64,000 bases of DNA from Archangium violaceum. GTDB lineage: Bacteria > Myxococcota > Myxococcia > Myxococcales > Myxococcaceae. Location of the stretch: assembly GCF_016887565.1 (NCBI RefSeq), contig NZ_CP069396.1, forward strand, positions 11,080,001 through 11,144,000, written 5' to 3'. Position 1 is the first letter of the stretch. Each line of letters starts with the position of its first letter. A model generated the notes under the pieces. It was not told where the DNA came from. It did no database searches and saw only the letters and a program-made list of their open reading frames with translations. Positions 1 to 64,000 of the stretch are shown here, in pieces. Position numbers and translations under genes: made by a program.

Positions 1-87
1 CCGCGCGTGAGCCTGGACGAGGGCCTCGCGCGCACCGTGGAGTGGTACCGGCAGTACCTCGCCAGCGGCGGCTCGCACCTCGAGTAG
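1..87 (+). CDS. C-terminal end of an NAD-dependent sugar epimerase/dehydratase (partial)
   Basis: Frame 1 is open from the window edge and ends in TAG at 85-87. The 28 visible residues contain VSLDEGLARTVEWYRQYL, which resembles the last helix of extended short-chain dehydrogenases acting on nucleotide sugars (UDP-glucose 4-epimerase, UDP-glucuronate decarboxylase and relatives). The Rossmann fold and YxxxK catalytic motif lie outside the window, so the substrate cannot be named. A strong terminator follows 43 bp downstream, so this is the last gene of its unit. Confidence 0.6.
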   Translation, partial: PRVSLDEGLARTVEWYRQYLASGGSHLE

Positions 88-129
88 TCCTCCGCGCTCC
101 GCCCGCTCGACTCCCCCGCCTTGCCCCCC

Positions 130-164
130 GGGGCCGCTTCCCTCGAAGCGGCCCCGGTTTTTTT
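130..164 (+). terminator. Rho-independent terminator after the epimerase gene
   Basis: Perfect 11-bp arms GGGGCCGCTTC (130-140) and GAAGCGGCCCC (145-155) enclose the 4-nt loop CCTC and are followed by a run of seven T from 158. This is a textbook intrinsic terminator and one of only two in the window with a clear T-tract. Confidence 0.9.
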
Positions 165-251
165 CCGGCACGAACTGTCTGTCATTGAACGGGCGCTGGA
201 AGTGTCCTCGTTCCGGACAGGGGCGTCCTGCTCTCGGACACCGTGCTTCAT

Positions 252-346
252 TTGCAACTGCGTTGCACTTTATCAACCCTTCATGACTTTCATGCTTCGC
301 TGGTTGATTTCGAAAAACGGCGCTCGCCTTGTTGCAACTGAGTTGC
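252..346. promoter_or_regulatory. Two copies of a GCAAC-N3-GTTGC dyad upstream of the subtilase gene
   Basis: TTGCAACTGCGTTGC at 252-266 and TTGCAACTGAGTTGC at 332-346 differ at one central base, start 80 bp apart and each contain the inverted repeat GCAAC-N3-GTTGC. They lie in a relatively A/T-rich 260-bp gap between the terminator and the subtilase start. The second copy runs into TTGATATAGGG, a possible -10 region. I infer a pair of sites for a dimeric regulator; nothing identifies the protein. No other gene is seen in 88-424. Confidence 0.45.
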
Positions 347-424
347 TGTTGATATAGGGTTCCATCCGCTTCACTCGTGAAGCAAATCCCCCCCCACATC
401 AGCAGTCATTCAAAGGAAGACTCC

Positions 425-1597
425 ATGCGCGCGATGCGTAATGTGCTGTTCCTTGGCTCCGTGCTGTCCCTGGCGGCTTGCGGTGGCAACGAGATGGACA
501 TGGCGGCCGAGACCGATGAGCTCGGCCAGAGCGTGGCGCCGCTGCATCAGGCCGCGCCGGGCCTGCGCATCGATGGCGACTACATCGTGAAGCTGAAGGA
601 CGGGGCGAACGCGCGCTCCGTGGCGGGCATCCTGGGCGTGTCGCCGAACCTGGTGTACTCGCAGGCCATCAACGGCTTCTCGGTGACGCTCGATGAGAAC
701 CAGCTGCGAGCCCTGCGCCGCAACCCCAGCATCGAGTATGTCGAGGAGGACCAGTTCGTCTCGTCGAGCGCCAGCCAGAGCGGCGCCACGTGGGGCCTGG
801 ACCGCATCGACCAGACCTCCAGCACGCTCAACAGCACCTACACGTACACCAGCACGGGCGCCGGCGTGCACGCGTACATCATCGACACGGGCATCCTGAC
901 GACCCACTCGAACTTCGGTGGCCGCGCCAACGCCGTGTATGACGCGTTCGGCGGCAACGGCCAGGACTGCAACGGTCACGGCACCCACGTGGCCGGCACG
1001 GTGGGCAGCGCCACCTACGGCGTTGCCAAGGGCGTCTCCCTGCACGGCGTCCGCGTTCTGGACTGCAACGGCTCCGGCACCAACTCGGGCGTCATCGCCG
1101 GCATCGACTACGTGCGCACCAACCACATCAAGCCGGCCGTGGCCAACATGAGCCTGGGCGGTGGTTACTCCGCCACCGTCAACACCGCGGTGACCAACCT
1201 GTCCAACGCCGGCGTCTTCGTCGCCGTGGCCGCGGGCAATGACAACGCCAATGCCTGCAACTACTCGCCCGCCAGCGCGCCTGTCGTCACCACGGTGGCC
1301 GCCACCACCAAGACCACCGCCCGCGCCTCGTACTCCAACTACGGCAGCTGCGTGGACATCTACGCCCCCGGCTCCAACATCACCTCGACCTGGTCCAACG
1401 GCGGCACCAGCACCATCAGCGGCACCTCCATGGCCTCTCCGCACGTGGCCGGCGCGGCCGCGCTCTACAAGGCCACCTACGGCGATGCCTCCCAGGCCAC
1501 CATCGACGCGTGGCTGAAGAACAACGCCACCAACAACGCCGTCACCAGCAACATCTCCGGCACGCCCAACAAGCTGCTCAACAAGGGCTCGCTGTAA
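425..1597 (+). CDS. Secreted S8 family serine peptidase (subtilase, proteinase K/aqualysin type) with I9 propeptide
   Basis: A 390-residue extracellular protease. Residues 1-19 form a lipoprotein-type signal peptide ending in LAAC (Cys19). An inhibitor I9 propeptide covers about 50-112 (DYIVKLKDG ... IEYVEEDQF). The S8 catalytic domain follows with Asp154 in IIDTG, His185 in GHGTHVAG and Ser335 in GTSMASPH, so the triad is complete. Paired cysteines in DCNGHG, LDCNGSG, NACNYS and GSCVD fit the proteinase K subfamily. The ATG at 425 is chosen because AAGGAAGA at 413-420 precedes it; an upstream in-frame GTG at 377 would put 16 unneeded residues ahead of the signal peptide. The cysteine at the cleavage site suggests lipid anchoring before propeptide removal releases the enzyme. 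A likely role is nutrient or prey protein digestion. Confidence 0.93.
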
Positions 1598-1626
1598 GCC
1601 GCCTCTGAAACACGACTGAGCCCGCT

Positions 1627-1655
1627 GGGGGCCGTGGCCTCACGCCACGGTCCCC
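1627..1655 (+). terminator. Terminator-like hairpin after the subtilase gene
   Basis: Twelve-nucleotide arms GGGGGCCGTGGC (1627-1638) and GCCACGGTCCCC (1644-1655) pair fully with one G-U wobble around the loop CTCAC. There is no T-tract, so it may act by pausing, by Rho-dependent termination or by protecting the 3' end. Confidence 0.55.
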
Positions 1656-1690
1656 GGTGTGCATTGCGGGTAGACTGGGAGGCCACCGCC

Positions 1691-2398
1691 ATGACCGATT
1701 TCATCGAAGTCCACGACGACGTCCTTCCCCCCGGGCTGTGCCAGGACATCATCCAGCTCTTCGAGCAGAGCCCCCACAAGCACCGGGGCAAGACCGGGGG
1801 CGGTGTCGACCTGAGCAAGAAGGACAGCCACGACCTCCTCCTCAACGCCCACCCGGAATACCAGGAGCTGCTCCGCATCCTGCTGGACCGCGCCTTCCCT
1901 CCCCTCAGGAGCTACCTGAGCAAGTACCTGTATGCCCTGGTCGGCGCCGTCTCGCTGTCGATGAAGCACCCCCAGACGGGCCAGCTGGTGACGATCACCC
2001 GGGAGAACTTCTCCCAGTTGCAGGGCCCCGCCCTCGACCAGCTCATCGGCACCCTCTACCGCTACGGCAACCTCCAGGTGCAGAAGTACCTCCAGGGCTC
2101 CGGCGGCTATCCGCACTGGCACTCGGAGATATTTCCCAAGGACGCCAGCTGCGAGCCCCTGCACCGCGTCCTCGCCTTCCAGTTCTATCTGAACGACGTG
2201 AGCGAGGGCGGCGAGACCGAGTTCTTCTACCAGGAGAAGAAGGTCCAATCGAAGGCCGGCCGGATGCTCATCTTCCCCGCCGGCTTCACTCACACCCACC
2301 GGGGCAACGTGCCTCGCTCGGGTGACAAATACATCATCACGTCCTGGGTGCTGTTCCACCGCGCCGAGACGCTGTACGGCGGCCAGCCTCCGGCGTGA
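1691..2398 (+). CDS. 2-oxoglutarate/Fe(II)-dependent oxygenase, prolyl 4-hydroxylase-like
   Basis: A 235-residue cytoplasmic protein with the P4Hc-type double-stranded beta-helix. The predicted iron ligands are His144 and Glu146 in PHWHSE and a distal His in FTHTHRG (His201 or His203). Lys213 in SGDKYIITSWV is placed to bind 2-oxoglutarate. The first carboxylate ligand is Glu in an HxE arrangement rather than the usual HxD, which is worth noting. The family hydroxylates protein side chains or small molecules; the substrate is unknown. The ATG at 1691 follows GGGAGG at 1677-1682 with good spacing; an upstream in-frame start at 1634 lies inside the preceding terminator hairpin and is unlikely. 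It stands alone, without an obvious operon partner. Confidence 0.8.
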   Translation: MTDFIEVHDDVLPPGLCQDIIQLFEQSPHKHRGKTGGGVDLSKKDSHDLLLNAHPEYQELLRILLDRAFPPLRSYLSKYLYALVGAVSLSMKHPQTGQLVTITRENFSQLQGPALDQLIGTLYRYGNLQVQKYLQGSGGYPHWHSEIFPKDASCEPLHRVLAFQFYLNDVSEGGETEFFYQEKKVQSKAGRMLIFPAGFTHTHRGNVPRSGDKYIITSWVLFHRAETLYGGQPPA

Positions 2399-2405
2399 GG
2401 CCCGC

Positions 2406-2421
2406 CCGCCCCGAAGGGCGG
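2406..2421 (+). terminator. Short GC hairpin after the oxygenase gene
   Basis: CCGCCC and GGGCGG pair around a CGAA tetraloop 8 bp after the stop codon. No T-tract follows. It is a plausible weak terminator or 3' end stabiliser. Confidence 0.4.
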
Positions 2422-2568
2422 CTCCCCTCTCCCCGTTCCCCTGATTCCTGTCAGTCATCTTCCAGTCACGCTTCGCGTGCTACCCCACGCGTCGAAGCAG
2501 AACAGGAACAGCTCGGAACGAGAGAAAAACCCACTTGATGAGAGGGAGCCCTTTCGGGGTCGAATACA

Positions 2569-4800
2569 ATGAGAAAAATCGCCGCACTCATGGCCTTCGC
2601 AGGAGTCTTGTCCGCTTGTGATGTTCCCGCCGACGTGGGGGTGAGCGAGACGGAGAGCCCCAGCACCCAAGCCCAGGCCCAGACGGAGTCCTTCTACAAG
2701 GCCATCAACCTCGCCGGGAGCGCGGTCACCGTCGAGGGAAGGACATTCAGCTCCTTCGCGGAGGCGAAGACGCAGGGCCTGAGCATTCCTTCCGGCTACA
2801 TGGAAGCCCAGTCGAGCTACACCGCCTCTCCCCAGGTGGACTCCGCGACGGGGGCGATGCTCAACAGCGGCATCTGGCAGAGCGGTACCTTGAAGCTCGC
2901 GCAGACGCTGCCCTCCGCCCGCTACAACGTCTATCTCTACATTCTCGAGAACTACCAGAGTCAGTATCGCTCGCTCACCCTCTCCCTGGAGGGCCAGCAG
3001 GTGGCCCAGGGGCTGGGCGCGCTGCAGAAGGCCGAATGGAAGAAGTACGGCCCCTACACCGTCCAGGTCTCCGATGGCGCCCTCAACCTGGACTTGAGTG
3101 CCTCCGCCGGTGACCCGCACCTGATGGGCCTGGCCCTCTACTCGGTGGGCGCCAATCCAGAGCCCATCCCGGGTGCCCGCACCTACTACGTGAGCCTGAG
3201 CGGGAACGACTCGACGGGAGACGGCTCGCAGGCCAGGCCCTACCGCACCATCGCCAAGGCCGCGGAGGTGGTGCCCGCCAACGGGGGCCACACCATCCAG
3301 GTGGGCGCCGGAACCTTCGACGAGACCGCGCAGATCCGCCTGAAGGAGCGGGTCAACCTCATTGGCGCGGGCCAGGAGTTCACCGTCATCCGCGGTGGCC
3401 GCTTCGACTGGAACGCCAACGGGCTCATCCAGCTCGAGTCCCGCGTGCCGCACCCCAGCGGCGAGAAGATCCCCGCCTTCGTGCACGAGGACGGCAAGAC
3501 CTACGGCCCGTTCGACCGCTACGTGTCCGTCGACTCTCCGCAGGAGCTCGCCTACTTCTCGATGGAAGGCCAGAACCTGGCGTCCTCGGGCATCAAGCTC
3601 GTCAACCGCAACCACGTGAAGATCCACCACGTGAAGATCAAGGACTACACCTGGGCCGGCATCCTCAGCGAGAGCGCGGGCTACGCCGAGGTGAAGGACC
3701 TCCAAATCTCCAACTTCCTCATCGCGGAGTCCTCGAAGGAGGACACGGGCTCCTCGTGGGGCAACATCACCCTGCGCGGCACGCACGAAGGGCTCCTCAT
3801 CCAGGACGGGCGCATCGAGCACCTAACCAACCCGACGCGCCCCGAGGGCTACTTCAAGGGCTCCGGCTACGCCATCAAGGCCTTCCGCTCCTGGGAGGAC
3901 ACCGCCCGGAAGCAGGATGAGCTGCGAAGCTCCAGAATCCTCAACATCGTGCAGCGCGGCAAGGACAGCGCGCCCTGGGCCAACTACACGGCCGCCAACA
4001 TCGCCTTCGAGTTCTGGAGCATCGGCGCGGACGGCGTGGAGATCGCCAACTGCGACCTCAACGCGGCACTGTCACTCGAATACAACGCGGCGATCGACCA
4101 GAACCCCTACAGCTTCTACGTGCACCACAACCGCATCAAGACGGTGAAGTCCGGCCTCGTGGAGCTGGCCAACAGCAACATCATCGTCGACAGCAACTCC
4201 TTCGACCTGACCGGCAACGCCAACCCCTGGAACGTGATGGGCGAGTACAACAACGGCGGCCCCTCCAACCAGGGCCCCGTCCTCAAGAACATCCGGGTGA
4301 GCAACAACGTGTTCAACCTGGCCTCGTTCAGCCCCGCCATGTTCGTGTTCACCACGCGGGTCGAGAACTTCAAGTTCTACAACAACACGGTGATCAGCTC
4401 GGGTGCCCCGGCCCTCTTCGAGTTCCGCCGCCCCAGCTCCCAGGGCAGCGGCGCGATCGACATCCGCAACAACATCTTCGAGTCCGGCTCCGCGATGAAG
4501 ATGTTCGTGTTCACGGAGAACAACAACGGGACGGCGCCCTCCTCCGTGGCCTACACGAACAACCTGCACAAGGCCGCGCCGGTGAACCTGCCCGCGACCA
4601 CCACCCAGGCGGGGAACATCCTGGGCACCGCCCAGCTCGCTCGCACGGGGGCGATGCCCTTCCCCTACTTCGAGGCCTCGAGCGCCAGCTCGAACGTCGT
4701 GGATCGGGGAGTGAACGTGGGCCTGCCGTTCACGGGCTCCGCTCCGGACATCGGAGCCTCCGAGTACGGCAGGCCGGCGGGCACCATCGGCACGCCTTGA
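2569..4800 (+). CDS. Lipoprotein with malectin-like module and right-handed parallel beta-helix
   Basis: A 743-residue exported protein. The signal peptide MRKIAALMAFAGVLSAC ends in a lipobox (LSAC). Residues about 40-200 look like a malectin/CBM-type beta-sandwich (FYKAINLAGSAVTVEGRTF). From about 205 a beta-helix begins with the DUF1565-like entry YYVSLSGNDSTGDGSQARPYRTI, followed by repeated Asn-rich turns (IRVSNNVF, KFYNNTVI, IDIRNNIF) typical of pectate-lyase-fold and polysaccharide lyase or epimerase proteins. It ends in DIGASEYG, a common tail of these proteins. The catalytic family cannot be assigned from motifs. It probably binds or cleaves a polysaccharide at the cell surface. Only a weak ribosome binding site (GGGG at 2556-2559) is visible. 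It converges with the amylase gene. Confidence 0.8.
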   Translation: MRKIAALMAFAGVLSACDVPADVGVSETESPSTQAQAQTESFYKAINLAGSAVTVEGRTFSSFAEAKTQGLSIPSGYMEAQSSYTASPQVDSATGAMLNSGIWQSGTLKLAQTLPSARYNVYLYILENYQSQYRSLTLSLEGQQVAQGLGALQKAEWKKYGPYTVQVSDGALNLDLSASAGDPHLMGLALYSVGANPEPIPGARTYYVSLSGNDSTGDGSQARPYRTIAKAAEVVPANGGHTIQVGAGTFDETAQIRLKERVNLIGAGQEFTVIRGGRFDWNANGLIQLESRVPHPSGEKIPAFVHEDGKTYGPFDRYVSVDSPQELAYFSMEGQNLASSGIKLVNRNHVKIHHVKIKDYTWAGILSESAGYAEVKDLQISNFLIAESSKEDTGSSWGNITLRGTHEGLLIQDGRIEHLTNPTRPEGYFKGSGYAIKAFRSWEDTARKQDELRSSRILNIVQRGKDSAPWANYTAANIAFEFWSIGADGVEIANCDLNAALSLEYNAAIDQNPYSFYVHHNRIKTVKSGLVELANSNIIVDSNSFDLTGNANPWNVMGEYNNGGPSNQGPVLKNIRVSNNVFNLASFSPAMFVFTTRVENFKFYNNTVISSGAPALFEFRRPSSQGSGAIDIRNNIFESGSAMKMFVFTENNNGTAPSSVAYTNNLHKAAPVNLPATTTQAGNILGTAQLARTGAMPFPYFEASSASSNVVDRGVNVGLPFTGSAPDIGASEYGRPAGTIGTP

Positions 4801-4818
4801 GCACGGCGCCCGTGCTCA
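4798..4818. terminator. Bidirectional hairpin whose arms contain both convergent stop codons
   Basis: Perfect 9-bp arms TGAGCACGG (4798-4806) and CCGTGCTCA (4810-4818) enclose the loop CGC. The first three bases are the TGA of the beta-helix gene, and the last three, read on the minus strand, are the TGA of the amylase gene. There is no T-tract on either strand. Confidence 0.6.
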
Positions 4819-7440
4819 GGGAATGGCGAGCACGGGCGTGTCGTCCAACACCAGCGGGTCCGTGGCCCCATCGCCGCCCCAGAACTTCCACTGTTCGGCG
4901 GTGGGGACCAGCGGCCGGTAGCCTCCGTCGTAGTCCCAGGTGGTGACGTACACCTTCACGCCCTTCAGGTTCGTCAGGCCGCTGAACAGCTCCCCCGACA
5001 GCGTGAGGGTGACGGTGTTTCCGGCCATGTCCACCTCGATGGCGGCGGCGGGAGAGACCGGGGTGCCTTCCACGGTGGCCGAGGCGCCACGCGTGTCGAA
5101 CAGGGCGTTGGACCAGCCGTGAACGCGGGCGCGGTAATCCCACTCCATCCCCGCGGGCACGGAGGCGTTCTGCTGCGGCATCACCGTGATGCCGGTGCGC
5201 CCGGGCACGTCGACGAAGACGGTGAAGGCCACGTGGTCGAAGCCGTTCTGCGGATTCCAGATGGTGGTGACGCGGTTCGTCTGGAGGGCGATCTTCAGGA
5301 CGTTGCCCGAGCCCAACAGGGTGACGCGGCGCAGGTCTCCCTGGTGGTTGTCTCCCCAGGAGGAGTCGGTGGGGTAATGGTAGTTGCCCCCCGGGCCGAT
5401 GTCGTCGCCCGCCGGATCCTCATGGGTGAGCAGGGGCGAGAAGGAACGGTTGACGCGGAAGGTGCGCGTCTCGGAGAAGACCTGGGCGTCCTCGGCCCAG
5501 GCCACCAGAGAGTGCTGGATGTCCGGGTCCACCATGCCGGCGACGCTGACGGTGGTCCGCCAGGTGCCACCACCCCCGACCGTCACCGTGCTCGCCGACC
5601 CCAGCGCTCCATCCACCACCACCTTGAAGGTGGACACACCGGTGGCGGTGCCGGACAGCTCGAAGTCTCCGCTCACCGTGTCGCCGCTGGACGCGGCCAG
5701 GGTGATGCGGGCGGTCTCCGCGGGCGGCGGCGTCACCTTGCCGGTGGGCATGAAGACCCGGGCCGCGCGCGCGGGCAGCTTCAGGGAGAGCTTCCCGCCA
5801 CGTCCCACGGCGGCGTCTCCGGCCGCGGGCCCGAGGCTCGCGAGCAGCTTCAGCTCGCTGCCATCGGCCAGCCCCGTCCCCAGGTTGTCCAGCAGCGTCT
5901 CCTCGTCCGAGGTGTTGAAGACGACGAAGGCCACCTGCCCCTCGCCCTCCATCTTGTACGCGAACACCCCGCCGCGAGCGTCGTTCTGCCGCAGCACGGT
6001 GGGCGTGCCCCGACGGAAGACGGCCTGGGACTTGCGCAGGGACGTCAGCTCCCGGATGAGGCCATACAGCGGCGCGGAGGTATCGAAGCGGTCCTTCCCG
6101 CCCGAGCCGTAGCCCCGCTGGAACATGGCGCCACGCTGCTCGGTGAAGCCCTGCTCGGTGCCGTAGTAGAGGACCGGGATGCCGGGCACGGTCATCATGA
6201 ACAGCAGCGCCTGGCGCAGCGCGGCCTCCGAGCCTCCCGCCAGGAAGCGGTCCACGTCATGGTTGTCCAGGAAGGTGGGCATCAGGTGCGGCCGCGCGAA
6301 CAGCTCCCGCGAACGCGCCATCCGGTACGCCAGCTGCGACGTGGGACGTCCCCGGGCGAAGACATCCCCCATCGTGCCGTACAGCGGGAAGTCGAGCATG
6401 CCCGGCAACAGGTCCTCACCCGTGGCCGGATTCTTCATGTACGAGGCCACCTTCCTGGACGCGGCGTCATCGAAGGGCTTGTCGACGGCGAACCCCTCTC
6501 CGAACGCGAGGAAGCCCTCCTTGCCCAGACTCCGCGCGTGCTCGATGACGCCCGGGTGTTCCTTGTCCTGGGAGTAGAGGAAGTCCTTGAAGGTGGACGA
6601 GGGCACGTAGAAGACGGTGTCCACGCGGAAGCCATCCACGCCCACCTCGCGGATCCAGAAGTTGTAGCTGTCCTTGAGGGCCGCGACGACCGCCGGGTTG
6701 TCCGTGTTCAGGTCGTCCAGGTCGGAGAGCTGCCAGTTCGCCTCCTGCTCGCGGTTGCCGTAGTCCGCGATGGTGGGCGTCCAATGGAAGATGTTGGCCT
6801 GACGGTGCGCGGCGTTGGTGGGGTCCCACTGGTCGAACGGCGCCTGGATGGGGCCACACGCCGGCCTGGCGCCCGTGTTGAGCACCACGTGGGCCGTCAC
6901 GTCCGAGGGGTCGTAGCTCGTGTAACGGAAGCAGTTGGCCATGTGGTTGAGGACGATGTCCTGCACCAGGTACATGCCGCGCGCGTGGAGGCCTCGGGAC
7001 AGCCGCTGGTAGTCCTCCAGCGTGCCCAGGTGGGGATCCACCTGGTTGAAGCTCCGCGCCCAGTAGCCGTGATAGCCGCCGTAGTTGACGAGCGGATCCC
7101 ACCACTGGTTGGCCACCGGCGGGGTGATCCAGATGGCCGTGGCCCCCAGCCCCTGGATGTAGTCGAGCCGGTCGAGGACGCCCTTCAGGTCCCCGCCGCT
7201 GTACTTCGCCCCATTGGCCGGATCGAACTCGCCCGCCCCCTGGTTGTCATTGTCCGGGTCGCCGTTGGCGAAACGGTCGGTCATCACGAAGTAGAGGATT
7301 TGATCCCTCCAGTCCGGTGAAGGGACATGGAGCGGATCCGCGGGAGGCGGCGGAGGTGGCGGCTCCTCGTGGGATTTGCAGCCCAGGAGGGTGGCGGCAC
7401 CACACACCAGTGCCAGGAGTGTCGGGGAGATGGGACGCAT
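4816..7440 (-). CDS. GH13 alpha-amylase family lipoprotein with C-terminal glucodextranase-type binding domain
   Basis: An 874-residue surface glucan hydrolase. The signal peptide ends in LLGC (lipid Cys21) and a proline-rich linker follows. The GH13 barrel shows region I DIVLNH (161-166), the nucleophile Asp274 in GFRVD, the acid/base Glu315 in AFGEG, and His394-Asp395 in FLDNHD, so the site is complete. After the barrel and its beta C-domain (to about 590) comes an Ig-like module, then a region starting HEDPAGDDIGPG that matches the C-terminal domain of glucodextranase (Glucodextran_C) in my recollection. This suggests attack on alpha-glucans such as starch or glycogen. An AraC-type gene lies 67 bp upstream on the same strand and is a candidate regulator. 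The start is ATG at 7440, directly before the signal peptide. Confidence 0.9.
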   Translation of the reverse strand: MRPISPTLLALVCGAATLLGCKSHEEPPPPPPPADPLHVPSPDWRDQILYFVMTDRFANGDPDNDNQGAGEFDPANGAKYSGGDLKGVLDRLDYIQGLGATAIWITPPVANQWWDPLVNYGGYHGYWARSFNQVDPHLGTLEDYQRLSRGLHARGMYLVQDIVLNHMANCFRYTSYDPSDVTAHVVLNTGARPACGPIQAPFDQWDPTNAAHRQANIFHWTPTIADYGNREQEANWQLSDLDDLNTDNPAVVAALKDSYNFWIREVGVDGFRVDTVFYVPSSTFKDFLYSQDKEHPGVIEHARSLGKEGFLAFGEGFAVDKPFDDAASRKVASYMKNPATGEDLLPGMLDFPLYGTMGDVFARGRPTSQLAYRMARSRELFARPHLMPTFLDNHDVDRFLAGGSEAALRQALLFMMTVPGIPVLYYGTEQGFTEQRGAMFQRGYGSGGKDRFDTSAPLYGLIRELTSLRKSQAVFRRGTPTVLRQNDARGGVFAYKMEGEGQVAFVVFNTSDEETLLDNLGTGLADGSELKLLASLGPAAGDAAVGRGGKLSLKLPARAARVFMPTGKVTPPPAETARITLAASSGDTVSGDFELSGTATGVSTFKVVVDGALGSASTVTVGGGGTWRTTVSVAGMVDPDIQHSLVAWAEDAQVFSETRTFRVNRSFSPLLTHEDPAGDDIGPGGNYHYPTDSSWGDNHQGDLRRVTLLGSGNVLKIALQTNRVTTIWNPQNGFDHVAFTVFVDVPGRTGITVMPQQNASVPAGMEWDYRARVHGWSNALFDTRGASATVEGTPVSPAAAIEVDMAGNTVTLTLSGELFSGLTNLKGVKVYVTTWDYDGGYRPLVPTAEQWKFWGGDGATDPLVLDDTPVLAIP

Positions 7441-7468
7441 GCCCCGGAGACTACACAGAAGGCCGGAG

Positions 7469-7486
7469 ACTTCCCGCGTGGGAAGT
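7469..7486 (-). promoter_or_regulatory. Perfect hairpin/palindrome in the leader of the amylase gene
   Basis: ACTTCCC (7469-7475) and GGGAAGT (7480-7486) are perfect arms around GCGT, in the 67 bp between the AraC-type gene and the amylase ATG. It could be a regulator half-site pair or a weak terminator that limits read-through. No T-tract is present. Confidence 0.4.
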
Positions 7487-7507
7487 TCCGAAGCATCCAG
7501 AACACGT

Positions 7508-8257
7508 CTACGTCTGAAGGAGCCCTCCGCTCAGCGCGGTGGGGGAGTAGCCGAGCATGCGGCGACAGGTCCTCGAGAAGTGCGCGAGGTCGGCGAACCC
7601 GGCGAAGTGTGCGGCGTTCGTCGCATCGAGCCGCGCGGACGCCCCCACCGCGACGAGGAGCCGGTGCCAGAGTTGGAAGGTGCGGATGGGCAGCCCCACG
7701 TCGCGAACGAACAGCGCCTGCAGGTGCGCCTGGGAGATGCCGACGCGCGCGACGACGGGACGCCGATCGACGGCTGGATCGCGCAAGGCCTCGAGGACAC
7801 GGGCGACACGTCCGTCGGGTTCGCGGCGTGGTGACTCCTTCGCGAGCCAGGCCGCGTACTCGCGCGCGAGGCCGTCGAGGCTCTCGGGGCGGGACAGGGA
7901 CGCGCGGTGCGCGGCCACGGCCGCTCCGAACCGCGAGGCAAGGCGACCTTCGAGCGGAAATGCCCCGCCACGCAGGCGCGAGTAGACCGCGACGTGTGAG
8001 GCCCGCTCCGGGTCGTAGAGGAACCCGAGAGTAGGCCCGGGACAGCTGGCGGCGTGCGGCAGGTGGGGAGGCACCACGACCACGCGCCCGCTCACCCGTG
8101 CGCCGTCCGTCTCAGTCACCGTCACGTCGCTGTCCAGTCCGACGAGCAGTCCCACTCCGTGCTGCGCGTGAAGAGACGAGGCCGTCCCCACCGAGGCTCT
8201 CACCGCGAACGTGTCCGTGAGCACGGCACCGATCCGCGATTCGTTCAAGCGGTCCAT
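7508..8257 (-). CDS. AraC family transcriptional regulator
   Basis: About 249 residues. The N-terminal half has a cupin-like beta-rich sensor pattern (VTVTETDGARVSGRVVVVPPHLPHAA). The C-terminal 100 residues carry the two AraC helix-turn-helix units, with the second signature FAGFADLAHFSRTCRRMLGYSPTAL. The conserved core is intact. The start is uncertain: ATG at 8257 leaves a 61-bp divergent gap to the P450 gene, ATG at 8284 is possible, and the longest frame (8353) would overlap the P450 coding sequence. Candidate targets are the divergent P450 gene and the downstream amylase gene on the same strand. The ligand is unknown. Confidence 0.85.
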   Translation of the reverse strand: MDRLNESRIGAVLTDTFAVRASVGTASSLHAQHGVGLLVGLDSDVTVTETDGARVSGRVVVVPPHLPHAASCPGPTLGFLYDPERASHVAVYSRLRGGAFPLEGRLASRFGAAVAAHRASLSRPESLDGLAREYAAWLAKESPRREPDGRVARVLEALRDPAVDRRPVVARVGISQAHLQALFVRDVGLPIRTFQLWHRLLVAVGASARLDATNAAHFAGFADLAHFSRTCRRMLGYSPTALSGGLLQT

Positions 8258-8318
8258 GGACCCGGGACTGTACCGTCTCTTCATGCCCCTCGATCCAGGG
8301 CCATGGAGGTCGTGAGCG

Positions 8319-9512
8319 ATGATGAACCTTCTCTCCGACGAGACACGCCGCAATCCCTATCCCGAGTACGACCAGCTCCGGAGCCGCTCTCCCCTGCTTC
8401 ACGAGCCACGCTCCGATTCATGGATGATCTTCGATTACGAGGGCGTGAAGCGCGTGCTCCATGATCATGAGGCGTTCAGCTCCATCGTGGCGCCGCCGAG
8501 CTCGCAGACTTCTCAGTGGCTCATCTTTTCCGACCCGCCGCGCCACACCCAGCTGCGCGCCCTCATCATGCGGGCTTTCACCTCGCGGGCCGTGGCGAGC
8601 CTCGAGCCCCGCATCCGGGAGCTGTCGCACGCGCTCCTGGCCCCGGCGCTCGAGCGGGGAGAGATGGACCTGGTCACGGACTTCTCCGTCCCCCTCCCCC
8701 TGATGGTGATCGCCGAGATGCTCGGTGCCCCCGTCGAGGACCAGCCGCGGTTCAGGCACTGGAGCGATGTCATCCTGGCCCTCAGCCACACCACCGCGGG
8801 CGGTGAGGAGGCAGCCCGGGTGCAGGGTGAGTTCAGGGCCGTGACGGATGAGATGAAGGTCTACCTGCGGGGCCTGGTCGAGCAACGACGGGTGTCGCCA
8901 AAGGACGACCTGCTGACCCGGCTCATCGAGGCCGAGGTGGACGGCGAGCGGCTGACGGAGGAGGAACTGCTGGGCTTCTTCCAGCTCCTCCTCGTGGCAG
9001 GCCACGAGACGACCACGAACCTCATCAGCAACGCGATTTTGTGCCTCATCGAAAACCCGGACCAGCTTGCCCGTCTGGCGGCAACGCCCGACCTGCTGCC
9101 CTCGGCGATCGAGGAGGTCCTGCGCTACCGCTCACCGGTCCAGGCGATGTGGCGCGTGACGAGGCACGACGTCCAACTGCACGGCCAGGAGATTCCCGCC
9201 GGGAAGATGGTGATGCCGATGATCGGCTCGGCGAACCGGGATCCGCGGAAGTTCTCCGATGCGCACCGGTTCGACATCACGCGCGATCCCAACCCGCACA
9301 TCGCGTTCGGGCACGGCATCCACTTCTGCATCGGAGCACCGCTCTCGCGCCTGGAGGCCCGGATCGCCCTCTCCGCGTTCCTGGAACGGGTGAAGGGCTT
9401 CCAGCTCGCGAGTGACGCGCCATGGGAGCCGCGCAAGGCCATCCACGTGCACGGCCCGGCCCGCCTGCCCATCCGATTCGAGCCGGGCAGGCGGGCCGCT
9501 GTACCGGCCTGA
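8319..9512 (+). CDS. Cytochrome P450 monooxygenase
   Basis: A 397-residue soluble class I-type bacterial P450. The I-helix has the oxygen-activation motif AGHETTT (acid-alcohol pair Glu230-Thr231), the K-helix ExxR is in EEVLRYR (about 265-271), and the heme loop is FGHGIHFCIGAPLS with the proximal Cys337. The length and all signatures are normal. GGAGGT at 8305-8310 sits 8 bp before the ATG and fixes the start. The substrate is unknown; the closest family feel is CYP107-like macrolide or fatty-acid hydroxylases, but this is only an impression. No ferredoxin or ferredoxin reductase gene is adjacent, so electrons must come from elsewhere. Confidence 0.93.
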   Translation: MMNLLSDETRRNPYPEYDQLRSRSPLLHEPRSDSWMIFDYEGVKRVLHDHEAFSSIVAPPSSQTSQWLIFSDPPRHTQLRALIMRAFTSRAVASLEPRIRELSHALLAPALERGEMDLVTDFSVPLPLMVIAEMLGAPVEDQPRFRHWSDVILALSHTTAGGEEAARVQGEFRAVTDEMKVYLRGLVEQRRVSPKDDLLTRLIEAEVDGERLTEEELLGFFQLLLVAGHETTTNLISNAILCLIENPDQLARLAATPDLLPSAIEEVLRYRSPVQAMWRVTRHDVQLHGQEIPAGKMVMPMIGSANRDPRKFSDAHRFDITRDPNPHIAFGHGIHFCIGAPLSRLEARIALSAFLERVKGFQLASDAPWEPRKAIHVHGPARLPIRFEPGRRAAVPA

Positions 9513-9544
9513 CGGTGCTACATCATCCGCCGATGGACTCCGGC

Positions 9545-10222
9545 TCACCCCGCCGTGCGCACGAGCTTGGGTGAGAGGCTGTCCAGGAGCGCCTCCGCGA
9601 GCCGCTCCAGGTCATCCAGCGGCACGCCCTGGATGGTGACGAGCGTCTTGCCGCCCTGGACGCTCGTCTTGAGTTGCACACGGGCGCCCTGGGCGAAGTG
9701 CCGCGAGAAGCTCTCGCGCACGAAGTCGACACGGGCCACGTCCGGCTGGGGCATGGATGGCTTGAGCGGCTTGCGCTTGTTCTTCACGGCATTCTTCAGC
9801 TCATCCAGGCTGCACTCGGTGAAGGGCTTCTGGCTCACCGCACCGCCCTCCTCGGGAATGTCGATGGGCATGTCGTCCAGCTCGCTGGGAGCGAAGTCGA
9901 GCTCCGCGGCCTTCGCGTAGCTGCTCAGCGTGGTCAACTTCATCACGCCGTGCTTCTTGCATGCGTCCTCGGTGAACGCCCGAGCCACGGCGCCGTAGCG
10001 GCTCAGGGTCGCCTGCGACAACTCCTTGAAGTTCTGGCTGAAGTAATTCTGAGCAGTGCCGAAGCCCTCCTTCTCCGCCAGCTGGTTGGCCACCGTGTAG
10101 TTGTAGAGCTTGCCGATGCTGTATTGCCCGGCATTGCCCTGGGTCAGGTAGGAGCGGATGGAGTTCGTCACCTGTTCGAGCGTCAGCTCGGGCAGGGTGT
10201 TGCTTGCGTTCGTGTCAGTCAT
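9545..10222 (-). CDS. Conserved-looking protein of unknown function
   Basis: A 225-residue soluble protein that I do not recognise. Residues 1-90 are helical and Gln/Asn/Tyr-rich (SIRSYLTQGNAGQYSIGKLYNY ... FSQNFKELSQATLSRYGAVARAF), reminiscent of small DNA-binding folds. The middle is acidic (ELDDMPIDIPEEGG), followed by a basic stretch (KNKRKPLKPS). The C-terminus looks like an alpha/beta domain (RVQLKTSVQGGKTLVTIQGVPLDDLERLAEALLDSL). The ATG at 10222 is chosen because GAGGGGG precedes it. The frame stays open to 10414, but that extension runs into the palindrome array. The gene lies directly downstream of that array, which may control it. No signal peptide or membrane segment is seen. Confidence 0.7.
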   Translation of the reverse strand: MTDTNASNTLPELTLEQVTNSIRSYLTQGNAGQYSIGKLYNYTVANQLAEKEGFGTAQNYFSQNFKELSQATLSRYGAVARAFTEDACKKHGVMKLTTLSSYAKAAELDFAPSELDDMPIDIPEEGGAVSQKPFTECSLDELKNAVKNKRKPLKPSMPQPDVARVDFVRESFSRHFAQGARVQLKTSVQGGKTLVTIQGVPLDDLERLAEALLDSLSPKLVRTAG

Positions 10223-10404
10223 ATTGCCCCCTCGATGTGTGGAGCGGACCGCGGAGATCGCGGCCGGCCTCGCCATGAGCAACGTCCAGGCCAGGGCTGA
10301 TGGCTCGTGGATTCGCACACTTACGAGGCGCTGGCAGGCCGAGGCGGTCTTCAATCCAGACGAGTCATCCGCGCTCTGGGACTGCGAGCCGCACCCATCG
10401 AATC

Positions 10405-10549
10405 CACTTCTCACCGGTGAGAAGTGAAAAGTGGCATTTCAAATGCACTTCTCACCGGTGAGAAGTGAAACCGGGTGGGTCAAATCCACTTCTCACCGGT
10501 GAGAAGTGAAACTGGGCGGGTCGAATCCACTTCTCACCGGTGAGAAGTG
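10405..10549. repeat. Array of four perfect 22-bp palindromes at exact 41-bp spacing
   Basis: Each palindrome is CACTTCTCACC followed by its exact reverse complement: 10405-10426, 10446-10467, 10487-10508 and 10528-10549. Starts are 41 bp apart every time. The 19-bp linkers are related (linkers 2 and 3 follow AAACYGGGYGGGTCRAATC; linker 1 is diverged). The array lies between the stop of the pyruvyl transferase gene (10561) and the start of the unknown gene at 10222, both minus strand. About four helical turns per period puts all sites on one face of the helix, which suits cooperative binding by a dimeric protein. As RNA it could form four 11-bp hairpins. The rest of 10223-10560 shows no gene. 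Confidence 0.9.
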
Positions 10550-10560
10550 AAACCGGAGGC

Positions 10561-11718
10561 CTATGTCCCAGTGCGATCCCTGATGCCGTCACGCACGCCA
10601 TGGACCTGGCTCCCCTCACCCGAGGAGGGCTCGCACCAGGAGGAGCTCGCCAGCAGGTTCCGCGCGTAGTCGTGGAGCCTCCGCTGCCACGCCTGGGCCC
10701 GCGCCAGGATGGGGGCGCGAAGACCGTCGGCCACCTCGGCCAGTTCCAGGGCCCGCTCGAAGATGTCCTCCTCGGGCACCGACAGGTCCACATGCCACGC
10801 ATCCAGTCCCAGCGAGGACATGAAGTCGAGGCACTTCTCCCGGTAGCCCAGGGAGAGGGTCGGTGTGCCGGCGCAACACGAGAGCACGGCCGCGTGCAGG
10901 CGCGTGGCGAACGTCAGCGTGCACGGGCCGACGAGCTCCATGTACTCCTCGGCGGTCCGCGGACTGTGCGTGAGGTCCTCCGCCCGCCCCACCGCGACCT
11001 TCAGGCGGTACAGCGCCTCGACGTCATGCTCATGCATGGCCACGAAGAGGGGCTCCCACTTCCGCGCCATGAAGTGACGGATGGCGCGCTCCAGTCCCTC
11101 CAGCCGCTCGTAGGCGAAGCCCTCGCGCTCCTGCCGTGGCGGGAGGACCAGATTGACGGCGAACCGACGCGGCTCCAGGGGCCGCACCGGCGCCTCGCGC
11201 GCCAGCACCAGCGCCAGATCTCCAATCACTTCCGCATGGGAGACGCCCAGGTCCTCGAGCAGGGCCTTGGAGCGGGGCCCCCGCACCCCCACCGCCTGGA
11301 AGTCCCGCAGCAGCGCACGCCACTCCGCCAGGTCCGGCTTCCGGCTCATGTTGAAGCCGGCGCTGCCCACCCCGGTGCCAAGCGTCCACGCGGGAAGTCC
11401 CTGCCGGAGGGCCGCGCGCACCGTGCCCAGCCCGTAGGGGTTGATGAATGTCCCTCCACCCAGGACGAACCGCTGGAAGAAGGGCCGGCCCGAGAGGCCC
11501 AGGTGAGCGAAGCGCTCCTCGTGTCGAGGGTAGCGGAAGGACACGAGGTGGACCCCCTCGAGCACCCGCTGCGCGGCCTCGAAGAGGGCATCATCTCCGA
11601 GGTTCCGCCAGCCATGGCCGCCCGCGTACGCCACCCGTTGCCCCCCCTCCCTCAGCAGGGAGAGCCGCTCCCGGGCGACGAGAGCATTGCGGTGGAGCGC
11701 GGCGAGCAGGGAATGCAT
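10561..11718 (-). CDS. Polysaccharide pyruvyl transferase family protein
   Basis: A 385-residue cytoplasmic enzyme of the CsaB/WcaK/EpsO-like family, which moves pyruvate from phosphoenolpyruvate to sugars as a ketal. The N-terminal signature GGHGWRNLGDDALFEAA is the family's conserved start, FVLGGGTFINPYG is the second glycine-rich block, and the C-terminal third has LTFATRLHAAVL and TPTLSLGYREKC, all expected. The length is typical. It probably decorates the polysaccharide made by this locus, adding negative charge. It is the last gene of the minus-strand wzx-GT unit, separated by 122 bp from the GT gene, and the palindrome array lies 11 bp beyond its stop. Confidence 0.88.
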   Translation of the reverse strand: MHSLLAALHRNALVARERLSLLREGGQRVAYAGGHGWRNLGDDALFEAAQRVLEGVHLVSFRYPRHEERFAHLGLSGRPFFQRFVLGGGTFINPYGLGTVRAALRQGLPAWTLGTGVGSAGFNMSRKPDLAEWRALLRDFQAVGVRGPRSKALLEDLGVSHAEVIGDLALVLAREAPVRPLEPRRFAVNLVLPPRQEREGFAYERLEGLERAIRHFMARKWEPLFVAMHEHDVEALYRLKVAVGRAEDLTHSPRTAEEYMELVGPCTLTFATRLHAAVLSCCAGTPTLSLGYREKCLDFMSSLGLDAWHVDLSVPEEDIFERALELAEVADGLRAPILARAQAWQRRLHDYARNLLASSSWCEPSSGEGSQVHGVRDGIRDRTGT

Positions 11719-11840
11719 CCGGGAGGAAGCCTGCCCCCCCGTCTGACGGATTGCTCATCTCGAACACCCGCGCACCCGGAACCACACCACTGGAGAACGA
11801 ATGAGCGCGGAAGAGTTTCAACAGTCGACAGAGCCGCTCG

Positions 11841-13037
11841 TCACCGCGCGGGCGCACCGAGAAGCGCACACAGGGCGTCCAGGTGGGTGTCGGTGCTGAA
11901 GTGCCGGGACATGCGCCAGGCGCCCTCACGCAGCCGGGCATGGTGGTCCGCATCGGCGAGCGCCCGGACGATGGCGTCGGCGAGTCCCTCGGGAGTGGGC
12001 GGCTCTCCCGGGGCGAGCTCGCCGGACACGCCCGGCTCGCACCAGTCGGGAATGCCCCCCACCGCGAAGGCCACCGAGGGCAGACCCACCCCGCCCGCCT
12101 CCGCTCCCACGACCCCGAACGGCTCGGGCCAGACGCTGGGCACCGCGAGCAGGTCCGCCTGACGCATCAACCGCTCCCGCTCGGCCCGGTCCACCCATCC
12201 CGTGAAGCGCACCAGCACGCGCCGGGACTCCGCCTCCGCTCGCATGCGCGGAAGCTCCGGCCCGTCTCCCGCCACCACCAGCTCCAGCTCACGCCCCAGC
12301 GCCGCGCGGGCCCGGGGCAGGGCACGCACCAGCTCCACCCCACCCTTCAGCTCCGTGAGCCGCCCCACCATCAACACCTGTCCGGAGAAGGGACGGGGCG
12401 CGGGAGGCTCCGCGTCCGGCAGGCTGTCACCGAAGAGCGTCAGGCGCACCACCTGGGACTCGGAGAGCCCGTGCCGGAGGTACTCCTCGCGCATCGCCCG
12501 GCTGCCCACCAGCACGGTGCCATAGCGCCGGGCCAGGGCCAGACGGCGCTGCTGGTAGTGGTACTCGCGCACCGCGGTGAGGGGGCTGCGTCCGCCGCAG
12601 CGGCGCGGGAGGTAGTGCACGAGACACCCGGGACCGAGCACCCGCTGGCACGGCACGGGCCGCGGAAAGGCGTGGCGCTTCATCCCGCTGATGCAGGTGC
12701 CGTAGTAGGCGTGGAGGAAGAGCAGCGCCGGGTAGCGCTCCAGCAACGCCTCCTCCAGGTCCAGGTCCTGCACGCCGTGCTGGTACACGCGCGCGGGCCT
12801 CCACACCGCCACGGCGTCGAGCACCCCCTGGCGTCCGAGCGCGGCGAGGCTCCACACGGGAATGCCGAGCCCCTCGTCGATGCGGGCCTGGCCCGGGGTG
12901 GCGTCGTGCTCGAAGAGGAGCCCGGGGGAGAAGCCACGGGACTGGAGGAGCGGCAGCAGCGTGCGCAGGTGCGTCTCGACGCCTCCCACCACGGCGCGGT
13001 GCCGCGTGACGAAGAGGATGCGCGCACCGTGGCTCAT
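11841..13037 (-). CDS. Glycosyltransferase family 4
   Basis: A 398-residue GT-B glycosyltransferase. The N-terminal acceptor domain begins ILFVTRHRAVVGGVETH, and the donor domain has VLMVGRLTELKGG and the EX7E element in WPEPFGVVGAE. A cysteine-containing middle (CISGMKRHAF ... CQRVLGPGCLVHYLPRRCGG) resembles GT4 enzymes with a cysteine-rich insertion. The ATG at 13037 overlaps the stop of the flippase gene as ATGA, so translation is likely coupled. The same frame stays open far upstream inside the flippase gene, but that is read-through in GC-rich DNA and not a fusion. It adds a sugar to the lipid-linked repeat unit; the donor is unknown. Confidence 0.9.
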   Translation of the reverse strand: MSHGARILFVTRHRAVVGGVETHLRTLLPLLQSRGFSPGLLFEHDATPGQARIDEGLGIPVWSLAALGRQGVLDAVAVWRPARVYQHGVQDLDLEEALLERYPALLFLHAYYGTCISGMKRHAFPRPVPCQRVLGPGCLVHYLPRRCGGRSPLTAVREYHYQQRRLALARRYGTVLVGSRAMREEYLRHGLSESQVVRLTLFGDSLPDAEPPAPRPFSGQVLMVGRLTELKGGVELVRALPRARAALGRELELVVAGDGPELPRMRAEAESRRVLVRFTGWVDRAERERLMRQADLLAVPSVWPEPFGVVGAEAGGVGLPSVAFAVGGIPDWCEPGVSGELAPGEPPTPEGLADAIVRALADADHHARLREGAWRMSRHFSTDTHLDALCALLGAPAR

Positions 13038-14581
13038 GGGCTTCCCGAGGGCTTCGAGCCCGCTCGGGCCACCCAACGCGCCGGCATGCGCGCGAGCACC
13101 GCGTTCCACCGGGGCCGTACGTAGGCCTCCAGCGGCCCGCGGAAGGCCACGGGGCCCACCACGACGAGGTACAGCAGCGCGGCGGCTGCGGACAGCGCGA
13201 CCAGGCCCGGGAAGTGGTCGGGAGACCAGAAGAGGGCCGCCGCGGCGCCGAGCACCATCAGGGCCCCGGTGCGCAGGCCCCAGGGCGCGAGCGGCCGCAG
13301 GAGCTGTCCCACCGAGGTGCCCGAGTGGCGCGCCAGCGCGCGCAGGTGGCCGGGGAGGCTCACCAGCACCAGGCCCGCGAGCGTGCCGAGCGGCGCGCCG
13401 ATGAAGCCGAAGAGCTTCAGGCCCACCGCGCCCAGCACGAAGGCCAGCGAGCCATCCACGAGCGTGGTGAGCGCGATGCGGCGCTCGTCTCCGAAGCAGA
13501 ACGTGGCCAGCGCGGTGGCGTTGGCCAGGTGGCGCAGCGTCATGTTGAGGGCGAACAGCACCGTGACGGCGAGCCCCAGGTGTTTGTCCGCGCCCACCCA
13601 CCAGCCGACGAAGGCACCATTGGCGGCCACCACGCCCGTGGCGAGCAGTCCGCTGACGAGCAGCGTGGCCTGGGTGAGGCCGGTGGTGACATGCAGCAGG
13701 CGCTCGCGAGACTCCCCGGTGCGCATCTGGCTCAGGCCGGGCAGCGCCGTGTTCACGAGCATGCGCGGCTGGTGGATGAGGATGCTCACCGCCTTGCCCG
13801 TGCACGCGTAGGCGACGGTGGCTTCGGGCCCCAGCAGCTTGCCCACCAGCAGCAGGTCCGTGCCACTCACCAGCAGGGTGGCCAGCTTGTCGACGCTGAT
13901 CCACGCGCCCCGGCGCAGCCAGTGGACCACCTCGGACCAGGCGAGCACCGGCAGCCGCCTCGGCAACAGGTGCCGGTGGTGCCGCCACAGGCGCCAGCCG
14001 GCCAGCACCGCCACCACTCCCTGCTGGACGATCCACCCCCAGGCGAGCGCCACCAGGCCATGGCCCAGCAGCACCAGTCCCACGGTGGTGGCATTGCCCA
14101 GGAGGAAGGCCACCATCTGGGCGCCCGACTGCCAGGCCAGGTCCTGCAATCCCTCCAACAGCGCCGGCAGCAGGCGCAACGGGTATTGCAGCACGAAGGC
14201 CAGCAGCGTGGGCCCCAGCGCCGGACGCAGCGCGTCCCAGTCGGAGGGCAACAGCAGCCAGAGGACGAGCGCCGCCACCCCGACGAGCACCGTCTGCATC
14301 AGCGCCAGCCGCGCGGAGAAGCCCACCAGCCGCGAGGTGGCCTCCGGGTCGTCCGCGCGGCCGGTGGAGATGGCGATCTCCCGGGGCACGAGCGCCACCA
14401 CGCCGACATCCAGCAGCAGCAGCCAGCCCAGCAGCTGCATGCCGACAATCCAGAGGCCATACTGCTCCGAGCCCAGGCGCTCGAGCAGGAAGCGGGTCAG
14501 GTAGAGCCCCACCCCCATGGACAGCAGCTGGTGGGCGTAACCCACCCCCATTCCACGGAGGTACCGGCGCGTTCGACTCAT
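13034..14581 (-). CDS. Oligosaccharide flippase (Wzx-like, MOP superfamily)
   Basis: A 515-residue polytopic inner-membrane protein with a run of hydrophobic segments consistent with about 12-14 helices. It starts with the typical N-terminal helix (YAHQLLSMGVGLYLTRFLLERLGSEQYGLW) of polysaccharide biosynthesis proteins in the MOP exporter group. Its role would be to flip undecaprenyl-linked repeat units to the periplasm. It is first in a minus-strand operon with a GT4 gene (4-bp overlap) and a pyruvyl transferase gene, and diverges from a plus-strand GT operon. The length is slightly above the Wzx norm. Confidence 0.88.
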   Translation of the reverse strand: MSRTRRYLRGMGVGYAHQLLSMGVGLYLTRFLLERLGSEQYGLWIVGMQLLGWLLLLDVGVVALVPREIAISTGRADDPEATSRLVGFSARLALMQTVLVGVAALVLWLLLPSDWDALRPALGPTLLAFVLQYPLRLLPALLEGLQDLAWQSGAQMVAFLLGNATTVGLVLLGHGLVALAWGWIVQQGVVAVLAGWRLWRHHRHLLPRRLPVLAWSEVVHWLRRGAWISVDKLATLLVSGTDLLLVGKLLGPEATVAYACTGKAVSILIHQPRMLVNTALPGLSQMRTGESRERLLHVTTGLTQATLLVSGLLATGVVAANGAFVGWWVGADKHLGLAVTVLFALNMTLRHLANATALATFCFGDERRIALTTLVDGSLAFVLGAVGLKLFGFIGAPLGTLAGLVLVSLPGHLRALARHSGTSVGQLLRPLAPWGLRTGALMVLGAAAALFWSPDHFPGLVALSAAAALLYLVVVGPVAFRGPLEAYVRPRWNAVLARMPARWVARAGSKPSGSP

Positions 14582-14743
14582 GAGCGCCTCCTATACTGCC
14601 ATCACCCCGCCCGGGAACGGTCGAGACATGTCAGGGTCCGCGGGGACCCCCGAGCGCCCGACAGTCAACCGAGCGCCCCGACCCCCCGGAATGGCCTCAT
14701 CCGCGCCTTGACCTGACCGGTCCACTCTGGTGGCGTCCGCCCG
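14582..14743. promoter_or_regulatory. Divergent promoter region between wzx-type and GT operons
   Basis: This 162-bp gap separates two divergent operons of the polysaccharide locus and must hold their promoters. A 6-bp inverted repeat, GGGTCC (14634-14639) and GGACCC (14644-14649), lies near the middle. No convincing -35/-10 or -12/-24 pair was recognised. Confidence 0.5.
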
Positions 14744-15970
14744 GTGCGGTTGCTCTTCCTCAGTCCCGTGGGGGTGGTGGGCGGTGCGGAGCGGACGCTC
14801 CTGGACCTGATGGATTGTCTGCGCCGTGCTTCCGACGCCCCCTGGCTCGGGCTCATCGCCGGAGCGGAGGGACCGTTGACGGAGCAGGCGCGAGCGCTGG
14901 GCGTGGAGACGCTCGCCCTGCCCCTGCCTTCCGAGCTCGCCGCGCTCGGGGACTCGCAGCTCCGGGGGGCGGGAGCGGACCGCTTCCTGCGCTTCGGCGC
15001 CTCCCTGGCCCGGGCCACCCCGGCCGCGGCGGGCCACCTGCTCTCCCTGCAACGCGCGCTCCGGCAGCTCCGCCCCACCCTCGTCCACTCCAATGGCCTG
15101 AAGACGCACCTGCTCGCCGCGCTCTGCGCCCCCGGAGCCCCGGTGGTCTGGCACATCCATGACTTCCTCGGTGAGCGGCCCCTGCTGCGGCGGGTGCTGC
15201 GGGTGGCCGGAACGCGCGCGGCGGCGGCCATCGCCAACTCGGCGGCGGTGGCGGAGGACGCCCGGCGCGTGCTCGGCCCCGTCCCGGTGCACCCGGTGCA
15301 CAACGGCGTGGACACGGAGCGCTTCGCGCCCGGCCCGGCTGAAGGGGGGAGGCTCGATACGCTCGCGGGCCTGCCCCCGGCGCCCGAGGGCACGGTGCGA
15401 CTCGGGCTGGTGGCCACGTACGCGCGCTGGAAGGGCCAGGAGGTGTTCCTCCAGGCCGCGGCGCGGCTGCGGGCCCGGCTCCCCGCGCACGCGGTGCGCT
15501 TCTACGTGGTGGGCAGCCCCGTGTACCGCACGCCCGGCTCGCAGTACTCCGAGGCGGAGCTGCGCGCCACCGCGCACGCGCTGGGCCTGGAGGGCCACGT
15601 GGGCCTCATCCCCTTCCAGGCCGAGCCCTCCGCCATCTACCGGGCGCTCGACGGCGTGGTGCACGCCAGCACCCGGCCGGAGCCGTTCGGGATGACCATC
15701 GTCGAGGCCATGTCCTGCGCCCGGGCGGTGGTGGTGTCCTCGGCCGGAGGGGCCGCGGAGCTCGTCCGGCCCGGGCACGACGCGCTGGCCTTCTCGCCCG
15801 GGGACGTGGAGGGCCTCACGGAGGCGATGGCGCGGCTCGTCCGCGAGCCGGAGCTGCGCGCGCGGCTGGGCGGGGAGGCCCGCCGCTCGGTGCTCGTGCG
15901 CTTCACCCGCGAGCGCTACGCCTCACAGGTCAGGGACGTCTACACGCGGGTGCTGGGAGGGAGGGAATGA
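14744..15970 (+). CDS. Glycosyltransferase family 4
   Basis: A 408-residue GT-B enzyme starting at GTG: VRLLFLSPVGVVGGAER, the glycine-rich acceptor loop. The donor domain includes LGLVATYARWKGQEVFL and the EX7E motif in RPEPFGMTIVEAM. First gene of a three-gene plus-strand unit; its stop overlaps the next start as ATGA at 15967-15970. Sugar specificity cannot be read from the sequence. Confidence 0.9.
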   Translation: MRLLFLSPVGVVGGAERTLLDLMDCLRRASDAPWLGLIAGAEGPLTEQARALGVETLALPLPSELAALGDSQLRGAGADRFLRFGASLARATPAAAGHLLSLQRALRQLRPTLVHSNGLKTHLLAALCAPGAPVVWHIHDFLGERPLLRRVLRVAGTRAAAAIANSAAVAEDARRVLGPVPVHPVHNGVDTERFAPGPAEGGRLDTLAGLPPAPEGTVRLGLVATYARWKGQEVFLQAAARLRARLPAHAVRFYVVGSPVYRTPGSQYSEAELRATAHALGLEGHVGLIPFQAEPSAIYRALDGVVHASTRPEPFGMTIVEAMSCARAVVVSSAGGAAELVRPGHDALAFSPGDVEGLTEAMARLVREPELRARLGGEARRSVLVRFTRERYASQVRDVYTRVLGGRE

Positions 15971-17157
15971 GCGGGCGGCGAGAGGACGCGCACGGCGTCT
16001 CCTGGCACCTGCTCACCGGCGAGTACCCGCCCCAACCCGGCGGGGTGAGCGACCACACGTGGCAGGTGTCCGAGGGGCTCGCGCGGGCGGGCTGCGCCGT
16101 CCACGTCTGGGCGCCGGGTGAGCGCCAGGACACCCCGCCTCCCGAGGGCATCACCGTGCACCGGCTCCCCGAGGGCTTCGGCCCGCGAGGCCTGCTGCGG
16201 CTGGAGCGCGAGCTGGCGAGGCTTCCCGGCCCGAAGCGGCTGCTGGTGCAGTACGTGCCCCATGCCTTTGGTTACCGGGCGATGAACGTCCCCTTCGCGC
16301 TGTGGCTCGCCAGGCGGTGGGGAGACGAGGTGTGGACGTTCTTCCACGAGGTCAGCTTCCCCTGGGGCTGGGACCGGCCCTGGCGCCACAACGTGCTGGG
16401 GGCCGTCACGCGGGTGATGGCGGCGCTCGTGATGGCCCGGACGGACCGGCTCTTCGTCTCCACGCCGTGGTGGAAGGAGCGCCTCCCTCAGCCACCGCGC
16501 CGGGTGCCCATCGAGTGGCTGCCCGTGCCGAGCAACCTCTCCACGCGACCGTCTCCGGACAGGGTGGAGAGCGCCCGGGCCTCGCTGCGGACGAGCCCGG
16601 ACGCCGTGCTGCTCGGCCACCTGGGGACGTACGGTGAGCCCCTCGTGACGATGCTGGAGGAGGCACTGCCCGGGCTACTGCGGCGGGACACGCGCCGGCT
16701 GGCGGTGCTGACGGGCCGGGGCAGCACGCGCTTCGCCGAGCGACTCACCGGCCGCTACCCGGAGCTCGCCGGACGCGTGCACGCGCTGGGAGGGCTGCCC
16801 GGGGACGAGCTCGCCGCCACGCTGAAGGCCTGCGACGTGCTCCTGCAGCCCTTTCCCGATGGGCTGAGCACGCGCCGCAGCAGCGCCATGGCGGGGCTGG
16901 GGCTGGGCGTACCGCTGGTGTCCAACGCCGGCTCCGCCACCGAGCCCCTGTGGCACGGCTCGGGCGCGCTCGCGCTGGCCCCCGAACCGACGAGCGCCTC
17001 CATCAGGGAAACGGCCGAGGCCCTGCTGTCCGCGCCGGACACCTGGCCCGCCCTGGGCCAGCGGGGCGCCGATTTCTATACGGAGAATTTCTCACTCACG
17101 CATACGCTGGAGGTGCTGCTGGACCGAGCGCCCGCGCGCGTGGTGGAGGACACATGA
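15967..17157 (+). CDS. Glycosyltransferase, GT4-like with atypical donor motif
   Basis: A 396-residue GT-B protein. The N-terminus HLLTGEYPPQPGGVSDHTWQV is the common GT4 start. The donor half (LGHLGTYGEPLVTMLEEALP ... DVLLQPFPDGLSTRRSSAMAGLGLGVPLVSN) lacks a clear EX7E: the first acidic residue sits in FPDG and the second position is not Glu. That variant recurs in some actinobacterial and myxobacterial GT4 members, so activity is likely but less certain. It is translationally coupled on both sides by 4-bp overlaps. Confidence 0.82.
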   Translation: MSGRREDAHGVSWHLLTGEYPPQPGGVSDHTWQVSEGLARAGCAVHVWAPGERQDTPPPEGITVHRLPEGFGPRGLLRLERELARLPGPKRLLVQYVPHAFGYRAMNVPFALWLARRWGDEVWTFFHEVSFPWGWDRPWRHNVLGAVTRVMAALVMARTDRLFVSTPWWKERLPQPPRRVPIEWLPVPSNLSTRPSPDRVESARASLRTSPDAVLLGHLGTYGEPLVTMLEEALPGLLRRDTRRLAVLTGRGSTRFAERLTGRYPELAGRVHALGGLPGDELAATLKACDVLLQPFPDGLSTRRSSAMAGLGLGVPLVSNAGSATEPLWHGSGALALAPEPTSASIRETAEALLSAPDTWPALGQRGADFYTENFSLTHTLEVLLDRAPARVVEDT

Positions 17158-18308
17158 GCCGCACCGAGAGCCCTCTGCGTCTGGCGTTGCTGATGGATCC
17201 GCTCGATGAAGGTTGGCCGAGCATGGACCTCGCGGGCGAGGCGCTGCACGAGCAGTTCCATGGTCCCCTGGCGCAAGCGGTGTACGTGACGTCGATGCGG
17301 CCGAAGCTGTTGCCCCTGGCGCGGAAGCTCCCGGTGCTGCGGGACAGGCGGGAAGCGCTCAACGTGGACCGGGTGCTCACGCGCTTCCTCGCGTACCCGG
17401 CCCGGGCGGCCCTGCGCTCGCGGGGACAGGATGCCTGGCACGTGGTGGACCACACGTACGCCCAGCTCGTGCACGCGCTCCCGCCCGGCCGCGTGGGCGT
17501 GTACTGCCATGACCTGGATGCCTTCCGCAGCATCCTCGAGCCGTGGAGGGAGCGGAGGCCCGCATGGTTCAAGGCGATGGCCTGGACCACGCTGAAGGGG
17601 CTGCAACGGGCCGCCGTGGTGTTCCACAGCACGGGCGCGGTGCGCGAGGAGCTGCTGCGTCACGGTGTGGTGCCCGCCGAGCGGCTGGTGCACGCACCGC
17701 TGGGAGTCTCGGAGGAGTACAGGCCCGAGCCGGTGCCGGGAGACACGAGCGACGAGGTGCTGCGCCCCCTGGGTGGCCGGCCCTACGTGCTGCACGTGGG
17801 CAGCGGGATTCCGCGCAAGCGCATGGACGTGCTCTTCGAGGTGTTCGCGGCGCTGCGCCGCCGGCATCCAGAGCTGCGACTGGTGCAGCAGGGCGCGGCG
17901 CTGAACGAGGCCCAGGTGGCCCAGGTGGCGCGGCTCGGCATCGGCGAGGCGCTGCTGCAGCCGGCGAAGCTCGACCGGGCGACGCTGGCGGGGTTGTACC
18001 GGAAGGCGAAGGCGGTGCTGGTGACGAGCGAGTCCGAGGGTTTCGGGCTGCCCGTCATCGAGGCCCTGGCCTGCGGCACGCCCGTGGTGGCGAGCGACAT
18101 CCCGGTGCTGCGCGAGGTGGGCGGGGATGTCGTCAGCTACGCCCCGGTGGGAAACGCCGCGGCGTGGACGGAGGCGGTGCACCGCGTCCTGGAGTCACCG
18201 GAATCCGACGCGGCCCGGAGCCAGCGCATCGCACGCGGGCAAGGCTACTCGTGGACGAACCACGCGCGCATCATCCTGGACACGTACCGCCAGCTCGCCG
18301 GGCACTGA
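17154..18308 (+). CDS. Glycosyltransferase family 4
   Basis: A 384-residue GT-B enzyme. The donor domain contains YVLHVGSGIPRKRMDVLFEVF, and the EX7E element is ESEGFGLPVIEALACGTPVVASD. The ATG at 17154 overlaps the previous stop as ATGA; the frame is open from 16950, but that part is a shadow of the upstream gene. Third and last gene of the plus-strand GT unit, converging with a minus-strand GT gene 12 bp away. Confidence 0.9.
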   Translation: MSRTESPLRLALLMDPLDEGWPSMDLAGEALHEQFHGPLAQAVYVTSMRPKLLPLARKLPVLRDRREALNVDRVLTRFLAYPARAALRSRGQDAWHVVDHTYAQLVHALPPGRVGVYCHDLDAFRSILEPWRERRPAWFKAMAWTTLKGLQRAAVVFHSTGAVREELLRHGVVPAERLVHAPLGVSEEYRPEPVPGDTSDEVLRPLGGRPYVLHVGSGIPRKRMDVLFEVFAALRRRHPELRLVQQGAALNEAQVAQVARLGIGEALLQPAKLDRATLAGLYRKAKAVLVTSESEGFGLPVIEALACGTPVVASDIPVLREVGGDVVSYAPVGNAAAWTEAVHRVLESPESDAARSQRIARGQGYSWTNHARIILDTYRQLAGH

Positions 18309-18320
18309 GCCCCCTCCCCC

Positions 18321-19487
18321 TCAGCGCCGGGAGGCCAGTTCCTGTTCGACCAGCCCGGCGAAGGCATCGAAGCAGCGCGAAGCCTCGAAACGCTCCTGGA
18401 CCATGCGCCGCCCGTTCCGGGCCAGGGCGAGGAACGTCTCCGGCTCATCCATCACCCGAGCGAGGGCCGCGGCGAGCCTCCGAGGCGAGCGCACCGGAAC
18501 GGTGAGGCCCGTCTCGCCATCGACGATCGTCTCCCGCAGTCCACCGACGGCCGTGGCCACCACGGGCACCTCGCACGCCAGCGCCTCGAGGGGAGAGAAC
18601 CCGAGCCCCTCCTCCAGCGACACCTGCGCGCACACGTCCGAGGCCTGGTAGTACGCGGGCAGCTCGCGCATGGGGTCCACCGCGTCACGGGCGAGGGTGC
18701 GGTCTCCCAGGCCCCGCTCCATGGCCAGCTCCCGCAGCCGCTTGTGCCCGCCACTCAGGTTGAGCATCCAGAAGGCACGGCCCTGCGCTCGCAGCAGGGC
18801 ACAGGCATCCAGCAGGGACTCGGTGTCCTTCTCCGGGGCTACCCGGCTGGAGAAGAAGACGAGGAAGCCCTCCTCGGGCAGGCCCAGCTTCGCGCGCAGC
18901 CGCCGCTTCTCCTCGGGCGTCACCGGCGTGAAGCGCGACGTGTCCACCCCGTACAGCGGCACCAGCCGCACCTTCTCCGTCCGACCGAGTGACACCTCGC
19001 GCCCCAGGTAGTCACTGAGGACGAGGTAGCGATCCGCCAGCAACGCGTTGGCCGCACGCGCCGCCTCCAACAACGTGCGCCCGGCGAGGTAGGCCGGCAG
19101 GCCAATCTCCCCGCGCGAGTAGCGGCACTGAAAGTAGGCGATGTTGGGGCTGCAGATGAGCAGGTACGTGGGAGCGCGGGTGACACCACGCGCGACGTTG
19201 GCGGCCAGCGAGGCCACTCCCGCGTTCTGCGCCAGCACGGCGTCGAACTCCGCGCGGTGCCGCAGGAGCCACGCCCCGGCGTACGCGGCGAAGGCGACGC
19301 GCCCGGCCGGCCCCTCCACGATGCGGACGGGCTCGGGGCCCTCGTCCTTCCAGTTGATGGTGCGAGGCCCGAAGGCGGGGCGCAGCAGCAGCGTCAGCTC
19401 GAAGCGCTGCTTCAGCCCCGTCACCAGACGCACGTCGGTACCACTCTCGCAGATGAACACCAGCCGTCGGCGGGTGGGGGTCGTCAT
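18321..19487 (-). CDS. Glycosyltransferase family 4
   Basis: A 388-residue GT-B enzyme. The donor domain has FLVFFSSRVAPEKDTESLL and EEGLGFSPLEALACEVPVVATAVGG with an intact EX7E. Last gene of the minus-strand wzc operon; its ATG overlaps the upstream GT stop as TCAT on the plus strand (19484-19487). Substrate unknown. Confidence 0.9.
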   Translation of the reverse strand: MTTPTRRRLVFICESGTDVRLVTGLKQRFELTLLLRPAFGPRTINWKDEGPEPVRIVEGPAGRVAFAAYAGAWLLRHRAEFDAVLAQNAGVASLAANVARGVTRAPTYLLICSPNIAYFQCRYSRGEIGLPAYLAGRTLLEAARAANALLADRYLVLSDYLGREVSLGRTEKVRLVPLYGVDTSRFTPVTPEEKRRLRAKLGLPEEGFLVFFSSRVAPEKDTESLLDACALLRAQGRAFWMLNLSGGHKRLRELAMERGLGDRTLARDAVDPMRELPAYYQASDVCAQVSLEEGLGFSPLEALACEVPVVATAVGGLRETIVDGETGLTVPVRSPRRLAAALARVMDEPETFLALARNGRRMVQERFEASRCFDAFAGLVEQELASRR

Positions 19488-20599
19488 GCACGCCTCTCCA
19501 GCACCTGCTCGTACACCTGGAGTGTCCGCTTCGCCACTTCGTCCCAGGTCAGCGTCTCCGCACGGGCCCGCGCCGCCCGGCCCACGCGCTCCGCGAAGTC
19601 CCTGTCCACGGCCAGCTCGCGCAGGCCCGCGGCGAGCCCCTCGATGTCCCCGGCGTCGTCCAGCAGCAGGCCCTCCTCGCGGTGGGTGATGAGCTCGGAG
19701 GCCCCGGCGGCACGCGAGACGATGACGGGCAACCCGCAGGCCATGGCCTCGGTGACGACCATGCCGAAGGCGTCATACGGCGTGGGGCAGACGAAGAGGT
19801 CCGCCGCGGCATAGAAGCGCTCGACGGTGGCCGTGGGAGGATGGAAGCGCACCCGCTGGCCCAGCCCGAGCCGCTCCACCCTGGCGCGCAGCGAAGCGGT
19901 GTCGCTCCGGGTGACCACGTCCAGCGAGAGCTCCGGGACGCGGGCGAGCGCCTCCACGGTGACGGCGGCCCCCTTGCGCAGGTCTCCCACGAAGAGCGCG
20001 CACCGCTCCTCCGGCGCGATGCCGAGCTCCGCGCGCACCTCGCGCCGCACCTGACCGCGCAGCGCGGGGTGGAAGCGCTCCACGTCCACGCCATGAGGAA
20101 CGACGTGGATGGGAGCCCGGCACCCGTGCAGGGTACGCAGCTCCTCCTCCAGTCGGCGGGAGATGGCGATGACGGAAGCACCTGACTTGCGGTAGAGCCG
20201 GTCCTCCAGCGGCACCAGCACGTTCTCGAAGATGCGCTGGCGCGGGGTGTAGTCGTAACCGAGCGCGCGCTGCGCCTGGAACCACGAGCGGTTGCAGATG
20301 TGCGCGGTGAGGACGTTGGCCTGCGCGGCGATGAGCCCCTGGCCGTGGATGATGTCGAAGCCCCGGCCACGCCCCAGTTGAAGCGTGGCGGACGCATAGA
20401 AGGACAGCACGCTGACCAGCGCGGTGGTGCGCACCGCGGGCACGTGGTGGAAGGTGATGCCCTCGGCTCCGCTCCGGTCGATGCGGTCGGCGAAGACATG
20501 CACCTCGTGCTTCTGGCGGAAGCGCTCGGCCAGCTCGACGACGTAGCGGCTGTGCCCGAAGCCGCGCTCGTAGTCGTGTACCACCAGGGCGATCCTCAT
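19484..20599 (-). CDS. Glycosyltransferase family 4
   Basis: A 371-residue GT-B enzyme, starting MRIALVVHDYERGFGHSRYVVELAERF. The donor domain has CALFVGDLRKGAAVTVEAL and PTPYDAFGMVVTEAMACGLPVIVS; the first EX7E acidic residue is Asp here. The ATG at 20599 overlaps the stop of the Wzy-like gene by 4 bp. The open frame extends to 21571, but that section is a shadow of the membrane protein gene. Confidence 0.88.
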   Translation of the reverse strand: MRIALVVHDYERGFGHSRYVVELAERFRQKHEVHVFADRIDRSGAEGITFHHVPAVRTTALVSVLSFYASATLQLGRGRGFDIIHGQGLIAAQANVLTAHICNRSWFQAQRALGYDYTPRQRIFENVLVPLEDRLYRKSGASVIAISRRLEEELRTLHGCRAPIHVVPHGVDVERFHPALRGQVRREVRAELGIAPEERCALFVGDLRKGAAVTVEALARVPELSLDVVTRSDTASLRARVERLGLGQRVRFHPPTATVERFYAAADLFVCPTPYDAFGMVVTEAMACGLPVIVSRAAGASELITHREEGLLLDDAGDIEGLAAGLRELAVDRDFAERVGRAARARAETLTWDEVAKRTLQVYEQVLERRA

Positions 20600-21990
20600 C
20601 GGCGCACCGCCTCCAGGGGGCGCACCGGCAGGGCCGGTGGAGGCGACCCGGTGGGAGTGGAAACGGAAGCGCGAGCGGCCACCTGCCGGGGTTTGACCAC
20701 GGGAGCCGGACGCCGCATCCCCACCACGGCCCCCATCCAGAGCAGCAGCAGCGCGGAGCCGGGGACGGAGGAGAGCAGGCCCGTGCCGATGAAGGCCGTC
20801 AGCCACATCACCCCCATGGTCAACCAGATCATCCGGTCCGCCACCAGCGAGGCGCCACGGCGGCGCGGCGGGATGCGGGTGACGAGCCAGACGAGGAAGC
20901 TCATCCAGATGATGAGCCCGAGGATGCCCTGCTCCATGGCGATGCGGCCGAACTCGTTCTCCAGGCCGTGCTGCGGCCGGGCCAGGTCCAGCAGGAAGAA
21001 GGGGATGCTCGTGCCCGCGGCACTGCCCAGGCCGTTGCCCAGCGGGTAGTTCGTGACGACATCCAGCAGGCTGCTGTTGACGCTCCAGGACACGCGCTCG
21101 GACACGTACTCGGTGTCCTGTAGCGTCGCGAAGCGCTGGAAGCGCGGGTTCTGCATGACGACGAGGCCCACCACCAGACCGAGCCCCACCACCGCGCCAA
21201 TCACCTTGATGGAGACGCGGGTGAAGAACAGCAGCAGCAGGATGATGGCCAGGAGCTGCACCACGGGCTGGCGCGCCGCGCAGATGAAGAGACACAGCAC
21301 GCTGCACACCAGCACGGCGGCGGTGAGGACTCGGCCGCGCGGGCGCCGGTGCCACCGGCGCAGGAGCATCGGCAGCGTCATCAGCACGGTGCCTCCGAAG
21401 GCGTGCGCGTTGTTGAAGGTGGACGGGATGCGGGGCAGTCCCTCCTCCCCCACGTCCGTGGAGAGATAGATGATGGCGGTGGAGGCGTTGCGAGGGAAGA
21501 AGGGCTCCAGCCCGTAGCGCAGCTCCGCCAGCGCGAAGGCGAACGCCACCACGTTGAGCCACAGCATCCACTCGCCGAGCCGATCCAGGTCATCCTCGTC
21601 CAGGCTCGCGCCGATGGTGATGAGCGGCAGCAGGAGGATGGCCACCCGCAGGCCGACGATCTGGATGAAGAAGTGCTGCGAGTCGAAGAGCGGCGACAGC
21701 ACCATGGTGCACAGGGGCCAGACCATCAGCACCTTGACCCAGAGCTTCAACGCCAGACCGTCCCGGCCGACCCGCACCGACTTCTTGCGCCGCCGGGTGA
21801 AGAAGGCCAGGTAGAGGCCCAGCACCGCGCCGTCGCAGATGAAGTGCGAGAAGCCATCCAGGAAGCGCGCGCGGAGGATGCCGTAGAAGTAGCCGAACAT
21901 CATCAGCGCGCCCAGCCCATGGCCGACGGCGCGCCGCGTGGCGAACATCGTCACGACGATGGCCATGACCGTGAGCAGCAGGCCGATCAT
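20596..21990 (-). CDS. O-antigen polymerase/ligase-like membrane protein (Wzy candidate)
   Basis: A 464-residue polytopic membrane protein with about 10-12 hydrophobic segments (MIGLLLTVMAIVVTMFATRR ... VLTAAVLVCSVLCLFICAARQ ... GILGLIIWMSFLVWLV). A long periplasmic loop contains the FNNAHAFGG and GLENEFGRIAMEQG blocks, and the Ala-Arg-Gln at the end of one helix (CAARQP) resembles the SR/ARQ-type element of Wzy_C/WaaL proteins. It probably polymerises the flipped repeat units. Coupled by ATGA overlaps to GT genes on both sides (20596-20599 and 21987-21990). Confidence 0.82.
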   Translation of the reverse strand: MIGLLLTVMAIVVTMFATRRAVGHGLGALMMFGYFYGILRARFLDGFSHFICDGAVLGLYLAFFTRRRKKSVRVGRDGLALKLWVKVLMVWPLCTMVLSPLFDSQHFFIQIVGLRVAILLLPLITIGASLDEDDLDRLGEWMLWLNVVAFAFALAELRYGLEPFFPRNASTAIIYLSTDVGEEGLPRIPSTFNNAHAFGGTVLMTLPMLLRRWHRRPRGRVLTAAVLVCSVLCLFICAARQPVVQLLAIILLLLFFTRVSIKVIGAVVGLGLVVGLVVMQNPRFQRFATLQDTEYVSERVSWSVNSSLLDVVTNYPLGNGLGSAAGTSIPFFLLDLARPQHGLENEFGRIAMEQGILGLIIWMSFLVWLVTRIPPRRRGASLVADRMIWLTMGVMWLTAFIGTGLLSSVPGSALLLLWMGAVVGMRRPAPVVKPRQVAARASVSTPTGSPPPALPVRPLEAVRR

Positions 21991-23123
21991 CGCCGCGCCC
22001 CCACCGCGTCCAGGACCCGCCGGTAGACGTCGAGCACGCGCTCGCCCATGCGGGCCTGGGTGAACTCGGCCAGCACCCGTGCGCGGCCCGCCTCGCCCCA
22101 GGCCCGCCGCTGCTCCGGGTGCGTCAGCATCCGCTTCATGGCCGCGGCCAGCGCCGCCTCGTCCCCCGGTGGCACGGTGAGCCCGCTCTCCTCGTGGCGG
22201 CTGACGAAGGGCACCCCCGAGTCCAACGCGGTGTTGATGATGGGCAGCCCGCAGGCCATGGCCTCCAGTTGCACCAGCGCGAAGGCCTCGGCGCGGGTGA
22301 CGGAGGACAACACGAAGGCGTCGCACGCGTAGTACAGCGACAGGAGCGCCTCGTCCCCCAGGTTCCCGAGGAAGTGGACGCGCCCGGCCACGCCGCTCGC
22401 CCGGGCCAGCGCCTCCAGCTCCGCGCGCAGCGGGCCCTCGCCCACCAGCAGCAGGTGCGCGTCCTCCACCCGGCTCAGCGCGCGGATGGCGTGGTCGAAG
22501 CCCTTGTAATAGACGAGCCGCCCCACCCCCATCAGCAGCGGCGCCCCACCGTACCGGGCCCGCACGGCCGCGGCCGCCGCCTCGCGCTCGGGCGTGCGCG
22601 TGAAGCGCGTCACGTCGATGCCGAAGGGCACCACGTGGCACTTCGCCCGGTACGGGCGCAGCGCCTCGGACGTCTCCACGTAGTTGGGCGAGCCCACCAG
22701 GATGGCGTCCGCGCGCCCCAGCGCCCGCCGCATGAAGGGCCCGTACAGCTTCAGCAGCCGTTTCTGGCGGACCACATCGCTGTGGTAGGTGATGACGAGC
22801 CCGTGCCGCCTCGGCCGCACGCTCCCCAGGTACCCCATCACCGCCATGGGGTGCGGGAAGTGCATGTGCAGCAGGTCATACCGGCGCCGCGACAGCTCCA
22901 GCGACAGCGTGGGGTTGAACGAGGTGGAGGCCACCTTGACCAGCTCGGCGCAGCGGGTGACGGACACGCCGCGCACCACCTCGTGCACGGTGCGCGGGGC
23001 CGTGTTGGAGACGAGTACCTCCAGCTCCACGCGCCCCCCGAGCTCCTCGCACAGGCCCGACAGGTGCGTCTCCATGCCGCCCCGGTAGGGGGCGTAGTAC
23101 TTGCCGAGTTGGAGGACCTTCAT
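21987..23123 (-). CDS. Glycosyltransferase family 4
   Basis: A 378-residue GT-B enzyme. It starts MKVLQLGKYYAPYRGGMETHL, the donor domain has LLMGVGRLVYYKGFDHAI, and EX7E is intact in RAEAFALVQLEAMACGLPIINT. It lies 14 bp downstream of wzc and overlaps the Wzy-like gene by 4 bp. The donor domain resembles the mannosyltransferase-like GT4 group, but specificity is not assignable. Confidence 0.9.
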   Translation of the reverse strand: MKVLQLGKYYAPYRGGMETHLSGLCEELGGRVELEVLVSNTAPRTVHEVVRGVSVTRCAELVKVASTSFNPTLSLELSRRRYDLLHMHFPHPMAVMGYLGSVRPRRHGLVITYHSDVVRQKRLLKLYGPFMRRALGRADAILVGSPNYVETSEALRPYRAKCHVVPFGIDVTRFTRTPEREAAAAAVRARYGGAPLLMGVGRLVYYKGFDHAIRALSRVEDAHLLLVGEGPLRAELEALARASGVAGRVHFLGNLGDEALLSLYYACDAFVLSSVTRAEAFALVQLEAMACGLPIINTALDSGVPFVSRHEESGLTVPPGDEAALAAAMKRMLTHPEQRRAWGEAGRARVLAEFTQARMGERVLDVYRRVLDAVGARR

Positions 23124-23137
23124 CGCCGGAGCGCTTC

Positions 23138-25324
23138 TCAGGTGGCGGTGCGCTCGTCGCGCTCGCCGCCGTAGGAGTTGTAGCCGCCGTATTCGCCCTC
23201 GTACCTACCACTCTTCAGGTCCACGTGGTTGAGCAGAGCGCCGATGATGTGCGCCTTCACGTCGCGCAGCGAGCGGATGGCGCGCTTCGCCTGCTCGCGG
23301 TGGGTGGTGCCGGCCTTGAGCACCAGGAGGATGCCGTCCGTCTGCTTGGAGAGGACGAGCGCGTCGGACACGGGCCCCAGGGGAGGACTGTCCAGCAGGA
23401 TGCAGTCGAAGCGCTCCCGCAGCTTGCCGAGCAGCTCGGAGAAGGCGCGGGTGTGGAGCAGCTCGGCGGGGTTGGGCGGCAGCGGCCCGCAGGGCAGGAC
23501 GAAGAGATTGGGCACGTCGGTGGACTTGATGGCGCCCTCCAGCGAGCCCTCGCCCACCACCAGGGAGCTGACGCCCATGTCGTCGGGCAAGCCGAAAGCC
23601 CCGTGCAGGCGGGGCCGGCGCATGTCCGTGTCCATCAGCAGCACCCGGGTGCCCGTCTGGGCCATCACCATGCCCAGGTTGATGACGACGGTGGACTTGC
23701 CCTCGGAGGGCCCGGCCGAGCTCACCACCACCGTGCGGAAGGGCTTGTCCGGCGACATGAAGAGCAGGTTGGTGCGGATGGCCCGGCACATCTCCGCCGC
23801 TGGCGAGCGCGGGTGGCGGTGGATGTACAGGTCCACCGGACCTCCATCCCCGGGCACCAGCGGTGGCATGGCGCCGATGAAGGGCAGGCCCAGCCGCTCC
23901 TCCACGTCCGCGCGGCTGGCCACGCTCGCGTCGAGGAACTCCAGCGCCAACACCACCGCCACGCCTCCCAGGAGGCCCAGGATGAAGAAGAGCATCACCG
24001 AGTTGCGGGTGTTGGGCCGCACCGGCACGGGGTTGGGCAGCGCCGCGTCCAGCACGCGCACGTTGCTGGTGCGCAACAGGCCCGACACCTCCAGCTCCTT
24101 GAAGCGCTTGAGGACCATCTCGTACATGCGCTGGTCGTTCTCCGCCTCGCGCTGGAGCTTCTCGTACTGGATTTCCTTCTCCGTCACCTGGAAGGCCTCG
24201 GTCTTGGCCTTGTCCACCAGCGCCAGGAGGTTGCGCTCATTGGCCTGGGCGGCCGCCAGGTCCGTCTCCGCGCCGAGCACGAGGTTCTCCAGGCTGCGCC
24301 GCAGCTCCTGCTGCAGGACGGTCAGCTTCTGCTGGCACTCCTGCATCTTGGGGTGCTCCGGCAGGTAGCGCCCGGACAGCTCCACGCACGCGGTGCGCTG
24401 CTCCAGCACCCGGGTGCGCAGGTCGCGCAGCGAGCCCTCGCTGGCCTCCGAGAGGCCCTCGGCCCAGTGCTCCGACTCGGGGCTGGCGCTCTTGCGCAGC
24501 TGGCGCATGGAGTCCACCCTCGCCTGGAGCGCGGCAATCTTGGTGCGCACCGCGATGAGCGTGGACATGTACGTGTCGTGCGCCAGCTTCGCCGTGCTCT
24601 GCTGCGGCCCGCCCTTCTTGTCGAGGGACATGGAGAGCATGTCCGCGCCGCGCTTGAACTTGAAGAGGTTGAGCTCGCTGCCGTTGGCGCGCGCCCCCAG
24701 CTCGCTCATCCGCTCCTCGAGCCAGGCGCTGGCGCCCTCGGTGGTCTTCAAGCGCAGGTTGAGGTTCTCCGCGATGTAGGCCTCGGCCACCTCGTTGGCC
24801 AGCCGCGCCGCGCGGTCCGGGTCCACGTCCTCCACGGCGATGCGCACCACGCGCGAGTTGACGGAGGGGATGACGTTGATGCGCGAGCGCACCAGCCCCA
24901 CCGCGTCGATGGAGGCCATGGCCTTCTTGCGCTCCTCCTCGTCCTTGATGCCCTCCACGCCCAGGAAGGCCGCGTCGTTCTGCAGGCCCAGCCTGTCCAC
25001 CACCCGGGAGGCCACCGCGCGCGAGGTGATGACCTCGTTCTGCGTCTGGTAGTACTCCTTGTTCGCCCAGTAGTTGCTGCGCTCGTCGCCCATGACCTCC
25101 TTGACCTCGGTGTCGAGGACGCGGGGCGCGGCGACGTCGATGATGAGGGAGGTGCTCGTCGAGTAGATTTTCGGCTGGCGCAGGGTGTAGAGCGTGCCGA
25201 CCAGGGCCATCACGGTCGTCACGCCGACGATGAGCCACTTGCGACGCCAGAGCGCGCGGACGTACTGCATGACGTCCAGCGCGGGCTCCTGGGCCTCGGG
25301 GGCCTCGTTGGGGGTCTCTTCCAC
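23138..25324 (-). CDS. wzc: Polysaccharide co-polymerase with tyrosine autokinase domain (Wzc-type BY-kinase)
   Basis: A 728-residue inner-membrane protein. A Wzz/PCP domain is framed by TM1 (about 30-48) and TM2 (about 443-463), with long coiled-coil periplasmic segments between. The cytosolic BY-kinase has Walker A GPSEGKST (538-545), Walker A' LLMDTD (562-567) and Walker B ILLDSP (642-647). The tail carries four tyrosines (708, 712, 715, 718), the expected autophosphorylation cluster. The family controls chain length and export of Wzx/Wzy polymers through cycles of phosphorylation; a Wza exporter and a Wzb phosphatase are not in the window. First gene of a five-gene minus-strand operon. 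Confidence 0.93.
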   Translation of the reverse strand: MEETPNEAPEAQEPALDVMQYVRALWRRKWLIVGVTTVMALVGTLYTLRQPKIYSTSTSLIIDVAAPRVLDTEVKEVMGDERSNYWANKEYYQTQNEVITSRAVASRVVDRLGLQNDAAFLGVEGIKDEEERKKAMASIDAVGLVRSRINVIPSVNSRVVRIAVEDVDPDRAARLANEVAEAYIAENLNLRLKTTEGASAWLEERMSELGARANGSELNLFKFKRGADMLSMSLDKKGGPQQSTAKLAHDTYMSTLIAVRTKIAALQARVDSMRQLRKSASPESEHWAEGLSEASEGSLRDLRTRVLEQRTACVELSGRYLPEHPKMQECQQKLTVLQQELRRSLENLVLGAETDLAAAQANERNLLALVDKAKTEAFQVTEKEIQYEKLQREAENDQRMYEMVLKRFKELEVSGLLRTSNVRVLDAALPNPVPVRPNTRNSVMLFFILGLLGGVAVVLALEFLDASVASRADVEERLGLPFIGAMPPLVPGDGGPVDLYIHRHPRSPAAEMCRAIRTNLLFMSPDKPFRTVVVSSAGPSEGKSTVVINLGMVMAQTGTRVLLMDTDMRRPRLHGAFGLPDDMGVSSLVVGEGSLEGAIKSTDVPNLFVLPCGPLPPNPAELLHTRAFSELLGKLRERFDCILLDSPPLGPVSDALVLSKQTDGILLVLKAGTTHREQAKRAIRSLRDVKAHIIGALLNHVDLKSGRYEGEYGGYNSYGGERDERTAT

Positions 25325-25490
25325 GTCGCTCTCCTGCCGGGACGCGGGCGCGCCCGCTCCGTGGCGAAGGGGCCAGAGTGCCCCGGGAGGACGGGTGGGT
25401 CAATCTTCACCGCCTCGCCCGGATGCCCTCCTGCCACGCACTGTTCATCCGCCCGCGCACCCGCGCCCGCCGTGTGGTAGTCACGCGGGC
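25325..25490. promoter_or_regulatory. Divergent promoter region between wzc and the GT-methyltransferase operon
   Basis: This 166-bp intergenic stretch separates the wzc operon (minus) from the fusion gene/PII operon (plus). It must contain both promoters if the operons are as drawn. I saw no clear conserved promoter element or repeat in it. Confidence 0.45.
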
Positions 25491-28806
<3,316 letters not shown>

Positions 28807-28844
28807 TGGAGAATCCACGAAGCCCTTGGGCATACTGTGCATGT

Positions 28845-28961
28845 CCCCTCTCCCTCTGGGAGAGGGCTAGGGTGAGGGTATTTCCATCCCGCGGGCCACA
28901 CGGGAATCTGAACACGGAGGCGACTACCCTCACCCCCCGCCCTCTCCCAAAGGGAGAGGGA
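28845..28961. repeat. REPIN-like inverted pair of REP sequences
   Basis: Left arm 28846-28880 and right arm 28925-28960 are near-perfect inverted copies, each with the core CCCTCTCCC-N-GGGAGAGGG plus GGGTGAGGGTA. The 44-bp spacer is unique. The pair fills the 192-bp gap between two membrane glycosyltransferase genes. Single copies of the same REP occur at 50511 and 61537. The arms can fold as small hairpins individually or as one long stem. Confidence 0.8.
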
Positions 28962-28998
28962 GCATGCGAAACCCAACCCTGTCCACGAACTTCTCCGA

Positions 28999-30927
28999 AT
29001 GTCCGCGCTGCTGCTCCCGCTCGCCCTCACGTTCCTGTACCGGGTGTGCAGGCACCTCGGTGCCGGACGTCGCCCGGCGCTGCTCTGGGCGGTCCTCGTG
29101 TGGACGCTCGCGCTGACGGCCGTCACGGAGCTGCTGAGCCTCTTCAGGCTCATCACCTTCGTCTCGCTCCTCGGCTTCTGGAGCAGCGTCGTCGTGGGCC
29201 TCGCGGGCTGGCTTCTCGTGCTCCGGCGCCGGAGGGCGGCCAGTTCCACCCCGGAGGAGAAGCTCGAGTTACCGCGAGAGCCCACCACACGGTTCGCGCT
29301 CGGCCTGCTGGCGCTGCTGCTGCTCGCCATCGGCGTGACGGCCCTGGTGGCGCCGCCGAACACGGGTGACTCGCTGTACTATCACATGAGCCGGGTGGCC
29401 CATTGGGCGCAGAGCCGGAGCGTGGCGCACTACCCCACGCACGTGCTGGCGCAGCTCCACCAGAACCCGGGCGCCGAGTTCATCATCCTCCACCTGCAGG
29501 TGCTCAGCGGGGGGGACCGCTTCGCCAACCTGGTGCAGTGGACCTTCCTCGCCTTCAACCTCGTGGCGGTGTCGCTGGTGGCGGCCCGGCTGGGGGCCCG
29601 GCCCTCGGTGCAAGTCTGGGCGGCGGTCTTCGCCGCCACCGTGCCCATGGGCATCCTCCAGGCCTCGAGCACCAAGAACGAGCACGTCCACGCCTTCTGG
29701 CTGCTGTGCTTCGTCCACGGCTTCCTGCGGCTGCGAGAGCGGGTGAGTCGGGGCCTCGTGCTCGCCACGGGCGCGAGCCTGGGCCTGGCCATCCTCACGA
29801 AGATGACGGCGTACTTCTATGCCTTCCCCTTCGTGCTCTGGTTCGCCGTGGACATGCTGCGCTCGCGCGAGTCCTTCCGGCGGCTGCTCGCGCCCGCGCT
29901 GACCATCTCGGTCCTGACGCTCGCGCCGAGCAGCGGGCACTACCTGCGCAACCAACACCTCTATGGCCGGCCCACGGGCCCCGCGGGCGAGGTCAACGTC
30001 TACAAAGAGGGCGACTCGTACGTCTATTACAACGAGGTGCTGTCGCCCTCGGCGCTCGTGTCCAACACACTGAGGAACGCGGCGCTGCACCTGGGCACGC
30101 CGGTGGGGCGCTTCAACATCCACTTCACCGAGCGGCTCGTGCGCGGGGTGCACCGGCTCATCGGGTTCGACGTGAACGACCCGCGCACCACCTGGGTCAC
30201 CACCTCGTTCGCCGCCGGGCTCGCGGGGGCCTTCCGCAATGAGAACTACGCGGGCAACCCCCTGCACTTCGTCCTCTTCGTGGCCACGGCCTGCGTGTTG
30301 CTCTGGCGGTGGCGCCAGACGCCGGGCGAGCAGCGGGCCTACCTCGCCTCGCTCGGGGGAGGCTTCCTCATCTTCTGCCTGGCGCTGAAGTGGCAGCCCT
30401 GGAACAGCCGGCTCCACCTGCCGCTCTTCATCCTGAGTGCCCCGCTGGTGGCCGTGGGGCTCGCCGCGCATGGGAAGCGGCGTTGGGCCGACGCCGTGAT
30501 GCTCGGGCTGCTGCTGGCCTCGTTCGTCTGGGCCCTCGGCAACGAGACCCGGCCGCTCGTGGGCCACGGCTCCATCCTCACGCGGAGCCGGGAGGAGCAG
30601 TACTTCAGCGACACCGGCACCCGGGACGCCTACGAGGGAGCGGCCCGGTACATCCGGGAGCACGGGCGCACTCGCGTCGGCCTCGTCTTCGGAGGCGACG
30701 CCAACAGCCAGCGCGAGTACCCCCTCTGGGCACTGCTCGCCGGCTCGCCCTCCCCCATCCGGGTGGAGAACGTGGACGTGCGCAACGTCTCCCGCCAGCT
30801 CGCCGATCCGAGCTTCTCGCCGGACGCCATCGTCTGCTTCCAGTGTGGCGAGGCCCAGGTGGCGCGCTACCGCAGCAGCGCGCGCGAGGTCCACGCGTTC
30901 GGCTCGGCCTGGGTCTTCGAGCCCTGA
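28999..30927 (+). CDS. Polytopic membrane protein, GT39-like
   Basis: A 642-residue protein with about 11-13 predicted helices. The loop after the third helix reads APPNTGDSLYYHMSRVAHWAQ and NPGAEFIILHLQVLSGGDRFANL, as in GT39-type or ArnT-like transferases; an Asp in this loop (TGD) is the likely catalytic base. The C-terminal 130 residues are soluble, probably periplasmic. It is the last gene of the plus-strand unit and is separated from the previous one by the REPIN, so co-transcription is not certain. The ATG at 28999 directly follows the REP arm region; no strong ribosome binding site is seen. Confidence 0.78.
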   Translation: MSALLLPLALTFLYRVCRHLGAGRRPALLWAVLVWTLALTAVTELLSLFRLITFVSLLGFWSSVVVGLAGWLLVLRRRRAASSTPEEKLELPREPTTRFALGLLALLLLAIGVTALVAPPNTGDSLYYHMSRVAHWAQSRSVAHYPTHVLAQLHQNPGAEFIILHLQVLSGGDRFANLVQWTFLAFNLVAVSLVAARLGARPSVQVWAAVFAATVPMGILQASSTKNEHVHAFWLLCFVHGFLRLRERVSRGLVLATGASLGLAILTKMTAYFYAFPFVLWFAVDMLRSRESFRRLLAPALTISVLTLAPSSGHYLRNQHLYGRPTGPAGEVNVYKEGDSYVYYNEVLSPSALVSNTLRNAALHLGTPVGRFNIHFTERLVRGVHRLIGFDVNDPRTTWVTTSFAAGLAGAFRNENYAGNPLHFVLFVATACVLLWRWRQTPGEQRAYLASLGGGFLIFCLALKWQPWNSRLHLPLFILSAPLVAVGLAAHGKRRWADAVMLGLLLASFVWALGNETRPLVGHGSILTRSREEQYFSDTGTRDAYEGAARYIREHGRTRVGLVFGGDANSQREYPLWALLAGSPSPIRVENVDVRNVSRQLADPSFSPDAIVCFQCGEAQVARYRSSAREVHAFGSAWVFEP

Positions 30928-30952
30928 GCCCTCCCGGAGCGCCGCCGAGCGC

Positions 30953-32110
30953 TCACCGTGTGGTGGGCTCGGCGGAGGGAGCCCGCCGCTCACCCGCCGA
31001 GAACAGGCGCTTGCCCAGGCCCACCAGCGGCTTCTCCAGCACGTAGTAGCTGAGGGCCGCGCAGGCGAAGGCGGCCACGAGGTTCAGCGGCAGTTCCTGG
31101 AATGGGCCGAAGGGCAGCGGGCGCTTCATCACCGCGCCCACCAGGAAGAGTTGCTGCCACAGGTAGAGGCTGTACGAGAGCCGCCCCACCCAGGCGAGGG
31201 CCGGGGATTCCAACACCCTGCCGAGCAGCCCCGTGGGATGGAGCACGGTGCCCACGAGGAAGAAGGGGAGGAGCAGCGCCCACCACATGGTGTTGAACGG
31301 CAGCAGCGAGCCCTCCAGGCAGATGGCGGCCAGCACCACCAGGGCGGCCCAGGTCCACCGCGAGGCGAACAGCTTCCGAAGCCACTGCTCGCGAGACCCG
31401 TGGAAGAGCAGCAGCGCCGCGAACGCGCCCCAGAGCAGACCATCGATGCGGATGTCCGTGCGCACGGACATGTCCATCTGGGTGAGCCAGGCCGCGGTGG
31501 GGTGGAAGCGGATTTCAATCCAACGCCAGAAGGCCACGCCCCCACCCAGCAGGGCGGTGAGCCAGAGCGCGCGTCGTGAGCCAGCGAGCACCAACAAGCC
31601 GGGCCAGAGCAGGTAGAAGTGCTCCTCGATGGCCAGCGTCCAGAAGTGCCCCGTGTACCAGGTGCCGACCCGCGCGGGCGACAGGTAGTTCCGGTAGAAG
31701 AGGAACGAGCTGAGCAGGTCCTCGCGATGGATGGCCAGCAGCCCGGCGCCCGTCAGCGCCGTCACCGTCAGCAGGTAGGCCAGGCACGCCGGCAGGATGC
31801 GGAGGACGCGGCGCCCGTAGAAGTGCTGGAGGCGGATGCCGCCCGTCCGCTGCCGCTCCTGGAGCAGCCGATAGGTGATGAGGAAACCGCTCAGTCCGAA
31901 GAAGAGGGCCACGCCCTCGGCGCCGTACCGGGTGAGGTTGTGCCAGAAGCCTCCCGGCCCCTCACGCGCGAGCAGTGGCGCATCGGACGCGTGGCAGATC
32001 ATCACCGCGAGGATGGCAATGGCCCGCCAGCCATCGAGCGTCGGCAGGTAGCTGGCCCGCTGCAGCTCCGTCACTTCCGGCTGCTTCTCCACCGTCTGAA
32101 GTGATGTCAC
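30953..32110 (-). CDS. Acyltransferase 3 family membrane protein (OafA/YrhL type)
   Basis: A 385-residue protein with about 10 membrane helices. The N-terminal signature LDGWRAIAILAVMICHA includes the family's conserved helix-1 His. The block GYGAEGVALFFGLSGFLITYRLL (written RYGAEGVALFFGLSGFLIT here) and the motif RRVLRILPA are typical. The family O-acetylates surface polysaccharides using acetyl-CoA. The start is GTG at 32110 after AAAGGTG. It diverges from the MBOAT gene across a region with a tandem repeat and converges with the GT39-like gene 25 bp away. Confidence 0.88.
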   Translation of the reverse strand: MTSLQTVEKQPEVTELQRASYLPTLDGWRAIAILAVMICHASDAPLLAREGPGGFWHNLTRYGAEGVALFFGLSGFLITYRLLQERQRTGGIRLQHFYGRRVLRILPACLAYLLTVTALTGAGLLAIHREDLLSSFLFYRNYLSPARVGTWYTGHFWTLAIEEHFYLLWPGLLVLAGSRRALWLTALLGGGVAFWRWIEIRFHPTAAWLTQMDMSVRTDIRIDGLLWGAFAALLLFHGSREQWLRKLFASRWTWAALVVLAAICLEGSLLPFNTMWWALLLPFFLVGTVLHPTGLLGRVLESPALAWVGRLSYSLYLWQQLFLVGAVMKRPLPFGPFQELPLNLVAAFACAALSYYVLEKPLVGLGKRLFSAGERRAPSAEPTTR

Positions 32111-32143
32111 CCGGCACCTTTCATCGGAGGAGGGATGCTTTCC

Positions 32144-32188
32144 AACGGCGCCCTATCTGTCAATGCAACGGTGCCCTATCTGTCAATG
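32144..32188. repeat. Tandem 22-bp repeat in the divergent acyltransferase/MBOAT promoter region
   Basis: Two copies (32144-32165 and 32167-32188) share CCCTATCTGTCAATG and are identical in 21 of 22 positions, with a 23-bp period. They lie 34 bp upstream of the minus-strand acyltransferase start and 118 bp upstream of the MBOAT ATG. The placement suggests operator sites controlling both acylation genes. Confidence 0.7.
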
Positions 32189-32305
32189 AACACCGCTGAC
32201 ATCCAGACTGTTGCCTGAGTGGCAGGCAGCTCCCCTCGCGGGCCCCCGAGCCCGCGCGCCTCCGGCCAAGCACCCGAAGATCGGCTGCCGCGGGCACTGG
32301 CACAC

Positions 32306-33730
32306 ATGGTCTTCAACTCCCTCTCGTTCCTGGCCTTCCTGGCCGTCTGCCTCGTGCTGCATCACCTGCCGCTCACGTGGCGGGTCCGGAAGCTCAACCT
32401 GCTGGTGGCCAGCAGCCTCTTCTACGCGGCCTGGAACCCGCTCTTCCTGCCGCTGCTCTGGTACGCCATCACCCTGGACTGGTTCCTCGCGCGCGCCCTC
32501 GCCTCGGCCCGGACGCCCGCCCGGCGCAAGGCCCTGCTCGGTGTGAGCCTCGCCAGCAACCTGGGGCTGCTCGCCTTCTTCAAGTACGGGCCGTTCCTCG
32601 CGGACAACACCAACGCCCTCTTCCTCGCGCTCGGCGTGCCGCTGCACGTGCCTCGGGTGGACGTCGTCCTGCCGGTGGCCATCTCCTTCTATACGTTCGA
32701 GTCGCTCGCCTACACGCTCGACGTCTACCGGGGACACGAGAAGCCCTGGGACTCGTTCCTCGACTTCGCCCTCTTCCTCACCTTCTTCCCGCACCTGGTG
32801 GCCGGTCCCATCGTCCGGCCCCGTGACTTCCTGCCCCAGTGCACCGAGCCGCGGCGCGCCACCCCGTCCCAGCTCCAGTGGGGCCTGCTGCTGCTGGTGC
32901 TGGGCGTGTTCGAGAAGGCGGTGCTCGCCGACGGGCTGCTCGCGCCGCTGGTGGACACCGTGTTCTCCCCGGGCGCGCGGCCCTCGGCCGGGGAAGCCTG
33001 GAGCGCGGCGCTCGCCTTCTCGGGGCAGATCTTCTGCGACTTCGCGGGCTACTCGCTGTGCGCCATCGGCGTGGCGCTGTGCTTCGGCTTCCACCTGCCG
33101 GACAACTTCCAGAGCCCCTACGCGGCGGTGGGCTTCAGCGACTTCTGGCGCCGGTGGCACATCTCCCTGTCGAGCTGGTTGCGCGACTACCTCTACATCC
33201 CGCTCGGCGGCAACCGGCACGGGCCCGCGCGCACGCACGTCAACCTGATGCTGACGATGCTGCTGGGCGGGCTGTGGCACGGCGCCTCGTGGACCTTCGT
33301 CGTCTGGGGCGGGCTGCACGGGCTGTTCCTCATCGCCGAGCGGATGCTGCGGCCCTTCCTGGAGAGGCCACGCTGGACGCGGGGACCCCTGGGGCGGCTC
33401 ACGGGCGTGGCGGTGACGTTCCTGGGCGTCTGCTTCGCCTGGGTGTTCTTCCGCGCCCCGGACTTCGCCACCGCCTTCACCGTGGTGCGCGCCATGGTGG
33501 GCGCCTCGGGAGTCCACGCGGGAAGCCTGTTGAGCCAGTTCGACATGGGCCTGGCGGTGCTCACCGTCGGCGCGCTGCTGGCCGTGCAGTGGCGCTACCG
33601 CGACGTGCCCCTGCCGGAGGTGTTCACGTCCGTTCCCTGGTGGGCCTCGGCGAGCGCCATGACGGCGATGCTCGTGGCCCTCGTCACCGCCACCGGAGTC
33701 GACCGTGCGTTCATCTACTTCCAGTTCTAG
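32306..33730 (+). CDS. MBOAT family O-acyltransferase (AlgI-like)
   Basis: A 474-residue membrane protein. It begins MVFNSLSFLAFLAVCLVLHH, the usual start of AlgI/DltB-type MBOAT proteins, so ATG 32306 is preferred over the longer frame from 32219. The conserved HLVAGPIVRPRDFLPQ and the active region GGLWHGASWTFVVWGGLHG, with its two histidines, are present. These proteins pass acetyl groups across the membrane to a periplasmic partner that modifies the polymer. Its 3' end overlaps the next gene by 26 bp, which supports a functional pair. Confidence 0.92.
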   Translation: MVFNSLSFLAFLAVCLVLHHLPLTWRVRKLNLLVASSLFYAAWNPLFLPLLWYAITLDWFLARALASARTPARRKALLGVSLASNLGLLAFFKYGPFLADNTNALFLALGVPLHVPRVDVVLPVAISFYTFESLAYTLDVYRGHEKPWDSFLDFALFLTFFPHLVAGPIVRPRDFLPQCTEPRRATPSQLQWGLLLLVLGVFEKAVLADGLLAPLVDTVFSPGARPSAGEAWSAALAFSGQIFCDFAGYSLCAIGVALCFGFHLPDNFQSPYAAVGFSDFWRRWHISLSSWLRDYLYIPLGGNRHGPARTHVNLMLTMLLGGLWHGASWTFVVWGGLHGLFLIAERMLRPFLERPRWTRGPLGRLTGVAVTFLGVCFAWVFFRAPDFATAFTVVRAMVGASGVHAGSLLSQFDMGLAVLTVGALLAVQWRYRDVPLPEVFTSVPWWASASAMTAMLVALVTATGVDRAFIYFQF

Positions 33731-34748
33731 CAACGCGCCCGAGTCCGGCGCGCTGGGGCGGGTGTGGTGGGTGGCGCTGCTCGCGGCGGGGGTCCTCCTG
33801 GCGGGCACCGAATGGGGTTGGCGCGTCCGTGGCTTCCAGCCGAGCGTGAAGGACACCCCGGAGCTGTGGTCCCTGGCGCGGGCCCGCGCGAGCGAGGGCG
33901 ACGGTCGCGCCGTGGTGATGCTGGGCTCGTCGCGGTTCCAGGTGGGCCTGGTGCCCGAAGTGCTGTCCCAGTCGCTGGGCGAAGCACGGGTGGTACAGCT
34001 CTCCATCAGCGGCTCCAGCAGCCTGCCGGTGCTGGAGGACCTCGCGGCGGATGAGCACTTCCGAGGGCTGGTGCTGTGCGAGGTGAGCCCGACGCTCTTC
34101 TTCTCGGTGGAGCCCAACGAGGTGCGCGCGAGGCCCGCCTCGTACGTGGCGCGGCACGCGCACCGCACCTTCGTGGAGGACTGGGAGACGGCGCTGCGGT
34201 TGCCCTTCCAGGAGCACCTCGTGGTGCTGCTGTCGGCGGTGCAACCCAAGGGCGTGCTGCACCACCTGCTGGTGAACCGGACGCTGCCGCCGCCCCCCCT
34301 CAACCGCACCCGGGCCGACCGCCACCAGCCGTCCGACTTCGAGGGAGTGGACCTCGCGGCACTGCGACAGTCCTGGGAGCGGCGCTACCAGGACGCGCAC
34401 GGGAGGACGCCGGAGCCCGCGGAGTTGGAGTCCCAGCTGGAGCGGGTGTCCGCCCAGGTGGAGCGCATCCGGTCGCGCGGTGGAGAGGTCGTCTTCGTGC
34501 GGATGGTCTCCTCGGGCGCGGTGCGGCGCATCGAGGACACGCGCTACCCGCGCGCGCTGTACTGGGAGCGGCTCCTCGAGCGCACGGGCAGCCAGGGTTT
34601 CTCCTTCGAGGACAGCCCCGCGCTGGCCCGCTTCGAGTGCCCGGATGGCTCGCACCTCGACTCCCGGTCGGCCCCCGGGTTCACCCACCTGCTCGGGCAG
34701 GAGCTGCTGCGCCGGGCACCTGGCAGGCTGGCCGCCCGCGATCCCTGA
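33705..34748 (+). CDS. Membrane-anchored SGNH-like protein, likely MBOAT partner
   Basis: A 347-residue protein with one N-terminal membrane segment (WWVALLAAGVLLAGTEWGW), so the bulk is periplasmic. It shows a block-I-like AVVMLGSSRFQVG with Ser after GS, and near the end DGSHLDSRSAPGFTHLLG, which supplies the Asp-x-x-His pair expected in block V of SGNH hydrolase/AlgX-AlgJ-like acetyltransferases. The start is GTG at 33705, inside the MBOAT gene. By analogy with AlgI/AlgJ it would receive acetyl groups and add them to the polysaccharide. The family assignment rests on motifs only. Confidence 0.75.
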   Translation: MRSSTSSSSNAPESGALGRVWWVALLAAGVLLAGTEWGWRVRGFQPSVKDTPELWSLARARASEGDGRAVVMLGSSRFQVGLVPEVLSQSLGEARVVQLSISGSSSLPVLEDLAADEHFRGLVLCEVSPTLFFSVEPNEVRARPASYVARHAHRTFVEDWETALRLPFQEHLVVLLSAVQPKGVLHHLLVNRTLPPPPLNRTRADRHQPSDFEGVDLAALRQSWERRYQDAHGRTPEPAELESQLERVSAQVERIRSRGGEVVFVRMVSSGAVRRIEDTRYPRALYWERLLERTGSQGFSFEDSPALARFECPDGSHLDSRSAPGFTHLLGQELLRRAPGRLAARDP

Positions 34749-34820
34749 CCGACCCGGACGCGGTGTGCGGGTGCGCGGCCCCGGGAGGTTTGCCTCTGGC
34801 CACCGGCCTCCCGGTCGGTC
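34747..34820 (+). terminator. Two mutually exclusive hairpins after the SGNH-like gene
   Basis: GACCGACC (34747-34754, starting in the stop codon) pairs perfectly with GGTCGGTC (34813-34820). CCGGGAGG (34781-34788) pairs perfectly with CCTCCCGG (34807-34814). The two stems share 34813-34814 and so cannot both form completely. No T-tract. It may end the MBOAT/SGNH transcript or act as a leader for the cytochrome gene. Confidence 0.4.
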
Positions 34821-34868
34821 GACACTGAGCGCCTTCCCGATCTGCCTCCTCCGAGGAGACCCCCCACC

Positions 34869-35195
34869 ATGAAGACCCGGATCGCCCTGCTGCTGTCCTT
34901 CTCCCTGGCCACCACCGCCTCCGCCGCCGACGAAGCCGCCGCCGAGCTGTGGACGCAGAAGTGCAAGTCCTGCCACGGACCGGATGGCCGGGCCCAGACC
35001 CAGATGGGCAAGAAGGAGTCCATCGTCGACCTGTCCCAGCCGGCCTGGCAGAAGGCCCAGAGCGACGACGACATCCGCGAGGTCATCTCCGAGGGCTCCT
35101 CCCGCAACAAGAAGATGAAGCCCTACAAGGAGAAGCTGACCCCCGAGCAGATCGACTCGCTCGTGAAATATGTCCGCACCTTCAAGAAGGGCTGA
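34869..35195 (+). CDS. Small secreted c-type cytochrome
   Basis: A 108-residue protein. The signal peptide MKTRIALLLSFSLATTASA is followed by a mature domain of about 89 residues with one heme site, CKSCH. The methionine in NKKMKPYKEKLTPEQ is the likely axial ligand, and the last helix IDSLVKYVRTFKK closes a class I fold. It works as a periplasmic electron carrier. GAGGAGA upstream supports the ATG at 34869. It is a single-gene unit ahead of mfd. Confidence 0.92.
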   Translation: MKTRIALLLSFSLATTASAADEAAAELWTQKCKSCHGPDGRAQTQMGKKESIVDLSQPAWQKAQSDDDIREVISEGSSRNKKMKPYKEKLTPEQIDSLVKYVRTFKKG

Positions 35196-35290
35196 GTAGG
35201 TGGTTGTAGGCCCGGGGCCCCAGGTGCCTGTCGCCAACCGGGCCCCTCGCTCTCCCGTTGACCCCCACCCCTCCGGCTCCTAATTACCCT

Positions 35291-35310
35291 GGGGCGCTCC
35301 GAGGCGCCCC
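35291..35310 (+). promoter_or_regulatory. Hairpin presenting the mfd ribosome-binding sequence
   Basis: GGGGCGC (35291-35297) and GCGCCCC (35304-35310) form a perfect 7-bp stem around TCCGAG, ending 4 bp before the mfd ATG. The only purine-rich Shine-Dalgarno-like stretch (GAGG) straddles the loop and the stem. Folding would be expected to limit initiation. Confidence 0.4.
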
Positions 35311-35314
35311 ACGG

Positions 35315-38300
35315 ATGGACACTCCTTTTACCCAGAAGCTCGATGTGGAAGCGCTCCGCGCGCCTCCGATGGCTGGGGACCCTTTCGCCCGAGTGCTGGA
35401 GTTGCTGCGCGCCGGGCAGCGTGTCCGCACGCAAGGGCTCCAGGGGGCCGCTCGAGGCCACGCGCTCGCCCAGCTGACGCGCACCCTGAAGGCGCCCCTC
35501 GTCTGCGTCACCACCGACGAGGAGTCCGCGGATGCCCTCGCGAATGACCTCGCCTTCTTCCTGGGCGGGCGGGGCACCCCGCGCGAGCCCCACGTCCTGC
35601 GCCTGCCGGCCGACGAGGTGCTCCCCTACGACGAGGTGTCCCCGGACGCGGACGTAGTCGCGGACCGGCTCGGCGCCCTCTTCCACCTCCACCAGGGCAC
35701 GCGCTTTCCCGCGCTCGTGCTCTCGCTGCGCGGCCTGTTGCGCAAGGTGCTGCCTCCGAAGGTGATGGGCGAGCTGTCCGAGCGCCTCGTCGTGGGCCAG
35801 GACTTCGACCGGGACGAGCTTGCGCGCAAGCTCGCCAACATGGGCTACCAGTCCAGCCCGCTGGTCGAGGACCTGGGCACCTTCTCCGTGCGCGGTGGCC
35901 TGGTCGACGTCTTCAGCCCGCTCTACGAGAAACCCGTCCGCATCGAGTTCTTCGGCGACACCATCGAGTCCATCCGCGCGTTCGATCCGGAGACGCAGCG
36001 CACGGTGGACGCGCTCAAGGAGATCATCCTCCTGCCGGCGCGCGAGGTCATCTTCTCCGAGCAGACGCGCGTGAACGCCGAGGCCGCCGCCCGGAGCGTG
36101 GCCGACCGCATCAACCTGCCCACCACGAAGCTGCGCGAGCGCCTCGACGCCATCCGCGAGGGCATGCCCGGCTTCGGCCTGGAGGCCCTGCTGCCCGGCT
36201 TCTTCGAGGGGGGCCTGGGCACCGTCTTCGACTACCTGACGCGGTGGCACGCGGAGCCGCTCTTCTACCTGGACGATCCCCTGGGCCTCGAACGTGTCGC
36301 CGGGGAGCTGTGGAAGGAGGTGGAGCGCTCCGCCGAGGCGTCCGACGCGCGGCAGGATCTCGCCTATCCGCCGGGAGAGCACTTCCTCACCCATGAGCAG
36401 GCGGAGAAGCGGCTCGCGGCCTTCCGCGTGATGGAGGGAGGGGGCCTGTCGCTCACCCAGGGCGAGGCGCCGGTGCACTTCCCCTTCGGCACCACGCAGG
36501 ACGTGCGCGAGGCCATCCTCGCCCACCACGGAGAGGAGGGCGCGCTCACGCCGCTCGTCGAGCGCCTCCAGCGCTGGCGCGACACCCGCATCGCCTGCGC
36601 GGTGGCGTGCGGCACGCTCAGCCAGGCGGACAAGCTCAAGCGCCTGCTGCTGGACCGCAACGTGATGGTCCGCGTCCACACCGAGCCGCTCGTGGATGCC
36701 TCGAAGCTCTACGAGCCCTCGGTGCATGCCCACCTCTTCACGGGCGAGGTGAGCCACGGCTTCGTGGATGGGGCCGGTGGCCTCGCGGTGCTCTCGGACG
36801 AGGAAATTTTCGGAGCGCGCTCCCGCCGGCGCGTGCGGCGCTCGAAGAGCCTGGATGCCTTCGCCTCGGGCTTCAAGGACCTGAAGGAAGGCGACATCAT
36901 CGTCCACACCGACTTCGGCCTGGGCCGCTACGCGGGCCTGACGAAGATGCAGGTGAACGGGGTGCCCGGGGACTTCCTCGTCCTGGAATACGCGGGCCGG
37001 GACAAGATCTACCTCCCGGTGAGCCGCATGCGGCTCATCCAGAAGTTCACCGGTGGAGACCCCACCCAGGTGACGCTGGACAAGCTGGGGACGACGTCCT
37101 GGGAGAAGACGAAGAAGAAGGTCAAGGAGCAGCTGCTCAAGATGGCGGCGGACCTGCTCAACATCGCGGCGGCGCGCCGGGCGCACCCGGGCCACTCCTT
37201 CAGCGCGCCGGACCGGTACTTCGCCCAGTTCGAGGCGGACTTCGAGTTCGAGGAGACGCCGGACCAGGCGAAGGCCATCGAGGACGTGCTCAACGACATG
37301 CAGAAGTCCGAGCCGATGGACCGGCTCGTCTGCGGAGACGTGGGGTACGGCAAGACGGAGGTGGCGATGCGGGCCGCCTTCAAGGCGACGTTGGATCGCA
37401 AGCAGGTGGCGGTGCTGGTGCCCACCACGGTGCTGGCGCAGCAGCACTACCTGTCCTTCAAGAAGCGCTTCAAGGACTACCCGGTGGTGGTGGAGGTCAT
37501 CTCCGGGATGAAGAAGCCGCCCGAGGTGCGGGAGATCCTCAAGCGCGCCAGGGACGGCAAGGTGGACATCCTCATCGGCACGCACAAGCTGCTGGGTGGG
37601 GACGTGGCCTTCAAGGACCTGGGGCTGCTGGTGGTGGACGAGGAGCAGCGCTTCGGGGTGAAGCACAAGGAGCAGATCAAGAAGCTGCGGGCGATGGTGG
37701 ACGTGCTCACGCTGTCGGCGACGCCGATTCCGCGCACGCTGCACATGGCGATGTCGGGCGTGCGCGAGATGAGCATCATCGCGACGCCGCCGCAGGATCG
37801 GCGGGCCATCCGCACCTTCGTGATGAAGTTCGACGAGCAGACCGTCAAGGACGCCATCGAGCGCGAGGTGGCGCGCGGAGGCCAGGTCTTCTTCGTACAC
37901 AACCGGGTGGAGTCGCTGCCCGCGATGGAGGACACGCTCAAGAAGCTGGTGCCGCACGTCTCCATCGGCGTGGCGCACGGGCAGATGGGTGAGGGCCAGC
38001 TCGAGAAGGCGATGCTGGAGTTCACCGAGCGGAAGTACCAGATGCTGCTGTGCACCAGCATCATCGAGAGCGGCATCGACATCTCGAGCGCCAACACGAT
38101 GATCGTCAACCGGGCGGACACGTTCGGACTGGCGCAGCTCTACCAGTTGCGAGGGCGGGTGGGCCGCTCGAAGGAGCGCGCGTACGCGTACCTGCTGGTG
38201 CCGGCGCGGACGACGATCAGCAAGGACGCACAGCGCCGCCTGGAGGTGTTGCAGCGCTTCACGGAGTTGGGGGCGGGCTTCACGATCGCCAGCCACGACC

Positions 38301-38893
38301 TGGAGATCCGCGGCGCGGGCAACCTGCTGGGCGCCGAGCAGTCGGGCTCCATCTCGGCGATCGGCTTCGACCTGTACGCGCAGTTGCTGGAGGAGGCGGT
38401 GGCGGAGGTGCGGGGCGAACCGCCCCGGGTGCAGATCGAGCCGGAGATCACCATGCCCCTGGCCGCGCTCATCCCGGACGACTACGTGCCGGACGTGCAC
38501 CAGCGGCTGGTGTTCTACAAGCGCTTCAGCCAGGCCAGCAATCCGGACGAGGTGCAGGACCTGCGGTCCGAGCTGGTGGATCGCTTCGGCGAGGCTCCGG
38601 ACGAGGTGGACAACCTGTCGGAGCAGACGCTGCTGAAGATCGACATGAGGGATTTGCGGCTGCGCGCGTTGGAGGGAGGTCCGGGTCGGCTGGTGGTGAC
38701 ACTGGGCGCGGACGCGCTGCTGGACGGGATGCGGGTGGCGACGCTGGTGCAGAAGTCCAAGGGCGTCTACCGGCTCACGCCGGACATGAAGCTGGTGGTG
38801 AAGCTGGGTGCCGAGGTGCGGGACCAGGCACTCATCGCCGAGGCCAAGAAGGTGCTGCGCGACCTCGGCACCTGCGCTCTGCCGCAGGCGTGA
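35315..38893 (+). CDS. mfd: Transcription-repair coupling factor Mfd
   Basis: A 1192-residue protein of normal Mfd length. In order: UvrB-homology N-terminal domains, an RNA polymerase-interacting CarD/RID-like region near 515-560 (LKEGDIIVHTDFGLGRYAGL), then RecG-like translocase motifs with Walker A GDVGYGKTE (about 674-682), DEEQ (about 775-778), SATPIPRTLHMAMSG, and the TRG-type block TSIIESGIDISSANTMIVNRAD plus QLRGRVGRS. A C-terminal D7 domain follows. Mfd removes RNA polymerase stalled at lesions and recruits UvrA. The ATG at 35315 is preferred over an upstream TTG at 35258, which would include the hairpin region in the protein. Confidence 0.97.
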   Translation: MDTPFTQKLDVEALRAPPMAGDPFARVLELLRAGQRVRTQGLQGAARGHALAQLTRTLKAPLVCVTTDEESADALANDLAFFLGGRGTPREPHVLRLPADEVLPYDEVSPDADVVADRLGALFHLHQGTRFPALVLSLRGLLRKVLPPKVMGELSERLVVGQDFDRDELARKLANMGYQSSPLVEDLGTFSVRGGLVDVFSPLYEKPVRIEFFGDTIESIRAFDPETQRTVDALKEIILLPAREVIFSEQTRVNAEAAARSVADRINLPTTKLRERLDAIREGMPGFGLEALLPGFFEGGLGTVFDYLTRWHAEPLFYLDDPLGLERVAGELWKEVERSAEASDARQDLAYPPGEHFLTHEQAEKRLAAFRVMEGGGLSLTQGEAPVHFPFGTTQDVREAILAHHGEEGALTPLVERLQRWRDTRIACAVACGTLSQADKLKRLLLDRNVMVRVHTEPLVDASKLYEPSVHAHLFTGEVSHGFVDGAGGLAVLSDEEIFGARSRRRVRRSKSLDAFASGFKDLKEGDIIVHTDFGLGRYAGLTKMQVNGVPGDFLVLEYAGRDKIYLPVSRMRLIQKFTGGDPTQVTLDKLGTTSWEKTKKKVKEQLLKMAADLLNIAAARRAHPGHSFSAPDRYFAQFEADFEFEETPDQAKAIEDVLNDMQKSEPMDRLVCGDVGYGKTEVAMRAAFKATLDRKQVAVLVPTTVLAQQHYLSFKKRFKDYPVVVEVISGMKKPPEVREILKRARDGKVDILIGTHKLLGGDVAFKDLGLLVVDEEQRFGVKHKEQIKKLRAMVDVLTLSATPIPRTLHMAMSGVREMSIIATPPQDRRAIRTFVMKFDEQTVKDAIEREVARGGQVFFVHNRVESLPAMEDTLKKLVPHVSIGVAHGQMGEGQLEKAMLEFTERKYQMLLCTSIIESGIDISSANTMIVNRADTFGLAQLYQLRGRVGRSKERAYAYLLVPARTTISKDAQRRLEVLQRFTELGAGFTIASHDLEIRGAGNLLGAEQSGSISAIGFDLYAQLLEEAVAEVRGEPPRVQIEPEITMPLAALIPDDYVPDVHQRLVFYKRFSQASNPDEVQDLRSELVDRFGEAPDEVDNLSEQTLLKIDMRDLRLRALEGGPGRLVVTLGADALLDGMRVATLVQKSKGVYRLTPDMKLVVKLGAEVRDQALIAEAKKVLRDLGTCALPQA

Positions 38894-38937
38894 CGGGTTG
38901 CTTCACCTCGACGTCCACCGGGATGAGGTCCCATTCC

Positions 38938-39096
38938 ATGGTGAAGACACGGGCGAAGAGCACCTGGAGGCTGGCGGGTTTTCTCCTGGTGCTCGTGGCG
39001 GCCCTTGGCTCCCAGGCGGAGCGGGCTGCGTATGAAGGGAGCGAACGCCCCAAAGGCTTCCAGGGCCAGGTCTACCTGCCCGTGGACTGCCGCTGA
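38938..39096 (+). CDS. Small secreted peptide or protein of unknown function
   Basis: A 52-residue frame: a basic start (MVKTRAKSTWR), a hydrophobic stretch LAGFLLVLVAALGSQA that looks like a signal peptide, and a mature tail of about 25 residues ending YLPVDCR. GATGAGG 10 bp upstream could serve as the ribosome site; an in-frame ATG at 38923 is the alternative. It lies 45 bp after mfd and may be co-transcribed. I do not recognise a family. Confidence 0.5.
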   Translation: MVKTRAKSTWRLAGFLLVLVAALGSQAERAAYEGSERPKGFQGQVYLPVDCR

Positions 39097-39149
39097 GCGG
39101 GCGGCCAGCGCTTGAGGCGCATCTGCCCGCTGTAGTAGGGCGAAAGGCC

Positions 39150-39953
39150 ATGACCTCGGAACCCTCCCCGGTGCTCGAGTTTCCAGCGTGGCTCCATGGC
39201 ACCACCGCCGCCATCCGCCGCAAGGCGAGAGCCGAGGGCCAACGGTGGGCGCGGGCTTACCTCAAGACCGGTGCCTTTCCCCTGCCCCGGCAGATGCGCC
39301 CGGTGCTGCCCGGCGAGGTGCTGGTGATGCACTCGGCGGGCGAATTCGACCTGGGCACCACACGTTGGTGGATAGACATGTTCATCGGCGTCTTCATGGG
39401 CTTGGACGAAGGTGCCCCGGAGGTGGAGGACCAGCGCATGAGGGACGCCTTCGAGTCCTTCTGCCTGCGCACTCCCTGGGGTGCCATCTACCAGGCCGCG
39501 GCTCCGTCCCCGCCGCGGAGTGCGGAGCGCATGGCGAAACGGCTCGCCTCGGTGCTCCGCTTCTGGGATGTGCTCCAGGGCCCTCGCTATGCGTACAGGA
39601 TGCCCGGCACCCACCACTCCCTCGACGACCTCATGGCGTACATCTACCGCCCGACCCTGGAGGCATGGTGCCCCGGAGGCCCTGCCCCGGTCCGCGAACA
39701 CCTGGCCCTGACGGTGGAGCGCATGGCTCGCGCGACCCGAGAGGATTGCCTGGAGGCCGTGTTCCGGGTCATTCCCGGCCTGGTGGAGGCGAACACGGAC
39801 CTCCAACACCGCGAGCTGCTCAGCGACCCGGACTTCGTGCGCGAGCGCCTCTCCGCGCTTTCCCCGGAGAGGTTCGAGGATTTCTCCAGCGCCTACAGAT
39901 ACACGGTGAACGGGCAGTTGTACGCCTGGGACAGGGAGTTGGGGCGGCATTAG
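39150..39953 (+). CDS. Protein of unknown function
   Basis: A 267-residue soluble protein with no signal peptide or membrane segment. It is rich in Trp, Arg and His in the first half (WLHGTTAAIRRKARAEGQRWARAYL, TTRWWIDMFIGVFMGL). The central part (RFWDVLQGPRYAYRMPGTHHSLDDLMAYIYRP) and the helical C-terminus give no family I can name. AAAGG sits just before the ATG. The reading frame is well supported by length and by myxobacterial codon bias (G/C at third positions). It converges with the OmpA-like gene. Confidence 0.7.
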   Translation: MTSEPSPVLEFPAWLHGTTAAIRRKARAEGQRWARAYLKTGAFPLPRQMRPVLPGEVLVMHSAGEFDLGTTRWWIDMFIGVFMGLDEGAPEVEDQRMRDAFESFCLRTPWGAIYQAAAPSPPRSAERMAKRLASVLRFWDVLQGPRYAYRMPGTHHSLDDLMAYIYRPTLEAWCPGGPAPVREHLALTVERMARATREDCLEAVFRVIPGLVEANTDLQHRELLSDPDFVRERLSALSPERFEDFSSAYRYTVNGQLYAWDRELGRH

Positions 39954-39976
39954 CCCGCTCGCCTTCTCCGCGCGCC

Positions 39977-40822
39977 TCAGCGCCCGCCCGTGCCCATCCC
40001 GGGCGCCAGGACAATCTCGATGCGCCGGTTGAGGCTGCGATGCTCCGGCGAGTCGTTCGCCGCGATGGGCTGGTACGGGCCATAACCCGCGGCGGAGAGC
40101 ATCGTGGGGTCCACCCCCGCGTCCTGCAGCGACCGCACCACCGCCATCGCTCGCGCCAGGCTCAGCTCCCAGTTGCTCGGGAACGGGCCCTTGGCATCCG
40201 TCGGCACGTCATCCGTGTGGCCCTCTACCCGGATGATCTTCCCCTGCACCCCCTTGAGCGCCTCGGCGATCTTCGCCAGGGCCGCCTGCCCCTCCTTGCC
40301 CACCTTCGCCGACCCGGAGGCGAACAGAATCTTGTCCTTGAGGTTCACCGTCATCCGGCCCTTCAGCTCGGACAGCTCGATTTTGCCCTCGGAGATCTCC
40401 TGCTCCAGGCTCTTGGCCAGGCTCTCGTACTCGGCGCTCTTCTTCTCCAGCGCCTCCTTGGCCTCGGTCAGCTTGCGCTTGGAGCTGGCCAGCTCGTCGT
40501 TGAGCGCGGTGAGCTCGGCGTTCTTCTGCTCCAGCGCCCGGCGCTCCGCGGCCCCCGCCGTCAGCCTCGCCTCGGCGGTGGTGAGCCGCGTGGCCAGCGC
40601 CTCCTTGTCTCGCTCCAGCCCCGCCACCTGCTCCTCCAACCCCTTCACCTTCTCCTCCAACCCCCGCACCTTCTCGTCGGCCGCCGTCCGCGCGCCCTGC
40701 TCCGCCTTCAGCTGCTCCTCCAGCGTCTGGGCGTTCTGCATCGCCAGGTCGTACTTGCCCTGGGTGACGCAGCCCGTGCTCAGCGCGAGCGTGCACAGCG
40801 CGGTCATCAGTCCAGTCCTCAT
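39977..40822 (-). CDS. OmpA-family lipoprotein with coiled coil (peptidoglycan-associated)
   Basis: A 281-residue envelope protein. The signal peptide MRTGLMTALCTLALSTGC ends in lipid Cys18. Residues about 25-150 are a long coiled coil of charged heptads (VRGLEEKVKGLEEQVAGLE). The C-terminal OmpA domain has KDKILFASGSAKV, VEGHTDDVP and the peptidoglycan-binding block SNWELSLARAMAVV, and ends at NRRIEIVLAP. It ties the outer membrane to the cell wall, like Pal. GGGAGAG supports the ATG at 40822 rather than the in-frame start at 40852. Confidence 0.9.
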   Translation of the reverse strand: MRTGLMTALCTLALSTGCVTQGKYDLAMQNAQTLEEQLKAEQGARTAADEKVRGLEEKVKGLEEQVAGLERDKEALATRLTTAEARLTAGAAERRALEQKNAELTALNDELASSKRKLTEAKEALEKKSAEYESLAKSLEQEISEGKIELSELKGRMTVNLKDKILFASGSAKVGKEGQAALAKIAEALKGVQGKIIRVEGHTDDVPTDAKGPFPSNWELSLARAMAVVRSLQDAGVDPTMLSAAGYGPYQPIAANDSPEHRSLNRRIEIVLAPGMGTGGR

Positions 40823-40902
40823 GTTGTGCTCTCCCGAAGATGGTTTGAGCACAAATGTACCGACTGGACGCGCGATGGCCAGCGGGAAGTACCCGCCTCC
40901 CG

Positions 40903-42582
40903 TCAGCGGTGCTGACCCGAGCGGCCGGCCTCGACGAGCGCGCGGGACAGGTCGTCCATCACCCGCAGCAGCTCCTGCCGCACCTCATCGGAGGAGTTGC
41001 GGAGCTGCGAGGTGATGGTGTGCAGCGTGTCTCCCGGAGCGGAGGCATCGTGCAGCATGCGGGCGGCGGTGCGCGTGGCGGTGAGGGGGCCCTCCACGTC
41101 CTCCGCCACGAGCCGGCGCAGCCGCTCCATGACACTGCTGGTCGCCGAGTGGGGAGCGGCGGCGGAGGCGGCCGGCACCGGTGGCGGCGGCGGATCCGTG
41201 CTGAGCGAGGCCGCGCACACCCGGTTGCGGCCCTGGCGCTTGGCGGAGTAGAGCGCCGCGTCGGTGAGCTCCATCAGGTCCGAGATGGAGGTGGCGTGCA
41301 CGGGGAAGCAGCCCACCCCGACGCTGATGGTGAGCGCCCGGCTCCCGCCCCTGGCGCCGTGCACCATGGCGCCCTCCACCGCGACGCGGAAGCGCTCGGC
41401 GGCGATGAGCCCGTGCTCCAAATCCGTCTCGGGGAGGATCATCGCGAACTCCTCGCCACCGTGGCGGGCGACCACGTCCGTGGAGCGCGCCGTCTGCCGC
41501 AGCCGCGAGGACACCTCGCGCAGGGCCTGGTCACCGGCGCTGTGGCCGAGGTTGTCGTTGACCTGCTTGAAGAGGTCCAGGTCCAGCAGCACCAGCGTCA
41601 TCGGGTGCTTGTAGCGCTGGGCGCGGCGGAACTCGACGCCGAGGGCCTCGTGGAAGTAGGCGCGGTTGTAGAGCCCGGTGAGCGGATCCGTCACCGCCAC
41701 CAGCATGGCGCGGTCTCGCGAGGTGCGCAGCTGACGCTGGCGGCGCTGGCGGCGCAGGGTGCTGCCCATGCGGGCGGCCAGCTCGGCCATGGGCGTCTGC
41801 AGCGTGAGGTAGTCGTCGGCTCCCGAGTCGAACGCCGTCACGCGCCGCGAGGTGGACTCGGAGTCGTCCACCACGATGATGGCGGGGGCCTCCTCGTCGA
41901 AGCCGAAGCGCTTGAGGAGCGGCTGCTCCCCCTCGAGCGCGATGGAGTAGCTGACGATGAGCAGATCCGCGTCGGTGGTGGTGAGGCGCTGGGCGGAGGC
42001 GCGCTGGGTGAGCTGGAACTCGCTGCCCACGGGCGAGCCCCTGAGCGCCCTGGCCAGCCGCTCGCCCACCACGGGCATGTGGTGGATGATCTCCACGCGG
42101 GCCTGGGGCGGGGTGGGAGCCTCCTGCTCGCGCATCACCCGGGCCATGGCCTCGTGCTGCGCCAGCAGCTGGGCGCGCATCTTGCCCAGCGAGATGAACG
42201 AGCGCACGCGCGCCAGCATCTCGGCGTCGGGGGCGGTCTTGGTGAAGAAGTCGTCGGCGCCCACCGTCAGGCCCGTCACCCGGTCCTCGGATGAGTCGAG
42301 CGAGGTGAGCAGGAGGATGGGCGTGTTGGCGGTGCGCGGATGGTCGCGCAGGCGGCGCGTCAGCTCGTGGCCGTCCAGGCCCGGCATGATGACGTCGAGG
42401 ATGAGCAGGTCGAAGGGATGGGGCCCATCGGTGGCGAGCTCGAGCGCCTCGCGAGGCGAGGTCAGCATCACCACGTCCAATCCGCTCTCCTTCAATCGGG
42501 AGCCGATGGCTTCAAGAGCAATGGGGCTGTCGTCCACGAGGAGGACGCGGCCGGAGGTGCTGAGGGAAGTGAGCGCTGCCAT
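40903..42582 (-). CDS. Response regulator diguanylate cyclase, REC-REC'-GGDEF (PleD-like order)
   Basis: A 559-residue cytoplasmic signalling protein. REC1 is complete: Asp17-Asp18, phosphoacceptor Asp63 in ILDVIMPG, Thr93-Ser94 and Lys115. A second receiver-like domain (about 190-290) keeps IIVVDDSES and GADDYLTLQTP but lacks a clear phosphoacceptor and probably works in dimerisation. The cyclase domain has GGEEF at 375-379 and an inhibitory I-site RSTD at 366-369, so it should make c-di-GMP with product feedback. A Pro-rich linker and a C-terminal helical tail of about 80 residues (SVMERLRRLVAEDVEGPL ...) are extra relative to PleD. No partner kinase is adjacent. The start at 42582 is the first that does not lengthen REC1. 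Confidence 0.9.
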   Translation of the reverse strand: MAALTSLSTSGRVLLVDDSPIALEAIGSRLKESGLDVVMLTSPREALELATDGPHPFDLLILDVIMPGLDGHELTRRLRDHPRTANTPILLLTSLDSSEDRVTGLTVGADDFFTKTAPDAEMLARVRSFISLGKMRAQLLAQHEAMARVMREQEAPTPPQARVEIIHHMPVVGERLARALRGSPVGSEFQLTQRASAQRLTTTDADLLIVSYSIALEGEQPLLKRFGFDEEAPAIIVVDDSESTSRRVTAFDSGADDYLTLQTPMAELAARMGSTLRRQRRQRQLRTSRDRAMLVAVTDPLTGLYNRAYFHEALGVEFRRAQRYKHPMTLVLLDLDLFKQVNDNLGHSAGDQALREVSSRLRQTARSTDVVARHGGEEFAMILPETDLEHGLIAAERFRVAVEGAMVHGARGGSRALTISVGVGCFPVHATSISDLMELTDAALYSAKRQGRNRVCAASLSTDPPPPPVPAASAAAPHSATSSVMERLRRLVAEDVEGPLTATRTAARMLHDASAPGDTLHTITSQLRNSSDEVRQELLRVMDDLSRALVEAGRSGQHR

Positions 42583-42731
42583 GGGGTCCGTTCTGCCCTC
42601 GAGGCTATCAGAGTGGAGGGATCGGATGGATGAGGGGGGCGACATTTCGTTCACCCGGTTGAGTCCCCGCTCCCCGGACGAGGTGGCCATACCCGCGGTC
42701 CTGGGCCTCGTGTCCGGGGGTGGGGCTGGAG

Positions 42732-43328
42732 TCACCAGGAGAGGACGTAGGTGCAATGCGGTCCGCCGTTCTTGCGGCACGGCTTGGACTCGTCGTGCGT
42801 CACGCGCACGCCCCGCTCGTAGCGGCGGGACAGGGACATGAGGATGCCCATGTCGAAAGCACACGGGTAGGGGGTCGCGCACACGGAGATGATACGCCGT
42901 TGTCCCCGCACCGGCTCGTAGCCATAGTGCCCGATGCCCTCCTCCATCCGGCCGGTCCCCGGGTCGAACATCGGCCTGCCGTGCTTGCGGTGGTTCATGT
43001 GGTACGCCACATCCAGGGACTTGAGGGCGCCGTGGATGTCCTGGGCTCCCGGGGGAAAGGTCGCGTTGCGGGGGACGGCCATGCCGATCTGCGTGACGAC
43101 CCCGTCCCCCAGCTGCCTGCTGATCTGCTGGAAGCACAGGAGCCACGCCCGCTGCGAGTACCACGCGTCCAATTCCAGGTGCGCCACGCCGCTGGGGCCT
43201 GGCCGGCCAATGCCCTCGTCCAGCAGATAGGCGCTCGCGAGCACCGCGAATTGACTGAAGCCATCCAGCACGGAGCGCACCGCCAGGCCGATGACCTCGA
43301 TGCCCTCTTCGAACGGGACGAATTGCAT
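42732..43328 (-). CDS. Protein with a V4R-like small-molecule-binding C-terminus, function unknown
   Basis: About 198 residues, soluble. It starts MQFVPFEEGIEVIGLAVRSVLDGF and ends CRKNGGPHCTYVLSW; the C-x5-C spacing and the terminal beta strand resemble the tail of V4R/heme-NO-binding-associated sensor domains. GGGAG lies before the ATG at 43328. An in-frame ATG at 43418 would add 30 residues without changing the core. The frame runs open into argE, but that part is a shadow. It could be a ligand sensor working with the adjacent c-di-GMP enzyme; this is speculation from position. Confidence 0.65.
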   Translation of the reverse strand: MQFVPFEEGIEVIGLAVRSVLDGFSQFAVLASAYLLDEGIGRPGPSGVAHLELDAWYSQRAWLLCFQQISRQLGDGVVTQIGMAVPRNATFPPGAQDIHGALKSLDVAYHMNHRKHGRPMFDPGTGRMEEGIGHYGYEPVRGQRRIISVCATPYPCAFDMGILMSLSRRYERGVRVTHDESKPCRKNGGPHCTYVLSW

Positions 43329-43501
43329 GTGCTTGGACTCCCTGGCCGTGGCCCTGAGCGGCACGTCCACCGGATGACACTCCGGCCCCACGGCGCGGGA
43401 CTGTACCACCCAGGTCATGTCCGGGGACAAGCCCGGGCGGCGCGCCGATCGCGCCCCGGCCCCTGGCAGGCACCGGAGGATGACCCGGTGCGTCTTGACG
43501 C

Positions 43502-44662
43502 TCAGCGCCCGGAGTCTCCAGGGGCGCCGCAGAAGCGCGCGATGGCCCGCGAGAGGTACGCCTCGCACCGCACCAGGTCCTCCACGGGGACGTACTCCCC
43601 CGTCTGGTGGGCCACGCGGATGTCTCCCGGGCCGAACACCACCGCCTCCGCGCCCAGCTCCGTGAGCTGAGGGGCCTCGGTGCCGAAGGGCACGGTGATG
43701 GGGGCGTTGCCGGACAGCTCCGCCAGCACCCGCACCACCTCGGCGTCCGCCCGCGTGTCCACCGCCGGCTCCGAGCGCAGCAACCGGATGCGCGCCTCGT
43801 AGCCGGGCTCGTCGCGCACCAGCTCCTGGCGGATGGACTCCAGCAGCTCCAGCACCCGCTCCTTGGGCTGCCGGGGGATGGGGCGCCACTCCACGACGAA
43901 GCGGCACGCCCCGGCGATGACGTTGGCCGCCTTGCCTCCGCCGATGACGCCCACGTTCACCGTGGTGAAGGGAGGCTCGAAGGAATCGTCGCGCTCCTCG
44001 CGCAGCCGCGTGCGCGCCAGCGTCTCCAGCTTCTGCAGGAAGCGCCCCGCGCGGAAGATGGCCGAGGCGCCCTCGTCCGGGTACGCGCTGTGCCCCTCCT
44101 TGCCCCGCACCTCCACCTCCGCCAGGCAGTAGCCCTTGTGCGCGCGCACCGGCACCAGCGAGGTGGGCTCGCCCACGATGGCGTGCCGTGCCCTGCCCTT
44201 GCCCAGCGCCACCAGGTGCTTGGCGCCCTCGCAGCCCAGCTCCTCGTCGGCCGTCAGCAGCACCATGAGGGGGGCGCGCAGCGGCCCCGTGTAGTGCGTC
44301 ACCGCGTGCAGCGCGCAGGCGATGAAGCCCTTGGTGTCGCACGCGCCACGGCCGTAGAGCCGCCCGTCGCGCTCCGTCAGCCGCAGCGCGTCCGTCCACG
44401 CCGTGTCGTACGGCACACAGTCCGTGTGCCCCACCAGCGCCAGCTCCGCCCGCTCCTCGCCCCCGCCGCCCTTCACCGCCACCAGGTTCACCTTTTCCAC
44501 CCCCGCCCCGTCCCGGTAGTGCAGCCGCTCCACCCGGAAGCCCGCCTCCACCAGCCGACCCTGGGCCAGGTCCACCAACGGCGCGTTGGGGCGAGAGGAC
44601 GTCGTGTCCAGGGCGACGAGCTCCGACAGTGTGGTGCGAAGCGCGGGCAGGGTGTCACTCAC
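43502..44662 (-). CDS. argE: Acetylornithine deacetylase-type M20 metallopeptidase
   Basis: A 386-residue cytoplasmic di-zinc hydrolase. The metal and catalytic elements are VGHTDCVP (His ligand plus Asp), GRGACDTKG (bridging Asp), TADEELGCEG (catalytic Glu-Glu), VGEPTSL, and the final His in VAHQTGEYV. The dimerisation domain lies between (VEVRGKEGHSAYPDEGAS). The fold and length match ArgE, which removes acetyl from N-acetylornithine in arginine synthesis; related DapE or other N-acyl amino acid hydrolases remain possible. The start is GTG at 44662, 8 bp after GGAGG, in preference to the open frame to 44713. Confidence 0.85.
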   Translation of the reverse strand: MSDTLPALRTTLSELVALDTTSSRPNAPLVDLAQGRLVEAGFRVERLHYRDGAGVEKVNLVAVKGGGGEERAELALVGHTDCVPYDTAWTDALRLTERDGRLYGRGACDTKGFIACALHAVTHYTGPLRAPLMVLLTADEELGCEGAKHLVALGKGRARHAIVGEPTSLVPVRAHKGYCLAEVEVRGKEGHSAYPDEGASAIFRAGRFLQKLETLARTRLREERDDSFEPPFTTVNVGVIGGGKAANVIAGACRFVVEWRPIPRQPKERVLELLESIRQELVRDEPGYEARIRLLRSEPAVDTRADAEVVRVLAELSGNAPITVPFGTEAPQLTELGAEAVVFGPGDIRVAHQTGEYVPVEDLVRCEAYLSRAIARFCGAPGDSGR

Positions 44663-44842
44663 GGGTGGGGCCTCCAGAGCCGCCCAGGGGGGATTCACTC
44701 TCGAAGGTCCCACATCACTCCCGGAGGAGTCCAGGCTCCCCGTGCGTGGAATCCGACAGGTGACACACCCTCCAGGGCGTCTCGCCGCCGCGGCCCGCCC
44801 GCCTTAACTCAGCCCCCACCTGCGTGGCAGGGGAGACCAGAC

Positions 44843-45844
44843 ATGGCGGGTGGAGGAGCACGAGGGCTGCTGTTGGTACTGGCCGTGCTGCTGCTCGCCG
44901 CCGGGTGCCGGCGTGACAAGGCCGAGGGCCTGGCCGCTGTCCCCGAGCAGCCCGCTCCGGCCCTGGAGGCGCCCCGGGCCTCGGGCGGGAGGTTCCGGCT
45001 GAGCGAGCAGCGGGGAAAGGTGGTCCTCCTCTCCTTTGGCTACACGGCCTGTCCGGACGTGTGCCCCACCACCCTGTCCCAGCTCCGCCGCGTCTACGAG
45101 CAGCTGGGCGCCGCCGCCCGGGACGTGGAGGTGGTGTTCGTCTCGGTGGATCCGGAGCGCGACAGCGCGGAGCGGCTCGAGACGTACGTGCATGCCTTCC
45201 ACCCGCGCTTCACGGGCCTGCGCCTGGAAGGAGACGCGCTCGCGGCGGTGCTGTCCGGCTATCGCGTCACGGCGTCCCGCCGTTATCCGGACGCCACGCG
45301 CTACCGCGAGCACCGGTTCGCCGGAGACATCCCCTACACCGTGGACCACACGGGGGCCTACTTCCTCATCGACAAGCGCGGCGTGCTGCGCGAGCGCCTG
45401 CCCTATTCGGTGCCGGCCGAGCAGCTCCGGGCGGGGGTGGAGCGGCTCCTGTCGGAGCGGGAGCCTCGCGCGTCCGTGCCCGGGATACAGGTGGAGGGGG
45501 CGCTCGCGCGTCTGACGCCCGCCCAGGTCGGGGCCGTCTACTTCACGCTGGTGAATACCGCCGGAGGGGAGGATCGGCTCGTGTCCGCCGAGGCCTCCTC
45601 CGCCGAGCGGGTGGAGTTGCACGAGGTGGTCGCGGAGGGAGAGATCCTCCGGATGCTCCCGAGGCCCGAGGGCTTCGGCGTGCCGGCGGGAGGCCGTGTC
45701 GAGCTGAAGCCGGGGGGCAAGCACCTCATGCTGTACTCCGTCCGGGGCTCGCCCGAGAGCATCCGCCTCACCCTCCATTTCGAGAAGGCGGGCGCCGTCC
45801 AGCTCACCGTTCCCGCCTCGGGGCCGGGCGCGGACGGGCCTTGA
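44843..45844 (+). CDS. Sco1/SenC copper chaperone fused to a PCu(A)C domain, lipoprotein
   Basis: A 333-residue lipoprotein (lipobox LAAGC, Cys22). The Sco thioredoxin-like domain (about 35-205) has CPDVCP with Cys70 and Cys74 and the third copper ligand His169 in VDHTG. The C-terminal domain (about 213-325) is PCu(A)C: His260 and Met271 (H-x10-M), then His294 and Met296 in KHLML. Both families deliver copper to the CuA site of cytochrome oxidase, and Sco and PCu(A)C normally act as separate proteins in relay, so the fusion ties both steps together. GGGGAGA precedes the ATG. First gene of the copper cluster, 14 bp before the cytochrome gene. Confidence 0.92.
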   Translation: MAGGGARGLLLVLAVLLLAAGCRRDKAEGLAAVPEQPAPALEAPRASGGRFRLSEQRGKVVLLSFGYTACPDVCPTTLSQLRRVYEQLGAAARDVEVVFVSVDPERDSAERLETYVHAFHPRFTGLRLEGDALAAVLSGYRVTASRRYPDATRYREHRFAGDIPYTVDHTGAYFLIDKRGVLRERLPYSVPAEQLRAGVERLLSEREPRASVPGIQVEGALARLTPAQVGAVYFTLVNTAGGEDRLVSAEASSAERVELHEVVAEGEILRMLPRPEGFGVPAGGRVELKPGGKHLMLYSVRGSPESIRLTLHFEKAGAVQLTVPASGPGADGP

Positions 45845-45858
45845 GCTCCGGGGTCACC

Positions 45859-46740
45859 ATGGTTCCGCCTTCCTGGAAGCAGGTTCGCGGGGTGCTCGCG
45901 CTGCTGATCACCCTCGCCGGAGGCACGCTCGTCCTGCGCGCCTGGCTCGTCCAGCCGAGCCGGGAAGTGGAGTTGGGGGGACTGCGGCTGCGGCTGGAGC
46001 GGGCCGTCTGGATGCACGAGCCGACGGACCATGGAGACACGGCGCGCCTGCCCACCTCGGAGGGCGCACCTGGACCCGGACCGGGGCAGCGCCGCCTGGT
46101 CGTCGAGGTCACCGTCTTCAACCCGGGGAGGACGCCTCGGGACTTCGAGCCCGGGGAGCTCCGCCTCGCGGAGGCGGCGCGAGGGACGGTGTGGCAACCC
46201 TCGGCGGGAGGCCGTGGCGTCTTCACCCTGCGCCCCGCGGAGCTGCTGCCCGTGACGTTGAGCTTCGACGTCCCCGCCACCCAGGAGCCCGTGCGGTTGG
46301 AGTGGGAGCGTGACACGCGGCGCGAGGCCCTCCTCCTCACTCAGCGCCCCTCGAGCCCTGGCGAATCCGGGGAACAAGCCGGGTGGCCCCTGCGCGTGGA
46401 GCAGCTCCCGCCGGGCAGGGAGGCCGCGGGCTCGGCCCTCTTTCATGGACGGCTCGCCTGCACGTCCTGCCATGGCGACCTGGCACGGCCCGAGGGCCCG
46501 CGCATCGCGCCCTTCCTCGGCGACTTCGCCCGGGTGGGCGCCACCCGCGTCGCGGGCAAGAGCGCGGCGCAGTACGCCTACGAGTCGCTGCTCGACCCGA
46601 ACGCCTTCATCCCCCCGGAGTGCGCCGAGCGGCAACCCTGCGCGCGGCCCACGCTCATGCCCCTGTATGGAGAGTCGCTGTCGCTCCAGGAGATGGCGGA
46701 CCTCGTCAGCTACCTCATGGGCCTGCGGGGAGGGGGTTGA
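45859..46740 (+). CDS. Membrane-anchored c-type cytochrome with N-terminal beta domain
   Basis: A 293-residue protein. One N-terminal membrane helix (VLALLITLAGGTLVLRAWL) anchors a periplasmic beta-sandwich (about 35-165; REVELGGLRLRLERAV ... RRLVVEVTVFNPG ... DFEPGELRL), similar to DUF4352-type Ig-like domains. A monoheme cytochrome domain follows with CTSCH at 201-205; methionine in RPTLMPLYGESLS is the probable axial ligand. An extra Cys pair (PPECAERQPCARP) may form a disulphide. It sits between the Sco-PCu(A)C and multicopper-oxidase-like genes (14 and 2 bp gaps), which suggests that it passes electrons in the same system. Confidence 0.85.
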   Translation: MVPPSWKQVRGVLALLITLAGGTLVLRAWLVQPSREVELGGLRLRLERAVWMHEPTDHGDTARLPTSEGAPGPGPGQRRLVVEVTVFNPGRTPRDFEPGELRLAEAARGTVWQPSAGGRGVFTLRPAELLPVTLSFDVPATQEPVRLEWERDTRREALLLTQRPSSPGESGEQAGWPLRVEQLPPGREAAGSALFHGRLACTSCHGDLARPEGPRIAPFLGDFARVGATRVAGKSAAQYAYESLLDPNAFIPPECAERQPCARPTLMPLYGESLSLQEMADLVSYLMGLRGGG

Positions 46741-46742
46741 GC

Positions 46743-48512
46743 ATGAGGGAGGCATGGCGGCAACGGTTGGCGCTCGCGGTGCTCCTCACGCTCGGCATGC
46801 TGGGCTGGGAGCTGTGCCTGCTGGAGCTGCTCTCGGGAGGCTTCGGTGTCCCGGCGAGCGCGCTGGCGCCCCGTCTGGCCAGGGACGCGATGCTCCTCTT
46901 CCCCCTCTGGCTGGTGGCGCTGTGGAGCACGCGTCCGGAGAAGCCACGCGACGCCGCCGCCCTGTCCTTGTGCTTCCTGCTGCTGCTGCTCCCCGTGGCC
47001 GCCGGACGTGCCCTCGTCCAGCGCTCGCAGGCGCGCCCTTCCTCGTCCGAGGCCGCGGAGGGACAGGCCGTCTCGGCGACGACCCGGACGCTGGAGGACG
47101 AGGGCCGCTTCCTCTGCGCCACGGTCAACGCGGACGTGTCCGCCGTCTCTCCGGAGCCAGCCAATGACTCGCTGGTGGCGACGGCGTGGACGGGGATGCG
47201 GGACGCGCTGCTGCTCCAGGTCCCCGTCCTTCCCCTGACGCTGCTGCTACTGCGCCGCCGCTCCAGGCCCGCCGCTTCCGAAGCACGCGCGGCCACTCCG
47301 GCGCTCGGGCCACTCATCTTCCTGGGGCTCCTCTGTGGCTGGAGCTCCGATGGAGGCCCTCCAGCACCTCGCGTCTCCTCTCCTCTGGAGCGCGAGGCAG
47401 CGTGCCGCCCCGGAGCGCCCGTGAGGACGTACTCGGTGGCGGCCATCTCCGTCGACCTTCCCCTCAATGCGCACGGAGACCATCAACCCCAGGGCCTCAT
47501 GTACGTGCTGGAGGAGCGGTTGCCGGCCGTTCGTGAGCAGGAGCGGCGACCCTGGCCGGAGCGCACCGCCCCCGGGTTGCACGGCGAGCCCATCCAGCCG
47601 CTCGTGCTGCGCGCCAACCTGGGAGAGTGCCTCCTCCTTCACTTCACCAACCGGCTGGCCACGGGCCCCGCGGCGCTGCGCATCGAGGGCCTGCCAGCCA
47701 CCGTGAGGGGAAGAGGCCCGGAGGGTGGCTTCGTCCCCGGCACCGCCGTCCCCCCAGGGCAGGGCCTCACGTATGTCCTCTCCCTTCCCGAGTCAGCGGA
47801 GGCGGAGGGCACCTATCTCCTTCACGACTCGGAGGAGGGAGGAGCGCGGGAGGCGCGTGGGCTCTTCGGGGCCCTCGTCCTGGAGCCAGCCGGTGCCGTG
47901 TACAGCGACGCCTCCACCGGCGAGCCGCTGCGGCATGGCGCGGGGTGGGAGGCCCTCATCGACGTCCCCACGGGCGAGCACTTCCGGGAGCTGGTGCTCC
48001 TCTACCATGCCCTGGGGCCTCCCGAGGCCGCCGACGTGCGCACCGCGAGCGGCGCCCCACTGCCCGTGCTGGACGAGATGGCGGGTCCCTTCCGGACCGG
48101 AGCATTCGGCGTCAACTACCGCAGCGAGCCCCGGTTCGATCGGGAGGAGCTCCTCCCGGAGGAGCACGAGCAGCGCCCCGCCTCTCGCCGAGGCCTGGCG
48201 ACACCGGCGCTCCGCTCGTACCTGGGCGAGCCCGTCAGGCTGCGCATCGCGCACGCGGGGAGCGCGGAGTTCCATGTCCACCACCTGCACGGCGGCAACG
48301 AGCGCCGGGGCGGCGGCGAACCGCCCCGACTCCTGAGCCCGGGGCGCGGACAGACCCTCCGCCTCGGCAAGCCCGGCGACTTCCCGCGGGCGCCTGGAAG
48401 CTTCCTCGTGCATTGCCACGTCCCCAACCACTTCACCGGAGGCGAGTGGCTCGAGTGGCACGTGTTCTCCGCCCGACAGCCCGGGCTCGCCCCGCTGCCA
48501 TCTCCCCGGTGA
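46743..48512 (+). CDS. Multicopper-oxidase-like protein with five N-terminal membrane helices
   Basis: A 589-residue protein. Residues 1-215 contain five hydrophobic segments (for example LALAVLLTLGMLGWELCLLELL and DAAALSLCFLLLLLPVAAGRAL). From about 220 come cupredoxin domains: LVLRANLGECLLLHFTNRL, GTYLLHDSEEGG, GLFGALVLEPAGAVYSDASTGEPL. The copper ligands of the last domain are FHVHHLHGG (His511, 513, 516) and HCHVPNH (His557, Cys558, His559, His563). The position of the type 1 axial ligand is Glu568 rather than Met (GGEW). The first-domain HxH pairs of laccases are missing, so a complete trinuclear centre is doubtful. It is presumably a periplasm-facing copper protein working with the neighbouring cytochrome. 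Confidence 0.8.
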   Translation: MREAWRQRLALAVLLTLGMLGWELCLLELLSGGFGVPASALAPRLARDAMLLFPLWLVALWSTRPEKPRDAAALSLCFLLLLLPVAAGRALVQRSQARPSSSEAAEGQAVSATTRTLEDEGRFLCATVNADVSAVSPEPANDSLVATAWTGMRDALLLQVPVLPLTLLLLRRRSRPAASEARAATPALGPLIFLGLLCGWSSDGGPPAPRVSSPLEREAACRPGAPVRTYSVAAISVDLPLNAHGDHQPQGLMYVLEERLPAVREQERRPWPERTAPGLHGEPIQPLVLRANLGECLLLHFTNRLATGPAALRIEGLPATVRGRGPEGGFVPGTAVPPGQGLTYVLSLPESAEAEGTYLLHDSEEGGAREARGLFGALVLEPAGAVYSDASTGEPLRHGAGWEALIDVPTGEHFRELVLLYHALGPPEAADVRTASGAPLPVLDEMAGPFRTGAFGVNYRSEPRFDREELLPEEHEQRPASRRGLATPALRSYLGEPVRLRIAHAGSAEFHVHHLHGGNERRGGGEPPRLLSPGRGQTLRLGKPGDFPRAPGSFLVHCHVPNHFTGGEWLEWHVFSARQPGLAPLPSPR

Positions 48513-48612
48513 AGCAGCGGCCACGCCCCCGGGGTGCGACAACATGTCCCACCCCTCGTGGGGAACATCCAGCCTACAAGCCAGGCCGACATCCAACCCT
48601 GGAGGAACACGG

Positions 48613-49326
48613 ATGAAGGCCCTCTCGAGCCCGCTTCTCGCCGTCGCGGTCGTCCTGCTGTGCCAGGCCGCCCATGCCCATATCTCGGTGGTCTCCGGCC
48701 CCGCCTTCGCGGGAAAGAGCCAGGAGCTCACGTTCAAGGTCGGTCACGGTTGCAATGGCGCGGACACCTACCGCGTGGAGATCCGCATCCCGGAGGGAGT
48801 GACCTCGGTGCGCCCGCTGGACTCGGTGTTTGGCAAGGCGGTCGTGGCGAAGGACGCGGCGGGGAAGGTGACGTCGGTGACCTGGACGAAGGCCGCCGCA
48901 GACGTCCTGCCCGGCGACACCCAGCTCTACAAGTTCACGCTGAGCGCCTCCCTGCCCAACGTGCCCTTCACCCCGTTGTTCTTCCCGACGATTCAATCCT
49001 GCCGGGCCGCGGACGGCACCGAGTCGACCACCGAGTGGGTGGGCACCACCACGGAGCACAACCACGGTGAGGACGCGGGCACCACGCCCACGGCGGAGCC
49101 CGCCCCCTCTGTCTTCCTCTACCCCGCGCGCCTGCCCGGCTGGAACAAGTACACCGTGGACCAGCACGTGCACGATCTCTCCGTCTTCAACGACGCACAG
49201 ATCGTCTGGTCGGGAAACGCCGCCTACAGCCCCAATCCGGCCACCCTGCAACTGATTGAAAAGGAGCCGAATACCCAGACGCTCCGGGAGCTCCACCCCG
49301 GCACCGAAATCTGGGTCAAGTACTGA
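48613..49326 (+). CDS. YcnI-like (DUF1775) copper-binding protein with mature N-terminal histidine
   Basis: A 237-residue secreted protein. Signal peptidase should cut after AHA (residue 22), leaving His23 as residue 1 of the mature chain (HISVVSGP), the arrangement YcnI proteins use to bind Cu(II). The DUF1775 core follows: FKVGHGCNGADTYRVEIRIPEGV, SVTWTKAAADVLPGDTQLYKF. A His-containing linker TTEHNHGED leads to a C-terminal beta domain of about 70 residues. The usual YcnI C-terminal membrane anchor is absent. GGAGGA 6 bp before the ATG fixes the start. The gene is 100 bp after the MCO-like gene and probably belongs to the same copper function. Confidence 0.82.
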   Translation: MKALSSPLLAVAVVLLCQAAHAHISVVSGPAFAGKSQELTFKVGHGCNGADTYRVEIRIPEGVTSVRPLDSVFGKAVVAKDAAGKVTSVTWTKAAADVLPGDTQLYKFTLSASLPNVPFTPLFFPTIQSCRAADGTESTTEWVGTTTEHNHGEDAGTTPTAEPAPSVFLYPARLPGWNKYTVDQHVHDLSVFNDAQIVWSGNAAYSPNPATLQLIEKEPNTQTLRELHPGTEIWVKY

Positions 49327-49340
49327 GCGAGGAGCCCACG

Positions 49341-49532
49341 ATGCGTCCCATCCTCATCCTGGCCGCGCTGTCCCTGCTCTGCGCTTGCCCCTCGGGCACT
49401 CCCCCCCCGACGGACAAGCCCGGGGAGACTCCCCCCACGGGACTCCCCGCGGAGCTGAAGCCTCCCACCTCCCAGGAGCGTCCCCCCACGGGACCGGGGC
49501 TGCCGAGCGACTTGAAGCCACCGGGCCACTGA
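49341..49532 (+). CDS. Small proline-rich lipoprotein
   Basis: A 63-residue protein. The signal peptide MRPILILAALSLLCAC ends in a lipobox, leaving a mature tail of about 48 residues made of Pro/Thr/Gly with repeated PPTG and GLPxxLKPP units. Such tails act as spacers on the outer membrane; there is no recognisable enzymatic domain. It is 14 bp after the YcnI-like gene with GAGGAG upstream, so it is likely its operon partner. Its TGA abuts the TCA of the opposite gene with no gap. Confidence 0.7.
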   Translation: MRPILILAALSLLCACPSGTPPPTDKPGETPPTGLPAELKPPTSQERPPTGPGLPSDLKPPGH

Positions 49533-50000
49533 TCAGGCCTGCACTTCCATCCCTTCGGCCACCCACGGGCGCTTGCGCACCGCTTCCTTGATCCACGTGA
49601 TGTGCCGCTCCTCGTCACGGCGGTTCTTCTCGATGAGCGAGCGCACCTCGGGGCTCCACTCGAAGCTCAGCGCCAGCTCATAGGCCCGGTTGGAGAACTC
49701 CTCGTTGCCGAGCATCGCCACCAGCGCGGCCTCCGTCCCCATCAGGCTCGACATCGCCGTCAGGCCCCTCATCGCCGCGCCCTTCAGATCCGGCCGCAGA
49801 TCCACCGCCTCGCCTCCGAACCGGAGGATGAAGGCGTTGAGGTCCTGCACGTGGCGGACATGGTCCACCCGGAACTCGTTCAGCCGCTCGCGCACCAGCG
49901 GCTCCTTCACCCGGGCAATCGCCGCGTCGTACGCCCCCACCGCGTCCACATCGAGCTGAGCCAGGCTGCGTAGCTTCTCCACCTCGGACTTGCGTGCCAT
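49533..50000 (-). CDS. Ferritin-like four-helix protein (DUF2383-like)
   Basis: A 155-residue all-helical protein. Potential metal ligands are spread as in ferritin-like proteins: Asp and His in EFRVDHVRHVQDL, Glu in GNEEFSNRAYELAL, and RDEERHITWIKEAV. It resembles bacterial DUF2383/ferritin-like domain proteins of stress or spore-coat type. Whether it binds iron or manganese cannot be told. It diverges from the small membrane protein gene at 50183. Confidence 0.75.
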   Translation of the reverse strand: MARKSEVEKLRSLAQLDVDAVGAYDAAIARVKEPLVRERLNEFRVDHVRHVQDLNAFILRFGGEAVDLRPDLKGAAMRGLTAMSSLMGTEAALVAMLGNEEFSNRAYELALSFEWSPEVRSLIEKNRRDEERHITWIKEAVRKRPWVAEGMEVQA

Positions 50001-50182
50001 CTCGTCCTCCCCCCCTCCATGAAAATCGACCCGGGCAATGTGCGTGGGCCCGCCCGCACGGCCAACCCCACCGCCACCGCGCCCGCTCGGACAGCAGGCA
50101 GGAGGGCTTCGCCCCGATGTCTCTTCACGGCCCGCGCCGTGCGCACCTTCCCTCCGTACCGCTCACAACGGAGGCACCTGCC

Positions 50183-50497
50183 ATGAAGAACGAAGACGTC
50201 GTCACCACCAATGTCGAGCTGCGGACGCGGCGCATTCCCTCCATCGGCTTCCTCGGCGTCGCCATCGGGTGCATGGCCGCCAGCGCCCTGCTGATGGTCA
50301 CCGGCCGCAAGAACTGGGCGAACTTCGTCGGACAGTGGGCACCCACCATCCTCATCCTCGGCACCTACAACAAGATCGCCAAGACGTTCTCCGCCCCCAT
50401 CGACGAGCACGAGCGCGTCCGCCACGGCGACCATGCCTCCCTGCTGAAGTCTCCCGAGGAGCTCACCCGCCAGATGTCTCCGCGGCCCGTGAGCTGA
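50183..50497 (+). CDS. Small membrane protein of unknown function
   Basis: A 104-residue protein with two hydrophobic segments, IGFLGVAIGCMAASALLMV and FVGQWAPTILILGTYNKIA, a short N-terminus and a charged C-terminal tail (DEHERVRHGDHASLL). GGAGG at 50170-50174 supports the ATG. The segment lengths suit two membrane helices with both ends in the cytoplasm. It stands next to the ferritin-like gene in divergent orientation; no function is assigned. Confidence 0.7.
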   Translation: MKNEDVVTTNVELRTRRIPSIGFLGVAIGCMAASALLMVTGRKNWANFVGQWAPTILILGTYNKIAKTFSAPIDEHERVRHGDHASLLKSPEELTRQMSPRPVS

Positions 50498-50510
50498 ACC
50501 ACGGAAGCAC

Positions 50511-50552
50511 CTCCCCTCACCCCGTCCCTCTCCCAGGGGGAGAGGGGTGGGG
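50511..50552. repeat. Single REP element
   Basis: CCCTCACCCC-GTCCCTCTCCC followed by GGGGGAGAGGGG, the same palindromic core as in the REPIN at 28845 and the copy at 61537. It lies 14 bp after the stop of the small membrane protein gene and could serve as a terminator hairpin between two convergent genes. Confidence 0.75.
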
Positions 50553-50560
50553 GGGGCACC

Positions 50561-50893
50561 TCAGGCCCTCGCGGGGCTCGCTCCGGAGGGCACCTGGCTC
50601 TGGCTCTCGCCCTGCCGCTCCGCTCGCCGGTGCTTCATCACGATGATGATTCCCACCATCGCGCTCACCAACATCAGCGCGTTCGTCACCACGAACACCC
50701 AGTTGTGGACCATCAGGCTGTAGAGGGTGAAGCCCGTGGACGCGGTGATCTGCCCCACGAAGAGCCACTTCGACACGCCCTTGCTCGTGCCCGACTTCCA
50801 CTGCTTGTACACCTGATTCCCGATGGTCAGCACCAACACGAATGAGCTGAACCATCCGATGGCTTCGCTCCTCATACCCTCAACGATGCGCAT
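50561..50893 (-). CDS. SemiSWEET-like (PQ-loop/MtN3) small sugar transporter
   Basis: A protein of about 104-110 residues with three hydrophobic helices: AIGWFSSFVLVLTIGNQVYKQW, LFVGQITASTGFTLYSLMV, and WVFVVTNALMLVSAMVGIIIVM. The first helix ends like a PQ-loop (GNQVYKQWKSGTSKGVS), where Pro is replaced by Val but the Gln is kept, and the loop SxGVS is typical. Such three-helix units dimerise to form a sugar channel. Start candidates are ATG 50893 and in-frame ATG 50875; neither has well-spaced ribosome binding. It diverges from the CBS-domain gene. Confidence 0.75.
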   Translation of the reverse strand: MRIVEGMRSEAIGWFSSFVLVLTIGNQVYKQWKSGTSKGVSKWLFVGQITASTGFTLYSLMVHNWVFVVTNALMLVSAMVGIIIVMKHRRAERQGESQSQVPSGASPARA

Positions 50894-51035
50894 GTCCTGC
50901 GGGACAGGACGGACCCTCCCCCGGGGGACGGGCGGGCGGGCAGGTGGGCAGCGGCGGGGAATTCGCGGCACACGCGCCGGAGCGGACACACCCTCCCTCC
51001 GATGACTCCCAACCCGCAGCCACGAGGTGCGTCCC

Positions 51036-51470
51036 ATGAAGATCCGTGACGTGATGACGCCGGACGCCGTCGCCGCCCACCCGGAGACGACGCTGATGGC
51101 CGCCGCCGAGATGATGCGCCTGCTCAACGTGGGCTCCCTCCCCGTCCTGGACGGCGAGCGCGTCGTCGGCATCATCACCGACCGCGACATCGTCGTGCGA
51201 GGCCTCGCCCTGGGCTTCAACCCCCGGAACGCCTCCGTCGCGGACGTGATGACGCGCAACGTGCAGACGTGCTCCGTGGACGAGGACGTCGAGGACGTCG
51301 CCCATCAGATGCGCGAGCTCCAGGTGCGCCGCCTGCTCGTCGTGGACGAGCGCGAGCGGCTCGTCGGCATCGTCTCCCTGGGGGACCTCGCCATGGAGAT
51401 GGAGGATCAGACGCTCGCCGGGCGGGTGCTCGAGGGAATCTCCGAGCCACCCGTGTCCCTGGCGCACTGA
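51036..51470 (+). CDS. CBS-domain pair protein
   Basis: A 144-residue cytoplasmic protein made of two CBS motifs: KIRDVMTPDAVAAHPETTL ... LPVLDGERVVGIITDRDIV and SVADVMTRNVQTCSVDEDV ... LLVVDERERLVGIVSLGDLA. Such stand-alone pairs bind adenine nucleotides and act as energy or redox sensors, often in stress islands. GAGGT 7 bp upstream fixes the ATG at 51036. Together with the nearby ferritin-like gene it suggests a stress-response patch, but no shared operon is visible. Confidence 0.92.
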   Translation: MKIRDVMTPDAVAAHPETTLMAAAEMMRLLNVGSLPVLDGERVVGIITDRDIVVRGLALGFNPRNASVADVMTRNVQTCSVDEDVEDVAHQMRELQVRRLLVVDERERLVGIVSLGDLAMEMEDQTLAGRVLEGISEPPVSLAH

Positions 51471-51537
51471 GGGTCAGGCCTTTGCGCCAGCCCGCCCGAG
51501 CCCGTGTCGTGCGCGGGAGCAACCTACGGCCATGCAG

Positions 51538-52260
51538 TCAACCTGCCGGCCAGGGCTGCAATGGCCGCAGCAACCCGGCCCGGTCCAGCAACTCGTGGAC
51601 GCGAGCGGCCAGCGCGACGTGCTCCGGGTTGAAGGCAGTGAACCGCTCGGGAGTGAGGATGACGAGGGTGCCCTTGTCCTCCACAGGCTCGATGCGCACG
51701 GGGGCAGGCAGAGGGGGCACGGTGCCTCGCAGCCGCGAGAAGTACATCACCCAGCCCACCGAGGTACCTGCAGGTATGACCTGCTCTGAAACGAGGTCGT
51801 CGTATTGATGAGAGGTGACCACTCCCCACTCCGGCTCCCATGCCAGGGCCATGGCACGCAATACCTCGGTCATGACCGGAGCAGTCAGCACCCGTTCCCC
51901 GACAGGACCTTCATCGAAGGGCTTGAGCACGCAGTTGGATGGAAGCAAGGTTTCAACTGAACCGCACGCCGCTCCAGCGGAGGAGGTTTCCTCCTGGCTG
52001 TCGCCCGTCCACAGCCGGAACCTGAAGCCATCATCGCGCTGATGTTCCTCCTGTGCGAACAGTTTCTGGAAGCTCGCGGCGTTTGGAGTGAACTGGCGTT
52101 TGCGCGCCTCCTCGAAGGAGTTTGCCGGCTGGTACCAGCGGTTCCACGCTGGGTCGCAGCGCCCCAGGAGGTGGAAGAAACGCTCCGCGCGGCGTGCACA
52201 AGCCTCAGCGGATTCGGACCGGGCGAGCCAATAGGAGCCCGCGTAATAGGTTTCTATCAT
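51538..52260 (-). CDS. Imm52-family immunity protein (orphan)
   Basis: A 240-residue soluble protein that begins METYYAGSYW-like (MIETYYAGSYWLARSESAEACARRAERFFHLL), the recognised start of Imm52 immunity proteins. LLGRCDPAWNRWYQP and the C-terminal LTPERFTAFNPEHVALAARVHELLD also fit. In myxobacteria such proteins neutralise the C-terminal domain of lipoprotein toxins. The ATG at 52260 overlaps the TGA of the toxin remnant (CAATGATAG), the usual toxin-immunity coupling. The toxin itself is deleted, so this gene now protects only against toxin from related cells. Confidence 0.82.
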   Translation of the reverse strand: MIETYYAGSYWLARSESAEACARRAERFFHLLGRCDPAWNRWYQPANSFEEARKRQFTPNAASFQKLFAQEEHQRDDGFRFRLWTGDSQEETSSAGAACGSVETLLPSNCVLKPFDEGPVGERVLTAPVMTEVLRAMALAWEPEWGVVTSHQYDDLVSEQVIPAGTSVGWVMYFSRLRGTVPPLPAPVRIEPVEDKGTLVILTPERFTAFNPEHVALAARVHELLDRAGLLRPLQPWPAG

Positions 52261-52513
52261 TGAACGGCTACTCCTCGTGGGGTCGGAGAAACATGGACGA
52301 CCTCAATGGGGAGGCGCTCTTCCTTGAACATCTTCCTGAGTGCACCCGCGAGTTTCTCTTCAGCGACGATCCACCGAATGGGTGTTCCATTGGCGGCTTT
52401 GAACTGGCGCTTCGCCTGAGCTTGCCTTGGCCTGTGTCGAGGCGGACGACCTTCGTTGGGGTGCTGCACCCGGCGAGGGATGCGACCAGTAGAAGAACGA
52501 CCCAGCGCCGCAT
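52257..52513 (-). pseudogene. Remnant of a polymorphic toxin lipoprotein with a large internal deletion
   Basis: The 5' part, from ATG 52513, encodes a lipoprotein signal (MRRWVVLLLVASLAGCS) plus TPTKVVRLDTGQGK, the well-known N-terminus of myxobacterial SitA-type/AHH-like lipoprotein toxins. The 3' part, in another frame and ending at TGA 52257, encodes QFKAANGTPIRWIVAEEKLA ... LRKMFKEERLPIEVVHVSPTP, which looks like the C-terminal tail of the toxin domain. The two pieces meet near 52420 out of frame, so several hundred codons are missing. It cannot make a toxin. The intact Imm52 gene directly follows. Confidence 0.75.
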
Positions 52514-52591
52514 GTGTGGAGCCTCTTGGCCATGGCCCCCGCGAGCCGGGAACGCAAACCGAGATTACAGAAGAGCCCCCAGAGCATGAAC

Positions 52592-52618
52592 AGTGGAAGC
52601 GGCGGGAATCGAACCCGC
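52592..52618 (-). repeat. tRNA 3'-end fragment, candidate attachment site (att1)
   Basis: On the minus strand the sequence reads GCGGGTTCGATTCCCGC, a complete T-arm, then CGCTTCCA as the 3' acceptor strand and discriminator. No matching 5' acceptor or D/anticodon arms are found in the adjacent DNA, so this is not a working tRNA gene. The same block recurs in direct orientation at 54225. Integrative elements commonly leave such fragments. Confidence 0.7.
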
Positions 52619-52690
52619 GCCGGGCGGTGGGAGTCGATATCCCGCCGCGTCCCCTGGTGTCCCGCCCTGTTCCAGCCCGTTCCGCAGGCT

Positions 52691-52718
52691 CACGCGACAT
52701 GGACGCAACATGGCGGGG
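52691..52718 (+). repeat. Segment repeated at the end of the integrase remnant
   Basis: CACGCGACATGGACGCAAC and the bases after it (to 52718) match 54160-54187 in about 22 of 28 positions. The second copy is the 3' end of the integrase frame (HAT-TQY-like), so the first copy may be a relic of another integrase tail. It suggests more than one element has inserted here. The rest of 52514-52953 holds no gene I can support. Confidence 0.5.
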
Positions 52719-52953
52719 GAGGTGAAGACCGACAATTCAGAGCGCGAGGGCAAGTACGAGACGCGCCGCGGGTCGTTCTCGTCATCTGGGCTGGCGGTTG
52801 AGGTCTGGCAGCATGCCAGCGCCCTCCTACTGTAGGTTCAACGGGTGCGAGGTGGTCGTGCCGAACAGCGCATTGCCGGGTACGCACGAAGTGAGAAGCG
52901 TGGGGCAGCGTTGCTCCTTGACACTCGCGCGCTGTCACGGCCACGCTGCGACG

Positions 52954-53667
52954 ATGACAAATACTCGTCACAGAGGTTCCCTTCGACAAGCGCTGGCTGT
53001 AGTGACTGCGTTCGCGCTCCTGCTCGGCATCGGCAACGAGGCTGAGGCTCAACAAACGGGCAAAACGACCCGATACTGGGATTGTGCCAAACCAAGCGCT
53101 GCGTGGACTGGGAAAGCCTCAGTTACCAGTCCGGTTAAAGCTTGCGCCAAGGATGGCGTCACCGTGCTCGGTCCGGATGTGCAAAGCGGTGCGAATGGTG
53201 GTACTGCCTTCGCGTGCAACAACAATCAGCCGTGGGCTGTGAATTCAATTTTGTCGTATGGGTTTGTCGCGGCGCATGTGCTCGGCGGGTCAGAAGCCAC
53301 TTGGAGCTGCGCCTGTTATGAATTGACATTCACCAGCGGGCCCGTGAATGGCAAGAAGATGGTGGTTCAGGTGGTCAATACGGGAGGGAATTTGGGTGAG
53401 AACCGTTTCGACCTGCTAATTCCTGGCGGGGGTGTTGGCATTTTCAACGCCTGTCAGAGTCAGTGGGGTGCTCCAGCCGATGGTTGGGGTGCCAGATACG
53501 GCGGCGTCAGCACTCGCGCTCAGTGCGACACGCTGCCGACTCAATTGAGGCCGGGCTGTCAGTGGCGATTCGATTGGTTCCTGAACGCGGATAATCCTAG
53601 CGTGAGCTTCAAGCAGGTCACCTGTCCATCCGCAATCACCAATAAAACTGGCTGCATCCGCAAGTAA
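52954..53667 (+). CDS. Glycoside hydrolase family 45 endo-beta-1,4-glucanase, fungal type, secreted
   Basis: A 237-residue protein: a signal peptide of about 32 residues ending EAEA, then a single GH45 catalytic domain without binding module or linker. TTRYWDC holds the catalytic base Asp43 (Asp10 of Humicola Cel45A) and ENRFDLLIPGGG holds the acid Asp153 (Asp121). CACYELTFTSGPVNGKKM, GVGIFNACQSQWG, LRPGCQWRFDWFLNADNPS and KTGCIRK match fungal GH45 closely. Ten of the usual fourteen cysteines remain; Ala45, Ala49, Ala80 and Ser118 replace the partners of two disulphides. It should cut cellulose internally. It is more A/T-rich than its neighbours and lies inside a decayed mobile region, suggesting transfer. 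No clear ribosome site before ATG 52954. Confidence 0.92.
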   Translation: MTNTRHRGSLRQALAVVTAFALLLGIGNEAEAQQTGKTTRYWDCAKPSAAWTGKASVTSPVKACAKDGVTVLGPDVQSGANGGTAFACNNNQPWAVNSILSYGFVAAHVLGGSEATWSCACYELTFTSGPVNGKKMVVQVVNTGGNLGENRFDLLIPGGGVGIFNACQSQWGAPADGWGARYGGVSTRAQCDTLPTQLRPGCQWRFDWFLNADNPSVSFKQVTCPSAITNKTGCIRK

Positions 53668-53699
53668 GAGCAGGCGAACGTATCGTTGACCACCTGCGC

Positions 53700-53736
53700 G
53701 GGCCGGGTTCCTACGGGGACTCGGCCCTTTGCTTTC
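53700..53736 (+). terminator. Rho-independent terminator after the GH45 gene
   Basis: GGGCCGGGTTCC (53700-53711) pairs along its whole length, with two G-U wobbles, with GGGACTCGGCCC (53716-53727) around TACG, followed by TTTGCTTTC. It sits 33 bp after the stop codon, giving the GH45 gene its own transcription end. Confidence 0.8.
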
Positions 53737-53789
53737 TGTGGGAGTGAGCGGGCGAATCAGCTCGGTACGAGCCCGGATTGCGTGTGCAC

Positions 53790-54170
53790 TCTGGGGGCTA
53801 CACCCAGCGGGTCATCCCGCAGGCCCCGCGCGTGAAGCTCTTCGGGAAGGTGCCGAAGGCTGCCTTCGACTTCCTGAACTTCGACGAAGCCGAGCGGCTT
53901 GTCGCCGCCGCTGACCTGGAGTGGCGTCCCGTGCTGCTCGTCGCGCTCAAGGCGGGGCTGCGGCTGGGGGAGCTAATCGGGCTCCAGTGGGACCGACCTG
54001 GACTGGCAGCGGAGCACCCTCCACGTTCGCCGGACTATCTGGCGCGGGGTGGAGGGCTTGCCGAAGGGCGGGCGTGAGCGGGCGGTCGAGCTGCCTGCGT
54101 CCGTGGTGGATGCCCTCAAGGCACACCTGTCGCGGTGCTCGACGCGCCCTTTGCGCCGGCACGCGACATA
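53790..54170 (+). pseudogene. Tyrosine recombinase (phage integrase) fragment with frameshift
   Basis: The first part (FGKVPKAAFDFLNFDEAERLVAAADLEW ... VALKAGLRLGELIGLQW) is the box I region of a tyrosine integrase, with the catalytic Arg in GLRLGEL. The homology then continues in another frame from about 53990 (DLDWQRSTLHVRRTIWRGVEGLPKGGRERAVEL) to TAG at 54168-54170. One or two bases have been lost or gained at GGGACCGACC. The N-terminal domain and the boxes with the catalytic His-x-x-Arg and Tyr are missing or decayed, so it cannot catalyse recombination. It lies 55 bp from the att2 repeat. Confidence 0.8.
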
Positions 54171-54224
54171 GACGCAATACGGCTGGAAGGTGCTGCTAAC
54201 CAGCCGTGATCACGGCCTGAAAAT

Positions 54225-54250
54225 GTGGAGGCGGCGGGAATCGAAGCCGC
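54225..54250 (-). repeat. Second tRNA 3'-end fragment, candidate attachment site (att2)
   Basis: GTGGAGGCGGCGGGAATCG then AAGCCGC on the plus strand; 24 of 26 positions match att1 at 52593-52618, in the same orientation, 1.63 kb away. On the minus strand it is again a T-arm plus acceptor strand, but one T-stem pair is broken (C opposite C). The two copies bracket the GH45 gene and the integrase remnant. Confidence 0.7.
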
Positions 54251-54610
54251 CAAGGCCGGATCCGCCTCCACTCGAGAACAGAGGCACACCCCCCGTTTTC
54301 CCTCTGAAAATGGGGCGCCCATCTGTCCGGGCGAGTCCATGCGCGTCCGTTCGATTTGGTCCTTTTTTGGTCCCCTTGGACCCCTCGCCGGGCTAGAGCG
54401 GCGAGCCTTCCGGGCCCTCCGGCTGTCTTCTGGCGCCAATGCCTTAGCCTACTATTGCCGCGTCCTGGTGGCCTCCACCGGCCCGAGCTTCGGCTGCCGC
54501 GCCCTGTGGCTCTCCCGGATCGCCTTCGTTTCGGTCCTTGGTTCCCTGGAGCCCTGGGCTACGACGAACTGCACAACTTTCAATGCACTAATAGGAGCGC
54601 TGTTACTTCC
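54251..54610. other. Stretch without a supported gene
   Basis: This 360-bp stretch has only weak open frames with poor composition (for example the Pro-rich frame through 54396). A short dyad CCGTGATCACGG lies just before it at 54204-54215. I see no promoter, RNA gene or recognisable relic; it is probably decayed accessory DNA. Confidence 0.4.
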
Positions 54611-54883
54611 ATGGAACACACCAACAAACAGGACGTGCTAGCAGAACTTTGTCCTGGCGGCTCTTTGGTCGGGTGGAACGCATGGACGCGAAAAGCAGGA
54701 CAAGGCTTCATCGATCAAGACTCTGACTTCATCCCACCCGAAAACGGCGGCGAACCAGAAGAATACGAACACTTCTACAAACTTAGTGACTTCGGGGTGG
54801 ATTACGCGCGACCGCGCTTGAGTCAATTGGCCGAAATTGTCCGCCTTGCAGGAAGCCTCGATAAGACTTGGGCTTTTCGCTGA
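54611..54883 (+). CDS. Small acidic protein of unknown function
   Basis: A 90-residue frame, MEHTNKQDVLAELCPGGSLVGWNAW, rich in Asp, Glu and aromatic residues (DQDSDFIPPENGGEPEEYEHFYKLSDF), unlike shadows of GC-rich genes. A weak GGAG lies 14 bp before the ATG. The composition and the setting among toxin-immunity relics make a small immunity or antitoxin-type protein possible, but there is no recognised domain. A/T-rich compared with the chromosome around it. Confidence 0.4.
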   Translation: MEHTNKQDVLAELCPGGSLVGWNAWTRKAGQGFIDQDSDFIPPENGGEPEEYEHFYKLSDFGVDYARPRLSQLAEIVRLAGSLDKTWAFR

Positions 54884-55196
54884 TCAACGGCATCCATCAC
54901 AGAGACCACACATGAGCAACGAAGATAAAATCGCCGCACTGGAAGACAGGTTGAAACAAATTCGCGCCAACAATGGGGGAAATCAAACAGGAGTTTATTC
55001 AAGCCGTCGTGCCTTGGCTTGAGCCGTGGCATTTGAAAACCCGCTGTTAAAGGACGCTGGAACCGTGATGACTGAGCGCGACGCAGCCAAGCTCGAAATG
55101 GCAAGGCAGGCCGTCAAAAAGCCATGAGATGAAAACCAAGTAAAGGTGCGGGAGATCCAACCAAACACAGGCCACATCTCCCGTCTTGCGCGGCAC
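54884..55196. other. A/T-rich stretch with short broken frames
   Basis: A 36-residue frame begins at ATG 54912 (MSNEDKIAALEDRLKQIRAN) with a helical, charged start, then runs through a five-G tract. In another frame after that tract the sequence GEIKQEFIQAVVPWLEPWHL reads well, as if one frame had been broken at the homopolymer. A second small frame from GTG 55026 encodes FENPLLKDAGTVMTERDAAKLEMARQ. These may be pieces of one decayed gene. No confident gene call is made. Confidence 0.35.
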
Positions 55197-55547
55197 CTAA
55201 TCAACATCCAATTTCCAAGTGCCCTCGCCCCAATACTTCAGAACGCGAGACGCCAAGAAAGGAACCATGCCTTTCCCCTTGGCCGCTTCCTCGAGGACGG
55301 GCTTTGCCTGCTCGGGTCTATCACTGAGCAAACAGGCCGCCGCGTTGACTCGAACATCCATGCGCGGATGCGCTAACAGTCCCGCGAGCGCATCCCTCCC
55401 AGCCTCGCCCTGGTCGCGTAGCTTCTTGTAGGCAGCTATGTATCGCTTCGCATACTTGTTCCCGCCCTTACGGTCGCCGCGCATGATCGCCTCAGTCTGC
55501 GCCGCTACATTTTGGGCGAAGTCCTCCACGATGCTGCCCAGATCCAT
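55197..55547 (-). CDS. DUF2019 domain protein, putative immunity partner
   Basis: A 116-residue helical protein with HEAT-like repeats: IVEDFAQNVAAQTEAIMRGD, NKYAKRYIAAYKKLRDQGEAGRDAL, LLAHPRMDVRVNAAACLL, VLEEAAKGKGMVPFLASRVLKYW. This is the DUF2019 pattern I know from myxobacterial toxin loci. Its ATG at 55547 overlaps the TAA of the toxin fragment (TAATG), the arrangement expected for an immunity gene. It appears intact although its toxin is not. Confidence 0.75.
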   Translation of the reverse strand: MDLGSIVEDFAQNVAAQTEAIMRGDRKGGNKYAKRYIAAYKKLRDQGEAGRDALAGLLAHPRMDVRVNAAACLLSDRPEQAKPVLEEAAKGKGMVPFLASRVLKYWGEGTWKLDVD

Positions 55548-55879
55548 TACCACCCCCCATTCTTGATGTTCTCAATTGCAAGCAAGGCAAAATCTCGCTG
55601 CGCCTCGTAGGATTGAGTGCTGAGCCATTGCCTCACCGTCAGGCGTGAGGACTTGGTGGCGGTCCACTGGATGGACGAATAGAAGGCGCTCACCTCGTCA
55701 TGCAGCGGCTTGTCTAGAGCAATGACATTCTCGGTGTTGTGTATAGCCTCGCCTCCAAATCGCTTGACGTTCCCTTTGGTCTGCTCAACCAGGTGATGCC
55801 ACTCCTTGCCTTTGCCCGCTGGCCCCATGGCCGACTTGAAGCCACTAAACGACCCCCACGGCGACTGCGGGCCAGGGGA
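55547..55879 (-). pseudogene. C-terminal HNH/LHH-like nuclease module of a toxin, lacking its 5' part
   Basis: Open from 55879 to TAA at 55547-55549. It reads FKSAMGPAGKGKEWHHLVEQ then FGGEAIHNTENVIALDKPLHDEVSAFYSS and a helical end TVRQWLSTQSYEAQRDFALLAIENI. The EWHHLVEQ ... N ... H pattern resembles metal-dependent HNH/LHH/AHH-type nuclease toxins found at the C-termini of polymorphic toxins. An in-frame TAG at 55880-55882 and the lack of any delivery domain show that the N-terminal part is gone. An internal ATG (55828) could still give a 93-residue cytosolic module. The DUF2019 gene follows directly. Confidence 0.7.
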
Positions 55880-56292
55880 CTAATGCGACTCGACCACCCA
55901 TCAATGCCTGTTGGACTTCGGTCCTTGGCCTGAATGCAAAGCCGACTGCCACTGTCGCGGGAGAGATTTGTGATGGCGGCTCCTGCAGGCCTGGTTGCCG
56001 CTCGAACTGCGAGTGCCCGTATCCGAGTGTCTGTTACAGCTCGACCTGGACGTGCGGCCCAGACTTTGGCCCATTCCCCCCTGCACTCCCGGCTGTAACG
56101 GTTGCCCCTGACGCGGGGACGAGCCTCGGCGGCGAGTGTCTATGTCAGGAAGCTCAGCACCTCGCGCGCGCGACGCTCCAGGCTCTCTCGTATCGCGTCG
56201 CACGCCGTGGCGTGTGGCACCACGCACTGGAAGGGAGAAGCCCTCCAGGAAGGCGTGCCGGGGTTGCGTTCAATTGTACTCGGCTGGAGGGT
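55880..56292. other. Unassigned junction between island and FG-GAP operon
   Basis: About 410 bp without a confident gene. A plus-strand frame includes a cysteine-rich stretch, CDGGSCRPGCRSNCECPYP then SVCYSSTWTCGP (55966-56060), that resembles Cys-rich repeats of myxobacterial secreted proteins, but it has no start, signal or nearby stop. On the minus strand, just after the FG-GAP stop, a 55-codon frame ends HATACDAIRESLERRAREVLSFLT. Both look like relics; I cannot choose between them. Confidence 0.35.
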
Positions 56293-59200
56293 CTAGAAGC
56301 CGAGCGGCACCAGGTAGGCCGTGCCGTTCTGCGTGCCCGTGCGGTAGCTGAGCGGCGCGCCGACGACGAGGGTGGGCGGGATGCTTCCGCTCCCCGCCAC
56401 CAGCGCCAGATCGCTCCCGAAGTTGGAGCGCTCCGTCACGTCGCCCGTCAGCGTCAGCAGCGGCGAGACCGGGCCCGTGGTCGTGGGCCCGCCCGCGTAG
56501 ACGAACACCGCGCCGCCGCCGTCCGAGGCCACCGACGCGCCCGGTGCGCTCACCACCAGCTCCGGCGCGCCGTCGCCCGTCAGGTCCACCCCACCGGCCA
56601 GCGCCGTGCCGAAGCCCACCGCGCGCGAGCGGTGCACCAGCACCTTGGGAATCAGCGCGCTGTCCATGGCGCCCACCACCGTCTCACCCGAGGCCGGCCG
56701 GCGGCTCACCAGCTGCGCGATGTCGAACAGCAGCACCGCGGGCTGCGTCACGCCGTCGTACGTCACGTTCGCCGCGCTCACCGCCAGGTAGTCCGCGCCC
56801 GTCTTGCCCAGCACGCGGCCCGCGCGCGTCGTCGCCACGCCCAGGCCGATGAAGTTCATGCCCACTTCCGAGTCCGCCGCCAGCCGCACCGTGGAGGGCA
56901 CCTTGCGCGTGCCACACTTCACCCCGGCCGGGTCGTAACCGAACGCCACCACCACGCCGCCGCGCTGGGCGTTGTCCGTGTAACGCCACGCCACCTCGTC
57001 GCAGCCATCCGCGTTCAGGTCTCCCAGCACCGCCGGCGCCGACGTCTGCTGCACCAGCGAGGGCGGCTGCCCGGGGTTGCCCGGGAGGATGAGCGTGGGC
57101 GCCGTGTAGAGCGGATCGCACCCCATGGTCAGCTTGCCCGGCGAGACGTCGTCCGGAGCGCGGCCCGGCAGGATGTCGATGCCGTTGGTGCGCAGCATCG
57201 CGATGTCCTGCTTGCCATCCCCGTTGAAGTCGAAGCCGCCCAACACCCCGCGCCCCATGCTCCGGCGCGTGCAGTTGCCGGTGTTGCCCACGGCCGTGCA
57301 CCCCTCGATGGTGCCCGGCGCCCACAGCCGGTAGGCGGGCTTGAAGGTTCCATCCGCCTGGCCCAGCGACACCAGCACGCCACCGTACTGCACGCTCGCG
57401 GTGGGGAGGCACTCGGGCCGCTCCAACTGGTACACGGGGGTGATGTCGGTGGCCCGCGTGGAGGTGCCCGGCATGATGAAGCCCGGCGCGCCGATCACCG
57501 CGTCCTGGCGCCCATCGCCGTTGAAGTCCGTGAAGGCCACGTCCGTGCCCACGTTGCGCCCGGGGGCCAGCGACGAGATGCTCCCCTCGCCCGCCAGCGC
57601 GAACTTCCCGTCCTGGCCGAAGGACCAGGCGCGGCCGATGGACAGCTCGGCGCCATCCGCGTTGGCCCCACCCGAGCCGGAGAAGCCCGGCGAGCCCACC
57701 AGCGCCACCGCGGCCGTCGTGCCCCGGGCCACCGCCACCACTTCACCGAAGCGCTCCACGCTCGGCCGCGCCGGCACCATGGAGACCGAGCGCGACCACT
57801 GCGCGAGCGAGTCGCCCGTCTTGAGGAAGGCATCCACCCGCCCGGTGAAGCCCAGCCCGGGCGCGGAGGCGCGGCCCGCGAAGGCCACCAGCCCGGACCG
57901 CCCCTCCGGCAGCGGCCACGTCGCCAGCCCCACGCCGAAGACGTCCGACTTCGCCAGTCCCGGCAGGAAGGAGCTCGACTTGTTGAGCGCGGCACCGCGG
58001 CTCAGCGTGGACAGCGGATAGACGAGCACCTTGCCGCCCAGGCGCAGCGTGGTGCTCCCCGAGCCCGGGCTCGCGTAGGGCGCGCCCAGCAGCAGCTCCG
58101 GACCGGGAGTCCCGTCCACGTCCAGCACCGCCCAGCTCCGCCCCGCGTTGATGCCGGCCGCGTCGCCGTACAGCCGGGCCCAGGCCTCGTCGCGCTTCAC
58201 CTGCGCGGGCGTGGCCGCGGGCTCGCCCATGGGCTTGTACGCGCTCACGTCGAAGAGCAGCGCTCCGCCCGCGTCGTTCATGTTGACCTGGCCACCGCTG
58301 GTCCTCAGGTCCGGCGAGTCCACGCGATCCGCCAGCGCCATCAGCAGCGTGGGCCGCGTCCCCTCGCCCGGCACGACGTCCAGCTTCCAGGTGCCCTCGC
58401 CATTGGTATCATTCGCGACGGTGGGCATCACGTACACGTCCGGCGACTCGCGGAAGCGCGTGCCCGAGGCCCGCGCGAAGTACACGGACACGGCCTGCAC
58501 CATCGCGGAGGTGCCATCCGCGTTGTAGCGCGACGCCCTGCTCAGCGCCGCCACGTCCGGCAGCCCGTCGCCGTTGAGGTCCGCCACCTTCAGCACGCGG
58601 CCCAGCTCCGTGTTGCCACGCGACTCGGTGGTGCCCGTCTTGCTCAGGTCCAGTCCGCCCAGGCGGAGGCTCGGCAGCTCCGGCACCGCCTCGCCCGGGG
58701 TGAGCAGGTAGATGTCCACCACGCCCCGGCGCAGCGTCACCGAGCCGGACAGGTCGCCCGTGGGCGAGCCCACCACCAGGTCCACGTCCCCGTCCACGTC
58801 CACGTCCGCGAGCGCCAGACCCGCGCCGAAGGAGCCACTGCGCCCCAAGCCGGCGAGCGGCGCGCGCAGGGGCTCCGGCCCATTGGCGCCGAAGCGGTAC
58901 AGGTACACCGCGCCCGCGTCGCCCGCGGTGAAGTCCGCGCCCGGCGACGACACCGCCAACTCCGCCCTGCCGTCGTTGTCCAGGTCCCCGGCCACCACCG
59001 TCTCGCCGAAGCGGGCCGTGTCCGTCTCACCCGTCAGGGTCCACGTGGGCTTGTCGGGCAGCACGCCATCCCGGCTGCCCTTGTAGATGAACACCGCGCC
59101 GCCCTGGGGCCTGGCCAGGTCGCTCTCCGCCTGCCCCACCGCCACGTCCGAAATCCCATCCCCGTCGAAGTCCGCCGTCACCACCGAGGCCACGTCCGAG

Positions 59201-60042
59201 AGCCGTCCGTGCGCCTGGGTGTCGCGCTTGAGCTCGTCCAGGATGCGCACGGAGACGCGCGCCTTCTGGCCGGTGAAGGGATCCGCCGCCTCCAGCACCG
59301 CCAGGCCCTTCGCATCGGCCTCGGCCGAGAAGGCGCCATGGGCGATCTTCCCCGGGCCGGACACCTTGGTCCAGACCACCCGGTCACTGCCGCCCACCGT
59401 CCCCAGCGGCGCCGACGAGCCCGCCGGCACCGCCATCAGCGCCGGGTCTCCGCGCAGCTGCGCGTCCGCGCGCACCTCGAACTGGAGGACGGCCTCCTCG
59501 CCCGTGCGGCCATCCCGCACGCGCACCAGGTCCACGCCCTGCGCCGTGCCCGCCTTGTACGTGCCCGTGGACGACAGCGTGCTGCTGCCCGTCGCGTTGC
59601 GCTCCAGCGTGAAGACGGGCGTGCCCAGCTGCCCCGACACCTGCACCTGGAAGGTCGTGCCCGGCTTCACCGTGGCCCGCGCGGGCGCCACGTCGAAGCC
59701 CGTCACCACGTTCACCTGCGCCCGCGCGTCACCCGGGCAGCGGATGTCCTCCACCACCAGCGTGTCCGTCGCGGGCGTGGAGCCGGCGACGAAGCGCGAC
59801 CCGCGCATCTCTCCCGACGAGCCCCCGGACTCCACGCGGAAGCTGTAGTAGCCGCTGCCTCCCGCGGCCGTCAGGGTGACGGGCTCATTCACGTGCACCC
59901 GGTCGGGGCTCGCGGTGAGGGTGAGGGGCGGCAGCCCCGAGCAGGGATTCACCGAGGGAGGCAGCTCGGTCGGCCCCTCCTCCAGGTTGCAGCCCGTGCC
60001 CAGGAGCGCGAAGGCCAGCGACGCGCGGAAGACTCGATTCAT
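56293..60042 (-). CDS. Large FG-GAP/VCBS repeat lipoprotein
   Basis: A 1249-residue outer-surface protein. The signal peptide MNRVFRASLAFALLGTGC ends in lipid Cys18. Ig-like beta modules (about 35-240; TLTASPDRVHVNEPVTLTAAGGSGYY) precede at least nine integrin-like FG-GAP repeats with Ca-binding loops such as DFDGDGISDVAVG, DLDNDGRAELAVS, DVDVDGDVDLVVG, DFNGDGRQDAVIG and DFNGDGKQDIAML, likely forming beta-propellers. Such proteins act in adhesion or surface binding. The ATG at 60042 lies 11 bp after the stop of the previous gene in a minus-strand operon. It is the last gene of that operon. Confidence 0.9.
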   Translation of the reverse strand: MNRVFRASLAFALLGTGCNLEEGPTELPPSVNPCSGLPPLTLTASPDRVHVNEPVTLTAAGGSGYYSFRVESGGSSGEMRGSRFVAGSTPATDTLVVEDIRCPGDARAQVNVVTGFDVAPARATVKPGTTFQVQVSGQLGTPVFTLERNATGSSTLSSTGTYKAGTAQGVDLVRVRDGRTGEEAVLQFEVRADAQLRGDPALMAVPAGSSAPLGTVGGSDRVVWTKVSGPGKIAHGAFSAEADAKGLAVLEAADPFTGQKARVSVRILDELKRDTQAHGRLSDVASVVTADFDGDGISDVAVGQAESDLARPQGGAVFIYKGSRDGVLPDKPTWTLTGETDTARFGETVVAGDLDNDGRAELAVSSPGADFTAGDAGAVYLYRFGANGPEPLRAPLAGLGRSGSFGAGLALADVDVDGDVDLVVGSPTGDLSGSVTLRRGVVDIYLLTPGEAVPELPSLRLGGLDLSKTGTTESRGNTELGRVLKVADLNGDGLPDVAALSRASRYNADGTSAMVQAVSVYFARASGTRFRESPDVYVMPTVANDTNGEGTWKLDVVPGEGTRPTLLMALADRVDSPDLRTSGGQVNMNDAGGALLFDVSAYKPMGEPAATPAQVKRDEAWARLYGDAAGINAGRSWAVLDVDGTPGPELLLGAPYASPGSGSTTLRLGGKVLVYPLSTLSRGAALNKSSSFLPGLAKSDVFGVGLATWPLPEGRSGLVAFAGRASAPGLGFTGRVDAFLKTGDSLAQWSRSVSMVPARPSVERFGEVVAVARGTTAAVALVGSPGFSGSGGANADGAELSIGRAWSFGQDGKFALAGEGSISSLAPGRNVGTDVAFTDFNGDGRQDAVIGAPGFIMPGTSTRATDITPVYQLERPECLPTASVQYGGVLVSLGQADGTFKPAYRLWAPGTIEGCTAVGNTGNCTRRSMGRGVLGGFDFNGDGKQDIAMLRTNGIDILPGRAPDDVSPGKLTMGCDPLYTAPTLILPGNPGQPPSLVQQTSAPAVLGDLNADGCDEVAWRYTDNAQRGGVVVAFGYDPAGVKCGTRKVPSTVRLAADSEVGMNFIGLGVATTRAGRVLGKTGADYLAVSAANVTYDGVTQPAVLLFDIAQLVSRRPASGETVVGAMDSALIPKVLVHRSRAVGFGTALAGGVDLTGDGAPELVVSAPGASVASDGGGAVFVYAGGPTTTGPVSPLLTLTGDVTERSNFGSDLALVAGSGSIPPTLVVGAPLSYRTGTQNGTAYLVPLGF

Positions 60043-60053
60043 GGGGGAATGCC

Positions 60054-61604
60054 TCAAGGATTGGCGCCAGCAGTCGCCCAGCGCTGGATGACGGAGATGA
60101 GCTGTGGATCCAACGGACCGTCAGCGGGCATGCGCTGATCCCTCACCGCCGCGATGATGAGCGGCAGGTTGTCCTTCCACTGCTGATACGTGGACAGCTG
60201 CCGGCCCGGTCCCGAGTCGTGGCACTTCGCGCACCGCGCCACGTGGATGGGGCGGATGTCCTTGTTCCAGCCGAGCACCGACGAGGAGACGGGCTGGTAC
60301 GAGAAGGAGACGGCGCGCCGGGCCTCGGTGCCGTCCGCGTAGCGCGCCACGGCGCTCAGCGTGTGCACGCCCGGTCCCAGTCCATCGAAGGAGTAGGCCT
60401 TGGGTGTCCCGTCCGCCTCCACCCCGCCGAGGCTGAAGGCCGGTCCGCTCACCGGCACGTCCACGCCCGCCACCTGGAAGGTGACGCTCTCCGGCGCATT
60501 GCCCGGCGCCACGCGCGCGCGCACCACCAGCGAGTCCTCCACCACCCGCATGCCCTCGTGCAGGCCCAGCACGCGCGGCACCGGGCCGCGGCTGAGCGCC
60601 ACCGTCTCGGTGCCCAGCTGCGCCCAGACACAGCCGCTCTCGTCCGCCGTCAGCAGGCGCAGGCTGCCCGTGTCCACGCCCGAGGCCTGGCCCCACGCGT
60701 CCTTGTCCGCGTCGTACAGGAAGAGCCCGTCACCCGTCTTCACCCAGAGGAAGCGCCCCGCGGCCACCACCTGCTCTGGCGTCTCCTCCAGCGCCACCTC
60801 GCGCCACCCGTCCGCCGCGTTGCGCAGCAGCCGCTCCGACGTCAGCAGCCACGCCTCCCCCGCCCCCTTCTCCGACTCCCCCAGCCCCGCCAGTCCCACC
60901 AGGGTCTCGCCCTTGTGCAGCGACACCTGGGCCTGGCGCACCTGCCACGCCCCCGCCGCCGTCTGGATGGCGTTCCACAGCTTGTCCTCGCGGATGAACC
61001 ACAGCGCCGGCGACACGCGCTCGGCCGGTGCCACCACCAGCGAGCTGATGCCCACCAGCGGCTGGCCATCCACCTTGAGCTGGGACAGCGCCCCGTCACG
61101 CAGCTGGAAGAGGCCCGAGGCATGCGCCAGCCACGCCGCGCCGTCCGGCGTCACCACCGACGCGCTCAGCCCCAGGCTCAGCGCATCCCTCCAGGGCGGG
61201 GCGATGATCCACCCCGACTGCGCCATGAAGAGACCGTTGTCCGCCTCCACCAGCGCGGAGCCCGGCCCCATCCGGAAGACGGCGCGGCCGCGTCCCGGCG
61301 TGATCGGATTGCCCGGGTGGTTCTCCAAGGGAGCCTTCGTCCCGTCCAGCCGCAGGCGGACGAGCTCGCCGGCCGCCGTCACGAAGATGCCGCCGCCCGT
61401 CTGGTCCGCGAAACCCGGCGAGGGCGCCACCTCCGCCTGGGCCGTCACCCGCGCCGGCTGGAAGGCCTCCGGCTTGGGGGTGTCCTGGGGGAGCGAGGGC
61501 TCGCAGGCCGCCAGCAGGCCCGCGAGCAGGAAGGGGTAGACCCTCACCCCAACCCTCTCCCAGGGGGAGAGGGAGCCGATACGGTACGAAGCTCGAGTGT
61601 TCAT
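60054..61604 (-). CDS. CxxCH lipoprotein with propeller-like N-terminal part
   Basis: Up to 516 residues. The lipobox LAAC is preceded by an unusual N-terminus: MNTRASYRIG then SLSPWERVGVRV, the latter encoded by a REP element, then VYPFLLAGLLAAC. Residues about 60-340 carry W/G-rich repeats (GGGIFVTAAGELVRL, GLFQLRDGALSQL, DGLFLYDADKDAWGQ) suggesting a beta-propeller. An Ig-like segment follows, and the last 75 residues form a cytochrome-like tail with CAKCH and MPADGPLD. ATG 61604 overlaps the DUF1501 stop (TAATG), which supports coupling; GTG 61547 inside the REP is an alternative that gives a standard signal peptide. Confidence 0.8.
   Translation of the reverse strand: MNTRASYRIGSLSPWERVGVRVYPFLLAGLLAACEPSLPQDTPKPEAFQPARVTAQAEVAPSPGFADQTGGGIFVTAAGELVRLRLDGTKAPLENHPGNPITPGRGRAVFRMGPGSALVEADNGLFMAQSGWIIAPPWRDALSLGLSASVVTPDGAAWLAHASGLFQLRDGALSQLKVDGQPLVGISSLVVAPAERVSPALWFIREDKLWNAIQTAAGAWQVRQAQVSLHKGETLVGLAGLGESEKGAGEAWLLTSERLLRNAADGWREVALEETPEQVVAAGRFLWVKTGDGLFLYDADKDAWGQASGVDTGSLRLLTADESGCVWAQLGTETVALSRGPVPRVLGLHEGMRVVEDSLVVRARVAPGNAPESVTFQVAGVDVPVSGPAFSLGGVEADGTPKAYSFDGLGPGVHTLSAVARYADGTEARRAVSFSYQPVSSSVLGWNKDIRPIHVARCAKCHDSGPGRQLSTYQQWKDNLPLIIAAVRDQRMPADGPLDPQLISVIQRWATAGANP
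61537..61575. repeat. REP element inside the 5' coding end of the CxxCH lipoprotein gene
   Basis: ACCCTCACCCCAACCCTCTCCC followed by GGGGGAGAGGG (written on the plus strand in two parts) is the same REP core as at 28845 and 50511. It falls between the coupled ATG at 61604 and the hydrophobic core of the signal peptide, in frame. Read on the minus strand it supplies GGGAGAGG and a GTG codon at 61545-61547, a potential internal translation start. Confidence 0.8.
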
Positions 61605-62995
61605 TACGCCAACAGGGCTTTGAGGGGTTCGACGCGCGTGATGCTGTAGTCCAGCTTGGCCGACGCCAGCACCGTCGCGATGATGTGCTCGGGGAGGATG
61701 CTCGTCCCGTTGGTCGGGTCCGACTGGCCCGTGGCCAGGTCCACCACGGCCGGCGCCATGCCGATGTCACCGCTCTTGCCGAACGTCAGGTTGTGCTTCA
61801 GCCCGGCGCCCATCAGCAGGCAGCTGTTCGTCAGGTGGTGGTCGCGCCCGCTCGTGGAGTTGATGGTCGGCGTGCGGGCGAACTCGGAGAACACCAGGAT
61901 GGTGGTGTGGTCCATGAAGTTGCCCCCTCCCGGGTGCGCCGTCCTGCGCAGGTCGTCCACCAGCGCGCCCAGGGCGTCGAAGCCCGCGCGCTGGTTGATG
62001 GCGTGCGTCGTCTGCGTGCCGAAGTGCGTGTCCAGGCCACCGGCCAGGTTGATGGACACGCACTGGCTGATGCCCTTCTTGAGCGCCGTGGCCACCAGCG
62101 CCGCGCGTCCCGCCGCGTTGTCGTAGGGCCCCGAGGTGGGCAGACCGTAGAAGGAGCGCACCTCCGCGTTCTCCGCCAGCTCGAAGCGGAACGCGTTGTC
62201 CAGCCGGCCCGACAGCACCTGCCGCATCTGGTCCCGGCTCGTCGAGTACGTGGAGCCCACGCCACCGGCGCCGTACGCCGCCTCCTCGCAGGAGATGGGC
62301 TGGCCGCGGAAGTCCACCAGCTGCTTCTCCAGCTCGCTGTCCAGCTGCCGCGTGCTGGCCGCCAGCGTGAGCAGCAGGTCCCTCGACTGGCTCACCTTCA
62401 GCGCGTTGGCGTTGCCCGGGTAGTTGTCGTTGTACGTCTCGACGTTGTAGGCGATGGAGGGGATGGGCACCCTCGGCATCATCTGCCCCACCACCTCGGT
62501 GGCCGTGGACGAGCCGCGCGCCGCCGCGCCAATGGGGCGCTTGCCGGTGATGAAGTAGCGCATGCCCTCTTCATGCGCGAGCGTCGTCATGTTGATGCCC
62601 CGCACCACCGCCATCAGGTCGTAGTGCGCGGCGAGCCTGTCGCCCACCGCCGGACCGAAGGTGATGTTGGAGGGCGCCGCGCCCGCCCGCGTGGACGGCA
62701 CGACGGGCCGGTCCGGGAAGCGCGCGTCGGTGAAGAGGTTGTAGCCCGGCTGGATGCGCGTCTCGGCGATCCGGTCGACGGTGAAGACGTCCGGGTCCCT
62801 CGGGTCGAAGGCGAGCAGCTGATCCCACCCTCCCGAGAAGTAGACGAAGACGAAGCAGCGGTCCGCGGGCGCCAGGGCCGAGGCCTGGGCGAAGGAGCGG
62901 AAGGGCAGGCCACCGAAGACGGTGGCGCCCATGAAGCCGGCGGCGGCCTTCAGGAAGGTACGGCGGCCGGTAGAGGTCTCTGGGTTCTTCTTCAT
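61604..62995 (-). CDS. DUF1501 family protein, Tat-exported
   Basis: A 463-residue periplasmic or surface protein. The N-terminus has a twin-arginine signal, GRRTFLKAAAGFMGATVFGG (RR at 11-12). The alkaline-phosphatase-like DUF1501 fold is shown by RCFVFVYFSGGWDQLLAFDPRD, SINLAGGLDTHFG (Asp-Thr-His), TILVFSEFARTPTIN and GRDHHLTNSCLLMGAG. In other bacteria DUF1501 proteins are encoded next to DUF1800 or DUF1585/1588 proteins and their function is unknown. ATG 62995 follows GGGGAGA; the frame to 63058 is a shadow. Confidence 0.88.
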   Translation of the reverse strand: MKKNPETSTGRRTFLKAAAGFMGATVFGGLPFRSFAQASALAPADRCFVFVYFSGGWDQLLAFDPRDPDVFTVDRIAETRIQPGYNLFTDARFPDRPVVPSTRAGAAPSNITFGPAVGDRLAAHYDLMAVVRGINMTTLAHEEGMRYFITGKRPIGAAARGSSTATEVVGQMMPRVPIPSIAYNVETYNDNYPGNANALKVSQSRDLLLTLAASTRQLDSELEKQLVDFRGQPISCEEAAYGAGGVGSTYSTSRDQMRQVLSGRLDNAFRFELAENAEVRSFYGLPTSGPYDNAAGRAALVATALKKGISQCVSINLAGGLDTHFGTQTTHAINQRAGFDALGALVDDLRRTAHPGGGNFMDHTTILVFSEFARTPTINSTSGRDHHLTNSCLLMGAGLKHNLTFGKSGDIGMAPAVVDLATGQSDPTNGTSILPEHIIATVLASAKLDYSITRVEPLKALLA

Positions 62996-63015
62996 GGATG
63001 CATCTCCCCGTGCCT

Positions 63016-63675
63016 TCAGTAGGTGAGGAAGCGCGAGTCCGTCATCAGCGCGATACACACCGCCGCCAGCGCCTGGTCTCGCTTCTGGATGGTCTCGGCG
63101 CGCGTGGCCGCCTGGGTGAAGAAGCCCACCCAGCGCGTCAGCTCCTCGCCCTGGAGCGGCGCGCCCCAGAAGCGGGTGGACAGGTAGCCGAGCAGGTCAC
63201 GCACCTGCGTGTCCGACAGCTTGCGCAGGTCGGCCACCGCCCCGGTGGGCAGCGTGCGGCTGAGCACGCGTTGCGCCGGGTCGGTCAGCTTCACCTCGGC
63301 CGCCGCCTGGGTCATGCACACCTCGCGCGCCCCGTCCTCGAGGAACTTGGCGAAGACGAGGTTGGGCTCGGTGCTCTCCTGGTTGATGAGCGCGTAGTCC
63401 GGCCGTCCCAGCGAGGTGGCCAGGCCCTCGAGCCCGGCCCATGGCCGGCCCACGGCCACTTCGATGGAGCGGGCCAGCTGGTTGACGGTGACGCGGCGGG
63501 GCGAGCGCCCCACCCGGCCGTCCTGCAGCTCCGGATCCGGCAGCGGCGTCACGGACTCCGCATGCGGGTTGGTCACGGGCAGCATCTGTCCCTCCTCCGG
63601 GGGAGGAGTGGACGGGGTCTTCTCACACCCGGCGGCGCCGAGCGCGACGAGCGCGAAGATGAGCAGGCGGCGCAT
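63016..63675 (-). CDS. Lipoprotein partner of the DUF1585/DUF1501 operon
   Basis: A 219-residue lipoprotein (signal MRRLLIFALVALGAAGC, lipid Cys17). The mature part holds VNQLARSIEVAVGRPWAGLEGL, PNLVFAKFLEDGAREVCM and a helical C-terminus QKRDQALAAVCIALMTDSRFLTY. The last element resembles the end of DUF1585/DUF1800-type domains (LMTDSRFL). It overlaps the upstream gene by one base (TGATG) and lies 20 bp before the DUF1501 start, so it is part of the same operon. No enzymatic motif is visible. Confidence 0.75.
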   Translation of the reverse strand: MRRLLIFALVALGAAGCEKTPSTPPPEEGQMLPVTNPHAESVTPLPDPELQDGRVGRSPRRVTVNQLARSIEVAVGRPWAGLEGLATSLGRPDYALINQESTEPNLVFAKFLEDGAREVCMTQAAAEVKLTDPAQRVLSRTLPTGAVADLRKLSDTQVRDLLGYLSTRFWGAPLQGEELTRWVGFFTQAATRAETIQKRDQALAAVCIALMTDSRFLTY

Positions 63676-64000
63676 CAGTCGATCCTCCGGTAGGCGTCGG
63701 TCATCACCAGGCGCTCGATGAGCGCCTTGAAGCGGTGGCCGTCTCGCGCGAAGTCCTCGGCGAGCGGCTCCAGGTAGAGGCGCTTCTCCTCGGCGGACAT
63801 GGGCCGGCCGAGGAACTCCTGCCAGACGCGCCGCACCGTGCAGCGCTCCAGCTCACCTGTCTGCAGCATGCGCTGCACCAGCAGCTGCGGGCCGCCGTCG
63901 ATGTTCTGCTCCTCGTCCGCGGTGCGGTAGAGGTACGTCTTGAGCATGCCCAGCGAGCTGGCGCCGTCGCCGTCGTAGGCCTGCATGACGTACTGGCCGC
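63675..64000 (-). CDS. C-terminal part of a DUF1585/DUF1588-like protein (partial)
   Basis: The gene runs off the right edge; 108 codons are visible and end at TGA 63675-63677. TADEEQNIDGGPQLLVQRML, ERCTVRRVWQEFLGRPMSAEEKRLY and FKALIERLVMTDAYR match the C-terminal DUF1585-type end of the large cytochrome-associated proteins common in Planctomycetes and Myxococcota. In those proteins heme-binding and DUF1588/1592 domains lie upstream. It is the first visible gene of the minus-strand operon. Confidence 0.75.
   Translation of the reverse strand, partial: GQYVMQAYDGDGASSLGMLKTYLYRTADEEQNIDGGPQLLVQRMLQTGELERCTVRRVWQEFLGRPMSAEEKRLYLEPLAEDFARDGHRFKALIERLVMTDAYRRID

What the first reader, a model, noticed from the sequence alone, without database searches (positions are those of the whole stretch)
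52954..53667. Fungal-type GH45 endoglucanase in a myxobacterium, missing exactly two disulphides
GH45 is mainly a eukaryotic family. Both catalytic Asp residues are kept, but the cysteines equivalent to Cel45A 12, 16, 47 and 86 are Ala, Ala, Ala and Ser. From the disulphide map I recall (12-47 and 16-86 are pairs), both partners of two bridges are lost together while five bridges stay complete. That coherent loss points to adaptation after transfer and not to random decay.
Basis: partly seen in the sequence, partly recalled or inferred. Interest (0 to 1): 0.75.

Follow-up and report, generated by a model that had tools for sequence, protein, structure and literature searches.

The report
Travelling myxobacterial cellulase missing two disulphides
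A soil myxobacterium carries a cellulase-type gene related to fungal and springtail enzymes that lacks two of the usual seven disulphide bridges; its closest relatives in other myxobacteria share this loss, and the gene appears to have moved between genera as a small single-gene unit.

Summary
52954-53667(+) encodes a 237-aa GH45 protein (PF02015, 255 bits) keeping Asp10 and Asp121 (Cel45A numbering); Cys12, 16, 47 and 86 are Ala, Ala, Ala and Ser; ten Cys remain.

The loss is a clade trait: seven of seven clade-A genes in three genera lack all four Cys. In sister clade B, seven of seven copies that can be scored keep 12+47 and lack 16+86. This looks like stepwise, pairwise loss, but the root is not fixed. 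Pair loss shows a maintained fold, not adaptation.

New: clade A is a roughly 0.84-1.03 kb shared unit in otherwise different surroundings in seven genomes, with synonymous distances that ignore species kinship, omega 0.68 (clade B 0.2) and a positive-selection signal that clade B lacks. Four of 17 GH45 loci lie within 1.1 kb of a tmRNA 3'-end fragment (0.05 expected). All 15 copies compared share a three-residue insert with a springtail enzyme that four fungal enzymes lack. Activity, donor and transfer mechanism are untested.

The parts
52954..53667 (+). GH45 gene, 237 aa
52954..53049 (+). probable Sec signal peptide (residues 1-32, ending AEA before QQ)
   Evidence: by inspection; no predictor was run
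53080..53082 (+). Asp43 = catalytic base Asp10 of Cel45A, kept
53086..53088 (+). Ala45 at Cys12 of Cel45A
53098..53100 (+). Ala49 at Cys16 of Cel45A
53191..53193 (+). Ala80 at Cys47 of Cel45A
53305..53307 (+). Ser118 at Cys86 of Cel45A
53389..53391 (+). Asn146 at Asp114 of Cel45A (third active-site aspartate, changed)
53410..53412 (+). Asp153 = catalytic acid Asp121 of Cel45A, kept
52867..52953 (+). upstream block of 87 bases shared by all seven clade-A genes; holds TTGACA at 52918, conserved in 7 of 7, but no -10 consensus was found
53700..53727 (+). intrinsic-terminator-like hairpin, 12 pairs, then TTTGCTTTCT
52779..53798 (+). unit shared with Archangium lansinium (G062), 92.5% identical over 1020 aligned bases; no other shared stretch of 150 bases or more in the two 20-kb regions
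52593..52627 (-). fragment like the tmRNA 3' end (repeat copy 1); found by pattern, no RF00023 match
   Evidence: one search shows only weak matches of other tmRNA models here
54225..54259 (-). fragment like the tmRNA 3' end (repeat copy 2); RF00023 at 54223-54269, 19.2 bits, E 1.1e-4, below the gathering score of 47
53778..54077 (+). remnant of a tyrosine integrase (PF00589 18.2 bits, E 0.0022, below the cut-off of 27.1)

Best explanation
A secreted GH45 subfamily-A-type endoglucanase-like protein with five instead of seven disulphides, encoded by a small unit that has been passed among Archangium, Corallococcus and Myxococcus. Shown here: the Cys pattern in all seven clade-A genes; the intermediate pattern in the sister clade; a shared unit in otherwise different surroundings; synonymous distances that do not follow recA; open ORFs; strong constraint on about half of the codons and a positive-selection signal on a minority; nearness of some loci to tmRNA 3'-end fragments. 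Inferred: (1) bridge 16-86 was lost first, in an ancestor of clades A and B, and 12-47 later, in the ancestor of clade A before it spread; (2) both partners go together because a lone thiol in a secreted protein is harmful; (3) the two lost bridges are such that both Cys-Cys dipeptides (11-12 and 86-87) disappear, so the remaining ten Cys hold no neighbouring pair and may fold more simply in a bacterial periplasm; (4) the unit travels on or beside integrative elements that use the tmRNA gene; (5) the window copy still cleaves a beta-1,4-glucan by Asp10 and Asp121, perhaps weakly because Asp114 is Asn.
For: Clade A 7 of 7 lack Cys12/16/47/86; clade B 7 of 7 with an N-terminus keep 12+47 and lack 16+86; the springtail chain and four fungal chains have all 14. 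Codons fit steps through Gly or Ser: at 12, GCC in five and GGC in two clade-A genes against TGC in B; at 16, GCT in A and GGT or GGC in B; at 86, AGC or AGT in 7 of 7 A and 4 of 7 B. Clade A is supported 98/98, B 89/92. In all 21 pairs of clade-A loci the unit is 83.0-92.7% identical over 840-1027 bases, starting 87-245 bases before the ATG and ending 751-844 after it; neighbouring genes differ. GC3 of the gene is 0.59-0.65 in all seven. dS 0.09-0.375 does not track recA: rank correlation -0.30, permutation p 0.87; it is below recA in 14 of 16 between-genus pairs and above it in 3 of 5 within-genus pairs. Omega 0.676 in A, 0.196 in B; M2a over M1a 2dlnL 32.1 in A, 46.8 on a star tree, 29.2 and 9.6 on halves with their own trees, 0.0 in B. 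tmRNA 3'-end copies lie within 1.1 kb of the gene at 4 of 17 GH45 loci, expected 0.051, Poisson P 2.8e-7.
Against: A+B as one group without the springtail has only 76/70 support, and springtail with A or with B is not rejected (AU p 0.119, 0.327), so one shared loss of 16-86 is not proven; with no sure root, stepwise gain is not excluded. Four of seven clade-A loci (G062, G123, G132, G138) have no tmRNA fragment within 1.1 kb; the fragments lie on different sides and in different orientations; the 1.1 kb limit was set after seeing the positions. Some other shared stretches exist between clade-A regions: 152 bases (79%) between the window's right tmRNA fragment and a place 5.4 kb downstream in G138, 171 bases (72%) of Imm52 in G123, a glutathione peroxidase gene near both G123 and G138 copies at different distances, and repeats. 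Clade-B copies outside three Myxococcus genomes also share only the gene region, so mobility is not special to clade A. The two halves of the clade-A alignment give different trees, so recombination may inflate the positive-selection test. Asp121 is lost in 2 of 7 clade-A genes. No activity data. The AlphaFold model was poor (mean pLDDT 45.9) and was not used.
Confidence: 0.65

Rival explanations
1. Adaptation after transfer: loss of the two bridges was itself selected in the bacterial host, for example for easier oxidative folding.
For: Two bridges are absent as whole pairs (stepwise chance 0.007); their loss removes both Cys-Cys dipeptides; a positive-selection signal exists in clade A.
Against: The nine sites with posterior above 0.7 (window residues 47, 98, 108, 110, 189, 192, 193, 203, 226) do not include the four cysteine positions 45, 49, 80 and 118, though 47 lies between two of them. 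4 of the 21 possible pairs of bridges would remove both dipeptides (own arithmetic). Pair loss is expected under purifying selection alone.
Confidence: 0.22
2. Relaxed constraint: the gene is losing function and the bridges went with it.
For: Omega 0.68; Asp121 lost in 2 of 7 and Asp114 changed in 3 of 7 clade-A genes; broken or partial GH45 copies exist in G061, G062, G082 and G092.
Against: 7 of 7 clade-A ORFs are open where about 11 stops would be expected; the ten remaining Cys are invariant in clade A; about half of the codons have omega near 0; omega = 1 is rejected (p 0.0043).
Confidence: 0.18
3. Stepwise gain: the ancestor had five bridges (clade A state), clade B gained 12-47, and eukaryotic enzymes gained 16-86.
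For: The unrooted order A(5)-B(6)-eukaryote(7) allows it; the root was not inferred here.
Against: Bacterial GH45 is rare and patchy (15 of 195 genomes of the phylum, one family; 31 of 16,401 bacterial species); clade A is compositionally foreign and its synonymous distances are low.
Confidence: 0.12
4. Donor was an animal (springtail-like) or a relative shared with springtails, not an ascomycete.
For: All 15 myxobacterial copies compared share the insert in the APxxGWG region with springtail chain 5h4u; the four fungal chains lack it. A+B+springtail is separated from the fungal chains at 100/100. A published tree found one bacterial GH45 inside the springtail clade (section 6 of PMC6509783).
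Against: Identity is about equal to both (window protein: 58% springtail, 57-60% fungal chains); only five eukaryotic sequences were available; the springtail branch is long; the published springtail clade has bootstrap 14.
Confidence: 0.35

Closest known systems
Humicola insolens Cel45A and other fungal GH45 subfamily A endoglucanases (organisms of the chains recalled)
   Same: Same family, 57-60% identity over the catalytic domain, Tyr8, Asp10 and Asp121 kept, ten of fourteen Cys
   Different: Five instead of seven bridges, Asp114 is Asn, three-residue insert
Springtail GH45, chain 5h4u (Cryptopygus antarcticus, recalled)
   Same: Best PDB match by score, 58% identity, same insert
   Different: All 14 Cys and Asp114 kept
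Beetle GH45 enzymes (PMC6509783, one section and passages; PMC3003705, passages)
   Same: Horizontally acquired GH45 with changes at Asp114 and Asp121; D121E occurs in rice-weevil xyloglucanases SOR3-5 and in four clade-B copies; a six-bridge beetle model is described
   Different: Beetle genes diversified by duplication within beetles; their bridge pattern was not compared here
Genomic islands at the tmRNA gene (Islander, PMC4383910, passages)
   Same: tmRNA 3'-end fragments and an integrase remnant beside the gene
   Different: No intact tmRNA gene adjacent, integrase decayed, span 1.6 kb, below that method's 2 kb limit

Membership tests
GH45 (PF02015) | profile match above the curated cut-off | tested here: met
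   255.4 bits against 27
GH45 (PF02015) | catalytic base Asp10 and acid Asp121 | tested here: met
GH45 subfamily A | sequence closest to subfamily A structures | tested here: met
   the 10 distinct chains matched at E 0.01 include Cel45A of H. insolens; that the others are subfamily A is recalled, in keeping with passages of PMC10909974
GH45 subfamily A | seven-bridge Cys pattern | tested here: not met
   10 of 14 Cys, five bridges; bridge number varies within GH45 as a whole
GH45 subfamily A | assisting residue Asp114 | tested here: not met
   Asn in the window gene; changed Asp114 went with lost activity in some but not all beetle enzymes
[quoted passage not shown]
   none
tmRNA-gene genomic island | tmRNA fragment bracketing the insert | tested here: met
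   copies at 52593 and 54225
tmRNA-gene genomic island | intact tmRNA gene at one end | tested here: not met
   ARAGORN finds none in the window; the only match over the tmRNA gathering score lies at genome 3316857-3317219
tmRNA-gene genomic island | integrase gene inside | tested here: inconclusive
   short remnant below cut-off
integron gene cassette | attC site and integron integrase | not tested
   no attC model was run

The most novel reading that the evidence does not exclude
Clade-A GH45 is a travelling single-gene cassette of myxobacteria under diversifying selection, moved by a tmRNA-3'-end-targeting recombination system that has scattered dozens of tmRNA-end copies, some of them (by eye) just behind single genes, through Archangium genomes; its disulphides were trimmed one whole bridge at a time on the way from a eukaryote to this mobile form.
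Probability: 0.15. Interest if true: 0.8.

Novelty: new variant of a known kind. Interest (0 to 1): 0.5.

Why it matters
It gives a natural series of 7, 6 and 5 bridges in one small enzyme fold, ready for testing which disulphides a secreted cellulase can shed and in what order. It also suggests a eukaryote-type enzyme spreading between bacterial genera as a single-gene unit with fast protein change. In the listings and passages that I saw from the literature searches nothing mentions this Cys pattern, the unit or its spread; most listed papers were not opened. GH45 in myxobacteria as such is in print (PMC12093494, one passage).

Tried and rejected
AlphaFold on the 13-sequence alignment gave mean pLDDT 45.9, so no fold search was made and bridge geometry was not tested. 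Searches for relatives in viral contigs, plasmids and phages found none at their sensitivity. The scan of 84,980 genomes found five relatives, all myxobacterial, but it finds close relatives only. Wider bacterial GH45 (for example the Legionella clade of PMC13084967) could not be reached, so whether bacteria at large share the trait is untested. Empty-site comparison for G123 and G084: the relatives looked at match one flank only, so exact insertion points were not obtained; in G084 the unit's 3' end abuts a dispersed repeat (query 2229-2400), which I read as an IS end cutting the unit, not as its carrier. A sigma-70 promoter was sought and not found. A vertical-descent reading of clade A was set aside on flanks and dS; the dS comparison rests on one gene, the better-scoring of two RecA genes per genome. 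Literature on joint loss of disulphide partners was searched and no paper was opened.

Rows dropped: B_G082 (N-terminus missing; Phe aligned at 47, where homology is doubtful, and Thr at 86) from the tree and the codon tests; fragments in G061 and G092 from all but the locus counts and flank scans. G062's second copy (in-frame TAA, reported at index 42 of the matched stretch) was in the tree and the 0.196 estimate, and left out of the 0.184 estimate and the clade-B site test. B_G131 has no signal peptide in frame and was kept. At column 114 the two Archangium clade-B copies G062 and G063 align differently, and I make no claim there.

Full report
Observation. The ORF at 52954-53667(+) encodes 237 aa and is a GH45 protein: PF02015, 255.4 bits against a cut-off of 27. 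Aligned with the H. insolens Cel45A chain (2eng; organisms of PDB chains are recalled), it has Ala, Ala, Ala and Ser at Cys12, 16, 47 and 86, keeps the other ten Cys and has no extra Cys; Tyr8, Asp10 and Asp121 are kept and Asp114 is Asn. The pairing 16-86 follows from the bridge list of a TtCel45A homology model (PMC10573353, passages), and 12-47 by elimination from the same list, in agreement with recall. Two whole bridges are gone and five can form. By chance, four lost Cys of fourteen would make two whole pairs with probability 0.021.

Distribution. PF02015 occurs in 15 of the 195 genomes held for the phylum, all in one family, in 4 of 90 genera; two of the 15 hold fragments only and one a truncated copy. 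The window's genome has the same genus code as Archangium lansinium and a second copy outside the window at 7239289-7239915. Searches of plasmids, phages and viral contigs found no relative; the scan of 84,980 genomes, which sees close relatives only, found five loci, all in myxobacteria. In print, 31 of 16,401 bacterial species had GH45, and a Legionella clade falls among oribatid mite enzymes (PMC13084967, passages and section 17). A survey of myxobacterial carbohydrate enzymes names GH45 once (PMC12093494, passage).

Two clades. Clade A (seven genomes: two Archangium, two Corallococcus, three Myxococcus by the named loci and genus codes) lacks all four Cys in 7 of 7. Clade B has seven copies with an N-terminus, one of them interrupted by a stop codon and one without a signal peptide in frame; 7 of 7 keep Cys12 and 47 and lack 16 and 86. 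The truncated G082 copy cannot be scored at 12 and 16. The springtail chain and four fungal chains have all fourteen. Clade A has support 98/98 and B 89/92; A and B together without the springtail have only 76/70, and the alternatives are not rejected (AU 0.119 and 0.327). The simplest reading is that 16-86 went first and 12-47 second. The codons agree: GGT or GGC in B and GCT in A at 16; GCC (five) and GGC (two) at 12 in A; AGC or AGT at 86 in 7 of 7 A and 4 of 7 B copies. The root is not fixed, so gain cannot be shut out.

What pair loss means. An unpaired thiol in a secreted protein is usually harmful (established knowledge), so loss in pairs is what purifying selection would leave; it tells that the fold matters, not that the loss was an adaptation. 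One point may still be worth testing: the two lost bridges include one partner of each Cys-Cys dipeptide (11-12 and 86-87), so the remaining Cys have no neighbour that could mispair. By arithmetic 4 of the 21 possible pairs of bridges would do this, so it is only a hint.

Active site. In clade A, Asp121 is Ala in G132 and Ser in G123, and Asp114 is Asn, Pro or Ala in three of seven. In clade B, Asp121 is Ala in the window genome's second copy and Glu in four Myxococcus copies. Busch et al. suggest that D121E contributed to xyloglucanase activity in rice-weevil enzymes and that changes at Asp114 go with lost activity in several but not all beetle enzymes (PMC6509783, passages). So the window copy has both catalytic Asp but not a standard active site, and some siblings may no longer be hydrolases.

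A travelling unit. In regions of 14-20 kb, the seven clade-A loci share a unit around the gene in all 21 pairs: 83.0-92.7% identity over 840-1027 bases, from 87-245 bases before the ATG to 751-844 after it. The neighbours differ: Imm52 and an integrase remnant here, penicillin amidase in G062, TrAA12-like and NAD-binding proteins in G081, hexapeptide and kinase genes in G084, DUF5953 in G138, SIR2_2 in G132, glutathione peroxidase and GCV_T in G123. There are other shared stretches: 152 bases at the window's right tmRNA fragment match a place 5.4 kb downstream of the gene in G138, 171 bases of Imm52 recur beside the unit in G123, the glutathione peroxidase gene lies 0.2 kb from the G123 copy and 6.5 kb from the G138 copy, G062 and G123 share a repeat of about 370 bases, and G081 and G132 share diverged repetitive genes kilobases from the unit. 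The unit has a conserved upstream block with TTGACA but no -10 match, and a terminator-like hairpin at 53700-53727, cut short in G084. GC3 is 0.59-0.65 in all seven clade-A genes. Clade B is mixed: 0.79-0.87 in G119, G128 and G131, which are alike over much of their surroundings, 0.74 in G120, and 0.54-0.62 in the three Archangium copies. Outside those three Myxococcus genomes, clade-B copies also share only the gene region, 456-843 bases, so movement is not peculiar to clade A.

Rates. Pairwise dS in clade A is 0.09-0.375 and does not follow recA: rank correlation -0.30, permutation p 0.87; it is below recA in 14 of 16 between-genus pairs and above it in 3 of 5 within-genus pairs. One-ratio omega is 0.676 in A and 0.196 in B, or 0.184 without the interrupted copy. 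In A, omega = 1 is rejected (p 0.0043) and M2a beats M1a by 2dlnL 32.1; the gain persists on a star tree (46.8) and on halves with their own trees (29.2, 9.6), and is 0.0 in B. The halves have different trees, so recombination may play a part. The seven ORFs are open, although about 11 stops would be expected from roughly 299 substitutions without selection (a rough count).

tmRNA fragments. The window gene lies between two direct copies, 1.63 kb apart, of a sequence like the tmRNA 3' end. The genome has one full tmRNA gene but 36 copies of the 22-base end with up to two mismatches; the reversed-pattern control gives 0. The 14 other genomes examined have 2 to 37 copies. Copies lie within 1.1 kb of GH45 in G000 (two), G084, G081 and G063: 4 of 17 loci against 0.051 expected. 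The limit of 1.1 kb was chosen after seeing the positions. Tyrosine integrases commonly use the tmRNA gene, and the Mx8 integrase extends across its attachment site (PMC4383910, passages). I take this as the likeliest route of transfer, but orientation and side vary, four of seven clade-A loci lack a near copy, and empty-site comparison did not give exact ends.

Origin. All 15 myxobacterial copies compared share a three-residue insert (APxxGWG region) with the springtail chain 5h4u; the four fungal chains lack it. A+B+springtail is separated from the fungal chains at 100/100. A published tree has one bacterial sequence inside the springtail clade, with weak support; the section and passages that I read do not name it (PMC6509783). 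A donor near springtails, or one shared with them, is possible; five eukaryotic sequences cannot decide.

Verdict. The reading as adaptation after transfer goes beyond the evidence; the loss is a clade trait, probably stepwise. The more unusual point is the mobile single-gene behaviour and fast protein change of clade A.

Noticed in passing
own genome (G000), 36 places; window 52593 and 54225; L073-L092: The 3' end of tmRNA is a dispersed repeat (36 copies, control 0; 23 to 37 in the three other genomes of the genus examined). By eye, several copies form a hairpin just behind the stop of a gene, and others lead into an integrase-tail-like sequence; this was not counted systematically.
   Followed up: partly
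L007 (genome 7239289-7239915), outside the window: Second GH45 copy in the same genome, clade B, with Cys12 and 47 but Ala at the catalytic acid Asp121.
   Followed up: yes
51538-52260 (-); L041, downstream of the unit: Imm52 immunity gene beside the GH45 unit; DNA matching its 3' part (72% over 171 bases) lies beside the clade-A unit in G123 too.
   Followed up: partly
55197-55828 (-): Short ORFs with a DUF2019 match and a weak HNH match, possibly toxin-immunity debris.
   Followed up: no
56293-60057 (-) and 56212-60138 (+): A 1254-aa FG-GAP repeat protein with a 1308-aa open frame on the other strand, probably a GC-rich shadow ORF.
   Followed up: no
L038, query 2229-2400; L041, query 905-1267: Dispersed repeats of about 172 and 360 bases lie at or near the 3' side of the clade-A unit in Corallococcus G084 and Myxococcus G123.
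   Followed up: partly
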